DNA of 48,127 bases, taken from the NCBI GenBank assembly GCA_024684955.1, contig JAIKWH010000032.1, positions 1 through 48,127 of the forward strand, written 5' to 3'. The first letter of the stretch is position 1, and each line of letters opens with the position of its first letter. Origin of the DNA: Pseudobutyrivibrio sp. Its GTDB lineage: Bacteria > Bacillota > Clostridia > Lachnospirales > Lachnospiraceae. Positions 1 to 48,127 of this stretch are shown here, piece by piece. The position numbers were made by a program, and so were the translations under genes. Under the pieces are notes generated by a model. That model was not told the DNA's origin, searched no databases, and worked only from the letters and a program-made list of their open reading frames with translations.

Positions 1-75
1 CGCAGGCGCCGCACTTTATGCGACGTCCTGTCACTGTCGTGCTCTCGCCGACGTCCTGTCGGCTCACGCCTGCGT
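1..75. repeat. GC-rich structured intergenic repeat
   Basis: The first 75 bases are much more GC-rich than the surrounding DNA. An 8-base inverted repeat (CGCAGGCG at 1-8, CGCCTGCG at 67-74) encloses two direct copies of CGACGTCCTGTC (21-32 and 49-60, period 28). The second copy sits in its own hairpin: GCCGAC at 47-52 pairs with GTCGGC at 58-63 around a GTCCT loop. This looks like a dispersed palindromic intergenic element or a structured RNA end. The window edge may cut it, and no family could be assigned. Confidence 0.45.
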
Positions 76-158
76 CCTCACAAATTCCCTTTTGCATTTC
101 TAATTTCACTGCGAATCATAAAGCAACTATCTCCTAAAGGCCCCTGCAAGATATGAAT

Positions 159-187
159 TTGTTTTTGAGTGTCTGTGTCAGACACAC
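159..187 (+). terminator. Small hairpin with T-run
   Basis: GTGTCTG and CAGACAC form a 7-base-pair stem around a TGT loop, followed by ACTTTTTT on the plus strand. It would suit an intrinsic terminator of a plus-strand transcript coming from outside the window. It may also be part of the same structured intergenic element; no gene in this window ends directly before it. Confidence 0.4.
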
Positions 188-214
188 TTTTTTGAAGAAT
201 TGTAAAGAATTTAA

Positions 215-400
215 AAGACAGGTATTAATAAGGATGCGAGTCTGGGGCAATTAGAAAAACTTAGAATTTTAGCGGCGTCAGAGAATATGGGCCAAAGGAT
301 TAGAGAGAACTTTTAGAAAGCATTACGGGGCAGTTGTATGGGGCCTGGCGGGGCCGGGGAGGCTATTATAAAACTTTTAGATGTGTGGGCCCCGTATTAA
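215..400 (+). pseudogene. Possible relic of a coding sequence (one internal TAG)
   Basis: Read from AAG at 215 to TAA at 398-400, one frame gives a protein-like stretch broken only by TAG at 314-316. It contains segments such as LGQLEKLRILAASENMG, RIREN and GPGGAGEAIIKLLDVWAPY. The pattern loosely recalls the C-terminal end of a MurG/GT28-type glycosyltransferase, but this is only an impression. There is no start codon or ribosome site, and a stop (TAA) lies directly upstream. It could be a decayed gene tail or chance. Most of the GC-rich stretch is its glycine codons. Confidence 0.25.
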
Positions 401-443
401 AAAAAGATGCACATAAACTGTGCATCCTTTTTTTAATACGGGA
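391..443. terminator. Long bidirectional intrinsic terminator
   Basis: An almost perfect inverted repeat runs from CCCGTATTAAAAAAAG through GATGCACA, a TAAAC loop, TGTGCATC and CTTTTTTTAATACGGG, with a single bulged G. On either strand the inner GC-containing stem is followed by a run of seven T. The minus-strand arm begins inside the last codons and stop of the GH25 gene (433-435), so it terminates that operon; it can also stop plus-strand transcripts from the left. Confidence 0.85.
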
Positions 444-1452
444 AGTCCCCGAGCCATATGTCTAGGTCGACATTGGAGTTGACACCTGAGACCTGTCCTG
501 TTTCAGAGTACTGCCAAAGGTCGAATTGGTATGGCCAGTAGAATTCTTTGTTGTAGCCGGCAAACCATTTTTTGTAGTCGGTGAGTCGGTTTAAATCTAG
601 GAGCATGGCTCCCATTTCGGTGTTGTGGTAAATCATGGTATCATAACCTTTTGATTCCATGTCTTCTAAAAAGGCTATGGTAAGGTCAGTTCTCTCATCA
701 ACTGAGAGTTTGTTGGCTCTGCCCTGGGAATCGTTTACTTTTTCCACGTCAAAGACAACAGGCAAGTCTATGTCGTAACCGCTAATCAGGTTTTCTACAG
801 TGGCTGCCTCCTCCTTTACCTCGTCCTGGTTGATGGCCTGGGAGAATACATATACGCCTACCTTGATGCCGGCAGCTTTGGCCCCCTCTATGTTTTTGGT
901 ACAGTACTCGTCTACGACCAGTTTTCCTGTGCCATAGCCCCTGTAAACTGCGCGGATAATGGCAAATTCAACACCGTCTTCCTTGACCTTGGCCCAGTCG
1001 ATATCACCCTGGTGTGAGGAAACATCTATACCAAAGTGAGAAACCACCTGGCCATCCTCCTGATAGAATAATCTGCCATTTTCTGTATCTTCTGTCAGGT
1101 TGTCGATCTCATAATTATTTTTTGCCAAAGATGATTCTATAGGAACAAAGTTGTATTTGCTGTTGGCTGCTACAACTATATATTCTGGATAAAGAGACTT
1201 TAGGATAGATATAACTGTATCTCCCTTTTCTAGGGAGAGGCGAATGTCATTTAAAACTGAGATTCTCCCCTCTTGCTTGGCATCCTCTATTAATTCCTCG
1301 GCTTCCTCTGCAGTATAGGTGACATCTGGATCAATAGCCAGTTCCTCCGCCTTTTGGTTGGAGAAAATATTAATGGATATAATCCCCACTACAAGCAAAG
1401 TCAAAACTACAGATATTATTGAAATAATAATGTATCTAATGGTCTTTCTCAT
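433..1452 (-). CDS. Membrane-anchored GH25 muramidase (lysozyme-like)
   Basis: The product cleaves the beta-1,4 link between MurNAc and GlcNAc in peptidoglycan and probably acts on the outer membrane face. The first 30 residues form a basic start plus one hydrophobic helix (signal anchor). A 110-residue linker follows, then a GH25 catalytic domain of about 200 residues opening with FGIDVSSHQGDIDW and carrying the acidic pair in VVFDVEKV. The ATG at 1452 follows the stop of the upstream acetyltransferase gene almost directly; a TTG two codons upstream is possible. The two genes look cotranscribed and end at the terminator at 391-443. Family assignment is firm; the role (wall remodelling or turnover) is inferred. 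No choline- or wall-binding repeats are visible. Confidence 0.9.
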   Translation of the reverse strand: MRKTIRYIIISIISVVLTLLVVGIISINIFSNQKAEELAIDPDVTYTAEEAEELIEDAKQEGRISVLNDIRLSLEKGDTVISILKSLYPEYIVVAANSKYNFVPIESSLAKNNYEIDNLTEDTENGRLFYQEDGQVVSHFGIDVSSHQGDIDWAKVKEDGVEFAIIRAVYRGYGTGKLVVDEYCTKNIEGAKAAGIKVGVYVFSQAINQDEVKEEAATVENLISGYDIDLPVVFDVEKVNDSQGRANKLSVDERTDLTIAFLEDMESKGYDTMIYHNTEMGAMLLDLNRLTDYKKWFAGYNKEFYWPYQFDLWQYSETGQVSGVNSNVDLDIWLGDFPY

Positions 1453-1454
1453 AA

Positions 1455-1973
1455 TCAATTAAAGGTATTAAGGTCGCCTATTTGCTTCCTATACCATACA
1501 ATCCCCTTCCAATTGCCCTTTTTATATCCTATATCCTTAAAATGTCCCACCTCTTCAAAGCCAAGGTGCTTGTGAAAAGCAATGCTGGCTGCATTGTCAT
1601 CGGTAATGACCCCATACATAAATTTATAGCCCAGGTCTTTTAGGCCCTCTTCTAATTTTTCATACAAGGCCTTGCCAATACCTGACTGTCTAGGGATATC
1701 ATGATCCAAATAGATGGTGGTCTCCACCGAATATTTGTAGGCATCGTGAGGTCTTAGTCTGCCACCGTAGGCCATACCGATTACCCTGTCATTTTCGTCG
1801 CAGGCAACAAAGTAAGGATAATCCTTTTTTGTATCAATAATAGACTGTCTATACTCATCTACAGAATGGTTAATCTCTGTAAAAGTAACATAAGTATTAT
1901 CCACGTAATAGCCATAGATTTGGCAAATCCTTTCAGCGTCAGACTCTAGGGCTTCTCTAATATAATAATTCAT
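1455..1973 (-). CDS. GNAT-family N-acetyltransferase (phosphinothricin-acetyltransferase type)
   Basis: This 172-residue protein has the full GNAT fold. It opens with IREALESDAERICQIY, has the acetyl-CoA pyrophosphate loop RQSGIGKALYEKL near residue 100, and ends with the AFHKHLGFEEVGHF strand typical of the Pat/bar and methionine-sulfoximine acetyltransferase group. Related enzymes acetylate the amino group of glutamate analogues or other small amines, but the substrate here cannot be read. The ATG at 1973 is preferred over the in-frame GTG at 1985 because AGGCAG lies just before it. Its stop is within a few bases of the muramidase start, so the two form a small operon. Confidence 0.88.
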   Translation of the reverse strand: MNYYIREALESDAERICQIYGYYVDNTYVTFTEINHSVDEYRQSIIDTKKDYPYFVACDENDRVIGMAYGGRLRPHDAYKYSVETTIYLDHDIPRQSGIGKALYEKLEEGLKDLGYKFMYGVITDDNAASIAFHKHLGFEEVGHFKDIGYKKGNWKGIVWYRKQIGDLNTFN

Positions 1974-2022
1974 TTTCTGCCTCACTTATTTCAATATGAT
2001 AAGGATAACATAAAGATGGCTG

Positions 2023-2051
2023 TTTACAAATATGATTTTTTTATTTATAAC
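2023..2051 (+). promoter_or_regulatory. Sigma-A-type promoter of the HAD phosphatase gene
   Basis: TTTACA at 2023-2028 and TATAAC at 2046-2051 are separated by 17 bases. The start codon at 2080 follows about 28 bases downstream with an AAGGAG ribosome site. Confidence 0.55.
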
Positions 2052-2079
2052 AGTAGGAATAGAAATAAGGAGTTTTAAG

Positions 2080-2733
2080 ATGAAAAAATACAAGATATTA
2101 TTACTGGATTTAGACGGCACTCTCCTCTATACCCTAGAGGATTTGGCGGATTCCCTAAACCATACACTAATAGAATACGGCCAAAAGCCTCATTCTCTTT
2201 CTGATGTAAAATCTTTTGTGGGAAATGGGTTGAGAAAACTGGCTATCAGGGCCCTACCTGATGGGGAGAATTACCCTAGATTTGAGGAATTCTTTAAAGA
2301 CTTTGTAGCCTATTACAATACACATAACAGGATAAAGACTAGACCATATCCTCTAGTCCTAGAGACTCTAAAGGAACTGTCTAATCTGGAAATAAAGACT
2401 GCCATTGTCACCAACAAGGGCCAGGCCGCATCAGATTCCCTACAAAGGGATTTTTTCAAAGACATATCAGTAGTAATAGGTGATGACGGCACCCACCAGT
2501 TAAAACCAAATCCTGAGCACATTAATATTGCTCTGGAAAAACTAGATATAAATGATAAATCCCAGGTATTATACCTAGGTGACTCAGATGTGGATGCAAT
2601 TACCGCCCAAAATGCAGGCCTAGACTATGTCCTATGTACCTACGGATTTAGGGACATGGAGACTTTAAAAGAATTTGAGCCTGTGGCCTTTATAGATTCC
2701 TTTGACAAAATCTTGGATTTTGTGGACAGGTAG
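2080..2733 (+). CDS. HAD-superfamily phosphatase, phosphoglycolate-phosphatase type
   Basis: This 217-residue protein has the four HAD motifs in order: the nucleophile loop LLLDLDGTLLYT near the start, VTNKGQ (motif II), the lysine in KPNPEHI (motif III), and GDSDVDAITAQNAG (motif IV). An alpha-helical cap of the Gph type lies between motifs I and II. Such enzymes remove phosphate from small metabolites such as 2-phosphoglycolate or nucleotides; the exact substrate is not visible. The ATG at 2080 follows AAGGAG at good spacing; the longer open frame from 2032 adds an unrelated hydrophobic start that overlaps the promoter. The gene converges on the carboxypeptidase gene with one base between the two stops. 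Confidence 0.88.
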   Translation: MKKYKILLLDLDGTLLYTLEDLADSLNHTLIEYGQKPHSLSDVKSFVGNGLRKLAIRALPDGENYPRFEEFFKDFVAYYNTHNRIKTRPYPLVLETLKELSNLEIKTAIVTNKGQAASDSLQRDFFKDISVVIGDDGTHQLKPNPEHINIALEKLDINDKSQVLYLGDSDVDAITAQNAGLDYVLCTYGFRDMETLKEFEPVAFIDSFDKILDFVDR

Positions 2734-2734
2734 A

Positions 2735-3865
2735 TTACTGGGTCAGATTTTTGTATATGGCCACATGGTCATATATACACTGCCATGAGCTGGAAGACTT
2801 GGCTGTGCAGCAAATATAATTGGTGCCGCTGGCAGAAATCATAGAGGATACTGCACAAGACTTTGACTCATCCACATATCCTGTCTTTGCACCCTGGATT
2901 TCTCCGCCAATATCCTTGTCCTCTATTCTCCTCAAAAACCAGTTGGAAATAATAATACCCTCTGGATTAACATTGGTCTGGCTAGAATAATAAACCTTGG
3001 TGGAAAGGACCTCTTTGCAGACAGGATTATCCAGGGCCGCCATCATAATAATAGCCATGTCATAGCAGGTAGAATAATGGTCATCGCTGTAAAATCCCAC
3101 AGGGTTTGTAAAGTGGCTGCTTTGGTCAAGGCCAAGTTCTTTCACCTTGTCATTCATCATATTGACAAAAGAATCCACATCCCCTGCCACGTACATTGCC
3201 AGCTGGGCCGCAGCATCTCCACCAGATGGGAGGACAGTGCCATAAAACAGGTCCTTTACAGTCACCTCTTCTCCCTCCACAAATCCGGAGGTAGATCCAC
3301 CACCAGCATAGGAATAATCTACAGCCTCATGAGAAAGGGTAACCTTTTCATTTAACTGGTCCTCAGTAATATGGTCAGCAGCCACCAGCACAGTCAGTAC
3401 CTTTGTCATAGAGGCAGGTACAATCCTGTCGTAAGAATTCTTTGTGGCTACAATTTCTTTTGTATCATTATTTATGAGAATGCCGTATGGGCTCACAATA
3501 GTAGCAGCATCCAAACTTTTAACTGAATCAATTTCTTTGGCGCTGTACTGGCTTTGTGCTTGCTCCTCCTGGCTTTCATCCTCTACTATTTCTTCCTCTT
3601 CGGTGGAGGCCATAGCCCCTACCTTTAGTCCCTTTGACTCCTCCACAACTTCAGTCTCCTGGACCTCCAGAGATTCCTTGGCCTGGGTCTTGTCCTTGGA
3701 GCCATGTCCCAGCACATTTGTAACTACAAACACTGTACATGCAATAAGGGCTACAGCAATAAGACCCAATTCAGCATAAACCTGAATTTTTCTGATTAAT
3801 CTCTTTTTTCTCCTATATGCTTTCCTTTCCTCAAAGGACATATTTCTCTTATTTATAGAACCCAT
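2735..3865 (-). CDS. Serine-type D-Ala-D-Ala carboxypeptidase (peptidase S11, PBP5 family)
   Basis: The enzyme trims the terminal D-alanine from peptidoglycan stem peptides outside the membrane. A cytoplasmic basic segment (1-28), one membrane helix (about 30-52) and an acidic linker (about 55-115) precede the S11 domain. The catalytic SMTK motif lies at 152-155 and KTG at 327-329. The usual SxN triad element reads SGG at 214-216, so the asparagine is replaced by glycine. The C-terminal beta domain of classical DacA is missing, and the N-terminal anchor replaces the usual C-terminal amphipathic helix. An AAGGGTG sequence lies just before the ATG. No partner gene is on the same strand directly up- or downstream. 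Confidence 0.88.
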   Translation of the reverse strand: MGSINKRNMSFEERKAYRRKKRLIRKIQVYAELGLIAVALIACTVFVVTNVLGHGSKDKTQAKESLEVQETEVVEESKGLKVGAMASTEEEEIVEDESQEEQAQSQYSAKEIDSVKSLDAATIVSPYGILINNDTKEIVATKNSYDRIVPASMTKVLTVLVAADHITEDQLNEKVTLSHEAVDYSYAGGGSTSGFVEGEEVTVKDLFYGTVLPSGGDAAAQLAMYVAGDVDSFVNMMNDKVKELGLDQSSHFTNPVGFYSDDHYSTCYDMAIIMMAALDNPVCKEVLSTKVYYSSQTNVNPEGIIISNWFLRRIEDKDIGGEIQGAKTGYVDESKSCAVSSMISASGTNYICCTAKSSSSWQCIYDHVAIYKNLTQ

Positions 3866-3880
3866 TATTACACCCTTAAA

Positions 3881-3920
3881 ACAAAAAAATTATGTAACTG
3901 GAATCATCCAATTACATAAT
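3881..3920 (-). terminator. Intrinsic terminator of the tmRNA gene
   Basis: Arms at 3889-3902 and 3907-3920 pair over 14 positions with one mismatch around a four-base loop. On the minus strand the stem is followed by TTTTTTTGTTTT. It lies 65 bases past the tmRNA 3' end and 15 bases upstream of the carboxypeptidase start, so it separates those two units. Confidence 0.8.
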
Positions 3921-3985
3921 TGAGTATACAGTAATTTCCCATGTATTTCATTAGAAAATCAAGGAAAGAACTGAAATATTTATAG

Positions 3986-4323
3986 TGGACCTGATGGGAG
4001 TCGAACCCATGTCCAAAAGCCAATTCCCGGCCCTTCTACGAGTGTAGTTTGTGTTTTGACATTCCCTCTGCCTATCTTCCACAAACAGAATCTAGGTTTT
4101 AGTAGCTTCATAATACGCCCATTTGCTCAAAGCTTTGCAAAAGTCGTTTCCTACAAGGTCGAAGTCTGGTTCCTAATGTGTAGGTGCATCAGGTCAGACT
4201 GCAGCAACTAGGCTGCGTATGCTAAATTATCGTTAGCGTTTAAATTTAAATTGGCCATTTAACCCATTACCGTGGGACTCGCTTCTTCCGCTGCATGACC
4301 CCTGTCGAAACCATGACAGGCCC
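3986..4323 (-). ncRNA. ssrA: Transfer-messenger RNA (tmRNA, SsrA)
   Basis: This RNA frees stalled ribosomes and adds a degradation tag. The 5' end GGGCCTG (from 4323) pairs with CAGGTCC before 3986 as the seven-pair acceptor stem. The 3' part has the T-arm with GGGTTCGACTCCC. The tag frame, 4237 down to the TAG at 4208, reads A-N-D-N-L-A-Y-A-A. The CCA end is not encoded (ACTA follows), so it must be added after processing. It lies directly downstream of smpB, its protein partner, with its own promoter overlapping the smpB stop. The mature length of about 338 plus CCA is normal for one-piece tmRNA. Ends are placed from the acceptor stem. Confidence 0.96.
4208..4237 (-). other. tmRNA tag reading frame (ANDNLAYAA)
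   Basis: The resume codon GCT (4237-4235) is followed by AAC GAT AAT TTA GCA TAC GCA GCC and the stop TAG. The encoded tag is ANDNLAYAA. The AND start and AA end are typical of Clostridia, while the usual end YALAA reads LAYAA here. Confidence 0.9.
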
Positions 4324-4346
4324 ATGACTATCATAAATGCTAGTTT

Positions 4347-4375
4347 ATGATATGATTTTTTAAGGGAAAAATCAA
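4347..4375 (-). promoter_or_regulatory. tmRNA promoter
   Basis: On the minus strand TTGATT (4375-4370) and TATCAT (4352-4347) are separated by exactly 17 bases. Transcription would begin about 15 bases upstream of the mature tmRNA end, leaving a short leader for RNase P. The -35 box lies directly after the smpB stop codon. Confidence 0.65.
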
Positions 4376-4840
4376 CTAAATGTTGCGAATTTTAAAATCT
4401 CTCTCCGCTTCACGTTTTAGGTCTTTCTTTTGGATGTCAGCCCTCTTGTCGTAGAGTTTTTTACCCTTTGCCAAGGCTATTTTGAGTTTGACCAGTCCGT
4501 TGTTTAAGTAAACCTCCACAGGAACTATGGTGTAACCACCCTCCTTTACCTTGCCCATGAGCCTGTTGATCTCGGCCTTGTGCAAGAGGAGTCTCCTTGG
4601 TCTAAGAGGGTCCTTGTTAAAGATATTGCCCCTCTCATAAGGATTAATATGCATCTGATATATATAGACCTGGCCATTATCAATACGGATAAAGGCCTCC
4701 TTGATGCTGGCATGGCCCATGCGGATAGATTTAACCTCTGTGCCCTTTAATTCTATACCAGCCTCGTATTCTTCCTCTAAAAAATACTCGTGATAAACCT
4801 TTTTATTATTAGCAATCAGTTTTCTGCCTTCTTTATTCAC
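4376..4840 (-). CDS. smpB: SsrA-binding protein SmpB
   Basis: SmpB binds the tRNA-like part of tmRNA and brings it to stalled ribosomes. The family start [21 protein letters not shown] is followed by [11 protein letters not shown], the KEAFIRI strand and the basic C-terminal tail beginning at GKKLYDKR, which is needed inside the ribosome. The GTG at 4840 is preferred: AAGGAG lies ten bases upstream, whereas the TTG at 4849 would be only one base from it. The start overlaps the end of rnr and the gene ends at the tmRNA promoter, giving the classic rnr-smpB-ssrA order. Length (154 residues) is normal. Confidence 0.96.
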
Positions 4841-6917
4841 CTCTAGCAAACTCCTTCAGTACAAAATCTATAGTCCTGTTATCTTCATTAACAGATTCTA
4901 ACACAACGGTAAGAGGCTGACCAAGTTTAAATAAGCGATTGGTGTGCTGGCCAATTAGGGTCAGGTCTTCTTCATTAAACTCATAGTGGTCATCCAAGAG
5001 GGTGCTGATGTGGACCAAACCCTCTACTGTGTTTTCTAAGGCCACATAAATACCCCAGCCAGTGACAGAAGAAACACTAGCCTCAAATTCCTGACCAACA
5101 AAGTCCTTCATATACTGAACAATCTTTAACTTGTCTACCTCTCTCTCACATTCCTCGGCCCTTCTCTCCAGTTTGCTGGTAGATGTAGCAACCTGAGGCA
5201 GAATTGACTGGTAGTGAGAAATCTTTTTTTCATTCATCCTATTTCTGAGATAGTCCTTGATGATTCGATGAATCTGCAGGTCAGGATATCTCCTGATAGG
5301 AGATGTAAAATGACAATAATACTGGGCTGCAAGACCAAAATGTCCCTTGCACTCTGTATCATAATGAGCCTGTTGCATGCTGCGGAGAGTCATCTTGGTA
5401 ATGACTGCCTCCTCCTCATGTCCCTCTAGGCTCTCCAGCATCTTTTGAATCTCAATAGGTCTCACCCCATCTTTGGCGGTCACCAGGCTATAGCCACAGG
5501 TGCCCAGGAAATGAGAAAGAGCCTGAATCTTTTCAGGGTCCGGTGCCCCGTGGACTCTATAAAGGAATGGGATCTCGTGGGTCTTGAAATAGAGGGCCAC
5601 CGTTTCATTGGCAGCCAGCATAAAATCCTCTATCAGAAGATGGGCATCATTTCTCTCATATGGAACCAGGCCTGTTACATTGCCATTCTCATCCATAATA
5701 AAGTGGGTCTCAGGGAAATCAAAATCAATCGACCCCCTCTTGTGACGATTATTCCTGAGGATCTGAGATAATTTGTACATCTTGTCAATCATCCCTACAA
5801 CATCTTTGTACTTTTTTCTCTCCTCCTTGTCCCCAGTCATAATGGCATATACTGAGGTGTAGGTCATCCTATGGTTAGAATTAATTACAGACTCCAAAAT
5901 CTCGTAGTCAATCAATGTACCCTTTTTGTCAAAGGTCATTAGGCATGACAAGGCAAGCCTATCCTCCTTTTCATTGAGAGAACATGCTCCATTGGAAAGG
6001 GCATGTGGAAGCATAGGTATAACCCTATCTGCCAGGTATACGGAGGTGCCTCTTTTAAGGGCCTCCACATCCAATGCTGAGGATTCCTGCACATAGTTGG
6101 TTACATCTGCTATATGGACGCCCAGAACATAGTTGGATCCTTCCATCTCCAGGGAGATGGCATCGTCAATATCCTTGGTGTCCTCTCCATCGATGGTGAT
6201 GATATCTATATTTCTAAAGTCTGCACGGCCGGCCATATCCGCCTCTGATACAGGTTTTGACAGTTTGGCAGCCTGGTCTATTACCTTGCCTGGGAATTTG
6301 TCATCGATGCCCATAGCCCTGACTATAGAGAGAATATCTACACCTGGATCATTCTTGTGACCCAGAATCTCTGTTATAGTCCCCTCTGGCTTTTTATTAC
6401 TGTCACCATAGTCATCAATATGACAAACAACCTTGTGGCCTGTGACAGCCCCCAGGTCCTTGCCAGCAGGAATAAATACATCCCTTTGGATTTTTTCTGA
6501 ATCACAAACTACAAAGCCAAAACCATTTAACTTTTCATAGGTGCCAACCACATCCGAAAAGCCGTGGGTGATGATTCTAATAACCTTTGCCTCTTTTCTC
6601 TTGCCAGGCAGACCTGCTGTAAAGACAGCAGCAACCACATCATCTTGCATGGCAAAGCCAGTGTTGTCTCGGCCTACAAAATAATCCTCGTCGGCTCCTT
6701 CCACCTCTATAAAACCAAAGCCATCTCTGTGAGCGATAAAGCGTCCCACAATATCCGGCTCTCTATTATCATCATTGTCATACTGTTTTTTCTTGTTGGC
6801 CTTTTGCTCCATAGCATACAAGGCAGCAGGCATTTTCTTGCCCTTGAAATTGACGTGATTTGACTTTCTCTTGCCCTTAGCCTTAGAACTTTTACTATTC
6901 CTCTTGGAATTTCTCAT
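4833..6917 (-). CDS. rnr: Ribonuclease R (3'-5' exoribonuclease)
   Basis: RNase R degrades structured RNA and, in the trans-translation context, the defective mRNA released by tmRNA. The 694-residue protein has a lysine-rich N-terminal tail (about 1-45), two cold-shock domains (about 55-200), the RNB catalytic domain with the acidic cluster in [14 protein letters not shown] (near 245-258), and a C-terminal S1 domain (about 615-690). An AGGAG site precedes the ATG at 6917. A strong terminator lies only about 25 bases upstream, so expression probably depends on read-through from secG. The gene overlaps smpB by a few bases. Confidence 0.96.
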
Positions 6918-6940
6918 ATAAATCTCCTAAATCATAAAAA

Positions 6941-6967
6941 GAAAAAAAGCCACCCGCTATGGGTGGC
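6941..6967 (-). terminator. Terminator between secG and rnr
   Basis: GCCACCC and GGGTGGC pair over seven GC-rich base pairs around a five-base loop. The minus strand continues with TTTTTTTC. It sits 15 bases after the secG stop and about 25 bases before the rnr start codon. Confidence 0.85.
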
Positions 6968-6982
6968 ATTAAATATCATTTC

Positions 6983-7225
6983 TTAGAAACTTCCGATGTT
7001 TAATACAGCAGAAAGAATAAAGAATAATATAACACATACGCTAGTAAACTTTACAAGGAAGCCCTCTCTTGAACGACCTTTGTTACGGCTCCAATATGAA
7101 TCAAACTGCTGACCAGATAATGAGCCAAGACCATTTGATTTACCCTCTTGTAAAAGAATGATAACTGTAAGTGCCACACAAATAACTATAAGTAATATTA
7201 TAAGAACCGTTTTTAATGTTGCCAT
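6983..7225 (-). CDS. secG: Preprotein translocase subunit SecG
   Basis: SecG is the small non-essential partner of SecYE in the protein export channel. The 80-residue product has two membrane helices: about 5-26, ending in the family motif ILLQEGKSNGLGSLSG, and about 57-77. The loop carries the conserved glycines. Length and motif are typical. AGGAGG lies seven bases before the ATG and a good promoter lies at 7277-7305. In many Firmicutes secG starts the secG-rnr-smpB-ssrA cluster, as here. Confidence 0.95.
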   Translation of the reverse strand: MATLKTVLIILLIVICVALTVIILLQEGKSNGLGSLSGQQFDSYWSRNKGRSREGFLVKFTSVCVILFFILSAVLNIGSF

Positions 7226-7276
7226 AATAACCTCCTAATTATAGCTGGATAAAGATGAATCTTTACAGCAAATAGA

Positions 7277-7305
7277 AGTATATCATAGCAAAAATCTGAT
7301 TTCAA
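7277..7305 (-). promoter_or_regulatory. Promoter of secG (-rnr-smpB)
   Basis: On the minus strand TTGAAA (7305-7300) and TATACT (7282-7277) have 17-base spacing. The secG start is about 45 bases further on. Confidence 0.7.
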
Positions 7306-7323
7306 CATAAAAATACAGCACTT

Positions 7324-7938
7324 TTATACCTGGGCACTAAAGTTTATTCCGGCGAAATCATAAGCATCGGCTCCCTTTCTCTGTTGCTGATAGGGATTGC
7401 TTTCGTTATTGTATTTTATCTGGGTGGTGGTGGTGCCTCCAGACACATAGGTCCTGCCACATTCTGGGCAGATGGCTGTGTGAATAGCTACAGATGCTCT
7501 TATGACCTTTCCACCATCTTTTTTTGCCTTGTCATAGGCATTGGCAACATGCTCTTGCTCGTGTCCTCTGACCCTAGATGCAGCCGCCTGTGGAGAAATA
7601 TGGGCTGCACTCTTAAATGAGACCTGCTCGTCAGACCCATCCTGATATTTTCTAGTGCTACATGTCTCACACTCTACAGCACCGGATCTCTTGGCTGCTT
7701 TTTCTGATGAAAAAGCAAATGCTCTAGACTCGTTGCCTCCACTGCGCCTAATATCTTCCGCAATTTTCCTTTGGGCAGGTGTAAGCCGGTCCTCTCCCCT
7801 ACTAGTCTCTTGCCCTGTGCTGGTGAAAGAATCAGCAAGACCACTGCTGGCGCTTGCTGCCTGTCTGCCCTGGGAGACGCCTGATGTAGTTAAATTATTG
7901 TAGTTACCATAAGCAGATACGGCTGATATTCTCGACAT
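7324..7938 (-). CDS. Putative HExxH metalloprotein (SprA-related family)
   Basis: This 204-residue protein has a low-complexity Ser/Gly/Gln start (1-60), a middle rich in basic residues, and the segment RVRGHEQEHVANAYDKA near residues 123-139. HEQEH fits the HExxH zinc-metalloprotease signature. Two CxxC-type pairs flank it: CETCS upstream and CPECGRTYVSGG downstream, so a second zinc site is likely. The overall pattern matches the SprA-related family, whose proteins are annotated as putative metalloproteases; function is not established. It has no signal peptide. It lies between secG and the trp terminator as a single gene, with a TATAAT-like -10 box at 7977-7972 but a poor -35. Confidence 0.6.
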   Translation of the reverse strand: MSRISAVSAYGNYNNLTTSGVSQGRQAASASSGLADSFTSTGQETSRGEDRLTPAQRKIAEDIRRSGGNESRAFAFSSEKAAKRSGAVECETCSTRKYQDGSDEQVSFKSAAHISPQAAASRVRGHEQEHVANAYDKAKKDGGKVIRASVAIHTAICPECGRTYVSGGTTTTQIKYNNESNPYQQQRKGADAYDFAGINFSAQV

Positions 7939-8010
7939 AAAATCACCCTGACCTTTAAATAATACCTACTAATTATAAAACAAAATTCTCCCGGGCAAAA
8001 CCATTTTTAG

Positions 8011-8048
8011 AAAGAAAAAATGGCACCATATAGTTTTTATATGGTACC
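8011..8048 (-). terminator. Terminator of the trp operon
   Basis: GGTACCATATA pairs with TATATGGTGCC (one mismatched pair) at 8022-8048. On the minus strand the stem is followed by ATTTTTTCTTTC. It lies 45 bases downstream of the trpA stop. Confidence 0.8.
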
Positions 8049-8093
8049 ACTTAAATAAGTATAATTTATGAACTAAATGATAAAATATTTAAC

Positions 8094-8864
8094 CTAGGAA
8101 ATTGCTGCTTTCATATCAAAAACAAAGTCGTGGACAGGGCCTACGGCCTCCCTTCCATACTGGGCGCACAGTTTTACAATTGCTGAACCTACAATGGCTC
8201 CGTCCGACAGACTGGCCATTTTTTTTGCCTGGTCAGGGGTAGAGATTCCAAAGCCAACAGCGCAAGGAATATCATTAACAGCCTTTACCTTTTTTACCAT
8301 AGCTCCAATGTCAGTGGTAATCTCAGTCCTGGTACCTGTCACACCTAGAGATGACACACAGTATACAAATCCCTTTGCATTTTTTGCAATCATGGCGATC
8401 CTGTCATCAGATGTAGGAGCAATCATGGAAATCAAATCCACCCCATGTCTTGAGGCAACAATATCAAATTCATCCTTTTCCTCAAAAGGTACATCTGGCA
8501 AAATGATTCCATCCACTCCCACCTTTTGACATGTCTCAAAAAATTTTTCCATGCCATAGGACCAAACCACATTGGCGTAGGTCATAAATACGAGAGGAAT
8601 ACTAATGTCATTTCTTAATTCCCTGACAAAATCAAAAATATCATCAGTTGTAATCCCATTTGAAAGGGCCCTTAGATTTCCATCCTGGATGACTGGTCCC
8701 TCTGCTGTTGGGTCAGAGAATGGAATGCCCAGTTCTATTAAATCTGCTCCTGCCTCCACCATTGACCTAACTATTTTGCCTGTGGTCTCCAGGTCAGGAT
8801 CCCCACAAGTAATAAATGGAATAAATGCTTTGCCGTGATCAAAGGCTGATTTTATATTACTCAT
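8094..8864 (-). CDS. trpA: Tryptophan synthase alpha subunit
   Basis: TrpA splits indole-3-glycerol phosphate into indole and glyceraldehyde 3-phosphate and passes indole to TrpB. The 256-residue TIM barrel shows [11 protein letters not shown] at the start, the catalytic glutamate in [16 protein letters not shown], the catalytic aspartate region around FEEKDEFD, and the phosphate-binding GFGIS and GAIVGSAIV motifs. The ATG at 8864 follows GGGAGG at good spacing and overlaps the trpB stop by eight bases (ATGAGTAA), which implies translational coupling. The upstream in-frame extension to 8927 lies inside trpB. It is the last gene of the operon. Confidence 0.96.
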
Positions 8865-10041
8865 TGATATCCTCCCCTCTATATCTGGCCATGGCGGCGC
8901 AATCTTTATCCCCACGGCCCGATACATTTACCACAATAATCTTGTCCTTATCCATTGTAGGAGCCAGTTTCATAGCATAGGCCAGGGCGTGAGAACTCTC
9001 GATGGCAGGAATAATTCCCTCTGTCCTAGACATGTATTCAAAGGCATCTACAGCCTCATCATCAGTAATCGCTACATATTTTGCCCTGCCAATATCGTGG
9101 AGATAGGCATGCTCAGGGCCAATGCCTGGGTAATCCAAACCTGCAGAAATGGAGTATACCGGAGCAATCTGTCCATACTCATCCTGGCAAAAATATGACT
9201 TCATGCCGTGGAATATGCCCACCTTTCCTGTGCCGATTGTTGCAGCAGTCTCAAAAGTATCTATCCCCCTGCCTGCTGCCTCGCATCCAATTAGGGCCAC
9301 ATCCTTATCCTCTATAAAATTATAAAAGGCACCCATGGCATTGCTGCCACCACCTACACAGGCTATAACAGCATCAGGTAGTCTACCCTCCGCCTCCAGG
9401 ATTTGTTCCTTGATTTCCTTTGAGATTACAGACTGAAAATCCCTAACAATCTCTGGAAATGGTGCAGGTCCCATGGTGGAACCAACCACATAATGGGTAT
9501 CATCAATTCTCTTGGTCCACTCCCTAAAAGTTTCTGATACAGCATCCTTTAGGGTGGCTGTGCCTGTTTCAACAGGATGCACTGTGGCTCCCAGCAGTTT
9601 CATTCTATAAACATTGAGAGCCTGCCTCTTGCAGTCCTCAGCACCCATGAAAATCTCGCATTCCATGCCCATCATGGCTGCCACTGTGGCTGTAGCAACC
9701 CCATGCTGACCAGCCCCAGTCTCTGCAATCACCCTCTTTTTGCCCATATATTTTGCCAGCAGGACCTGGCCTATGGCGTTGTTTATTTTGTGGGCGCCAG
9801 TGTGATTCAAGTCCTCCCTCTTAAGATAAATCTTTGCACCGCCTAAATCCTCTGTCATTCTCTTTGCATAGTACAAAAGAGATGGGCGGTTGGCATAATT
9901 ATTTAATAGGTCTGACAGTTCTTTATTAAAGGCTGGGTCATCCTTGTATTTCCTGTAGGCCTCCTCCAGTTCAATCATTGCATTCATCAGTGTCTCAGGC
10001 ACATACTGCCCACCGTGAATACCAAATCTTCCCTTTGACAT
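8857..10041 (-). CDS. trpB: Tryptophan synthase beta subunit
   Basis: TrpB joins indole and serine to tryptophan with pyridoxal phosphate. The 394-residue protein opens with [16 protein letters not shown], carries the PLP lysine in [10 protein letters not shown] and the phosphate-binding loop in GGGSNAMG, and has the complete COMM region of a TrpB1-type, TrpA-dependent enzyme. AGGAGG lies four bases before the ATG at 10041, the preferred start. It lies eight bases after the trpC stop and overlaps trpA. In many operons trpF lies between trpC and trpB; here nothing fits in that gap. Confidence 0.97.
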
Positions 10042-10049
10042 ACTTCCTC

Positions 10050-10832
10050 CTAACATATTCCTTTGAGAGAATTTAGCATCAGTTTTTTGTCGTGGCTACG
10101 CATTAATGTCTCCCCTATTAGCAAGGCATCTGCCCCGATTTTTTCAAGACTTGCCACATCCTCCCTATTTCTCACACCGCTCTCGGAAACAAATAGGATA
10201 TCCTCTGGAATCATCTCTCTTAGCCTTGCGCTATTATTTGTATCCACAGAAAAATCCTTGAGATTCCTATTGTTTACCCCGATGATTCTAGCCTTGGCTG
10301 ATATGGCCATATCCACTTCCTTTTGGTCGTGGGCCTCCACCAAAGCCGACATGCCCAGACTATCGCAGATACTAATATAATTAGATATCTCATCCACTGA
10401 TAAAATAGAGCAAATCAAAAGCACTGCCGATGCCCCCAGACATTTGGCCTCATATATCATATAAGGATCAACAGTAAAATCCTTTCTAATGCAAGGAATA
10501 TTTACTACCTCTGTAATTTCTCTCAGGTATTCATCCTTTCCCAAAAACCACTTTGGCTCAGTCAGAACTGAAATTGCATCTGCCCCAGCGGCTTCATAGT
10601 CCCTTGCTATATCAAGATAAGGAAAATCCTCTGCTATTATTCCTTTAGATGGAGATGCTTTTTTGCACTCACATATAAAGGACAATCCAGGCTTTTTTAG
10701 GGCATTTTCAAATTCAAAATTACCCTTAGGCAAGCCATCGGCCCTGTCTTTCAAATCCTGACAAGAAAGAATTTTCTTTGATTCACTAACCCTATACCTA
10801 GCATATTCAGCCAATTGATCTAAGATATTCAT
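10050..10832 (-). CDS. trpC: Indole-3-glycerol phosphate synthase
   Basis: TrpC closes the indole ring of CdRP with release of carbon dioxide. The 260-residue TIM barrel has the catalytic [13 protein letters not shown] loop near residue 50, the IRKDF motif, GVNNRNL, and the phosphate-binding SESGV and LLIGE motifs. It is a single-domain protein: there is no C-terminal PRA isomerase domain as in the enteric TrpCF fusion. The ATG at 10832 follows AGGAG, and the gene starts nine bases after the trpD stop. Confidence 0.96.
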
Positions 10833-10841
10833 TCTCTACTC

Positions 10842-11858
10842 CTAGCTGTTGCTTACTTTAATAAAATTCTCCAAAGTCTCTGTGGCCTTGCCGCTGTCAA
10901 TGATTTGGGCAGCCAGTTCCACGCCCTTTTCAAAGGAAGTGGCCTTGTCGTTGATATAAAGAGCAGCTCCTGCATTTAGCAATACTGCATCCCTCATAGG
11001 TCCCTTCTTGCCAGATAAAATATCTCTAGTAATCTGGGCATTCTCCTCTGGAGTGCCTCCCACCAATTCTGACTTATCACAAGTAGTAAAACCAAAATCC
11101 TCCGGTGTGATTGTGTAGGTTTTATACCATCCATCCTTAATCTCACATACCCTAGTAGGGGATGAAAGAGAAATCTCATCTAGTTTGTCCATTCCATATA
11201 CAACCATGCCCCTATTGATTCCAAGGGAAGTAAGTACTTGCGCCAAAGGCTCTACCAGGTATTCATCATATACACCAAGGAGCATTCTCTTAGGAGATGC
11301 AGGATTTGTCAGCGGTCCTAAGATGTTAAACACTGTTCTAAATCCCAGTTCCTTTCTGATGGCACCTACATATTTCATAGATGAGTGATATTCCTGGGCA
11401 AAGAGGAAGCACATACCAACCTCATCTAAGAGTTTTACGCAAAGATCAGGGCTTTGTCTGATGTTTACACCCAGGGCCTCCAGACAATCAGCAGTGCCGC
11501 ACTTTGATGAGGCTGCCCTGTTACCATGCTTTGAAACCTTTACACCACCTGCAGCGGCAACCAGGGCTGATGTGGTAGAAATGTTAAAGGAGCCTGCATT
11601 GTCTCCACCTGTTCCAACGATTTCAAATACATCAAAATCTGTCTCCACCTTTGTGGCATGGTCACGCATGGCCGCAGCACATCCTGCTATCTCGTCTTTT
11701 GTCTCAGCCTTTGCACTCTTTGTGGAAAGGGCTGCAAGAAAGGCAGAATTTTGTGTTGGACTAGTCTGGCCAGACATAATTTCGTTCATTACAGAATAGG
11801 CCTCATCATAGGTAAGGTCCTCTTTATTTACAATTTTTTCTATAGCTTCTTTAATCAT
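10842..11858 (-). CDS. trpD: Anthranilate phosphoribosyltransferase
   Basis: TrpD transfers phosphoribose from PRPP to anthranilate. The 338-residue protein has the helical N-terminal domain of the family ([17 protein letters not shown]) and the PRPP-binding [13 protein letters not shown] glycine loop near residue 79, followed by [20 protein letters not shown] lies seven bases before the ATG at 11858, so the extended frame to 11879 is not used. It is a free-standing gene, not fused to trpG. A gap of about 200 bases separates it from trpG, unlike the tight spacing elsewhere in the operon. Confidence 0.96.
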
Positions 11859-12057
11859 GGTTTTTCTCCTATCAAACAAAATAATTACAATAGTATTCTA
11901 GTAATTGCACCATATATTCACTTTTAGACTTTTATTTTTTCTCTTTACAAAACCCAGTTAGGATTCCTATTTAAAGAGAATATGTTTTTAATTAATAATG
12001 GAAAAATCTTAATGAAATTGATGGCGCTTTTTAAAAGCAGCAGAAGTTAAAACACCC
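11859..12057. other. Gap inside the trp operon between trpG and trpD
   Basis: The 199 bases are AT-rich and have no plausible gene. There is no convincing terminator, T-box, or promoter with both boxes. A perfect 14-base palindrome GCTTTTTAAAAAGC (12030-12043) and a TAGGA/TCCTA inverted pair around 11958-11968 are the only structures seen. It may be a decayed gene or a processing or regulatory spacer. Confidence 0.4.
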
Positions 12058-12654
12058 CTACTGCACCTGCCATCGTCTATCGCCCTGAGAAATGTTTAAG
12101 AAATTTTTGAGCATAGAAATACCCTCCGGGGTCATAATTGACTCTGGATGGAACTGAAGACCGTATATATCAAATTGTCTGTGAGCAACTGCCATAACTT
12201 CTCCATCGTCTGCCCTTGCTACAACAGAAAGATCCTGAGGCATAGTTTTAGCATCTGCAGCCAGCGAATGGTATCTGGCAACAGGAACATATGCAGGCAA
12301 GCCTTTGAAAATCTCACAATTATTGTCTAGTGTAACCACAGACTGCTTGCCGTGGTAGAGTTTTTTAGCGTAGGTAATACTTGCCCCAAAGGCCTCGCAA
12401 ATGGCCTGGTGACCAAGGCATACTCCTAGAATTGGAATACTACCTCCAAAAGATTTGACCACATCCTCGATAATGCCAGCATCTGCTGGTCTGCCCGGTC
12501 CTGGAGAAATAATAATATGACTAGGATTTAGTTTTTCAATCTCCTTGATAGTCTTTTCATCATTTCTGATGACCATAATGTCCGGATTGATAGTGCCAAT
12601 CAATTGGACTAGATTGTATGAAAAAGAATCGTAATTATCAATGAGTAATATCAT
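12058..12654 (-). CDS. trpG: Anthranilate synthase glutaminase subunit
   Basis: This class I glutamine amidotransferase supplies ammonia to TrpE. The 198-residue protein opens with ILLIDNYDSFSYNLVQ and has the oxyanion strand SPGPGRPADAG, the nucleophile in GVCLGHQAI, and the histidine-glutamate pair in LQFHPESI. The ATG at 12654 overlaps the trpE stop as ATGA, with GGGAGG just upstream, so it is translationally coupled. The longer frame to 12714 lies inside trpE. In some bacteria the same protein also serves PabB; no pabB lies here. Confidence 0.96.
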   Translation of the reverse strand: MILLIDNYDSFSYNLVQLIGTINPDIMVIRNDEKTIKEIEKLNPSHIIISPGPGRPADAGIIEDVVKSFGGSIPILGVCLGHQAICEAFGASITYAKKLYHGKQSVVTLDNNCEIFKGLPAYVPVARYHSLAADAKTMPQDLSVVARADDGEVMAVAHRQFDIYGLQFHPESIMTPEGISMLKNFLNISQGDRRWQVQ

Positions 12655-14126
12655 GACTCTACCTCCCTTGAGGCAAGTAAAGCCTTTGTGCATGCCATAG
12701 CCTTGTTGATACACTCCTGGTATTCGCTTTCAGGAACCGAATCAGCCACAATGCCTGCTCCAGAGCGGACAAATACCTTGTCATTCTTTTTGTAGGCCAG
12801 TCTGATTCCAATACAAGTATCCATATTGCCAGTAAAATCTATATAGCCAATGGCTCCCCCATAGATTCCCCTTTTGTTGTTTTCTAATTCATTAATAATT
12901 TGACAAGCCCTGAGTTTGGGTGCTCCAGAAAGGGTGCCTGCTGGAAGGACAGCGGATATTGCATCAATAGCATCCTTGCCCTCTCTAATTTGTCCCCTCA
13001 CAGTAGAACCAATGTGCATGACATGGCTATAGTACTGAATCTGCATATACTCTTCCACTGCAACAGAGCCAAATTCGCTAATTTTGCCCAGGTCATTTCT
13101 GCCTAGGTCTACTAGCATATTGTGCTCAGCACATTCTTTTTCATCCTTTAAAAGACCTGCTGCCAAAGCCTGGTCCTCCTCCAGGGATTTACCCCTAGGC
13201 CTAGTGCCTGCCAGAGGGAATGTATGTAAAATACCATCCTCCAACTTTACAAGTGTCTCCGGTGACGATCCGGCTACTTCCACATCATCCCCACTAAAAT
13301 AAAACATATAAGGGCTAGGATTTATGGTGCGTAACATCCGGTAGGTATCCAGTAATGAACCCTCCATCTTTGCCTCCAGCCTGTTTGAAAGCACAACCTG
13401 GAAAATGTCTCCCTCATATATATACTTCTTTGCCTTTTCAACCATGGACATATACTGGTCCTTGTTGAAAAGAGCCTTGAAATCGCTGAGCAGTCTGCCA
13501 GAGGAATTCTCGATTTTATCCCCTGTCTTAATCAATCTCTTTATAGAATCCACGTCAGATTTTGCTGCATCATAATTAGACCTAAGGTCCCCCTCAGTAT
13601 CTACATTGACGATAATGAAAATCTTTTGTTTGAGGTTGTCAAAGCAAATAACCTTGTCAAAAAGCATAAGGTCCAGGTCTCTAAACTTTTCCTCATCCTC
13701 TGCATCAAGATTTAACTTGCTCTCAGAATATTTGATAAAGTCGTATCCAAAATATCCTACTAGACCACCAGTAAAAGTAGGCAGTCCCTCTATCTTTGGG
13801 CTCTTGTACTCTGCCAAAAATTTCCTCAGAGAAACAATAGGATTCTCCTTGTAGGTCTTTACATGGCCGGTGTAGGTGTATTTAATAGTCACAAGCCCAT
13901 CTATACAGGTGAAATCCAAAAGTGGGTCAAATCCTAAAAAGGTATAGCGGCCCCATCTGTCCTGGTGCTCCACAGACTCTAGGATATAGCAATACTTGCT
14001 GGCTTTTTTAAGTTTTTTCAAAAGGTTAATTGGTGTAATCTCATCGCTTAATATCTCATCATAAATAGGTACATACCTATAGGATGATGCATATGACTTA
14101 ACCTCTTCAAAAGAGCCCTGATACAT
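12651..14126 (-). CDS. trpE: Anthranilate synthase component I
   Basis: TrpE makes anthranilate from chorismate with ammonia from TrpG; chorismate comes from AroC, encoded nearby at 16825-17922. The 491-residue protein has an N-terminal domain with the tryptophan feedback site ILESVEHQDRWGRY (LLES-type motif near residue 49) and a C-terminal chorismate-binding domain with SSPETLVKL, PLAGTRPRG, ENHMLVDLGRND-type (here AEHNMLVDLGRNDLG) and LPAGTLSGAPK. Feedback inhibition by tryptophan is therefore likely. It is the first gene of the operon, with a strong promoter and a leader of only about 55 bases. Confidence 0.96.
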   Translation of the reverse strand: MYQGSFEEVKSYASSYRYVPIYDEILSDEITPINLLKKLKKASKYCYILESVEHQDRWGRYTFLGFDPLLDFTCIDGLVTIKYTYTGHVKTYKENPIVSLRKFLAEYKSPKIEGLPTFTGGLVGYFGYDFIKYSESKLNLDAEDEEKFRDLDLMLFDKVICFDNLKQKIFIIVNVDTEGDLRSNYDAAKSDVDSIKRLIKTGDKIENSSGRLLSDFKALFNKDQYMSMVEKAKKYIYEGDIFQVVLSNRLEAKMEGSLLDTYRMLRTINPSPYMFYFSGDDVEVAGSSPETLVKLEDGILHTFPLAGTRPRGKSLEEDQALAAGLLKDEKECAEHNMLVDLGRNDLGKISEFGSVAVEEYMQIQYYSHVMHIGSTVRGQIREGKDAIDAISAVLPAGTLSGAPKLRACQIINELENNKRGIYGGAIGYIDFTGNMDTCIGIRLAYKKNDKVFVRSGAGIVADSVPESEYQECINKAMACTKALLASREVES

Positions 14127-14157
14127 TAGCCTTCCCCTTCTTTAGAATTCTTCTTTA

Positions 14158-14177
14158 GCGTATTAAAGTGCTAAATT
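14158..14177. promoter_or_regulatory. Palindrome at the trp transcription start, candidate operator
   Basis: TTAGC and GCTAA form five-base arms around ten AT-rich bases. The element lies about ten bases downstream of the trp -10 box, where a bound repressor would block initiation. A direct repeat of GCTAAATTT occurs here (about 14170) and again upstream of the -35 box (about 14240). No regulator gene is in the window. Confidence 0.35.
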
Positions 14178-14186
14178 TTATATTTT

Positions 14187-14215
14187 ATAATATAGATAGT
14201 TAGGGCCAAAGTCAA
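14187..14215 (-). promoter_or_regulatory. Promoter of the trp operon
   Basis: On the minus strand TTGACT (14215-14210) and TATTAT (14192-14187) have exactly 17-base spacing. Transcription would start near 14180, leaving a leader of about 55 bases before trpE with no T-box motif, terminator or leader peptide. Confidence 0.75.
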
Positions 14216-14372
14216 CACATTTTATTCACAAATTATTGGGCTAAATTTGTCATTGCTGATATATAAAGAAAGGGATAAAAAGATAAATCGTAATTAAAAT
14301 CTTGCCCTGTTGAATTAAAAAGTTCACTTGCCTATAATTAGGTTTGATTTAAACATTTGAGGTAGAGGAATT

Positions 14373-15227
14373 ATGATTAGCAGATATTTTGTGTACTTTA
14401 TTATTTATAGTTTTTTAGGTTGGATTTACGAAACCTGTTACTGCACCATCAAAGAAAAGGCATGGAACAACAGAGGTTTTTTATACGGCCCATGTATCCC
14501 TCTCTATGGCACAGGAGCAACCCTGGCTCAGATTATTTTTGTAGAGAGACCTTTTGGAGAATCCTTGAGCACAAACAACATTAATATATTTTTGGTATGT
14601 GCCATAGGGTCATTTATTTTGGAATACTCCACCTCTTACTTTTTGGAAAAGAGATTTCACGCTAGATGGTGGGACTATTCAAAGATGCCACTTAATATAA
14701 AAGGCAGGGTTTGCCTGATATTTACAGCCTGCTTTGGAATTGCAGGAGTAGTCATTGTAAATTACCTGATTCCACCAATTATGAATTCCATGAATCACAT
14801 ACCAGGTTTTGTCATGGAAATCTTTGCCCTAATATTTATGTTTATCTTTGGAATGGATATGGCCCTGACTGTTTCAGCCCTTACATCTTTTGCAAAAGAC
14901 TTTGAAAGAATCACAGATGAATTTAACGAAAACATGGCTGCTAGAGTAGCCAACATATACGAAGAATTGTCAGATTACAAACTTGCCAGTATAGAAAAAG
15001 CCAACGAGCGAAAGGAAGAGATGCAAAGCAAAAAAGAACTTACTGCAGAAAAGTTGGCAGAAATCAGAGAACAGCTGTCCAGCGAGGCTGTTAAAAACTG
15101 GATTGCCAAAGCCACCGAGACTCAGAGAGGTCAGTTTAGACACATTGCAAAATTCACCCATCCAGTGGAAAATACAAAATCACTTTTGGAAAAGGGTTCC
15201 TCATATCTGAGGAATCACAAAAAATAG
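14373..15227 (+). CDS. CmpB-like integral membrane protein (putative ABC-transporter type IV family)
   Basis: This 284-residue protein opens with the conserved segment YFIIYSFLGWIYETCYCT and continues NRGFLYGPCIPLYGTGA, the signature of the CmpB-like putative ABC-transporter type IV family. About five membrane helices fill residues 1-180, with a WWDYS motif between helices. A basic, helical cytoplasmic tail (about 185-250, rich in Lys and Glu) follows. Function is unknown; the transporter name comes from a remote link and no ATPase gene is nearby. It is a single plus-strand gene divergent from trpE, and it ends at a terminator shared with yajC. Confidence 0.75.
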   Translation: MISRYFVYFIIYSFLGWIYETCYCTIKEKAWNNRGFLYGPCIPLYGTGATLAQIIFVERPFGESLSTNNINIFLVCAIGSFILEYSTSYFLEKRFHARWWDYSKMPLNIKGRVCLIFTACFGIAGVVIVNYLIPPIMNSMNHIPGFVMEIFALIFMFIFGMDMALTVSALTSFAKDFERITDEFNENMAARVANIYEELSDYKLASIEKANERKEEMQSKKELTAEKLAEIREQLSSEAVKNWIAKATETQRGQFRHIAKFTHPVENTKSLLEKGSSYLRNHKK

Positions 15228-15230
15228 AAA

Positions 15231-15261
15231 AGAAAAAAGGATGCCAAATCGGCATCCTTTT
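15231..15261. terminator. Bidirectional terminator between the CmpB-like gene and yajC
   Basis: AAAAGGATGCC and GGCATCCTTTT pair around an AAATC loop. Both strands end in a T-run. It serves the plus-strand gene to the left and the minus-strand yajC operon to the right. Confidence 0.85.
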
Positions 15262-15273
15262 AGTTTGCTTTAA

Positions 15274-15585
15274 TTACTTAGACTTTTTATCTTCAGTCTT
15301 TACCTTTGTAGCATCCTCAGGCTTTTCTACTGCTGTGATAGCTGCCTTTTGCATAGGAATGCGGCAGTTTTTATTGCTACCAAACTCAACGATTACTGTA
15401 TCATCCTGGATATCAATAATAACACCATAAAAACCGCTGGTTGTAAGTACTGTATCACCTACAGCAAGTGCAGCAAACATAGCTGTTTTTTGCTTCTGCT
15501 CCTTCTGCTGTGGACGAATCATGAAAAAGTACATGAATACCACAAGGATAACTATCCACATAATCATAGGTAAAGTTTGTTCCAT
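15274..15585 (-). CDS. yajC: Preprotein translocase accessory subunit YajC
   Basis: YajC is a small single-pass membrane protein associated with the Sec translocon and SecDF. The 103-residue product has one helix (about 5-22) followed by the family motif FFMIRPQQKEQK and a small beta domain with VGDTVLTTSGFYGVI. The last 20 residues are Lys/Glu-rich. The ATG follows AGGAGG. It lies about 110 bases downstream of tgt, the common tgt-yajC arrangement; secD and secF do not follow. Confidence 0.95.
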   Translation of the reverse strand: MEQTLPMIMWIVILVVFMYFFMIRPQQKEQKQKTAMFAALAVGDTVLTTSGFYGVIIDIQDDTVIVEFGSNKNCRIPMQKAAITAVEKPEDATKVKTEDKKSK

Positions 15586-15694
15586 TTTTATATCCTCCTA
15601 ATACTTGACCTCAAAGTCAAACTCACTGAAAACAATTTTACATAAATGCGTAAACTAAGGCAAGCCAAAACAGGTATTTAATAATTTTTTAAGA

Positions 15695-16828
15695 TTATTC
15701 CCCTGCTTCCATAGACTCTAGCATTTCTTTTTTGTATGCTGCAAATCTGCCCTCATCCAGGGCATCTCTTATCTCTTCCATCATATTGTTGTAAAAATAC
15801 AGATTGTGGAGAACACAAAGACGGAGTCCAAGGATTTCTTTTGCCTTTAGCAAGTGTCTTACATAAGCCCTAGAGTATGTGCGACATGTAGGACAATTAC
15901 ATCCCTCCTCAATAGGCCTCATATCTTTTTCAAATTTTTGGTTGAAAAGATTTAATTTGCCATGCTTGGTATATACATGACCATGTCTACCATTTCGGCT
16001 AGGATATACACAGTCAAAAAAGTCTACACCCCTGTCCACTGCCTCCAAAATATTGGCAGGTGTACCAACACCCATCAGGTAGGTAGGCTTGTTTTGTGGC
16101 AGGTAAGGCACCACATGATCTAAAACATCATACATCTGCTCATGACTCTCACCTACTGCAAGACCGCCAACAGCATATCCTGGCAAATCAAGTTCTGAAA
16201 TAATCTTGGCATGCTCAATTCTAATGTCATTAAAAATAGCACCCTGATTAATACCAAACAACAACTGGTTTTTATTGACAGTGTCAGGCAGAGAATTAAG
16301 TCTTGCCATCTCCTCCTTGCACCTGTAAAGCCAACGGGTTGTTCTGGCAACTGAATCCTCCACATATTTTCTCTCAGCTAGTGCTGGAGGACACTCATCA
16401 AAAGCCATGGCGATTGTGGAGCCTAGGTTTGATTGTATCTGCATAGACTCCTCTGGTCCCATAAAAATCTTGTGGCCATCTATGTGGGAATTGAAGGTAA
16501 CTCCCTCCTCCTTAATCTTTCTCATGCCAGCCAGAGAAAATACCTGGAATCCGCCAGAGTCAGTAAGAATTGGCTTGTCCCAAACCATAAACTTGTGCAA
16601 GCCACCTAACTCTTTTATCAGTTTATCCCCAGTGCGGACATGGAGGTGATAGGTGTTAGAAAGTTGGACCTGGGTCTTTATCTGACGCAGGTCATCAGTG
16701 GAAACACCACCTTTGATAGCCGCAACTGTACCAACATTCATAAAGACTGGGGTCTCTATAGTGCCATGAACCGTATGAAATCTACCCCTTTTGGCCCTGC
16801 CCTCAGTTTTTAATAACTCGTATTTCAC
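15695..16828 (-). CDS. tgt: tRNA-guanine transglycosylase
   Basis: Tgt exchanges guanine 34 of GUN-anticodon tRNAs for preQ1 or queuine. The 377-residue TIM barrel has the base-binding motif LTDSGGFQVFSLA, the catalytic aspartate in FDCVYPSRNGRHGH, and the zinc site CNCPTCRTYSRAYVRHL near the C-terminus. The start is a GTG at 16828 that overlaps the aroC stop (GTGA), with AAGGAG upstream. Queuosine biosynthesis genes are not in the window, so it must salvage or import the base or rely on genes elsewhere. Confidence 0.97.
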   Translation of the reverse strand: MKYELLKTEGRAKRGRFHTVHGTIETPVFMNVGTVAAIKGGVSTDDLRQIKTQVQLSNTYHLHVRTGDKLIKELGGLHKFMVWDKPILTDSGGFQVFSLAGMRKIKEEGVTFNSHIDGHKIFMGPEESMQIQSNLGSTIAMAFDECPPALAERKYVEDSVARTTRWLYRCKEEMARLNSLPDTVNKNQLLFGINQGAIFNDIRIEHAKIISELDLPGYAVGGLAVGESHEQMYDVLDHVVPYLPQNKPTYLMGVGTPANILEAVDRGVDFFDCVYPSRNGRHGHVYTKHGKLNLFNQKFEKDMRPIEEGCNCPTCRTYSRAYVRHLLKAKEILGLRLCVLHNLYFYNNMMEEIRDALDEGRFAAYKKEMLESMEAGE

Positions 16829-17922
16829 TTCTTATAAAACTCCTTAATGTAATCTACCCTGTCTGTCATATGAGACATAAGGGCATCTAATATAGTAATG
16901 GCACACATGGACTCAACCACCACTACTGCTCTAGGCACAATAACCGGGTCATGTCTGCCATGAATTTCCATATCAATATTTTCGCCATCTTCATTGACGC
17001 TTTGCTGGGTCTTTGAAATAGATGGGGTAGGTTTGATTGCCGCTCTAACAACAATCATATCCCCGTCAGAAATGCCTCCCATTATTCCACCAGCATGGTT
17101 TGAGGTCTTGTATATGTTTCCATTTTCATCAGCCCTAAAACCATCATTGTTAAGACTGCCGGTAGATTTGCTGGCTGCAAATCCATCACCAATCTCCACA
17201 CCCTTTACTGACCCAATAGAAACCAGGGCCTTTGCTAAACATGCATCCAGTTTGTCAAAAACAGGATCACCTATTCCAGGAGCAAGGCCACTAATCTGGC
17301 ATTCAATTACTCCTCCAGCACTGTCCTGATTTAACATGCAAGCCTCCAGATATTCGGCAGCCTTTTTAGCAGCATTACCATCAGGCATATATAGGCTATT
17401 TTTATCTCTTTGATCCTTGTCAAAATCTACAACATGAATATCTCCAATAGATTTTGTGTAGGCGAAAACACTAACACCTAATTCCTCTAATAGTTTTGCG
17501 CACACAGCACCAGCGGCAACTCTGCCAATAGTCTCTCTGCCAGAGGACCTGCCGCCACCTCTATAGTCTCTCAGGCCAAACTTTGAAATAAAGCCAAAAT
17601 CCGCATGGCCTGGTCTAAAGGACCTAGCTATGTTTCCATAATCCTTAGAATGCTGGTCCTTGTTTTCAACCATAAGGGAAATAGGAGTGCCAGTGGTAAT
17701 ACCCTCAAACACTCCAGAGAGTATTTTTACCTGATCAGACTCAGTTCTTGCTGTAGTAAATTTTGATTGTCCTGGCTTTCTCCTATCTAGATATTTTTGG
17801 ATATAATCCTCACTGAGACTAAGACCTGCTGGAATCCCATCTAGAACAACTCCAATAGCAGGGCCATGAGACTCGCCCCAAGTAGTAACCGTAATATTCT
17901 TGCCAAATGACGATGCAGCCAT
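16825..17922 (-). CDS. aroC: Chorismate synthase
   Basis: AroC removes phosphate from EPSP to give chorismate, the precursor used by TrpE, with reduced FMN as cofactor. The 365-residue protein has all three family signatures: TTWGESHGPAIGVVLDG at the start, the FRPGHADF and RDYRGGGRSSGRET region near 100-130, and the C-terminal RHDPVIVPRA. GGGAGG precedes the ATG. It overlaps tgt by four bases. Other shikimate genes are absent here, so aroC is detached from the pathway. Confidence 0.97.
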   Translation of the reverse strand: MAASSFGKNITVTTWGESHGPAIGVVLDGIPAGLSLSEDYIQKYLDRRKPGQSKFTTARTESDQVKILSGVFEGITTGTPISLMVENKDQHSKDYGNIARSFRPGHADFGFISKFGLRDYRGGGRSSGRETIGRVAAGAVCAKLLEELGVSVFAYTKSIGDIHVVDFDKDQRDKNSLYMPDGNAAKKAAEYLEACMLNQDSAGGVIECQISGLAPGIGDPVFDKLDACLAKALVSIGSVKGVEIGDGFAASKSTGSLNNDGFRADENGNIYKTSNHAGGIMGGISDGDMIVVRAAIKPTPSISKTQQSVNEDGENIDMEIHGRHDPVIVPRAVVVVESMCAITILDALMSHMTDRVDYIKEFYKK

Positions 17923-17970
17923 AACAATCCTCCCAATAATCTGCCAATACTATCTGTACTTAAAATATAA

Positions 17971-17990
17971 GGGCTGTTTATTAACAGCCC
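17971..17990 (-). terminator. Stem-loop after the lactonase gene
   Basis: GGGCTGTT and AACAGCCC form an eight-base-pair stem with a four-base loop. On the minus strand TTATATTTT follows, a broken T-run, so termination may be partial. It lies between the lactonase stop and the aroC start. Confidence 0.6.
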
Positions 17991-17998
17991 CATAATTT

Positions 17999-19057
17999 TT
18001 ATTTATCCAATTCTACAATTGCAATGCTGTTTGGTTTTTCTATGGCAATTGGAGGATTAAGCATAAGAGAATGACCCTCCTTTTTGTCTATAGTAAAACT
18101 CCTAATTTCATTGGTATCGTGATTTAAGGAGACGAAGTATTTGTCCCCAGGCAAAATAGCAAATGACTTTGGAAAATCACCAGATATAAAACTGTGTGAG
18201 AAGTAAGTAATCTTGCCTGTCTTCTTGTCCCTCTTGTACATTGAAACTGCATTTAGTCCATCGATGCTGGCATAAAGGAAATCATCATCCTCACCAAATT
18301 TGATATTGGTGCCTGTAGAAATCTCCTCGTCCTCGCCAACAAGCAGGGATACAGTTTGAATGTTTTCAAAATCAGGAACCCCATCAATAATATGATAGTC
18401 GTAAACTAAAATCTCGTTGGACATCTCAGTGATAACATAAGCATATCTGCCATCTCGAGAAAACTTGAGTTTGAGTGGGGCTGAACCCATGGCACATCTA
18501 ACTATATCAACCAATTTCAACTTGCCATGCTCGTAATCAATCTCGTAAATCTTTATCTGATGAAGTCCGTTTTCTACAACGCATAAAAATCTTTCATCTG
18601 GAGTAAGCTCTACGCAGGTGCAATGTGGATACAAAGGCCTGTCTGCAACAGATTTTCCAATACCCTGATGGAAAATGCCATCTGCAATACCCTCTACTGA
18701 TCCATCCTCATTCAGTCTCATCATTGTAACTCGTCCATCATGATAGCCGGCTACAAAAAGGAATCTAGACTGGGAGTCAATGCAAAGGTTGCATCCTCTC
18801 ATGCCACCAATCCATTCCTGATTAATCTTTTCTAAATTACCGTCCTTTAAAATCTTAAAGGATTCAACACCCTCATCAGCGATGGAATAAAGGAATTTTT
18901 TATCGCTGGAAACAACGACGTATGAAGGGTTGTTAATAGGGGCTACACTCTGTAGTGATAGCACTGCAGTGTCAGGATTAACGTCATAAACGTAAATTCC
19001 TACACTTTTTTCATGAGTATAAGTTCCAACATAAGCTACGTATTTTTTCTTTGCCAT
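17999..19057 (-). CDS. Lactonase-family beta-propeller protein (6-phosphogluconolactonase type)
   Basis: This 352-residue protein has the repeating seven-blade pattern of the PF10282 lactonase family. Examples are YVGTYTHEKSVGIYVYDVN at the start, NNPSYVVVSSDKKFLYSI, PHCTCVELTPDERFLCVVENG in the middle, and GDFPKSFAILPGDKYF near the end. Related proteins hydrolyse 6-phosphogluconolactone, but many members have other or unknown substrates. There is no signal peptide. AGGAG precedes the ATG. It lies 20 bases downstream of trhP and may be transcribed with it; no pentose-phosphate gene is nearby to support the substrate. Confidence 0.8.
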   Translation of the reverse strand: MAKKKYVAYVGTYTHEKSVGIYVYDVNPDTAVLSLQSVAPINNPSYVVVSSDKKFLYSIADEGVESFKILKDGNLEKINQEWIGGMRGCNLCIDSQSRFLFVAGYHDGRVTMMRLNEDGSVEGIADGIFHQGIGKSVADRPLYPHCTCVELTPDERFLCVVENGLHQIKIYEIDYEHGKLKLVDIVRCAMGSAPLKLKFSRDGRYAYVITEMSNEILVYDYHIIDGVPDFENIQTVSLLVGEDEEISTGTNIKFGEDDDFLYASIDGLNAVSMYKRDKKTGKITYFSHSFISGDFPKSFAILPGDKYFVSLNHDTNEIRSFTIDKKEGHSLMLNPPIAIEKPNSIAIVELDK

Positions 19058-19077
19058 AGTAAGTCTCCTTAAGAAAT

Positions 19078-20304
19078 CTAGTCCTCTTTTCTCCTAAGAA
19101 TATCAAACTCATCTGGAACAATACTAAGTTTGATAAAGAGTTTTTGCTTTGGATGAGGACAGGATGGCATATGATTGCCATCTTCGTCGCAGATATCCTC
19201 CACAACCACACTTATATTATCCCCATTTCTTTTCATAATTTCAATAGTCTCGCCTACTGAAAATTTATTCCTTTGCTCTATTTCAAATACACCATCTGCA
19301 TTAACATTCTCAGCGATTCCCAAATAGGTATATCCAACATTGTATGTATTGTTGTCATATATCTGAGACTCCTCAGATGGCTTGCCATAGAAGAAGCCAG
19401 TAGTGAACTGTCTGTATGTGCAAGCAGCAATTTGCTCCTTGTACCAATCCATGTTTGCCAGGTATTTTTCCTCAGATTCCATGCAATCATCAATTGCTTT
19501 TCTGTATGTGCGGGCAACTGTGGCAACATAGAGAGCAGTCTTCATTCTTCCCTCGATTTTGAAGGAATCAATGCCAGAATCCAAAAGGTCTGGAATATGC
19601 TCTATCATGCACAGGTCCTTGGAGTTGAAAATGTAGGTACCCCTCTCATTTTCATATATAGGCAGGTACTCTCCTGGGCGCTGCTCCTCCACAACTGCAT
19701 ATTTCCAACGGCATGGATGGGTGCACTCACCCTTGTTGGCATCTCTGCCGGTGAAATAATTAGAAAGGAGGCATCTACCTGAGTAGGAAATGCACATAGC
19801 ACCATGAATAAAGGTCTCAATCTCCAAATCATCTGGTATGTTTGCTCTAATCTCTTTGATCTCTGCCAAGGAAAGCTCTCTGGCAGAAACTACCCTCTTG
19901 GCACCCAGTTCATACCAAAATTTGTAAGTGCCATAATTTGTGTTGTTGGCCTGAGTGCTGACGTGTCTTTCAATGTCAGGGCAAATCTCTTTAGCCAGCA
20001 TGAAAACAGCAGGGTCAGCAATAATGAGAGCATCTGGCTTAATCTCTTTCAGTTCCTCAAAATACTCTCTGACACCCTCCAGGTCTCCATTGTGGGCTAG
20101 GATGTTGGCTGTAACATAAACCTTTACACCGTGGGCATGGGCAAAGGCAATACCCTCTATCATATCCTCTTTTGAAAAGTTTTTAGCCTTTGCTCTAAGG
20201 CCGTAAACCTCTCCACCAATATAAACTGCATCTGCTCCATAAATAACAGCAACCTTTAATACCTCAAGGCTGCTTGCTGGAACTAATAACTCTGTCTTTC
20301 TCAT
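19078..20304 (-). CDS. trhP: U32-family tRNA hydroxylation protein TrhP-like
   Basis: Members of this U32 peptidase branch act with other factors to hydroxylate uridine 34 of tRNA (ho5U), although they are often annotated as collagenase-like proteases. The 408-residue protein has a TIM-barrel start (ELLVPASSLEVLKVAV, GADAVYIGG) and the cysteine cluster MCISYSGRCLLSNY...CTHPCRW of U32 proteins, then FNSKDLCMIEHIP and FKIEGRMK. The adjacent upstream gene encodes TrmR, which methylates ho5U; B. subtilis keeps homologous genes together (yrrM-N-O). That neighbour supports the tRNA role over proteolysis. Family firm, symbol inferred. Confidence 0.85.
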   Translation of the reverse strand: MRKTELLVPASSLEVLKVAVIYGADAVYIGGEVYGLRAKAKNFSKEDMIEGIAFAHAHGVKVYVTANILAHNGDLEGVREYFEELKEIKPDALIIADPAVFMLAKEICPDIERHVSTQANNTNYGTYKFWYELGAKRVVSARELSLAEIKEIRANIPDDLEIETFIHGAMCISYSGRCLLSNYFTGRDANKGECTHPCRWKYAVVEEQRPGEYLPIYENERGTYIFNSKDLCMIEHIPDLLDSGIDSFKIEGRMKTALYVATVARTYRKAIDDCMESEEKYLANMDWYKEQIAACTYRQFTTGFFYGKPSEESQIYDNNTYNVGYTYLGIAENVNADGVFEIEQRNKFSVGETIEIMKRNGDNISVVVEDICDEDGNHMPSCPHPKQKLFIKLSIVPDEFDILRRKED

Positions 20305-20342
20305 ATCAAATACCTTTTATTTCTTTAAAGAAAAAACTAAAA

Positions 20343-20984
20343 TCACAACTTATTAGAGATGCTGACCCCATCTCCCAAAGGCAAGATGGTGGTTGCAAAT
20401 CCACTATCGTGGGTAAGTTCATAGAGGTAATCCCTCATCCTCTTATGGATTGTCCTGTTTCGCCTTGTGATGGCAAACCTAGACTGAATAATGTCTCCAT
20501 CCTGTAGCACATTGTCAGTGACAATCAAACCATCTGTGGCAACCAGTCTTTTTATGTCAGGCCAGAAATTGATATACTGTCCCTTTGCAGCATCCATAAA
20601 TATAAAATCAAAAGGCCCGGAAAGTGTGGGGAGAATATCCGTGGCATCCCCCTCTAAAAGGGTCACCCTATCCTCCAGCTCCATCCTGGCAAAATTTCCT
20701 TTTGCAATAGGAATCCGGGGCTCATAATTTTCGATTGTAATAATTGTAGCCTCAGGTCCTGCCGCCTCCAGCATTACCCCAGCCGAAAAACCTACAGCCG
20801 TTCCAACCTCCAAAATTCTCTTAGGCTTTTTAATAGAAATCAGAGTCTGGAGCAGATTAATTGTCTCCGGCCTGATTATAGGCACAAAAGAGTCCAGAGC
20901 CTCCTTCTGAATCTCTTTTAGAACAGGGGAAAGCTCTGGATACAGACTGTTTAAATATGTTGTATATCTACTGTCTACTATCAT
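20343..20984 (-). CDS. trmR: Class I SAM O-methyltransferase, TrmR-like (tRNA ho5U34)
   Basis: TrmR converts 5-hydroxyuridine at tRNA position 34 to 5-methoxyuridine. The 213-residue protein belongs to the O-methyltransferase family 3: RILEVGTAVGFSAGVML is the SAM-binding loop, ITIENYEPR the second, and the metal-site motif is FDFIFMDAAKGQY. The ATG lies within TAATG at the end of the RNase J gene, so translation is coupled. The trhP-like gene follows 38 bases downstream, so substrate maker and user are together. Catechol O-methyltransferase-like activity is the alternative suggested by family alone. Confidence 0.88.
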   Translation of the reverse strand: MIVDSRYTTYLNSLYPELSPVLKEIQKEALDSFVPIIRPETINLLQTLISIKKPKRILEVGTAVGFSAGVMLEAAGPEATIITIENYEPRIPIAKGNFARMELEDRVTLLEGDATDILPTLSGPFDFIFMDAAKGQYINFWPDIKRLVATDGLIVTDNVLQDGDIIQSRFAITRRNRTIHKRMRDYLYELTHDSGFATTILPLGDGVSISNKL

Positions 20985-22660
20985 TATACTTCCATTATAA
21001 TTGGAATAATCATCGGACGTCTCTGGGTCTCATGCCATACAAAATCAGAAAGATTATCCCTAATCTCTCCCTTAATTTTGTTCCAATCAGTAACACCCCT
21101 GTCCTCCAATGAACTGATGGTGTCATTTAAGACTGATTTGGCACTATCCATAAGGTCCTCAGAATCCCTCACATATACAAATCCTCGAGATACAATATCC
21201 GGTCCAGCCAAAACTGCTCCTGATGCTGAGTCAAGAGTCAGGACAACAATAATAATTCCGTCCTCCGCCAGTTTCTGACGGTCTCTAAGAACTATGTTAC
21301 CCACATCACCTACGCCGATACCATCCACCATGATAGCCCCGGTGTGTACATGACCTGTAACCTTTGCATATCCCTCACCAATCTCTAAAATGTCGCCAGA
21401 CTTCATAATCTTGATGTGGTCTGAATCCCAACCAAGGGACTTGGCAATCCTGGATTGAGCAATTAGGTGTTTGTATTCTCCATGAACAGGCACCGAATAC
21501 TCAGGTCTAACAAGAGAATAGATAAGTTTAATTTCCTCAGCGCAGGCATGGCCAGAAACATGGACATCCTGCATAACAATCTCTGCACCACGCATGGTCA
21601 GATCGTTAATGACATTGGAAACTGCCTTTTCATTTCCAGGGATTGGGTGAGAAGAAAATACTATCTCATCTCCTGGCTTGATCTGAATCTTTTTGTGGGT
21701 GCCATTGGCCATTCTCGAAAGAGCGGCCATAGATTCTCCTTGAGAGCCTGTGGTGACAATGGCCAGTTTTTCATCAGGATAATTCTTTGCCATCTCTATG
21801 TCGATAAGGGTGTTTTCCGGAACATTAAGATAGCCCATCTTGGAAGCTATCTCTATGGTATTGACCATAGAACGGCCCTCCACACAAACCTTACGACCAT
21901 ATTTGTAAGCACTATTAATAATCTGCTGTACTCTATCTACATTTGATGCAAAGGTTGCAATAATGATTCTCGACCTGTTGTTGTCAGAAAAGATACCGTC
22001 AATAGTCTTACCAACTGTCTTTTCTGAGGCAGTAAAGCCAGGGCGCTCAGCATTTGTAGAATCACACATAAGGGCCAGAACGCCCTTCTTTCCAATTTCT
22101 CCCAGCCTCTGTAAATCGATAGGGTCTCCGTATACAGGAGTGTAGTCAACCTTGAAATCGCCAGTGTGGACAACGATTCCTGCAGGAGAATAGATAGCAA
22201 GGGCAGCCGCATCCTGAATAGAATGGTTTGTCCTAATAAACTCTACCCTAAAATCTCCAGCATTAATGTGGGTACCATATTTAACCACCTTGCGTTTAAC
22301 CTTTGTAAGCATCCTGTGCTCTTCCAGTTTGTGCTCAATCAGGCCATTGGTCAACTTGGTAGAATAAATAGGACACACGTTAAGTTCCTTGAAAACATAA
22401 GGAATCGCCCCAATGTGATCCTCGTGACCATGGGTTATAAAAAAGCCCTTTAGTTTGTCAGCATTATCCTTTAGGTATGTTATATCTGGAATAACCAGAT
22501 CCACGCCCAACATACCATCCTCAGGAAAGGCCAGTCCGCAATCCACAACAATAATACTGTCTCCGTACTCGAAGGCTGTAATATTCATGCCGATTTGCTC
22601 AAGACCTCCCAGTGGAATAATCTTTAGCCTATCAGGCCTATTTTCAGTTTTCTTCTTCAA
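20984..22660 (-). CDS. rnj: Ribonuclease J
   Basis: RNase J is the metallo-beta-lactamase RNase with endonuclease and 5'-3' exonuclease activity central to Firmicute mRNA decay. The 558-residue protein has the zinc motif FITHGHEDHIGAIPY near residue 75, VHTGDFKVDY, the beta-CASP domain (about 210-345), SSHPIPGNE, and VHVSGHACAEEIK, then a C-terminal domain of about 100 residues. The start is TTG at 22660 with AAGGAGG seven bases upstream. A second copy (J2) is usual in Bacilli; only one gene is seen here, so I do not assign 1 or 2. It lies between DUF1292 and trmR. Confidence 0.95.
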   Translation of the reverse strand: MKKKTENRPDRLKIIPLGGLEQIGMNITAFEYGDSIIVVDCGLAFPEDGMLGVDLVIPDITYLKDNADKLKGFFITHGHEDHIGAIPYVFKELNVCPIYSTKLTNGLIEHKLEEHRMLTKVKRKVVKYGTHINAGDFRVEFIRTNHSIQDAAALAIYSPAGIVVHTGDFKVDYTPVYGDPIDLQRLGEIGKKGVLALMCDSTNAERPGFTASEKTVGKTIDGIFSDNNRSRIIIATFASNVDRVQQIINSAYKYGRKVCVEGRSMVNTIEIASKMGYLNVPENTLIDIEMAKNYPDEKLAIVTTGSQGESMAALSRMANGTHKKIQIKPGDEIVFSSHPIPGNEKAVSNVINDLTMRGAEIVMQDVHVSGHACAEEIKLIYSLVRPEYSVPVHGEYKHLIAQSRIAKSLGWDSDHIKIMKSGDILEIGEGYAKVTGHVHTGAIMVDGIGVGDVGNIVLRDRQKLAEDGIIIVVLTLDSASGAVLAGPDIVSRGFVYVRDSEDLMDSAKSVLNDTISSLEDRGVTDWNKIKGEIRDNLSDFVWHETQRRPMIIPIIMEV

Positions 22661-22682
22661 AAAATAACCTCCTTAATTTGAT

Positions 22683-22949
22683 TTATTCAATATCAATGTC
22701 AGCCTCATCGCCAACTAATTCTTCAAAGAGCTTTGCAACAGCGTCGAATTCCACATCATCCTCAACGATTTCATAAACCACCTCAGAATCATCTTCGGTA
22801 ACCTCTTTGAGGATAAAGGCATTTGCGTCCTCTTCCTCATCCTGGCTGTCGCATACTAACAAATATTTAATCCCAGACAACTGGGTTTCCTCCATAATAT
22901 AAACAGGTATATCCTCGCCATCTAATCCTGAAAGTATAATTTGTTCCAT
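22683..22949 (-). CDS. DUF1292 acidic protein (YrzB-like)
   Basis: This 88-residue, strongly acidic protein has the DUF1292 pattern: an opening beta strand (EQIILSGLDGEDIPVYIMEE), YLLVCDSQDEEEDANAFILKE, and the C-terminal YEIVEDDVEFDAVAKLFEEL. Its function is unknown. In Clostridia and Bacilli it lies next to ireB (yrzL) and ruvX (yrrK), as here, which makes the identification firmer than the sequence alone. It has an AAGGAG site and lies 21 bases after ruvX. Confidence 0.88.
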   Translation of the reverse strand: MEQIILSGLDGEDIPVYIMEETQLSGIKYLLVCDSQDEEEDANAFILKEVTEDDSEVVYEIVEDDVEFDAVAKLFEELVGDEADIDIE

Positions 22950-22970
22950 GAATGCTCCTTAATAAGAAAA

Positions 22971-23402
22971 TTAATATTTACTTCTGTTATCTAGGTATTC
23001 CTGCAAAATAATTGCAGCTGCAATCTGGTCTATGACCTTCTTGCGTTCACTTTTGGCAACGCCGCTCTCCTGTAAAATCTCATCGGCGTATACCGTTGTA
23101 AGCCTCTCATCTACTAATATAATTGGGCAGTCTACCCGCTTCTCCAATAATTCTTTAAAGGCCAAGGTGTCCTGGCACCTAAACCCCTCTGTGCCATCCA
23201 TATTCCTAGGAAAGCCTAAAACGATGGACTCAACCTTGTAATCATCGCACAATTCTCTGATTCTCACCAGGGTGTGTCTGAGAGCCGAAGCCCTCTCTCT
23301 GGTAATGGTCTCCAACTCTTGTGCAGTCAAAAGCAAAGGGTCACTAATAGCGACCCCCACAGTTTTAGTACCATAATCTAATCCGAGAATTCTACCAGGC
23401 AT
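22971..23402 (-). CDS. ruvX: RuvX/YqgF-family RNase H-fold nuclease
   Basis: RuvX/YqgF proteins have an RNase H fold and are linked to Holliday-junction resolution and, in E. coli, to 16S rRNA 5' processing. The 143-residue product shows ILGLDYGTKTVGVAI (first catalytic Asp), GFPRNMDGTEG, VDERLTTVYA (second acidic site), and the KVIDQIAAAIILQEYL region. The ATG at 23402 overlaps the ireB stop as TAATG; the open frame to 23414 only adds residues from inside ireB. The order ireB-ruvX-DUF1292 is conserved in Firmicutes. Confidence 0.94.
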   Translation of the reverse strand: MPGRILGLDYGTKTVGVAISDPLLLTAQELETITRERASALRHTLVRIRELCDDYKVESIVLGFPRNMDGTEGFRCQDTLAFKELLEKRVDCPIILVDERLTTVYADEILQESGVAKSERKKVIDQIAAAIILQEYLDNRSKY

Positions 23403-23668
23403 TACTTGTTCCAACTTTCACTGGAAATATATTCCTTGAGTAGTTCCTCAACTAGCTCATCCCTCTCCACTTTCATAATAAGGCTCCTGGCATTATTATG
23501 GCTAGTGATGTAGGTAGGGTCTCCTGACATAATGTACCCAACAATCTGATTAACAGGGTTGTAACCCTTTTCAGATAAAGCACTATAGACCTGTTCAAGT
23601 ACGTCTTTAACACCAACAGGATTCTCTTTTTGGACTTTAAAATACTGAGTATTACTTAAATCTGCCAT
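23402..23668 (-). CDS. ireB: IreB-family regulatory phosphoprotein
   Basis: IreB (DUF965; YrzL in B. subtilis) is a small protein phosphorylated by the PASTA kinase IreK in Enterococcus, where it affects cephalosporin resistance. The 88-residue product has the family pattern [36 protein letters not shown] followed in parts by [19 protein letters not shown]. The N-terminal SNTQYF segment corresponds to the threonine phosphorylation region (DDTQMF-like); a threonine is present. GAGGT precedes the ATG. No kinase gene is nearby. The gene is translationally coupled to ruvX. Confidence 0.93.
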
Positions 23669-23704
23669 GTCTACCTCGCTTTATTTAAAATTTAATTAGT
23701 TACA

Positions 23705-23732
23705 TTATTATCTGATTTATTCTAATATACAA
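23705..23732 (-). promoter_or_regulatory. Possible promoter of the ireB-ruvX operon
   Basis: On the minus strand TTGTAT (23732-23727) and TAATAA (23710-23705) have a 16-base gap. It lies in the 68-base space after mtaB, about 40 bases before the ireB start. Both boxes deviate from consensus. Confidence 0.35.
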
Positions 23733-23736
23733 ATAC

Positions 23737-25053
23737 TTAAATTTCAACAAGCATGTACAAATGTTTGTCTAGTATATAACGGCATTTGCATTTGAGAATC
23801 CGGTTGGAATAATCCTGATTATCCTCTGCTTTAATGGCGCACTTTATATATTCTTTTGAGAATCCTACAAAGTAATCTACTCCATCCAGGCTGACCTTTT
23901 CCTCAAAGAGGACCTCAAGCTCACTGCCAATATGCTCTTTCAGATATTGCTGTGTAGACTCTAGTCCAGCCTCTATCAGCCTTTTGCTTCTTTCCTTTTT
24001 TACGGCATTGGTAAGTTGATTTGGCATTTTTGCTGCCAAAGTCCCTGCCCTCTTAGAATAGGCAAAGACATGCAATTCGTAAAAGGAAATATCCTTAGCA
24101 TATTGTAGAGTAGTCTCAAACTCTTCCTCGGTTTCACCTGGAAAGCCCACAATGATATCTGTGGTAATGGCAGGATTATGAAAATACTTTCTTAGAAGGT
24201 TTACTCCCCTAGTATACTCTTCAATTGTGTATTTTCTGTTCATTCTTGTGAGAACTGTATCACAGCCTGACTGGAGAGAAAGATGGAACTGAGGACATAT
24301 CTTTGAAATCGCAGATACTCTTTTTGCAAAATCCTCTGTAACAATCTGAGGCTCCAAAGAACCCATGCGAATTCTCTCTATGCCATCAACCTCTGCCACA
24401 GCCTCCAGCAAATCTGCAAGACCATAGTCTGTGCCAGTGCCAAAAGAGCTGAGGTGAATACCTGTAATGACTACCTCCTTGTAGCCAGCAGCTGCAAGAC
24501 CAGTAACCTCGGTAATTACATCACTAATCTCCCTAGACCTAATGCGACCTCTGGCATAAGGGATAATACAGTAAGAGCAAAACTGATTACAGCCATCCTG
24601 AACCTTTAAGAATGCTCTTGTATGCTCAAGATCTTTTTTAATAATCATAGGCTCATACTCAACCCACCCATCATTAATATCGATATAATCTAAAATTGTT
24701 TCATTCTTAGATTGAAAGAATTCGTGAATCTTTTCTATTAGATCAGTCTTTTTGTTATTCCCAAGAATAATATCGGCACCTAATTCCTCTGGAATATCCT
24801 TGCCGAAATTTTGTATATAACAGCCGGTGGCCACAACGCAAGCCTCAGGATTAGTCTTCTTGCATTTGTGAATCATCTGCCGTGATTTTCTATCCGCAAT
24901 ATTTGTGACAGAGCAAGTGTTAATTACATATACGTCAGCCTCTTCATCGAAGTCTACTATCTCAAAACCATCCTCTTTGAGGAGTTCTTCCATGGCTTCT
25001 GTTTCATATGCATTAACCTTGCAACCTAAATTGTGCAATGCTGCTTTTTTCAT
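23737..25053 (-). CDS. mtaB: tRNA t6A37 methylthiotransferase MtaB
   Basis: MtaB converts t6A to ms2t6A at position 37 of ANN-decoding tRNAs using radical SAM chemistry. The 438-residue protein has the N-terminal MTTase domain with cysteines in NLGCKVNAYETEAM, NTCSVTNIADRKSRQ and ATGCYIQN, the radical SAM motif CNQFCSYCIIP (near residue 150), and a short C-terminal TRAM-like region. The start NLGCKVNAYE is typical of MtaB rather than MiaB (which has TYGCQMN) or RimO. The ATG has GAAAGG upstream and its promoter faces the HPr-like gene. It lies upstream of ireB. Confidence 0.95.
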   Translation of the reverse strand: MKKAALHNLGCKVNAYETEAMEELLKEDGFEIVDFDEEADVYVINTCSVTNIADRKSRQMIHKCKKTNPEACVVATGCYIQNFGKDIPEELGADIILGNNKKTDLIEKIHEFFQSKNETILDYIDINDGWVEYEPMIIKKDLEHTRAFLKVQDGCNQFCSYCIIPYARGRIRSREISDVITEVTGLAAAGYKEVVITGIHLSSFGTGTDYGLADLLEAVAEVDGIERIRMGSLEPQIVTEDFAKRVSAISKICPQFHLSLQSGCDTVLTRMNRKYTIEEYTRGVNLLRKYFHNPAITTDIIVGFPGETEEEFETTLQYAKDISFYELHVFAYSKRAGTLAAKMPNQLTNAVKKERSKRLIEAGLESTQQYLKEHIGSELEVLFEEKVSLDGVDYFVGFSKEYIKCAIKAEDNQDYSNRILKCKCRYILDKHLYMLVEI

Positions 25054-25128
25054 TTTCTAGAACCTTTCAGTAAAAAAATCACCCACAAGAATCAAAAAAA
25101 TACTTCACAAAAATTCCCCTGATATCAA

Positions 25129-25157
25129 TTGACTTTTTATAACCATTGAATTAGTAT
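25129..25157 (+). promoter_or_regulatory. Promoter of the HPr-like gene
   Basis: TTGACT at 25129-25134 and TAGTAT at 25152-25157 have 17-base spacing. The start codon is about 40 bases downstream with GAGGAGG before it. The element overlaps a promoter on the other strand. Confidence 0.6.
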
Positions 25158-25165
25158 TTAGTCAA
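25137..25165 (-). promoter_or_regulatory. Overlapping promoter candidate for mtaB
   Basis: On the minus strand TTGACT (25165-25160) and TTATAA (25142-25137) have 17-base spacing. It faces the promoter of the HPr-like gene across the same 37 bases, so the two -35 boxes form the inverted repeat TTGACT/AGTCAA. Confidence 0.45.
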
Positions 25166-25197
25166 CTATAAATATACTATCAGAGGAGGCACGTAGG

Positions 25198-25428
25198 ATG
25201 AAAACAGTTCAAATCTCTCTTAACTCAATTGACAAGGTTAAATCTTTTGTTAATACAATAAGTCAGTTTGATTATGATTTTGACCTTGTAAGCGGTCGTT
25301 ATGTCATTGATGCAAAGTCTATTATGGGTATTTTCTCATTAGATCTTTCAAAACCAATCGACTTAACAGTTCACGCAGAGGGTGATGCTGAAGATGTAAT
25401 GGCTACACTTAAGGATTACATCGTTTAG
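25198..25428 (+). CDS. HPr-like protein lacking the active-site histidine
   Basis: This 76-residue protein has the HPr length and fold pattern. The regulatory serine region is intact: AKSIMGIFSLDL matches the KSIMGVMSL motif around Ser46 of HPr. The phosphocarrier site is gone: where HPr has GLHARPA near residue 15, this protein reads SIDKVKS. It therefore cannot take phosphate from enzyme I but might still be a substrate of HPr kinase, like Crh of Bacillus, which also lost His15. The gene is a strong-looking single unit, with a consensus-like promoter, GAGGAGG ribosome site and strong terminator, so it may be well expressed. No other PTS gene is nearby. Confidence 0.85.
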   Translation: MKTVQISLNSIDKVKSFVNTISQFDYDFDLVSGRYVIDAKSIMGIFSLDLSKPIDLTVHAEGDAEDVMATLKDYIV

Positions 25429-25441
25429 TTTTAAAATCTTT

Positions 25442-25477
25442 AGGAGCTTTGCACATTGTGCAAAGCTCCTTTTTTTA
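25442..25477. terminator. Strong bidirectional terminator
   Basis: AGGAGCTTTGCAC pairs perfectly with GTGCAAAGCTCCT around a short ATT loop, followed by TTTTTTT on the plus strand. It ends the HPr-like gene. It directly adjoins the thiI stop, although the minus-strand T-run is weaker. Confidence 0.88.
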
Positions 25478-26659
25478 TTATTTCACATGAATAACTTCCA
25501 CGGAGTCAATAGCCTCCTGCATCAACTGGTCAATCTTTTCATCCAGCAAGTGCTCATGTTTTTCTATTACCTCAAGTTTTGGCTTAGTAACAGGATGCTT
25601 TGCTACAAATATTGTGCAGCAATCCTCATAAGGCAAAATTGAGGTCTCATATGTATCAATCTTTTCAGATATATCAACAATGTCCTGCTTATCAAAAGCT
25701 ATAAGTGGTCTGTAAACAGGAAGTGAACATACGGCATTGGTACAATTGAGGGACTGCATGGTCTGGCTGGCCACCTGCCCAATTGACTCGCCAGTGACAA
25801 GTCCAATACATCCATCCTCTTTTGCAAAGTGCTCAGCAAGTCTCATCATGTAGCGTCTCATAATGATTGTCAGTTCCTCGTGGGCGCAGGTCTGGTAGAT
25901 ATACATTTGGATATCGGTAAAGTTGACAATATGCAGGTCAATAGGACCAGAATATTTAGCCACTAAAGCAGCCAAATCTACTACCTTTTGCTTTGCCTGC
26001 TCTGATGTATAAGGTGGTGCATGGAAATATGTAGCAGACAGATTAACTCCACGCTTAGAAATCATATAGCCAGCAACTGGAGAATCAATGCCTCCAGACA
26101 AAAGGAGCATAGCCTTGCCTGCTGTGCCAACTGGCATGCCGTGAGGTCCTGGAATCTCAGTAGAATAGATAGAGATTTTTTCTCTCACCTCTACATTAAT
26201 CATCTTGTCTGGGTGATGAACATCAACTCTCATCTCAGGGAAGGCTGCAAGCAGTCTCTCTCCAACTGCAGCCGCTACCTCCATAGATGTCATTGGATAG
26301 TTTTTGTTTGCCCTCTTGCCAAAGACCTTGAAAGAGAAATTCTTGTCCTCAAATTCTCCATCAACATAGTCAACAACGGCCTGGGCCATATCATCGAATC
26401 CTGTGTCATCAACCACAACAGTAGGGCAAATTGCAGAAATACCAAAGACATGTTTGAGAGCATCTACTGCCTCATCAAAATCATAGTCCCCATCAACAGT
26501 GACAAAGACTCTTCCGCTTTGTTTTTCTACCTTAAAATCACCCTCCACTTTGGCCAGGGCAAACTTTATCTGGCGCACAAGAGCATCCTCAAATACATAC
26601 CTGTTTTTGCCCTTTACACCAATTTCAGAATACTTAATCAAAAAAGCCTGATAATTCAT
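25478..26659 (-). CDS. thiI: tRNA 4-thiouridine synthase ThiI
   Basis: ThiI activates uridine 8 of tRNA with ATP and inserts sulfur; it can also serve thiamine thiazole synthesis. The 393-residue protein has the N-terminal ferredoxin-like and THUMP domain (about 1-165) and the PP-loop LLLSGGIDSPVAGYM near residue 180, and ends after the ATP pyrophosphatase domain. The C-terminal rhodanese domain of E. coli ThiI is absent, as usual in Firmicutes, so sulfur must come directly from a cysteine desulfurase. That enzyme is encoded directly upstream, 36 bases away. This pairing matches ThiI-NifZ of B. subtilis. Confidence 0.96.
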   Translation of the reverse strand: MNYQAFLIKYSEIGVKGKNRYVFEDALVRQIKFALAKVEGDFKVEKQSGRVFVTVDGDYDFDEAVDALKHVFGISAICPTVVVDDTGFDDMAQAVVDYVDGEFEDKNFSFKVFGKRANKNYPMTSMEVAAAVGERLLAAFPEMRVDVHHPDKMINVEVREKISIYSTEIPGPHGMPVGTAGKAMLLLSGGIDSPVAGYMISKRGVNLSATYFHAPPYTSEQAKQKVVDLAALVAKYSGPIDLHIVNFTDIQMYIYQTCAHEELTIIMRRYMMRLAEHFAKEDGCIGLVTGESIGQVASQTMQSLNCTNAVCSLPVYRPLIAFDKQDIVDISEKIDTYETSILPYEDCCTIFVAKHPVTKPKLEVIEKHEHLLDEKIDQLMQEAIDSVEVIHVK

Positions 26660-26695
26660 ATAATCCTACTTTCAAACATTTATTTCAAACAGTCT

Positions 26696-27847
26696 CTACA
26701 ATACCATCATTGGCACCAATTTAGCAAGTGCAGAAATAGCAGCATCTATTTCCTCCACTGTATTCTCCGGGCAAAAAGAAAATCTAATAGTCTTTTCTAA
26801 AAGAGAACTATCTAGGCCAATGGCCTTTAGGGTGCTGCTAATGCCTGGTTTGTTAGAGGAGCAAGCACTGCCGGCAGATACCAAAATCCCGTAGTCATTC
26901 TCAAGACAGTTTAATATTACCTGAGCCTTTGTCCTGTTGCCCTGGATAGACACAGACACAATATGGGGAGCAGAATTTTGGTCTGTGTGACCATTTACTG
27001 ACAGGCCCTCTATGGCAGAAACGCCTTTGATAAAGCGGTCTCTAAGCATGTACATATGGTCTCTGTTTTTATCCAAATTCTCATAGCAAAGCTTTGCAGC
27101 CAGGCCTAGTCCTGCTATGGCAGGGACATTTTCTGTGCCAGATCTCATGCCCCTCTCGTGGCCACCGCCTAGTATCTGTGGCACCACCAATAGCCCGTCT
27201 TTAATATAAATAAAGCCAGACCCCTTTGGTCCGTGAATCTTGTGCCCACTGATGGTGAGAATATCTATGTTCATCTTTTTAGGGATGATTGTCATTTTGC
27301 CAAAAGCCTGAATTGCATCCACATGGAATGTGGCATTTGGATTTATCTTTTTAATAAGGGCACCTGCCTCAGCAATGGGCTCTAGGGCTCCAATCTCATT
27401 GTTGACCATCATAATGGATACGAGAATTGTATCCTCTCTAATGGAATTTTTTAATTCCTCCAGGTCAATGACACCATATTTATCAACAGACAGGTAAGTC
27501 ACCTCAAATCCCTGTTTTTCCAAGGCTTTGATAGGATTAAGCACAGAGGCATGCTCTATTTGTGTAGTAATGATATGGTTGCCCAGCCTCTTTTTTGCAT
27601 CGGCTGTACCCCTTATTGCCAGGTTGTTTCCCTCTGTTCCGCCTGAGGTAAAATAGATTTCCTTGTCCTTGCATTTTAGGATAGAGGCGATTTCCTTTCT
27701 AGCATTGTTTAAATAATCTCTGCCAATTTTTGCCCCAAACTGGTGGAGGGATGAAGGGTTGCCAAAATTGTCCTGGAGGCACTCTCTCATAATCTCCATT
27801 GAGGCGTCGCAACATCTAGTAGTAGCTGAATTGTCTAAGTATATCAT
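26696..27847 (-). CDS. Cysteine desulfurase (NifS/IscS class V, ThiI partner)
   Basis: The enzyme takes sulfur from cysteine as a persulfide using pyridoxal phosphate. The 383-residue protein starts MIYLDNSATTRC, has the PLP lysine in SGHKIHGPKGSG near residue 200, and the catalytic cysteine in VSAGSACSSNKPGISS near residue 325. No iscU follows; thiI does, so a dedicated role as ThiI sulfur donor (like NifZ) is more likely than general Fe-S assembly. The ATG lies in TAATG at the end of rsmE with GAGG before it, so translation is coupled. Confidence 0.93.
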   Translation of the reverse strand: MIYLDNSATTRCCDASMEIMRECLQDNFGNPSSLHQFGAKIGRDYLNNARKEIASILKCKDKEIYFTSGGTEGNNLAIRGTADAKKRLGNHIITTQIEHASVLNPIKALEKQGFEVTYLSVDKYGVIDLEELKNSIREDTILVSIMMVNNEIGALEPIAEAGALIKKINPNATFHVDAIQAFGKMTIIPKKMNIDILTISGHKIHGPKGSGFIYIKDGLLVVPQILGGGHERGMRSGTENVPAIAGLGLAAKLCYENLDKNRDHMYMLRDRFIKGVSAIEGLSVNGHTDQNSAPHIVSVSIQGNRTKAQVILNCLENDYGILVSAGSACSSNKPGISSTLKAIGLDSSLLEKTIRFSFCPENTVEEIDAAISALAKLVPMMVL

Positions 27848-28581
27848 TATTGTAATTCCTCACATCTAAGCATCAACATGCTAAGGGAGCATATTGCTGC
27901 AGTATCTGTCCTAAGTATTCTGTGTCCCAAGGAAATAAGTCTGGCCTCATCTTTTGCCATGTCAATTTCTGATGAATCAAAGCCACCCTCAGGACCAATT
28001 ATTACACCTATAGTCCGTCCACTTTTGATTTCTTCTAAGGCATCAAAAGTATCCTTCATTCCATTTTTGCTTTCGTATGGAAGGAGTATCATATCCAAAG
28101 ATTTAGCATATTCAAAGGCATCCTTAAAATTCATAATCTCATGAACATTGGGGATGATAGACCTTTTAGACTGCTGAGAGGCAGCCTTTGCAATGTTTTG
28201 ATACCTTTCCAGCCTGGTCTTTTTCTTTTTATCATCCAGTTTTACAATGCAATTTTTCATCTCCACTGGAATGATTTCATAGACCCCCAGTTCCACGCAT
28301 TTTTCTATGATGGTCTCCATCCTATCCCCCTTTGGGATAGCCTGGAATAGATAAATCCTGTTTGCTAACTCTGTGGAATCCACCTGGCTTTCAACTGACA
28401 CAATCAGCTCTTTGTCCTTGGTTTCCTCCACCAGGCATATGTAATTATTTCCTCCGCCTGTAGAGACTCTAATCTTTTCTCCTGCCTTTAGCCTGACCAC
28501 CTTTACAAGGTGATGGGCGTCTTGACCCGAGATGAGAAACTTTCCCTCTACTGGCTCTTCGTTAATAAATATTTGCTGCAC
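27847..28581 (-). CDS. rsmE: 16S rRNA m3U1498 methyltransferase
   Basis: RsmE methylates N3 of U1498 in 16S rRNA. The 244-residue protein has a PUA-like N-terminal domain (about 1-75) with QDAHHLVKVVRLKAGEKI and a SPOUT knot with IGVIIGPEGGFDSSEID and LGHRILRTDTAA, which bind SAM. The start is GTG at 28581, with GGGA upstream and only eight bases between it and the prmA stop. The prmA-rsmE order is widespread in Firmicutes. Confidence 0.95.
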   Translation of the reverse strand: MQQIFINEEPVEGKFLISGQDAHHLVKVVRLKAGEKIRVSTGGGNNYICLVEETKDKELIVSVESQVDSTELANRIYLFQAIPKGDRMETIIEKCVELGVYEIIPVEMKNCIVKLDDKKKKTRLERYQNIAKAASQQSKRSIIPNVHEIMNFKDAFEYAKSLDMILLPYESKNGMKDTFDALEEIKSGRTIGVIIGPEGGFDSSEIDMAKDEARLISLGHRILRTDTAAICSLSMLMLRCEELQ

Positions 28582-28589
28582 TTTTTTCC

Positions 28590-29543
28590 CTAATTCTTCC
28601 TGGCTGTAATGTTAACCCATTCTCCCTGGTAATTGATCTCTAAAATAGTAAGGCCAAGAGCCTCAAGGGCTTCCTTTACCTCATTCTCCTTGAAATCAAT
28701 AATTCCAGATGTGACAAGCAGTCCACCCTTTTTAAGGGTAGGTGGAATGGCCGCTGACATTCCAATAATAATATCTGCCAATATGTTGGCAACTACAATA
28801 TCGTATTTTTCGTAACCTACCTTGTCCTGCAAATCCTTGTCATCTGTGAGGTTGCCCACATAAAAGTCACCACAGGACCTGTCTATATGATTAACTGCAA
28901 AATTATCATAGGTAGATGAAATACAATCCTCATCTATGTCTGTGCCTACAACATGGCCTGCCCCCATTTTAAGGGCAATGATAGAAAGGATGCCAGAGCC
29001 GCAGCCCAGGTCTAAAACCCTATCCCCGTCCCTTAGATATTTCTTTAACTGTCTAATGCAGAGTTGGGTAGTCTCGTGTTTGCCTGTGCCAAAAGAAAGG
29101 CCTGGATCTATTTCAACAAAAATCTTTCCCTGGTCCTCTTTTGCAATTTCCTCCCAGGTAGGTTTGATTAAAATGTCATCGATATAGAAGGATTTGAAAA
29201 ACTCTTTCCAGTTGTTAATCCAATCCTCCTGCTTTGTAAGGGAAGAATCTATGGTTCCCTCCCCTATATCCATTGTGTCCTTTAAATCAGCGAGAGCAGA
29301 CTTTACCAAAAGAAGGGTAGACTCCTGGTCTTCCTCCTCTCCTAGATAAAATGAAACATAAGATATACCCTGATCCTCTGGGAGTGTAGGTTGCAATTCC
29401 TCGTATACCCCACCCTCCTTTTCGGTATTTGGCATAACATTGTTTTCAATCTCTACAGAAGTGATGCCCAGTTCGTAAAGGCTAGCAGAAACAAAATCCT
29501 CTGCCTCTGTAGTTGTTTTAATAGAATATTTAATCCAGTTCAT
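28590..29543 (-). CDS. prmA: Ribosomal protein L11 methyltransferase
   Basis: PrmA methylates lysines and the N-terminus of ribosomal protein L11. The 317-residue protein has an N-terminal substrate-recognition domain (about 1-100), the linker, and the SAM-binding domain with RVLDLGCGSGILSIIALKMGA, VGTDID and VANILADII, the PrmA-type NxxA motif. The ATG at 29543 is chosen because GAGGAAG precedes it and the protein then opens with MNWIKYSI, the family start; the longer frame to 29579 has no site. The gene sits in a run of translation genes. Confidence 0.95.
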   Translation of the reverse strand: MNWIKYSIKTTTEAEDFVSASLYELGITSVEIENNVMPNTEKEGGVYEELQPTLPEDQGISYVSFYLGEEEDQESTLLLVKSALADLKDTMDIGEGTIDSSLTKQEDWINNWKEFFKSFYIDDILIKPTWEEIAKEDQGKIFVEIDPGLSFGTGKHETTQLCIRQLKKYLRDGDRVLDLGCGSGILSIIALKMGAGHVVGTDIDEDCISSTYDNFAVNHIDRSCGDFYVGNLTDDKDLQDKVGYEKYDIVVANILADIIIGMSAAIPPTLKKGGLLVTSGIIDFKENEVKEALEALGLTILEINYQGEWVNITARKN

Positions 29544-29612
29544 AATCTTCCTCGTAAATCTCATTAAATAGAAAAACATATCAGGGATTACCTGATATGT
29601 AATTCAATAAAC

Positions 29613-30473
29613 CTATTTATTCTGTGCCTGTTTTGCAACAATTGAATCCTTTAAGTCAACACATTTGTCCTTAAGTTTGCGGGATGTGTTTGGTGAACCA
29701 ATAAGGCGGGCAATAATTTTCATTGCATCATCATATTTCTTGTAATATACAGACATGTTGGCAAGCATAAATTCAACTGCCTCAGAAGCCATACCGCAAT
29801 ATGGAGGTGTCTCTGTAGAGATAGCCTTCATAAATCCTTCGTAAGCCTGCTTGTAGAATCCGTCATACTCCTGCTTTACAAGAGCAATCTTTTCCTTGTT
29901 TGCCTCCTTGTCAGCCTCAAGTTCTTTCAACTGGGCTCTTCTAAGCCAAGCAATCTTTAGGCAAACATAAGCCTTTTCTGACATCTTGCCCTTCTTTTTC
30001 ATTGTACAAATAAGGGCTAATTTAAACTTTTCTACTGAATAGTCATAATCATAAATCTCAGGAAGAGTCTCATTCTGCTGTGGAACAAAACTAGGGCAAA
30101 ATTCATTTTTGATAAGTTTTGCTCTGGCTGTATCGATTTTAAGGAAGGTAGTGTCCAGGGCAGAATAGCCACAATTTGGGCATGACATAAAGTCGTATTT
30201 GCACTTGTCCACATACTGATAATTAGGTCTGAGATCAAAGTCTGGCTCCAGTCTCTTTAGTTTGGTAGCAAGCACTGACCTAATCTGGAAATCCCTGTCA
30301 CAAATAGGACATCTAATCTTTTTGTCTAAGATAAAATCCTTTTCAGTCTTTTCAACAGCCGCCTGAGCCGAACCATCAGCCCCAGTGGCTGCCTTGGCCT
30401 TTTCATCAGCTAAAATGTCTAAGTCTCCATCCATGGAAAAGCCAAACTTTTCCATGCCTGATAATAAATTCAT
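29613..30473 (-). CDS. DUF2225 zinc-site protein
   Basis: This 286-residue protein carries a DUF2225 domain. The N-terminal part holds two cysteine pairs: KIRCPICDRDFQ near residue 52 and FMSCPNCGYSAL near residue 97, which should bind zinc. The rest is mostly helical with TPR-like spacing (KFKLALICTMKKKG, AYVCLKIAWLRRAQLKELE, KAISTETPPYCG). Function is unknown. Its position between glnS and prmA, with small gaps, suggests cotranscription with translation genes. Confidence 0.8.
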   Translation of the reverse strand: MNLLSGMEKFGFSMDGDLDILADEKAKAATGADGSAQAAVEKTEKDFILDKKIRCPICDRDFQIRSVLATKLKRLEPDFDLRPNYQYVDKCKYDFMSCPNCGYSALDTTFLKIDTARAKLIKNEFCPSFVPQQNETLPEIYDYDYSVEKFKLALICTMKKKGKMSEKAYVCLKIAWLRRAQLKELEADKEANKEKIALVKQEYDGFYKQAYEGFMKAISTETPPYCGMASEAVEFMLANMSVYYKKYDDAMKIIARLIGSPNTSRKLKDKCVDLKDSIVAKQAQNK

Positions 30474-30493
30474 ATCAAAATCCTTTTCTAAAA

Positions 30494-32164
30494 CTACTGT
30501 TTGTCTGGTAACTTAAATGAACTTTTTAGGGAAACAATCCTGTTGAATACCAAAGCACCCTCTTTAGAGTCCTTTGAATCAACACAGAAAAATCCCTGTC
30601 TAACAAATTGGAATGAGTCGTAAGCCTTTGCATCAGAAAGTGATGGCTCAACAAGGCAATTTTTCAGAACAGTTAATGAGTTTGGATTAAGATTCAAACT
30701 TCCGTCCTCATTATACACTCCTTTTTCTTCGTCCACAATGTTTTCATAGAGGCGCACCTCTGCAGTAAGGGCCGTCTTTGCTGCTACCCAGTGGATTGTT
30801 CCCTTTACCTTGCGGCCATCAGGACTGTCTCCACCCTTTGTGGCTGGGTCGTATGTACAGTGGATGCAGGTGACATTACCATTGTCATCTGTCTCATAGC
30901 TGGTACATGTAACAAAGTAAGCATTCATGAGACGTACCTCGTTGCCAGGGAAGAGTCTAAAGTACTTCTTTGGTGGCTCGATCATAAAGTCGTCTCTATC
31001 AATATATAATTCCTTACCAAATGGCACCTGGCGGCTACCCAATTCTGGATTCTCCAAATTGTTAGGCGCATCTAGCCACTCTACGTCATCTGATGGGTAA
31101 TTGTCAATAACAAGTTTTACTGGGTCAAGGACTGCCATAACACGAGGCCTGCTTGTTTTAAGGTCCTCGCGAATACAGTACTCAAGCATTGCATAATCTG
31201 ATGAAGAATTTGCCTTTGACACACCAGAAAGCTCTACAAATTTGCGGATTGATGAAGGTGTAAAGCCACGGCGACGCAAGGCTGCAATGGATACAAGACG
31301 TGGGTCATCCCATCCGTCTACGATGCCTTCCTCAACCAGTTTTTTAATATATCTCTTACCTGTAACAACATTGGTAAGGTACATTTTTGCAAACTCAATC
31401 TGTCTAGGTGGATTCTTGAATCCTGCTGCTTTCACTACCCAGTCATAAAGAGGTCTGTGGTCCTCAAACTCCAATGTACAAATAGAATGGGTAATTCCCT
31501 CAAAAGCATCCTCAAGAGGATGGGCAAAGTCATACATAGGATAGATGCACCACTTGTCACCTGTATTGTGGTGAGTCATGTGGGCAACTCTGTAGATAAT
31601 TGGATCTCTCATGTTGATATTAGGAGATGCCATATCAATCTTTGCCCTAAGGGTGTGGCTACCATCCTCATACTTGCCATCTTTCATATCTGTAAACATC
31701 TGAAGGTTTTCCTCGATGCTACGGTTTCTGTTAGGGTCATCCTTGCCAGGGGTGTTAAAGTCTCCCCTGTACTCTCTCATTTCCTCTGCTGAAAGGTCTG
31801 ACACATATGCCATTCCCTTTTTAATCAATTCAACAGCCACCTCATACATTCTGTCAAAGTAATTTGATGCAAAATAAAGGTGGTCACCCCAATCGGCACC
31901 AAGCCACTGAATATCAGCCTTGATAGAATCGACAAACTCTTCCTTTTCCTTGGTAGGATTTGTGTCATCAAATCTCATGTGGAACTGGCCATTATATTCT
32001 TTAGCAAGACCATAGTTTAAGATAATAGACTTGGCATGGCCAATATGGAGATATCCATTTGGCTCTGGTGGGAAACGGGTACAGACATGGTCGTACACTC
32101 CCTCTGCCAAATCCTTATCGATCTCTAACTCGATAAAATTCTTGCTGTTATTTTCTTCGCTCAT
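30494..32164 (-). CDS. glnS: Glutaminyl-tRNA synthetase
   Basis: GlnRS attaches glutamine to tRNA-Gln. The 556-residue class I enzyme starts with a short acidic leader, then [17 protein letters not shown] (HIGH motif), the [15 protein letters not shown] segment that separates GlnRS from Glu[22 protein letters not shown], and an anticodon-binding C-terminal half. The KMSKR-type loop reads [12 protein letters not shown], so only the KR pair is kept. Its presence implies direct Gln-tRNA charging rather than only the GatCAB route. The ribosome site AAGGGA lies about 12 bases from the ATG. Confidence 0.96.
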
Positions 32165-32212
32165 TATATATAAATTCCCTTCTATTATTATTGAGTTTTA
32201 ATGCCCACAAAA

Positions 32213-33079
32213 TTATTTAACATGGGAGTGGGTAAAAAGGTGGTCAGAGCAATATTCGTAATTGCCATTGCACTTGCTACAAAATCTAAAGTCTAACTCT
32301 GGATTGGTAATCTCTGTGCGACCACATACAGCACATTTATGTCTGGCAATAGGTGTGCCATCCCTGTACTGTGTAGGAGGTGGTGTGGCAGCCCTTCTAA
32401 ACTCTGCCCTCCTATGAATGTCTCTAGGATTAAACCGAGACAAATCCCTCTTTGTCATCAAGAAAAAGATAACGAAATTAAGCAGGGAGGCAATTACTGG
32501 AATTGCTGCAAAATATGCCCCCGCATTAATATACTGGAACAACTCTATTCCAATCATCACAAGATAAAAAACCGACATCCACTTCATCTTGATTGGAATA
32601 ATAAAATATAGCATAACCTGCATATCTGGAAAACATAAAGAAAATGCCAGGAAAATAGACAAATTAATATAGTTTGTACTGATGAAGTCACCAATGCCAG
32701 TGATTGGACCTCCACCATAAATTGCATATGTAAGAAAAGCTCCAATAATAGTAAAAAGCATTCCTCCAAAGATATATACATTAAAACGGAATGCTCCCCA
32801 AGTCCTCTCCAAGGCTGATCCCAATTGATAATACAAAAGGAACATAAAAATAGCCCAAAACAGACTATAAGACGGAGGCATAAGCACCCAAGTAACCAGT
32901 CTCCAAACCTGTCCTCTGAGAATGTAATATGGCTCAAGAGTCAAAAAGCCAATATAGTTAACACCGGTAAATCTAGTGCCAAATTCCAAAAGGTATCCAA
33001 TTACATATCCTCCAAGCAAATAAATAATCAAATTATTAATTGCATATCTTCCAAATTTTTTCTCTAATTTATCTAGCAA
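32213..33079 (-). CDS. Rhomboid-like membrane protein with C-terminal zinc finger
   Basis: This 288-residue protein has about six membrane helices (about 15-210). The first loop reads GQVWRLVTWVLMP and the following helix LGSALERTWGAFRFNVY, both typical of rhomboids. The catalytic GxSG serine motif and the helix-6 histidine are not seen: the aligned region reads NYINLSIFLAFSLCFPD. It is therefore probably a Derlin-like pseudoprotease. A basic linker leads to a C-terminal cysteine/histidine cluster (CAVCG, CSKC, then C and HSH within about 40 residues), a probable zinc finger on the cytoplasmic side. The start is TTG at 33079 after GGAG. It lies upstream of glnS; a promoter lies at 33124-33153. 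Confidence 0.7.
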   Translation of the reverse strand: MLDKLEKKFGRYAINNLIIYLLGGYVIGYLLEFGTRFTGVNYIGFLTLEPYYILRGQVWRLVTWVLMPPSYSLFWAIFMFLLYYQLGSALERTWGAFRFNVYIFGGMLFTIIGAFLTYAIYGGGPITGIGDFISTNYINLSIFLAFSLCFPDMQVMLYFIIPIKMKWMSVFYLVMIGIELFQYINAGAYFAAIPVIASLLNFVIFFLMTKRDLSRFNPRDIHRRAEFRRAATPPPTQYRDGTPIARHKCAVCGRTEITNPELDFRFCSKCNGNYEYCSDHLFTHSHVK

Positions 33080-33123
33080 GTTAACTCCTCCATATACTTT
33101 TATATATACTCATAGACTTTAAG

Positions 33124-33153
33124 ATTATAAACCCAAACCCTTAATTTTTTCAA
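33124..33153 (-). promoter_or_regulatory. Promoter upstream of the rhomboid-like gene and glnS run
   Basis: On the minus strand TTGAAA (33153-33148) and the consensus TATAAT (33129-33124) are 18 bases apart. It is the only clear promoter found for the run of genes from 33079 down to thiI. Confidence 0.6.
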
Positions 33154-33191
33154 TATCAAAAGCGAGGGTCTGGAGGCTGGGACGCTAGTAT

Positions 33192-33497
33192 TTAGACCAG
33201 CAGGAGTTCGGAAAAGAACACAACAAGGCAGCAGATTACGGCTACCCTGAATAGGCTTTGGTTAAACCAGGCGGCTACTGTACCGCAGATGAGGGCGAGA
33301 AAACCTGATATTTTGCTTTGGGTAGCATTTGTGATGGCTGGAAAAGTCATAACAGCCAAGGTCACATATGGAACATAGTATAGAAAGGATTTAACAAAGC
33401 GGTTTTTAATTGGCTTTCTAAAGATTGTCATAGGCAGGGCTCTAATCAAAAAAGATACGAGGGCCGCTGTGATTATATATACGTATACGTTATTCAT
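33192..33497 (-). CDS. azlD: AzlD-family branched-chain amino acid export subunit
   Basis: AzlD is the small membrane partner of AzlC; together they export branched-chain amino acids or analogues. The 101-residue protein has about four short helices and the family opening VYIITAALVSFLIRALPMTIFR, then YVPYVTLAVMTFPAI. Starting at the ATG at 33497 places GGAGG nine bases upstream; the ATG at 33506 would lie against that site. It overlaps the azlC stop by eight bases, so the two are translationally coupled. Confidence 0.9.
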   Translation of the reverse strand: MNNVYVYIITAALVSFLIRALPMTIFRKPIKNRFVKSFLYYVPYVTLAVMTFPAITNATQSKISGFLALICGTVAAWFNQSLFRVAVICCLVVFFSELLLV

Positions 33498-34239
33498 CTG
33501 CATCATCCTCCTGACTTGGTCTAGGGCAAAGAATTGCTACCACTGAGGCAATCACTACTGTAAGGATAATCGTCCTGGTGCCCTCTGATATTGATGCCGT
33601 AATAGGCAGAACTGATGCCAGGTAAGAAAGGATGAAGCAGATAATAATAGTAATTGCTACCACCCTGTTTTTTCTTGCCGCCGGCATGATAACTGCCAAA
33701 AACATGCCATATAGTGCAACGGAAAAAGCGCTAACCAAATTAACAGGCATAATCTCTCCTGCCACAATGCCAAGACTGGTGCCCAAGGCCCAGGCCGGTG
33801 TAGAAATGGATATAGCCCCATAATTGTAGTAGGGATTGAGATAGCCTGGCCTAGAGATGGAAATGGCAAAGATCTCGTCTGTCACACCAAAGGCTGCTCC
33901 CACCCTGTGGATGAGAGGAGTATCCTCCTTTACCTTTTGGCTGAGGGCTGTGGACATGAGCATGTATCTGGCATTACAAACCAGAGTCATTATTGCTACC
34001 TCCACATAGGAAGCCCCTGCAGCAATCAGGGTATATATGGCATATTCTCCAGCACTGGCCCTGTTTAAAGCAGAGGATATAAAGCCCTGGAAAGGGGTAA
34101 GCCCTGCAGTCTTTGCAATGATACCCAGGGAAAAAGCCACTGCAAAATATCCAAGGGCTATTGGGATTCCATCCTTGAGTCCCTGGCCAAAGGCTGTCTT
34201 TTTGCTAATATTGTAAGTATTTTTGTACCAATTATTCAT
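33490..34239 (-). CDS. azlC: AzlC-family branched-chain amino acid export protein
   Basis: AzlC is the main membrane subunit of the AzlCD (YgaZH-type) exporter. The 249-residue protein has about seven or eight helices and the family segments KDGIPIALGYFAVAFSLGI, GASYVEVAIMTLVCNARYML and GVTDEIFAI. Substrate specificity cannot be read, but the ilvC-ilvN genes lie 1.3 kb away on the same strand, which agrees with branched-chain amino acids. The acidic tail ends in EDDADE. The ribosome site before the ATG is weak. No Lrp-type regulator lies next to it. Confidence 0.9.
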   Translation of the reverse strand: MNNWYKNTYNISKKTAFGQGLKDGIPIALGYFAVAFSLGIIAKTAGLTPFQGFISSALNRASAGEYAIYTLIAAGASYVEVAIMTLVCNARYMLMSTALSQKVKEDTPLIHRVGAAFGVTDEIFAISISRPGYLNPYYNYGAISISTPAWALGTSLGIVAGEIMPVNLVSAFSVALYGMFLAVIMPAARKNRVVAITIIICFILSYLASVLPITASISEGTRTIILTVVIASVVAILCPRPSQEDDADE

Positions 34240-34307
34240 AATTAATTCACTAAAATCTTTCTCAATAATGTAAAATAATAATTAGGATTAAGAATTGGAG
34301 GAATGAT

Positions 34308-35114
34308 ATGTTACCCGGCGTATTTGCAGCGACAAAGAAAAATGGAGAAATCTATTATCGTGGAAACATAAACTATAAGGGCAAGCACATTAGTCTTGGC
34401 TCCTTTGCCACAGAAAAGGAATGCGGCAAATCCTACCAGGAGGCTAAAAAGATAATCGACAATAAATCAATCACCCTCCTAAACTTTCAGAGTCAAATCA
34501 AAAGTTTATCCTTCGAAAAAATTATTTCACTTATAAACTTTAGAGACAATGGGATTTATATTAAAAATCCAATTTATCTGCAAAAAAATTATTTTCTATA
34601 TTATCTAAACCAAAATACCATCCTAAAATTTGATAATGATGACCTCTTCTACTACTCCAGCCACAAGATTCAAAGTCGGGGAGGCCACCTCTTTGTAAAT
34701 GACTATGGAATGCAGTACAACATCCTAGGCCGGTATAATATAATCCCCTATTCCGTAAAGGGCAAAGATTACAAATTTGCCAATGGTGATGACACTGACT
34801 ATAGATATTCCAATATTATTTTAATAAACAAATACCACGGTGTTTCTGCTGAAAACAAAAATGGCAAAAGGCGGTACCTGGCAAAAATCCACCTAAATGG
34901 AGACTTTATCATTGGCAGATATTCCACGGAGGCCAAGGCGGCCATTGCCTACAACAAGGCTGTGGACCTTTGCAAATCCAGGGGAATGAAAAAGAAATTT
35001 CCTACCAACTTTGTAACCGACATGTCTCCTAGAGAATATGCTAATGTTTACACCGATATAAAAATCTCAAGTCACATATACAAATTTTTTAGGAACAAAA
35101 ACTTCCGTGACTAG
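34308..35114 (+). CDS. AP2-like DNA-binding protein with degenerate HNH core
   Basis: This 268-residue protein has two AP2-type repeats. The first spans about 4-49 (YYRGNINYKGKHISLGSF then TEKECGKSYQEA), the second about 177-224 (YHGVSAENKNGKRRYLAKI, IIGRYSTEAKAAIAYNKA). Between them, about 115-176 follows the pattern of HNH homing endonucleases that carry AP2 domains: GGHLFVNDYG, then DYKFANGDDTDYRYSNI where active enzymes have a DHINGxxxDNRxxNL-type motif. The catalytic histidines are missing, so it is probably a nuclease-dead DNA-binding protein. GGAGG precedes the ATG and a terminator follows. It is a free-standing gene divergent from azlC. The target is unknown. Confidence 0.72.
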   Translation: MLPGVFAATKKNGEIYYRGNINYKGKHISLGSFATEKECGKSYQEAKKIIDNKSITLLNFQSQIKSLSFEKIISLINFRDNGIYIKNPIYLQKNYFLYYLNQNTILKFDNDDLFYYSSHKIQSRGGHLFVNDYGMQYNILGRYNIIPYSVKGKDYKFANGDDTDYRYSNIILINKYHGVSAENKNGKRRYLAKIHLNGDFIIGRYSTEAKAAIAYNKAVDLCKSRGMKKKFPTNFVTDMSPREYANVYTDIKISSHIYKFFRNKNFRD

Positions 35115-35130
35115 TATTTTTTAGCAAAAA

Positions 35131-35163
35131 ATAAAGGGGGCAAATCGCCCCCTCTTTTTTTAA
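35131..35163. terminator. Bidirectional terminator between the AP2-like gene and ilvC
   Basis: GGGGGC and GCCCCC pair around an AAATC loop (35136-35152). TCTTTTTTT follows on the plus strand. The stem also lies just past the ilvC stop on the minus strand, where the T-run is mixed. Confidence 0.85.
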
Positions 35164-35167
35164 TTTC

Positions 35168-36208
<1,041 letters not shown>

Positions 36209-36216
36209 TTATATCT

Positions 36217-36723
36217 TTAATCTGATAGAATTACTACATCATCAGCCCCACGGGTAAGGCCTGTAACACCAGTTCTAGCCAGTTCTAAGATGTCATAATC
36301 AGCCAGCATATCAAGAAATGCTGCCAACTTGTCCTGGGAACCTGTAACCTCCAAAACCATACTGTCATGGGTAACGTCAACAACCTTGCCATGGAAAATC
36401 TCCACTATAGTAAGGATGTCCTGTCTATCAGTATTAACCGCTGAAATTTTAACCAACATTAACTCTCGGGTAACTGAGTTTTTATGATTTAAAACCTTTA
36501 AATCTACAACATCTGTAAGTTTAGTAACCTGCTTTACAATCTGCTCTAATATCTGCTCGTCACCATGAGTAACTATAGTACATCTGGTGTATCTAGGATC
36601 TGCAGTAACTCCAGCAGAAAAACTGTCGATATTGTATCCTCTTCTAGAAAACAAACCAGAAATGCGACTGGTAAGACCAGGTGTATTCTCCACCAAAATA
36701 GAAAGAATTTTTCTAGACTCCAT
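36217..36723 (-). CDS. ilvN: Acetolactate synthase regulatory (small) subunit
   Basis: The protein activates the catalytic subunit IlvB and gives it valine feedback control. The 168-residue product has the N-terminal ACT domain (LVENTPGLTSRISGLF then GYNIDSFSAG) and the C-terminal ACT-like half with LEVTGSQDKLAAFLDML and the family ending GLTRG. AGGAG precedes the ATG. The catalytic subunit gene, normally directly upstream, is absent; instead ilvN begins the unit right behind its promoter. The protein may pair with an IlvB encoded elsewhere. Confidence 0.95.
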   Translation of the reverse strand: MESRKILSILVENTPGLTSRISGLFSRRGYNIDSFSAGVTADPRYTRCTIVTHGDEQILEQIVKQVTKLTDVVDLKVLNHKNSVTRELMLVKISAVNTDRQDILTIVEIFHGKVVDVTHDSMVLEVTGSQDKLAAFLDMLADYDILELARTGVTGLTRGADDVVILSD

Positions 36724-36745
36724 ATAAAATAACTCCTATCCACAT

Positions 36746-36780
36746 GCACATATTTTTAATTCTTTAATACTTTAATGTGC
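36746..36780 (-). promoter_or_regulatory. Inverted repeat in the ilvN leader
   Basis: GCACAT and ATGTGC form six-base arms about 23 bases apart between the promoter and the ilvN start. It could be a weak RNA hairpin or a protein binding site. No T-box motif or terminator is seen in the leader of about 70 bases. Confidence 0.3.
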
Positions 36781-36798
36781 AAAATTGTACTGTATTGA

Positions 36799-36826
36799 AT
36801 TCTATCACAAATAAAGATGATGTCAA
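36799..36826 (-). promoter_or_regulatory. Promoter of ilvN-ilvC
   Basis: On the minus strand the consensus TTGACA (36826-36821) and TAGAAT (36804-36799) have a 16-base gap. The ilvN start lies about 70 bases downstream. Confidence 0.7.
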
Positions 36827-36865
36827 CAATTTAACTTGATTTTAATTTCAGAAAAATAAATGGAT

Positions 36866-37522
36866 TTAATAGTATTTACCGTCATAAGGATTAAAGAGCC
36901 CCATTTGAATTGGTTGCCTCTTGTCCTGGTAGCAAAGGGTGATGTAATAATCCCTAAATTCAAAGCCCTGCTTGTTCCATTGCAAGTCTCCTTTTTCGCA
37001 GTCGCAATACTCGCTGTAGTCCACCCATTGCAAGACCTGAACCAGGGGTCTATCCATCATTTTGCTGGTGGCCTCCTTAAAGGTCCAAACCTCAGTAAAT
37101 TTTTTGTTTTGATCTTTGAAAGGAACTGATTCCAGAAATTCACAATCTGCCTTTGTAAAGAATCTCTCCACCAAGCCCTGGTCATAGGGCCTGATACGCT
37201 CTACATCTATTCCAACAGGTTTGTCGGAAATTGCACAAACAGCAAAAAGATTGGAATGGGAAATGCTAAAGTCTATCCCCTTGGGCTGAAGAAATGAAGG
37301 CTTGCCCTGGGATGTCATGGCATAGACATAGGGTCTTTGAATATGATTCTCCCAAAGGAGTTTTTCTAAGAGATGGGATGCTCCAAGTCTCTCACACTTT
37401 CCCTTGAAAGTCTTGGCCTCATCCACGTGTACTCTTCTCTGCGGGCTAATAAGATCGTAAACCGCATCGAATATAAATGGATTTTGTAGTGCCTCGCAAT
37501 TGTATGCAGCCGCTTTAATCAT
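36866..37522 (-). CDS. Sfp-type 4'-phosphopantetheinyl transferase
   Basis: The enzyme moves the phosphopantetheine arm from CoA to a carrier protein serine. The 218-residue two-lobed protein has the Sfp signatures: GIDFSISHSNLFAVC, the magnesium-binding GIDVERI near residue 110, FFTKADCEFLE, and EVWTFKEATSKMM (WxxKEA motif). Sfp types usually serve non-ribosomal peptide or polyketide synthases, but no such gene is here, so the partner may be an acyl carrier protein or a distant pathway. GGGGAGG precedes the ATG. It is divergent from the glycosyltransferase gene. Confidence 0.92.
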   Translation of the reverse strand: MIKAAAYNCEALQNPFIFDAVYDLISPQRRVHVDEAKTFKGKCERLGASHLLEKLLWENHIQRPYVYAMTSQGKPSFLQPKGIDFSISHSNLFAVCAISDKPVGIDVERIRPYDQGLVERFFTKADCEFLESVPFKDQNKKFTEVWTFKEATSKMMDRPLVQVLQWVDYSEYCDCEKGDLQWNKQGFEFRDYYITLCYQDKRQPIQMGLFNPYDGKYY

Positions 37523-37571
37523 ATCTGCCTCCCCTAAAATATAGTATAATTATAACATTAGGAGAAAGTAT

Positions 37572-38741
37572 ATGACATTTTTATTTTTTGAAATGAAAAC
37601 AGTTTGCTACAACTCATATCTTTATTTTGCCAACGCCCTGTCAGACTCCCTAAAAGCCATGGGTCATTCCATAGAATTCTTTAGGATGAGCGACCACTCC
37701 CTAGAGGATTTAGATATGTATGTAGACAAGGAATTTGACGCAATCATAGATTTTAATTCTGACCTTCCAAGGGTAATAATGGATGACAATTCCTACTTTT
37801 TAGACCATGTGTCGGCTCCTTTTTTTGATTTCATTTTGGACCACCCCCTATATCACCACGATTCTCTAAAACACAAGATAAAAAACTTTAATGTGATTTG
37901 CCTGGATTCTAACCACAAAAACTATATTGAAAAATACTATCCTCATATAAAGTCAGTACTGGTTTCTCATGTCACTGGAGAATTGGCTTTCGGCAAAAAA
38001 GACATTGACTGGGAATCTTTCAATGACAGACCTTATGACTTGCTTTTCTCCGGCACCTACACCGACCCTATGAGAATTGAAACGGCAATCCATAAGATTC
38101 CTGATTTTATGGTAGAAACTACCCATAGCCTTATAGATATGCTCCTAAAGGACCCAGGCCTTACCATAGAAAGTGCTGTGGAGGAATTGGCTAATACAGA
38201 AATATATGACTATATTAATTCCAACTTACCACTCCACACTCAGTCCTTCTATCTTGCTGATGCCTATGTCAGGAGTCTTAATAGAAAAAATTTAGTTTTG
38301 GCATTGGACAAAAGCGGCTATGACTTCCACCTCTTTGGCAGTCTTTGGGATGAGCTAGACTTAAAGCATGCAAAACTCCACAGGGAGGTGCCTTTTAACC
38401 TATCTTTCACCCTCTTTGCCAAGGCAAAAATCTCCGTAAATATAATGCCTAATTTTAAGATGGGATGTCATGATAGGGTGTTTTCTTCCCAGTTAAACGG
38501 AGCCATATCTCTCACTGACCCTACTGCATCTTTGCTTAGAGAATACAAGGATATGGAGTCCATAGTCTATTTTGATTTAAACAATATGGATGGTATTCTT
38601 GAGAAAATCGACAGCTGCCTAGGCAACTATGACAAAGCATTAAAAATAGCAAAAAACGGACATGACATAGCAAGCCATAATCACACTTGGGCAAATATAG
38701 CTAACTCTGTAATTGAATTCATAAAGAGGGACCCTAATTAA
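37572..38741 (+). CDS. CgeB-like glycosyltransferase (DUF3880 type)
   Basis: This 389-residue protein has the DUF3880 and GT-B pattern of CgeB proteins. The N-terminal half holds DAIIDFNSDLPRV and FFDFILDHPLYHHDSL; the C-terminal half has LDKSGYDFHLFGSLWDEL, AKISVNIMPNFKMGCHDRVF and MESIVYFDLNNMDGIL, the segment arrangement of the nucleotide-sugar binding domain. There is no signal peptide or membrane helix, so it acts in the cytoplasm. The substrate is unknown; CgeB-type enzymes decorate spore coats, flagellin or other proteins. AGGAG precedes the ATG. The stop lies inside a hairpin. No flagellar or capsule gene is nearby. Confidence 0.75.
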   Translation: MTFLFFEMKTVCYNSYLYFANALSDSLKAMGHSIEFFRMSDHSLEDLDMYVDKEFDAIIDFNSDLPRVIMDDNSYFLDHVSAPFFDFILDHPLYHHDSLKHKIKNFNVICLDSNHKNYIEKYYPHIKSVLVSHVTGELAFGKKDIDWESFNDRPYDLLFSGTYTDPMRIETAIHKIPDFMVETTHSLIDMLLKDPGLTIESAVEELANTEIYDYINSNLPLHTQSFYLADAYVRSLNRKNLVLALDKSGYDFHLFGSLWDELDLKHAKLHREVPFNLSFTLFAKAKISVNIMPNFKMGCHDRVFSSQLNGAISLTDPTASLLREYKDMESIVYFDLNNMDGILEKIDSCLGNYDKALKIAKNGHDIASHNHTWANIANSVIEFIKRDPN

Positions 38742-38753
38742 GTAGGGTCCCTC
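38726..38753. terminator. Convergent-gene stem-loop
   Basis: GAGGGACCCTA pairs perfectly with TAGGGTCCCTC around six bases. The left arm and loop include the last codons and stop of the glycosyltransferase. T-runs after it are poor on both strands, but it separates two convergent genes. Confidence 0.6.
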
Positions 38754-38758
38754 AATTA

Positions 38759-39733
38759 TTAATCCAAATTAATCATTTCCTGATAGAAGTTTAGGTAATC
38801 CTTTCTCTCATCTTTTGTAAACTGGATTGCAGTCCTTGGATGTTGGTTTAAAAGGCCAGTAACCAGATACTGCAAATCATATCCCCAAACAACGCCTGAC
38901 TCTTTTAAAGGCAGCATGTATTTCTCAACAAATTCAAAAGCGTATCTCTCCTTGTACTTAGGATTCTTTAAAAATCCAAGAAGAAGCTCCATAGCGCAGT
39001 TTCCTGCCCCACGTCCCATTGAATTGTATGTTCCATCAAGGTAATCTACCTCATCTCCAACTGCCTCAATTGTGTTGGCAAAGGCGAGTTTTTGATTGTC
39101 GTGAGCATGGATACCCACCTTCTTTCCATACTTGGCAGCCTTGTTGCAGTATAAATCGGCAATACGTTGAATCTGCTCAGGATACAAAGAACCATAGGAA
39201 TCAACAATATATACGCAAGAAATTGGAGTCTGGCAAATAATATCAAGGGCAGCAGACACATCCTCCTTGCCGGCAGTTGAAATGGCCATAATATTGCAAG
39301 TGGTTTCATAGCCTTTTTTGCAAGCATCCTCAATCATAGCCACTGCTCCTGGCAACTGGTGGAGATAAGTTGCCACACGAATCATATCAACAGGACTCTC
39401 CGCCTTGTCATGGATATCCTCCTTATAATTGCAACGGCCTACATCTGCCATAATAGCAATTTTAAGGTCAGTATTATTGTCACCAACAATCTTTCTAATA
39501 TATTCATCTGATGAGAATTTCCATGGGCCAAACTTATCTGGATCAAATTGCTCCTTGTCAGCTCGATAGCCCATTTCCATATAATCTACTCCAGCCTTAA
39601 CATTAGTCTCATAAAGAGCCTTGGCAAATTCGTCGGTAAAATAAAAGTCATTAACAAGGCCTCCGTCTCTAAGGGTGGCATCAACTACACGAACACTCTC
39701 TCTAACTTCAAGAAGTTTTGATATTTCCTTCAT
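38759..39733 (-). CDS. DRE-TIM aldolase-like protein (HMGL-like domain)
   Basis: This 324-residue protein belongs to the DRE-TIM metallolyase superfamily (HMG-CoA lyase, isopropylmalate synthase, hydroxy-oxovalerate aldolase). The metal-site signature reads VRVVDATLRDGGLVNDFYF near residue 12, and later VYIVDSYGSLYPEQI and VGIHAHDNQKLAFANT give the remaining metal ligands (HxH). YMEMGYRADKEQFD and GAGNCAMELLL agree with 4-hydroxy-2-oxovalerate aldolase-like members. No acetaldehyde dehydrogenase partner gene is here, so the substrate is open. The ATG at 39733 has GAGGAG upstream. Two promoter-like elements lie upstream. Confidence 0.82.
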   Translation of the reverse strand: MKEISKLLEVRESVRVVDATLRDGGLVNDFYFTDEFAKALYETNVKAGVDYMEMGYRADKEQFDPDKFGPWKFSSDEYIRKIVGDNNTDLKIAIMADVGRCNYKEDIHDKAESPVDMIRVATYLHQLPGAVAMIEDACKKGYETTCNIMAISTAGKEDVSAALDIICQTPISCVYIVDSYGSLYPEQIQRIADLYCNKAAKYGKKVGIHAHDNQKLAFANTIEAVGDEVDYLDGTYNSMGRGAGNCAMELLLGFLKNPKYKERYAFEFVEKYMLPLKESGVVWGYDLQYLVTGLLNQHPRTAIQFTKDERKDYLNFYQEMINLD

Positions 39734-39793
39734 GGTATTTCTCCTCGTAATAAATTTTAGCATTTCACTTTAGTGGTTAAAAGCGATAAAGTG

Positions 39794-39822
39794 ATTATAT
39801 GCCTACAATTATCTTCTGTCAA
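39794..39822 (-). promoter_or_regulatory. Perfect consensus promoter of the aldolase-like gene
   Basis: On the minus strand TTGACA (39822-39817), a 17-base spacer and TATAAT (39799-39794) match the sigma-A consensus in all twelve box positions. The start codon is about 60 bases downstream. Confidence 0.88.
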
Positions 39823-39850
39823 CTATAATAGGGATTATGTCAAAGGTCAA
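39822..39850 (-). promoter_or_regulatory. Second, upstream promoter of the aldolase-like gene
   Basis: TTGACC (39850-39845), 17 bases, and TATAGT (39827-39822) directly precede and touch the -35 box of the perfect promoter. The two would fire in tandem or compete for polymerase. Confidence 0.5.
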
Positions 39851-39869
39851 ACAATTTATCTGGATAAAT

Positions 39870-39910
39870 TTTTTTAAAAAAAAGAGTCCCCGACAAATGT
39901 CGGGGACTCT
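39870..39910 (-). terminator. Terminator of the GGGtGRT operon
   Basis: AGAGTCCCCGAC pairs perfectly with GTCGGGGACTCT around AAAT. On the minus strand TTTTTTTT follows. The 12-pair stem lies about 15 bases after the GGGtGRT stop. Confidence 0.92.
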
Positions 39911-39926
39911 ATAAAATCTAATAGTA

Positions 39927-40937
39927 TTAGAACTTACCAGCCTTTGCAGCTTCCTCAACAGAAACGGCAACAGCAACTGTAGCACCAACCATAGGGTTGT
40001 TACCCATACCGATAAGACCCATCATTTCAACGTGTGCAGGAACTGAAGATGAACCAGCGAACTGAGCATCTGAGTGCATACGTCCCATTGTATCAGTCAT
40101 ACCGTATGAAGCAGGACCAGCTGCCATGTTATCTGGGTGAAGTGTACGACCTGTACCACCACCTGAAGCAACTGAGAAGTACTTCTTACCCTGCTCGTTG
40201 CATTCCTTCTTGTAAGTACCAGCTACTGGATGCTGGAAACGAGTTGGGTTTGTAGAGTTACCAGTGATAGAAACGCCAACGTTCTCGTGGTGCATGATAG
40301 CAACACCTTCCTGAACATCGTCAGCGCCGTAGCACTTAACTGTGGCACGAAGACCATCAGAATAAGCCTTCTCATATACTACATTAAGCTGTGCAGCCTT
40401 GTAATCGTACTTTGTCTCAACATATGTGAAACCATTGATACGAGAAATGATCTGTGCAGCGTCTTTTCCAAGACCGTTAAGGATAACGCGAAGAGGCTTC
40501 TGGCGAACCTTGTTAGCCTTTTCAGCGATACCGATAGCACCTTCAGCAGCAGCGAATGACTCGTGACCTGCCAAGAAACAGAAGCACTCTGTCTCCTCCT
40601 CAAGGAGCATCTTTCCAAGGTTACCATGTCCAAGACCAACCTTTCTGTGGTCTGCAACAGAACCTGGGATACAGAAAGCCTGAAGACCTTCTCCGATTGC
40701 TGCAGCTGCATCAGCAGCCTTGCGGCAACCCTTCTTAATAGCGATTGCAGCACCTACAGTGTAAGCCCAGCAAGCATTCTCAAAGCAGATAGGCTGAATT
40801 TTCTTTACCTGCTCGTATACATCAAGACCTGCGTCCTTTGTAATCTTCTCAGCTTCTTCGATTGAGCTGATTCCATATTTATTAAGAGCAGCATTGATCT
40901 GGTCAATTCTTCTCTCATATGATTCAAATAAAGCCAT
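39927..40937 (-). CDS. GGGtGRT protein, function unknown
   Basis: This 336-residue protein matches the family named for its motif: SVASGGGTGRTLHPDN, with GGGTGRT at 259-265. Other conserved-looking blocks are GLGHGNLGKM (101-110), CFCFLAGHESFAAAEGAIG (near 118-136) and MGLIGMGNNPMVGATVAVA near the end. Eight cysteines are present, including the C118/C120 pair. The C-terminus resembles a nucleotide- or cofactor-binding region, but no fold is assigned here. Codon use is strongly biased to preferred codons, for example CGT for arginine, which suggests abundance. It lies 20 bases downstream of an IscU-like scaffold gene, a pairing that I regard as typical. A function in sulfur or Fe-S handling is inference only. 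Confidence 0.85.
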   Translation of the reverse strand: MALFESYERRIDQINAALNKYGISSIEEAEKITKDAGLDVYEQVKKIQPICFENACWAYTVGAAIAIKKGCRKAADAAAAIGEGLQAFCIPGSVADHRKVGLGHGNLGKMLLEEETECFCFLAGHESFAAAEGAIGIAEKANKVRQKPLRVILNGLGKDAAQIISRINGFTYVETKYDYKAAQLNVVYEKAYSDGLRATVKCYGADDVQEGVAIMHHENVGVSITGNSTNPTRFQHPVAGTYKKECNEQGKKYFSVASGGGTGRTLHPDNMAAGPASYGMTDTMGRMHSDAQFAGSSSVPAHVEMMGLIGMGNNPMVGATVAVAVSVEEAAKAGKF

Positions 40938-40957
40938 TTTAGTATCTCCTTTCTCTC

Positions 40958-41650
40958 TTATTCCTGACGTGGATCGATAATCTTAACAGCATCTTTAACA
41001 CGGCCGTACTCGCCCTTTGCCTTTTCCCATGCTGTATTAGGATCATCACCCTTCTTGATAAAGTCTGTCATTTTTCCAAGAGAAACGAACTGGTAACCGA
41101 TAACTTCGTTGTCAGCGTCAAGAGCAATACCTGTAACATAGCCTTCAGCCATCTCAAGGTAACGAACGCCCTTTTCCTTTGTTGCGTACATAGTACCAAC
41201 CTGTGAACGAAGACCCTTTCCAAGGTCCTCAAGACCAGCACCTACAGCAAGTCCGTCATCAGAGAATGCAGACTGTGTACGTCCGTAAACGATCTGGAGG
41301 AAAAGCTCTCTCATAGCTGTGTTAATAGCATCACAAACAAGGTCTGTGTTAAGAGCCTCGAGAATTGTCTTACCCTGAAGAACCTCTGCTGCCATAGCTG
41401 CAGAATGTGTCATACCTGAGCAACCAATTGTCTCAACAAGTGCCTCTTCGATAACACCATTCTTAACATTTAAAGATAATTTGCAGGCACCCTGCTGTGG
41501 AGCACACCAGCCAACACCGTGTGTAAAACCGCTAATATCAGAAATCTGCTTAGCGTGTACCCATTTTCCCTCCTCAGGGATAGGAGCTGGTTCATGCTTT
41601 GCGCCCTTAGCTACAGGACACATGTTTTCTACTTCTTTTGTGTAAATCAT
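40958..41650 (-). CDS. IscU/NifU-like iron-sulfur scaffold protein
   Basis: This 230-residue protein has the IscU/NifU N-terminal scaffold pattern with changed spacing. Cysteines lie at 11, 49, 56, 77 and 106; GWCAPQQGACKLSLNV and VETIGCSGMTHSAAMAAEVLQGKT replace the standard GCG and CxD segments, while SAAMAAEVLQGKTI keeps the helix pattern. It is longer than IscU by about 90 residues, with a C-terminal half (about 150-230) of its own. AGGAG lies seven bases before the ATG at 41650; the longer frame from 41674 lacks a site. It is followed directly by GGGtGRT, and codon use is equally biased. No iscS, sufBC or fdx lies beside it. Confidence 0.85.
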   Translation of the reverse strand: MIYTKEVENMCPVAKGAKHEPAPIPEEGKWVHAKQISDISGFTHGVGWCAPQQGACKLSLNVKNGVIEEALVETIGCSGMTHSAAMAAEVLQGKTILEALNTDLVCDAINTAMRELFLQIVYGRTQSAFSDDGLAVGAGLEDLGKGLRSQVGTMYATKEKGVRYLEMAEGYVTGIALDADNEVIGYQFVSLGKMTDFIKKGDDPNTAWEKAKGEYGRVKDAVKIIDPRQE

Positions 41651-41815
41651 TGTAGAACTCCTTTCTTCGTTCAAATACCATTAATATATCATGTATTACA
41701 TTAATGACATGTTTAATAAAAACCGCATAACGGCATTATTGAATATATTTTCTCACTTTCACGGTAGTTAGTAAAGTACTCTTTGCAAAAAATCGTTAAA
41801 AAAATATCTAAATCT
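41651..41815. other. AT-rich gap before the IscU-like gene
   Basis: The 165 bases contain an inverted CATTAATG pair (about 41677-41705) just upstream of the IscU-like start and a weak ACCG/CGGC hairpin with T-run (about 41722-41740) that may end the TPM operon on the minus strand. A TATATT-type -10 box is present, but no good -35 was found. Confidence 0.35.
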
Positions 41816-42604
41816 TTAGAAACTGTGACCACCACTAGAGAAGCCACCGCCACCTCCGCCAGAGCTGAAACCGCCTCCACCGGATGAGAAGCCACCACCT
41901 GAGCTGTGATATCCTCCTGAGCTGCCACCACTGTAGTGGGATTGCTCCGGCACTCTTCTCTTTTTAAAATCATATACATTTGCAAGGCCCTTAAATGTAG
42001 CCCCTACCAAGAACATTTCTGGTACACCTTTTATTTCATTTTCCTTTGACCTATCAGCCATTGCTTTTAGAAATGTACCAAGGAAGCCTATAATGATGGA
42101 AATTAAAAGGGATACGATTATTCGCATAGGACGAAGAACAAATTCATAGTTTGCAACTAAATCAGCCTGACGAAAAGCATGATAAATACAATTGTAATAG
42201 TCCCCATCGGAAGCATACCTATATACATTATCTGTAATGTCAGTACAATCGCCAGAATCAAGATTATACTGTAAGCTGTTGCGCCCCTGTAGTTCAATAC
42301 GTCTAGTATCCATATCCACAATAAAAGCTATACCATCCTCATTAGCATCAAATTCCTGCCTATAATAATTGTCTAGCTTTTCTAATGCAGAAGAGCCCAT
42401 TGCACTATCGTCGGATGTAACAACAAGATAGTTCACCGTACCATCTAATGCTTCTAGATATTCTTCAAGCTCCTCTGTCTCTTCATTAGTTAAAATCCCA
42501 GCATCATCTACAATCTTTACATTGTCAGTAGCTGCACTTACTGTAAGTGGAAAAATAAATACTAACGCAAATACGATAAATACCCGTGATAAAAGTTTAC
42601 GCAT
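41816..42604 (-). CDS. TPM-domain secreted/membrane protein (YdjH-like)
   Basis: This 262-residue protein has a signal peptide (MRKLLSRVFIVFALVF to about SAA at 24), a TPM domain (about 30-145: VKIVDDAGILTNEETEELEEYL, then NYLVVTSDDSAM and GIAFIVDMDTRRIEL), one or two membrane helices near 160-185, and a C-terminal tail of about 45 residues rich in Gly and Ser (GGGFSSGGGGFSSGG) ending in HSF. TPM domains occur in phosphatase-like and membrane-repair proteins. The ATG at 42604 has GGAGGG upstream and overlaps the preceding gene by eight bases. It is the third gene of a trio resembling YdjI-YdjG-YdjH of the B. subtilis membrane-stress operon. Confidence 0.8.
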   Translation of the reverse strand: MRKLLSRVFIVFALVFIFPLTVSAATDNVKIVDDAGILTNEETEELEEYLEALDGTVNYLVVTSDDSAMGSSALEKLDNYYRQEFDANEDGIAFIVDMDTRRIELQGRNSLQYNLDSGDCTDITDNVYRYASDGDYYNCIYHAFRQADLVANYEFVLRPMRIIVSLLISIIIGFLGTFLKAMADRSKENEIKGVPEMFLVGATFKGLANVYDFKKRRVPEQSHYSGGSSGGYHSSGGGFSSGGGGFSSGGGGGGFSSGGHSF

Positions 42605-44180
42605 TTTCAAGCCCTCCTCCCTTTTTCATAAACTGTGGAGAAGGATGTGTGGCAAATCGATTGTATTCGTTTACGATAGCACTGATAGAAAACAATATAA
42701 CCACAAAAACTGCGACCATAATAAAATAATAGTAAATGTCATTTGGCAAATCGATTATCTTAAGTGCGACTGCAGCAATCCAAGAGATTAGGCTTAAAAC
42801 GTACACAGTCTTTTTACCTTGCTTGACAGTGATTGTAGCAAGAACAATCAAAACAAAGCTGGCTGCAAAAAGACATTTAATAAGCAACCAAACAATAGCA
42901 AATACAACAGATGGAACAAAAAATACTCCCGCAATAAAAGCAATACAAACAACTGCAAGGAATGCTAATAAATTACTAACCCATTTTTTACCACCTTTTT
43001 TAGGCTTTATTCCCTTTGAGCTTTCTTTGGTTGCAAAATATCCCTTGTCATCCAAATGATTATCGTGTCGATAAGTTTCATAGGCAAGATATGCTCCAAT
43101 AAAGCCAATTAATGAGGCTGAAAATGCACCGAAATCGCATAAACGTTTTACATCATAGCCTATTCCCAGAGCATATGAAGCGATTAATAAAATAATAAAA
43201 GCTATCGCAGATACGATAACAGATGATTTAAACATCTTTTTCTTATCAATAGGAACATCTACATAAGTATTGCCTGATGCACCGTTAATGATTGAATAAG
43301 CTACACGGTCCTTATATCTGGTGGTCATAAAATATAATGGTAAATATGCTCCGTCCACATCTTTAAATTCAAGCTTGTCATTAAGAGCAGTTTTTACATC
43401 ATTTTCATAAGAGCCTTCAGGCTTATACTCTCCACTTTTTTTGATGACCCTATCATAAAGATAGTCCTTAACCTTACCGTCTGAATCTGTTTTGTAAAGA
43501 TCCTTATCCACAGAGGAATTTTCTACAAAAAAACCAGCCAAATAATTGGGATTAAACTCTGTAAGTTCCCCCATTGGAAAAGGTTCCAAACGCTCAGCCA
43601 TAGAATCGTCCAAAGACTGAGATCCATCAAAAGGCACCATAATATGTGGCACATTTACCTTAACTGTAACTTTGGCCTTCTCAGTGTATTCATACTGGCC
43701 TCTAGTTTGCACATGAACGCCATCGTAACAAATATCATCACTAATTCCGTAATCATAGAGAAAATAAGGAGTATAAAGTCCTACTAGCTTTTCTACATTT
43801 TCCTCTTTATCTAAACCATCAGGAGCAAATGCAACGTTCTTGGTAGCATTAACGTATTTTTTCTTGGCATCCTCCCTAGATATTTTAAAAGGCAAAATAT
43901 AGTGAGGAGCCCCCTCTTCTGAAAAGTGCTCCTGCATGGTTGCTTGAGACCCGCAGAATGGGCAAAACTCCATACCATCATTATCGATGAGCTGAATCTG
44001 ACCAGCGCAGTTAGGACATGTATAGATTTTTGTATACACCTTATCAAAATTTATCTTGTCGTTAGGAGTATATTTATTAACACTCTGATAAGAACCACAA
44101 GATAAGCACTTTAATTTTTGATTTTCGATATCAAATCGAAGCTGTCCTCCACAACTAGGACATGGAAACATTGTTGCCAT
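42597..44180 (-). CDS. Multi-zinc-ribbon membrane protein (YdjG-like)
   Basis: This 527-residue protein has two zinc ribbons with four CxxC pairs within residues 1-80: FPCPSCGGQ, KCLSCGS, YTCPNCAGQ and FCPFCGSQ. A soluble middle region of about 220 residues follows (PHYILPFKISREDAKKKYVNATK, LVGLYTPYFLYDYG), then about five membrane helices (about 315-505). The middle segment is typical of the YdjG-type zinc-ribbon proteins. The gene lies between the SPFH gene and the TPM gene, overlapping the latter by eight bases. In B. subtilis YdjG and YdjH form a membrane complex connected with PspA; the function here is inferred from that arrangement. Confidence 0.78.
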   Translation of the reverse strand: MATMFPCPSCGGQLRFDIENQKLKCLSCGSYQSVNKYTPNDKINFDKVYTKIYTCPNCAGQIQLIDNDGMEFCPFCGSQATMQEHFSEEGAPHYILPFKISREDAKKKYVNATKNVAFAPDGLDKEENVEKLVGLYTPYFLYDYGISDDICYDGVHVQTRGQYEYTEKAKVTVKVNVPHIMVPFDGSQSLDDSMAERLEPFPMGELTEFNPNYLAGFFVENSSVDKDLYKTDSDGKVKDYLYDRVIKKSGEYKPEGSYENDVKTALNDKLEFKDVDGAYLPLYFMTTRYKDRVAYSIINGASGNTYVDVPIDKKKMFKSSVIVSAIAFIILLIASYALGIGYDVKRLCDFGAFSASLIGFIGAYLAYETYRHDNHLDDKGYFATKESSKGIKPKKGGKKWVSNLLAFLAVVCIAFIAGVFFVPSVVFAIVWLLIKCLFAASFVLIVLATITVKQGKKTVYVLSLISWIAAVALKIIDLPNDIYYYFIMVAVFVVILFSISAIVNEYNRFATHPSPQFMKKGGGLENA

Positions 44181-44201
44181 AAATAATCTCCTAGCCTAGT
44201 A

Positions 44202-45305
44202 TTAAGGTCTTTTTGTTCCGCAGTTAGTGCAGAAGTTACCATGATTTTCGTTGCCACACTGTGGGCAGAACCATCTGTCTGTAGCCTGAGAAGCATTTGA
44301 TGCAGCACCAGCAGCACCAGCCTGTAAAAGCTCGTTTGCATTAGCGCCACCAGCCTGCATAGCCATATTCATTCCGAAAAGTCCCATTGCAGCTCCATTT
44401 GGATTGTTTGCAGCAGCCTTCATTGCCTCTGCCTGAGCAGTAACAAGTGTTGCGCCTGCCATAGACTGATTACGAAGTGCGCCAGCCTTCTGAAGCTCAT
44501 TAAGAGTAGCCTGATCTTCTTCTGGAATATCAGCACCTACGATTTGAACAGAGCTAATTTCAATACCAAATTGCTTTGTCCATGTCTCATTAACCTCATT
44601 TTTCATAGCCTCTGAGATTTCCTTTGTATGGCCAGGAAGTGCTGAAGGTCTGATTTCAAGGCCTGAAAGTTGGCTAACTGCTGGCTGAAGAGCCTGAACA
44701 AATAAAGCCCTAATCTGCTCAGACAAATCCTCTACTGTATATTCATCCTTTACATTACCTGCAAGACAGCCATATATCTGAGTAGGGTCTGAAATATGGA
44801 TACTAAAGTTTCCGTTGCAACGAAGCTTTGTATCAAAATCTAGCCCAACATTTTTATCAACAATTCTAAAAGGAATAGGTGTAGGTGTTCCAAATTTAAG
44901 ACCAATAATTTCCTTTGTATTTACGAAATAAATTCTCTGCTGAACTGGCTTTTCTCCACCAAATGTAAATCTACGGCCAAGCTCCTTAAAGATATCAACA
45001 AAATCCCCTGCAAATACAGAAGCGCTACCGTTGTCTTCCCATTCATAAGCACCTGGCTCAGCAGCAATATCAATAACCTTACCGCTGTCTACTAAAATAG
45101 CGCACTGACCAGCGTTTACTATAAGAGCAGAACCCTTTGTAATGACATCCTGGTCTCCATGTTTGTTTGAGCTACGACGAGATTCTTTCTTCTGAGCTCT
45201 CTTAATCAATGTTCCACCGCTCATTGAGTCGCAAACATAAAAATCCTTCCATTGATTAGCAAGCTCTCCTGAAACAGAACCTACAACTGCTTTAATTAAT
45301 CCCAT
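44202..45305 (-). CDS. SPFH-domain protein with C-terminal zinc ribbon (YdjI-like)
   Basis: This 367-residue protein carries the SPFH/virion-core-like domain of the YdjI group (about 30-260: SALIVNAGQCAILVDSGKVIDIAAEPGAY..., ISDPTQIYGCLAG, PGHTKEISEAMKNEV). A linker rich in Ala, Asn, Gly and Met (about 275-340) leads to a C-terminal zinc ribbon with FCPQCGNENHGNFCTNCG. SPFH proteins form oligomers on membranes; the zinc ribbon probably interacts with the YdjG-like partner, whose N-terminus has the same kind of ribbon. GGGAGG precedes the ATG. It is the first gene of the trio. Confidence 0.85.
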   Translation of the reverse strand: MGLIKAVVGSVSGELANQWKDFYVCDSMSGGTLIKRAQKKESRRSSNKHGDQDVITKGSALIVNAGQCAILVDSGKVIDIAAEPGAYEWEDNGSASVFAGDFVDIFKELGRRFTFGGEKPVQQRIYFVNTKEIIGLKFGTPTPIPFRIVDKNVGLDFDTKLRCNGNFSIHISDPTQIYGCLAGNVKDEYTVEDLSEQIRALFVQALQPAVSQLSGLEIRPSALPGHTKEISEAMKNEVNETWTKQFGIEISSVQIVGADIPEEDQATLNELQKAGALRNQSMAGATLVTAQAEAMKAAANNPNGAAMGLFGMNMAMQAGGANANELLQAGAAGAASNASQATDRWFCPQCGNENHGNFCTNCGTKRP

Positions 45306-45349
45306 ATCTATAACCTCCCTTTGTTTGTTAACAATATCTAATTTATTTT

Positions 45350-45379
45350 AACAAAAAGGACTACCTAAATGGTAGTCCT
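45350..45379 (-). terminator. Terminator after the HD-GYP gene
   Basis: AGGACTACC pairs perfectly with GGTAGTCCT around TAAAT (45357-45379). On the minus strand TTTTTGTT follows. It separates the signalling operon from the SPFH gene. Confidence 0.85.
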
Positions 45380-45388
45380 AATTAAAAA

Positions 45389-47770
45389 CTAATCATAAAT
45401 TCGTATATCCGTTATAGCACAAACATCTCCAGTTAAAGCGAAATACAGGTTTTCTGGCATTCCAAGAAATGCAGTGGTGTTAAGAATTTTGAAATCAGTA
45501 TTGCTGGCTGCCATATGTAACGTATTTCCGCTAATCCTAAATGAAATATGACATTCCATTCCTTCTTTATTCTTTTCCTTCCATTTATCCCAGCCCCTGA
45601 ACTCTCTGGTGTTTTTCACAACAACATCATTATTTGAAATAGTAGAATCGCTCTTAGCCTCTCCGTTCATTTGCACCATGGCATACTCTAAGTAATTCTT
45701 ACCATCTATTTTTCCATTATCAGAGGAATAAATAATGACAAATGGACAGTTCCACACAAAATTGGCCGATGGAAGGCTCATTGTATGGAATTCTACATTA
45801 AGGCCGTCATGAATTAACACACCTTCTGTAGAGGCTGACCTGTATCTATCAATCTGAATATTTGGTAAATCGCCTTCTAGTCTATTAATATAGTTTGCTG
45901 CAGAAGCAATTCTAATGAAATCTTTTTCAGTAAATTTCTCCTCTGTCTTTTCAACAGAAATATTATTAATCTCACAATACTCGCCAGTGATACCAACATA
46001 AGCATATTTAGAATTCTCTGGCAGTGCGATCATACATTCAATAACCTCCGATGCACCTGTGACAGTAATCTTCACATGGTCATTACACCTAGCAAGGGTC
46101 ATATCATAATGGCCGCCGTAAAACTCCAGGCCACCTTCCCCCTTTTGAGATATGGTAACCTCCATATTTTTTGCCTTATTTGAATTAAAATGGCCGTTAA
46201 ACCAAATCTCGCCAAACTCCAGATATCCAAAAGCCTTTATACTATCCTCGTCAGAATGAATACGCCCATCGTAGGAATCAAAAACTATAATTGATGGAGC
46301 CGAAAAGCCAGTTGGCGAATCTACCTTTAGGCTCCAGTCAAAGCTTACATTTGTTATTATTTCTTCTATTAAAATTCCTCTAGTAACCTTGCTACGGTAT
46401 TCCTTAACAGTCAGATATTCCTCTATTCCAATATCAATATCTTCAATGGATTCTCTAAGCTTGTAGTCCTTGTCATTATCAATTAAAGACACCATAACTG
46501 TTGCAAATCTAGGATCTAATCGACTTCCCGAACGCTTAAGAATTTCATCTCTTGCAACAAACTGAGGATATGCTTCTCTGTTATTTTTTCTGGAGGTAAG
46601 ATTGTCATAAAAGTCTGCCACAGCAATAATACGACCAATCTCTGGAATGTCCTCACCCTTTAAATGATCAGGATAACCCGAGCCATCGTACCTTTCATTA
46701 GAATAATGGGCTCCATCCTTAAGATATGGATATTCTGTTATATTCGATAAAATATCCGCCCCAATATTGGCTTTTCTCCGATATATTTCTGCCTCTTCCT
46801 CATTTAAATCGCCACCCTTATTAAGGATAGATTCTGGAAGACCTATCTTTCCAATATCATGTAGCAAAGCAGCATAATAAATCTCATCGCATTCTCTCTC
46901 ACTTTTGCCGCAGCTTAAGGCAATGGCCTTAGCATAGTTTGCCACTCTATCTGAGTGCCCTAATGTATATACATCCTTTGACTCTATAGCCCCCATAAAG
47001 GCCGATGCGGTCTGATAAAACAAACGTTGCATGCTCTTTTGCTGCTGTTTCAAATAATCAATTTCATTTTTCTTAGCAAGCTCCACTTCATTATTGATAT
47101 TAGAAAGAGCCACTAGATAAATGAAAATAGCAGTAATTATAATTCCAATATTTGTAAAGGATGTACCATATACATTAAGTTGCAAAATGGAACACAACAG
47201 CGGAATTATAATAAACAAGGCATTACTGAATACAGTTTTCTTATTAAGCAAACTCCTGTATTTAATAATTGCAGAAAGCTGTATCAAAGGAACCCCAAAT
47301 GGACATAAGTAGCTTAAAATGTAAAAATCGCCTCTACTATATATATTCGCCTCATCAAAAGTATAGTACGCCCCTGTGTATGCCCCTATAACACATAAGA
47401 GAGATCCTACCAGCATAATAGCTGTACAAAGCTGGATTCTCTTTGGAGCCTTTTCCATTTTTCCATCATTTATATAAAGGTCAATTAAATAAAGATTAAA
47501 AGCCAAAACGATTATGTCAGTAAATAGGAAATTCAAAAAAGTGGACACGCGATTCATTGTAAAACCAAATGACGTAATGTCCCCATTGAATATGTACGTA
47601 AGTCTGTCACTAAACAACAGGAGCATGGCAGTGATTTCCAAGAATAAAAGAGTGAGCCTTCTAGTTAATGGCATAGCTTTCGCCACTATTACAAGAAGTG
47701 CTATGGTGCCACAAATACTGCTTAGAACCAGCATAATATCCAATTGATAACGAATAAATAACTCCAACAT
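45389..47770 (-). CDS. HD-GYP phosphodiesterase with 7TM-like sensor and tandem C-terminal domains
   Basis: The protein probably degrades cyclic di-GMP. Residues 1-220 hold about seven membrane helices; a coiled coil (about 225-250) leads to the HD-GYP domain (about 262-430) with GHSDRVANYAKAIA, the HD pair in LLHDIGKIGLPE (304-305), HYSNERYDGSGYP (GYP 365-367) and VADFYDNLTS. The C-terminal 330 residues consist of two related blocks. Block A starts at GILIEEIITNVSFDWS (465) and ends ALPENSKYAYVGITGEYCEINNISV; block B starts GVLIHDGLNVEFH (650) and ends GMPENLYFALTGDVCAITDIRI. They look like a duplicated beta-rich domain of unknown role. The gene lies three bases after the Hpt gene, and the two are coupled. 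Confidence 0.9.
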   Translation of the reverse strand: MLELFIRYQLDIMLVLSSICGTIALLVIVAKAMPLTRRLTLLFLEITAMLLLFSDRLTYIFNGDITSFGFTMNRVSTFLNFLFTDIIVLAFNLYLIDLYINDGKMEKAPKRIQLCTAIMLVGSLLCVIGAYTGAYYTFDEANIYSRGDFYILSYLCPFGVPLIQLSAIIKYRSLLNKKTVFSNALFIIIPLLCSILQLNVYGTSFTNIGIIITAIFIYLVALSNINNEVELAKKNEIDYLKQQQKSMQRLFYQTASAFMGAIESKDVYTLGHSDRVANYAKAIALSCGKSERECDEIYYAALLHDIGKIGLPESILNKGGDLNEEEAEIYRRKANIGADILSNITEYPYLKDGAHYSNERYDGSGYPDHLKGEDIPEIGRIIAVADFYDNLTSRKNNREAYPQFVARDEILKRSGSRLDPRFATVMVSLIDNDKDYKLRESIEDIDIGIEEYLTVKEYRSKVTRGILIEEIITNVSFDWSLKVDSPTGFSAPSIIVFDSYDGRIHSDEDSIKAFGYLEFGEIWFNGHFNSNKAKNMEVTISQKGEGGLEFYGGHYDMTLARCNDHVKITVTGASEVIECMIALPENSKYAYVGITGEYCEINNISVEKTEEKFTEKDFIRIASAANYINRLEGDLPNIQIDRYRSASTEGVLIHDGLNVEFHTMSLPSANFVWNCPFVIIYSSDNGKIDGKNYLEYAMVQMNGEAKSDSTISNNDVVVKNTREFRGWDKWKEKNKEGMECHISFRISGNTLHMAASNTDFKILNTTAFLGMPENLYFALTGDVCAITDIRIYD

Positions 47771-47773
47771 TAA

Positions 47774-48127
47774 TTACGTTTCCTCTCTAAAAGAGTGTAG
47801 CTTTGAAAGTTTACTGTATAAAGACCTACAATCAATCAGGAATTTATCTATGTGACTAGAAATATAATCCATGTCATTTCTGTTTCCAGCTGCTTCAAGG
47901 GCCTCAGCTAAAGCTTCTAAATTGCTAGCTCCAACTACGGCAAAGGCTGTCTTAAGAGAATGGGCCTTTATGGTATAAAGCTTAATATCAAGATTTTTAT
48001 ATGCCTCTTCGATGCCATTTACATAAGAATTAAGGCCCTCCATAAACACCTTTAACGAAGAAATAAACTTAATTGGGCCACCACAAATTCTCATGCCAAG
48101 CTTTACATCAAGCCCCTCTATGTCATA
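47774..48127 (-). CDS. Hpt-domain protein, 5' end cut by window edge
   Basis: The frame is open to the right edge, so the gene starts outside. The visible 117 residues form a histidine phosphotransfer domain: the region before the first internal ATG (48094) reads YDIEGLDVKLG, followed by MRICGGPIKFISSLKVF, which matches the opening of Hpt domains (IDG-x-D-x-x-x-G-L-x-RxGG). The phosphoacceptor histidine lies in YTIKAHSLKTAFAVVG. The position of an Hpt at the protein end suggests a hybrid sensor kinase or a response regulator with an attached Hpt. Its stop lies three bases before the HD-GYP start, so both belong to one signalling operon. Confidence 0.85.
   Translation of the reverse strand, partial: YDIEGLDVKLGMRICGGPIKFISSLKVFMEGLNSYVNGIEEAYKNLDIKLYTIKAHSLKTAFAVVGASNLEALAEALEAAGNRNDMDYISSHIDKFLIDCRSLYSKLSKLHSFREET

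What the first reader, a model, noticed from the sequence alone, without database searches (positions are those of the whole stretch)
39927..41650. GGGtGRT protein plus divergent IscU-like scaffold: an undescribed two-gene system
A protein of unknown function with an SVASGGGTGRT loop is encoded directly after an enlarged IscU-like scaffold with altered cysteine spacing. Without IscS or SufBC, the pair may form its own sulfur or Fe-S unit or a cofactor-making complex. It is well bounded by a strong terminator.
Basis: partly seen in the sequence, partly recalled or inferred. Interest (0 to 1): 0.75.

Follow-up and report, generated by a model that had tools for sequence, protein, structure and literature searches.

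The report
Obligate IscU-like/GGGtGRT gene pair
Many gut and sediment anaerobes carry an inseparable pair of genes, one for a reshaped relative of the iron-sulfur scaffold IscU and one for the catalogued but functionally unknown GGGtGRT protein; published tables show the pair made in larger amounts when iron is plentiful, so it is probably an abundant iron protein whose job is still unknown.

Summary
Window 40958-41650 (-) encodes a 230-aa IscU-like protein (U); 20 nt on, 39927-40937 (-) encodes a full-length GGGtGRT protein (G, Pfam PF14057), closed by a strong terminator. G is a catalogued family without known function. The pair is obligate where tested: U lies just before G in 77 of 77 assessable loci (of 80); in 118 Clostridia genomes both occur in the same 54 and in none of the other 64. 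Records from six phyla carry it. U lacks IscU's first cysteine and aspartate and has its own invariant C49, C56, C77, C106, so it is not a canonical scaffold. "Without IscS or SufBC" holds for the operon only: an IscS-type desulfurase with ThiI lies in this window and a SufC/SufB-like pair elsewhere in the genome. Published tables, not studies of function, show the pair iron-dependent in Bacteroides thetaiotaomicron and Clostridium pasteurianum; one paper calls G highly expressed in vivo. Best reading: a stoichiometric, iron-consuming metalloprotein complex with U as metal-bearing subunit and G as enzyme-like partner, rather than a general scaffold. Metal, complex and reaction are unproven.

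The parts
40958..41650 (-). U: IscU-like protein, 230 aa, divergent NifU_N domain plus about 110 extra C-terminal residues
39927..40937 (-). G: GGGtGRT protein, 336 aa, PF14057 full length
40143..40175 (-). codons 255-265 of G, SVASGGGTGRT loop; leads into the segment 259-297 that is most conserved (33 of 39 positions) but lowest in model confidence
41504..41506 (-). U Cys49 (89 of 89 sequences)
41483..41485 (-). U Cys56 (88 of 89)
41420..41422 (-). U Cys77 (89 of 89), aligned with the middle cysteine (GC) of canonical IscU
41333..41335 (-). U Cys106 (89 of 89)
40938..40957 (-). 20-nt gap between U and G holding a Shine-Dalgarno-like AGAAAGGAG
   Evidence: sequence
41658..41664 (-). Shine-Dalgarno-like AAAGGAG of U
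   Evidence: sequence
41679..41706 (-). dyad CATTAATGTA-N8-TATATTAATG before U, conserved in part of the genus and found only at this place in the genomes that have it: possible operator
39883..39910 (-). intrinsic terminator after G

Best explanation
U and G form one stoichiometric, iron-dependent metalloprotein complex, mostly of anaerobes. Shown: an obligate two-gene operon, extreme conservation, an IscU-like core in U with a changed cysteine set, published co-regulation by iron in two phyla, signs of high expression. Inferred: the cell's general machinery (in this host an IscS-type desulfurase and SufC/SufB-like proteins) builds an Fe-S or other iron centre on U's four invariant cysteines. 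U keeps this centre as a working subunit instead of handing it on as canonical IscU does. G is an alpha/beta protein whose invariant Gly/Ser/Thr/Asn/Arg loops at the ends of its strands (GHES, NGLGKD, TGNSTNPTR, SGGGTGRT) look like a binding site for a phosphate-bearing or other anionic ligand. Its 259-297 segment probably becomes ordered only against U or the ligand. Together they would act as an abundant iron enzyme that is switched down when iron is short. The substrate is unknown.
For: U just before G, same strand, in 77 of 77 assessable of 80 loci; 54 of 54 versus 0 of 64 genomes. Pairwise distances of U and G correlate, r = 0.80, 0 of 1000 permutations as high (76 loci; both genes may simply follow species history). 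G has 156 of 336 positions and U 92 of 230 at 98.5% identity or more across 87 and 89 sequences (two short G sequences left out). The least confident stretch of the G model (259-297) is the most conserved (33 of 39 positions against 123 of the other 297), as expected of a ligand- or partner-ordered site. B. thetaiotaomicron BT0173-74 fall 11- to 12.8-fold without iron; iron enzymes such as nitrite reductase (30- to 36-fold), fumarate hydratase, Rnf and HydEFG fall too, ferritin 2.7-fold (PMC10434189, passages and section 7 part 3 of 6). C. pasteurianum G is 7.1-fold and U 2.4- and 3.7-fold higher with iron in early phase (PMC5395762, section 11). High expression: G and U rank 2 and 3 of 39 window ORFs in codon bias; PMC11204068 calls G highly expressed in vivo in distantly related gut taxa (passage). 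U fold hits ISCU at E 4.6e-4.
Against: No metal or complex has been shown; the two proteins were not modelled together. The U model is poor (pLDDT 66, pTM 0.48). The G fold has no match at E 0.001 or better in the PDB, so 'enzyme' rests on the conservation pattern alone. Many B. thetaiotaomicron genes with no known iron cofactor (glycan use, SusC/SusD) also fall without iron, some by comparable factors (for example BT0360-65, 4.1- to 8.4-fold), so part of the response may be indirect. Iron-dependent expression also fits a store or a maturation factor. G itself has only two near-invariant cysteines (C89 in 86 of 87, C118 in 87 of 87).
Confidence: 0.42

Rival explanations
1. Iron or iron-sulfur store: U nucleates iron (with sulfide) and G forms an assembly around it, so that iron is banked when plentiful.
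For: Induction with iron and high abundance are what a store would show. B. thetaiotaomicron ferritin moves in the same direction; U and ferritin both fall about 2-fold in one C. pasteurianum substrate comparison, among many other proteins (PMC4916542, passage). A thioferrate store, IssA, is known in another prokaryote (abstract start only).
Against: G has enzyme-like invariant loops and few clustered metal ligands by sequence; stores seldom need 46% near-invariant positions (inference).
Confidence: 0.23
2. Dedicated cofactor assembly: U is a specialised scaffold that builds a cluster for G or another target.
For: IscU-like core; in Collinsella the pair lies about 1.9 kb behind sufB-sufD-sufS-sufU, with a transposase between. 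U's C106 could stand in for IscU's last cysteine (inference).
Against: By alignment U lacks IscU's first cysteine and aspartate, and the HC motif could not be placed. No third gene recurs in more than 27 of 80 loci, and the two most frequent neighbours are a topoisomerase and a hexapeptide protein. Both proteins look abundant rather than catalytic in amount. HydF is enriched but not required (44 of 54 with the pair, 38 of 64 without; p = 0.015, not corrected for relatedness).
Confidence: 0.2
3. Sulfur transfer: U is a zinc sulfurtransferase like SufU that accepts persulfide from the desulfurase, and G uses the sulfur on a small molecule.
For: SufU shares the fold; an IscS-type gene and thiI lie in the same window, about 12-13 kb from G.
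Against: A strong fall without iron is not expected of a zinc protein; U scores 20.7 against a cut-off of 92.5 for SufU.
Confidence: 0.1

Closest known systems
PF14057 GGGtGRT protein family
   Same: G is a full-length member at 650.3 bits.
   Different: Nothing: an ordinary member. Nine library papers hold the word GGGtGRT; in the five of which I read passages or sections no function is studied, the other four I saw only in the listing.
IscU / NifU_N scaffold (PF01592; TIGR01999, TIGR03419)
   Same: Core of U (about residues 33-113), GC cysteine (C77), best fold hits.
   Different: C37 falls on Q53 and D39 on A55, the HC motif could not be placed; C49, C56 and C106 are its own; about 110 extra residues; just over Pfam's NifU_N cut-off but far under the NCBIfam scaffold cut-offs.
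SufU zinc sulfurtransferase (TIGR01994)
   Same: Fold relative.
   Different: 20.7 bits against a cut-off of 92.5; iron-dependent expression of relatives of the pair.
SufBC / SmsBC
   Same: Fe-S machinery; SufC- and SufB-like genes are present in the host on another contig.
   Different: Different protein families; the pair is separate from them in this genome.
IssA thioferrate store (abstract start only)
   Same: An iron-sulfur store, possible functional parallel.
   Different: No sequence comparison was made here; it would be a parallel, not a relative.

Membership tests
PF14057 GGGtGRT | score over the curated cut-off along the whole profile | tested here: met
   650.3 bits, profile 1-327 of 327
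IscU/NifU_N scaffold | NifU_N domain over cut-off | tested here: inconclusive
   23.1 bits against 22, residues 57-113 only; three NCBIfam scaffold models far under cut-off
IscU/NifU_N scaffold | three cluster cysteines plus Asp39 and His105 (recalled) at conserved positions | tested here: not met
   only the middle cysteine aligns (C77); first cysteine and Asp fall on Q53 and A55; the HC motif lies outside the aligned part
IscU/NifU_N scaffold | IscU fold | tested here: inconclusive
   best hits are ISCU chains, E 4.6e-4, but model pLDDT 66 and pTM 0.48
IscU/NifU_N scaffold | assembles and transfers an Fe-S cluster | not testable with these tools
   needs purified protein
SufU sulfurtransferase | TIGR01994 over cut-off | tested here: not met
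   20.7 against 92.5 bits
Iron or Fe-S store | many iron atoms per complex, released on demand | not testable with these tools
   only published expression tables point that way
H-cluster maturation system | strict co-occurrence with HydF | tested here: not met
   10 of 54 pair-bearing genomes have no HydF over cut-off; two of these (G051, G132) show a partial hit to its first 60-80 positions

The most novel reading that the evidence does not exclude
U-G is a previously unrecognised class of abundant iron-sulfur machine in anaerobes, in which an IscU-type scaffold has been turned into a permanent cluster-bearing subunit (or iron-sulfur bank) of a partner with a fold not yet in the PDB, shared by gut Clostridia, Bacteroidota, Lentisphaerota and others and throttled by iron supply.
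Probability: 0.4. Interest if true: 0.82.

Novelty: new variant of a known kind. Interest (0 to 1): 0.56.

Why it matters
A protein pair that responds strongly to iron in two phyla, that turns up in metaproteomes and that is conserved like core machinery has no known role. Showing what it does would explain part of the iron economy of gut and rumen anaerobes, and would show how the ancient IscU fold can be reused. The question is directly testable by a two-gene deletion in B. thetaiotaomicron and one anaerobic purification.

Tried and rejected
H-cluster maturation as the role: HydF is enriched with the pair but not required. PFOR in the phylum of the Victivallis genome was uninformative: over cut-off in 28 of 30 genomes with G and 22 of 29 without. 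Replacement of the housekeeping scaffold: rejected, since 47 of 54 pair-bearing genomes also have a separate, stronger NifU_N protein; the other 7 (own genome included) each have a SufB-like hit of 48-73 bits, under the cut-off, in a frame of 310-343 aa. Riboswitch control: no Rfam match beside the genes in the window or in 16 loci. RNA hairpin at the dyad: z = -1.28, not exceptional. Recurrent third gene: none general; a topoisomerase (27 of 80 loci, median 4.1 kb before G) and a hexapeptide-repeat protein (25 of 80, median 1.7 kb before G) are the most frequent neighbours, one example of each identified, probably local synteny among related Clostridia. Recalled locus tags CAC3290/3291 and PF14057 as search words gave nothing that I used. 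PDB sequence search of G: only a soluble guanylyl cyclase at E 0.02, taken as chance.

Full report
What is there. Two genes on the minus strand, U (40958-41650) then G (39927-40937), lie 20 nt apart, each with a Shine-Dalgarno-like sequence, and end in a 12-bp terminator. The next gene downstream (HMGL-like protein, 38759-39763) has its own 12/12 promoter-like site. Upstream lies a TPM-domain protein (41816-42610), which I do not count as part of the unit. G is a full-length PF14057 protein. U is a very divergent NifU_N protein with about 110 additional residues after the domain.

Is the pair real? Yes. U sits just upstream of G on the same strand in 77, at a distance of at most 263 nt; the other three (L066, L080, L101) have less than 225 nt of DNA before G. 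In an even sample of 118 Clostridia genomes, G is in 54 and a strong U match (250 bits or more) in exactly those 54. Weak matches under 35 bits, also in genomes without G, were read as other NifU-like proteins and not counted as U. In the phylum of the Victivallis genome (L097; Lentisphaerota in NCBI; the group name used by the search was not told) G is in 30 of 59 genomes; U stood beside G in all 20 of these whose loci were fetched. Among 14 named control genomes only Bacteroides ihuae has G. In plasmid records 10 match: Vibrio 3, Persicobacter 2, Parabacteroides, Phocaeicola, Bacteroides, Subdoligranulum, Collinsella. U is beside G in the five that I opened (Vibrio, Collinsella, Persicobacter, Parabacteroides with a 63-aa ORF between, B. 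finegoldii). By record titles this makes six phyla: Bacillota, Bacteroidota, Actinomycetota, Pseudomonadota, Lentisphaerota and Thermodesulfobacteriota. The last two rest on metagenome bins that could be misassigned. G of the other phyla is about 70-82% identical to the window's G, U about 67-77%. Vibrio is not a strict anaerobe (recalled), so the pair is not confined to anaerobes.

What U is. Ten canonical NifU proteins were fetched and aligned by profile with 36 U proteins: 95% probability, 65 columns, U 33-101. The canonical KCGD motif falls on Q53-G54-A55, so the first cysteine and the aspartate are gone; the second cysteine is C77; the canonical HC motif lies outside the aligned part, so C106 of U could still play that role. 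In 89 U sequences C49, C77 and C106 are in all and C56 in 88. That IscU's ligands are C37, D39, C63, H105 and C106 is recalled, not from a call. The predicted U fold is weak (pLDDT 66) but its best PDB hits are ISCU/IscU chains, three at E 0.001 or better. So U has an IscU-like core but fails the ligand test for membership as a scaffold.

What G is. The AlphaFold model (36 fairly close sequences) has pLDDT 80, pTM 0.82, with helices in 7-112 and then an alpha/beta part; 259-297 is below 50. No PDB match reaches E 0.001; weak hits include eIF2B alpha and phosphofructokinase. Invariant residues crowd the loops after strands 118-122, 150-156, 220-225 and 254-257, a pattern that I read as an active site; this is inference. 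The low-confidence stretch is the most conserved one (33 of 39 against 123 of 297 positions).

Host machinery. The own genome (86% complete, 84 contigs) has one clear cysteine desulfurase of the IscS/NifS type, window 26696-27847, in front of thiI (25478-26659). The only other Aminotran_5 match over 40 bits looks like serC to me from its sequence (the desulfurase exceeds the cut-off only of NF002806, an IscS subfamily model). SufC- and SufB-like genes stand side by side on contig C74 (L172 2146-2892 and 2892-3818; both below equivalog cut-offs). Its only NifU_N matches are the two U copies. So the pair does not stand alone in the genome.

Iron. In B. thetaiotaomicron BT0173-74 (GGGtGRT, NifU) fall 11- to 12.8-fold without iron (PMC10434189; passages and section 7 part 3 of 6 read). 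In the part read, nitrite reductase (30- to 36-fold), fumarate hydratase with an acyltransferase (3- to 7.3-fold), HydEFG and Rnf (about 3-fold) fall too, but so do many glycan-use and SusC/SusD genes, some significantly and by up to about 8-fold; larger figures in that part mostly carry weak statistics. Ferritin falls 2.7-fold. In C. pasteurianum G is 7.1-fold up with iron in early and 2.2-fold in late phase, the largest Fe+ early value in the printed table; U spots are 2.4- and 3.7-fold up in early and 1.6- and 2.9-fold in late phase (PMC5395762 section 11). Both papers list the genes without studying them, as far as I read. PMC11204068 (passages) reports high expression in vivo in distant taxa; PMC7035244 (passages) lists G of Pseudobutyrivibrio and Eubacterium in a rumen metaproteome. 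In this window G and U are second and third of 39 ORFs of 150 aa or more in codon bias by effective number of codons (33.7 and 35.5), behind ketol-acid reductoisomerase.

Literature state. Nine papers in the library hold the word GGGtGRT. I read passages in PMC7035244, PMC11204068 and PMC9942572, passages plus a section or part of one in PMC10434189 and PMC5395762, and saw PMC12101220, PMC12014591, PMC12643325 and PMC13041051 only in the listing. None of the passages read studies function; PMC9942572 lists the name among putative virulence factors from an automatic predictor, which I regard as uninformative. Further searches; they showed no functional study in their listings. The library lacks most subscription papers and preprints, so one could exist outside it.

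Regulation. A dyad CATTAATGTA-N-TAYATT(TT)AATG sits 23-33 nt before the U start in 14 of 94 upstream regions: the window, 12 loci of its genus and L035, whose upstream sequence equals that of L013. A related pattern occurs once each in 8 of 26 genus genomes (the reversed control pattern hit in one). Seven of the sites lie just before U by coordinates; the eighth (G219) lies at a contig end beside a gene whose product resembles the TPM-domain protein upstream of U in the window, with U itself not on the contig. It may be a private operator. As RNA it is not exceptional.

Conclusion. The family is catalogued, the function is not known from the library. A stoichiometric iron-consuming complex explains co-inheritance, iron response, abundance and the altered cysteine set best, at 0.42; a store (0.23), a dedicated scaffold (0.20) and sulfur transfer (0.10) remain open.

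Noticed in passing
G 3' end: L048, L053, L056, L064, L083, L089; G152, G132, G055, G054, G138; L192 (phage record MT836003.1); L081 7625-8716: A stretch of 32-46 nt at the 3' end of G is repeated (81-100% alike) 0.8-2 kb downstream in 6 of 84 loci, 5 of 118 genomes have a second match to only the last 28-30 profile positions, a faecal phage record begins with the last 63 codons of G, and L081 has a phage integrase downstream (PF00589). The gene end looks like an attachment site for integrating elements; no integrase was shown inside the six repeat-bounded stretches.
   Followed up: partly
L002 780-1911 (G000 contig C76 end): A second, 98% identical U and the first 140 codons of a second G in the same genome bin, cut by the contig end. 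Real duplication or a co-binned relative; near-closed genomes of the genus (G003, G009, G011) show one copy.
   Followed up: partly
L146 1-6993 (Collinsella): The pair lies behind sufB-sufD-sufS-sufU with a transposase between.
   Followed up: no
L148 5800-5991 (Parabacteroides): A 63-aa ORF without Pfam match lies between U and G; B. finegoldii has none annotated.
   Followed up: no
window 25478-27847 (-): IscS-type cysteine desulfurase followed by ThiI, a likely sulfur source for the host's tRNA thiolation and Fe-S assembly.
   Followed up: yes
window 3983-4323 (-): tmRNA gene (Rfam RF00023, 131.3 bits).
   Followed up: no
window 44202-45305 (-): SPFH/Band 7 protein with a Cys-rich C-terminal tail has the fourth strongest codon bias of 39 ORFs, beside a zinc-ribbon membrane protein and a TPM protein.
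   Followed up: no
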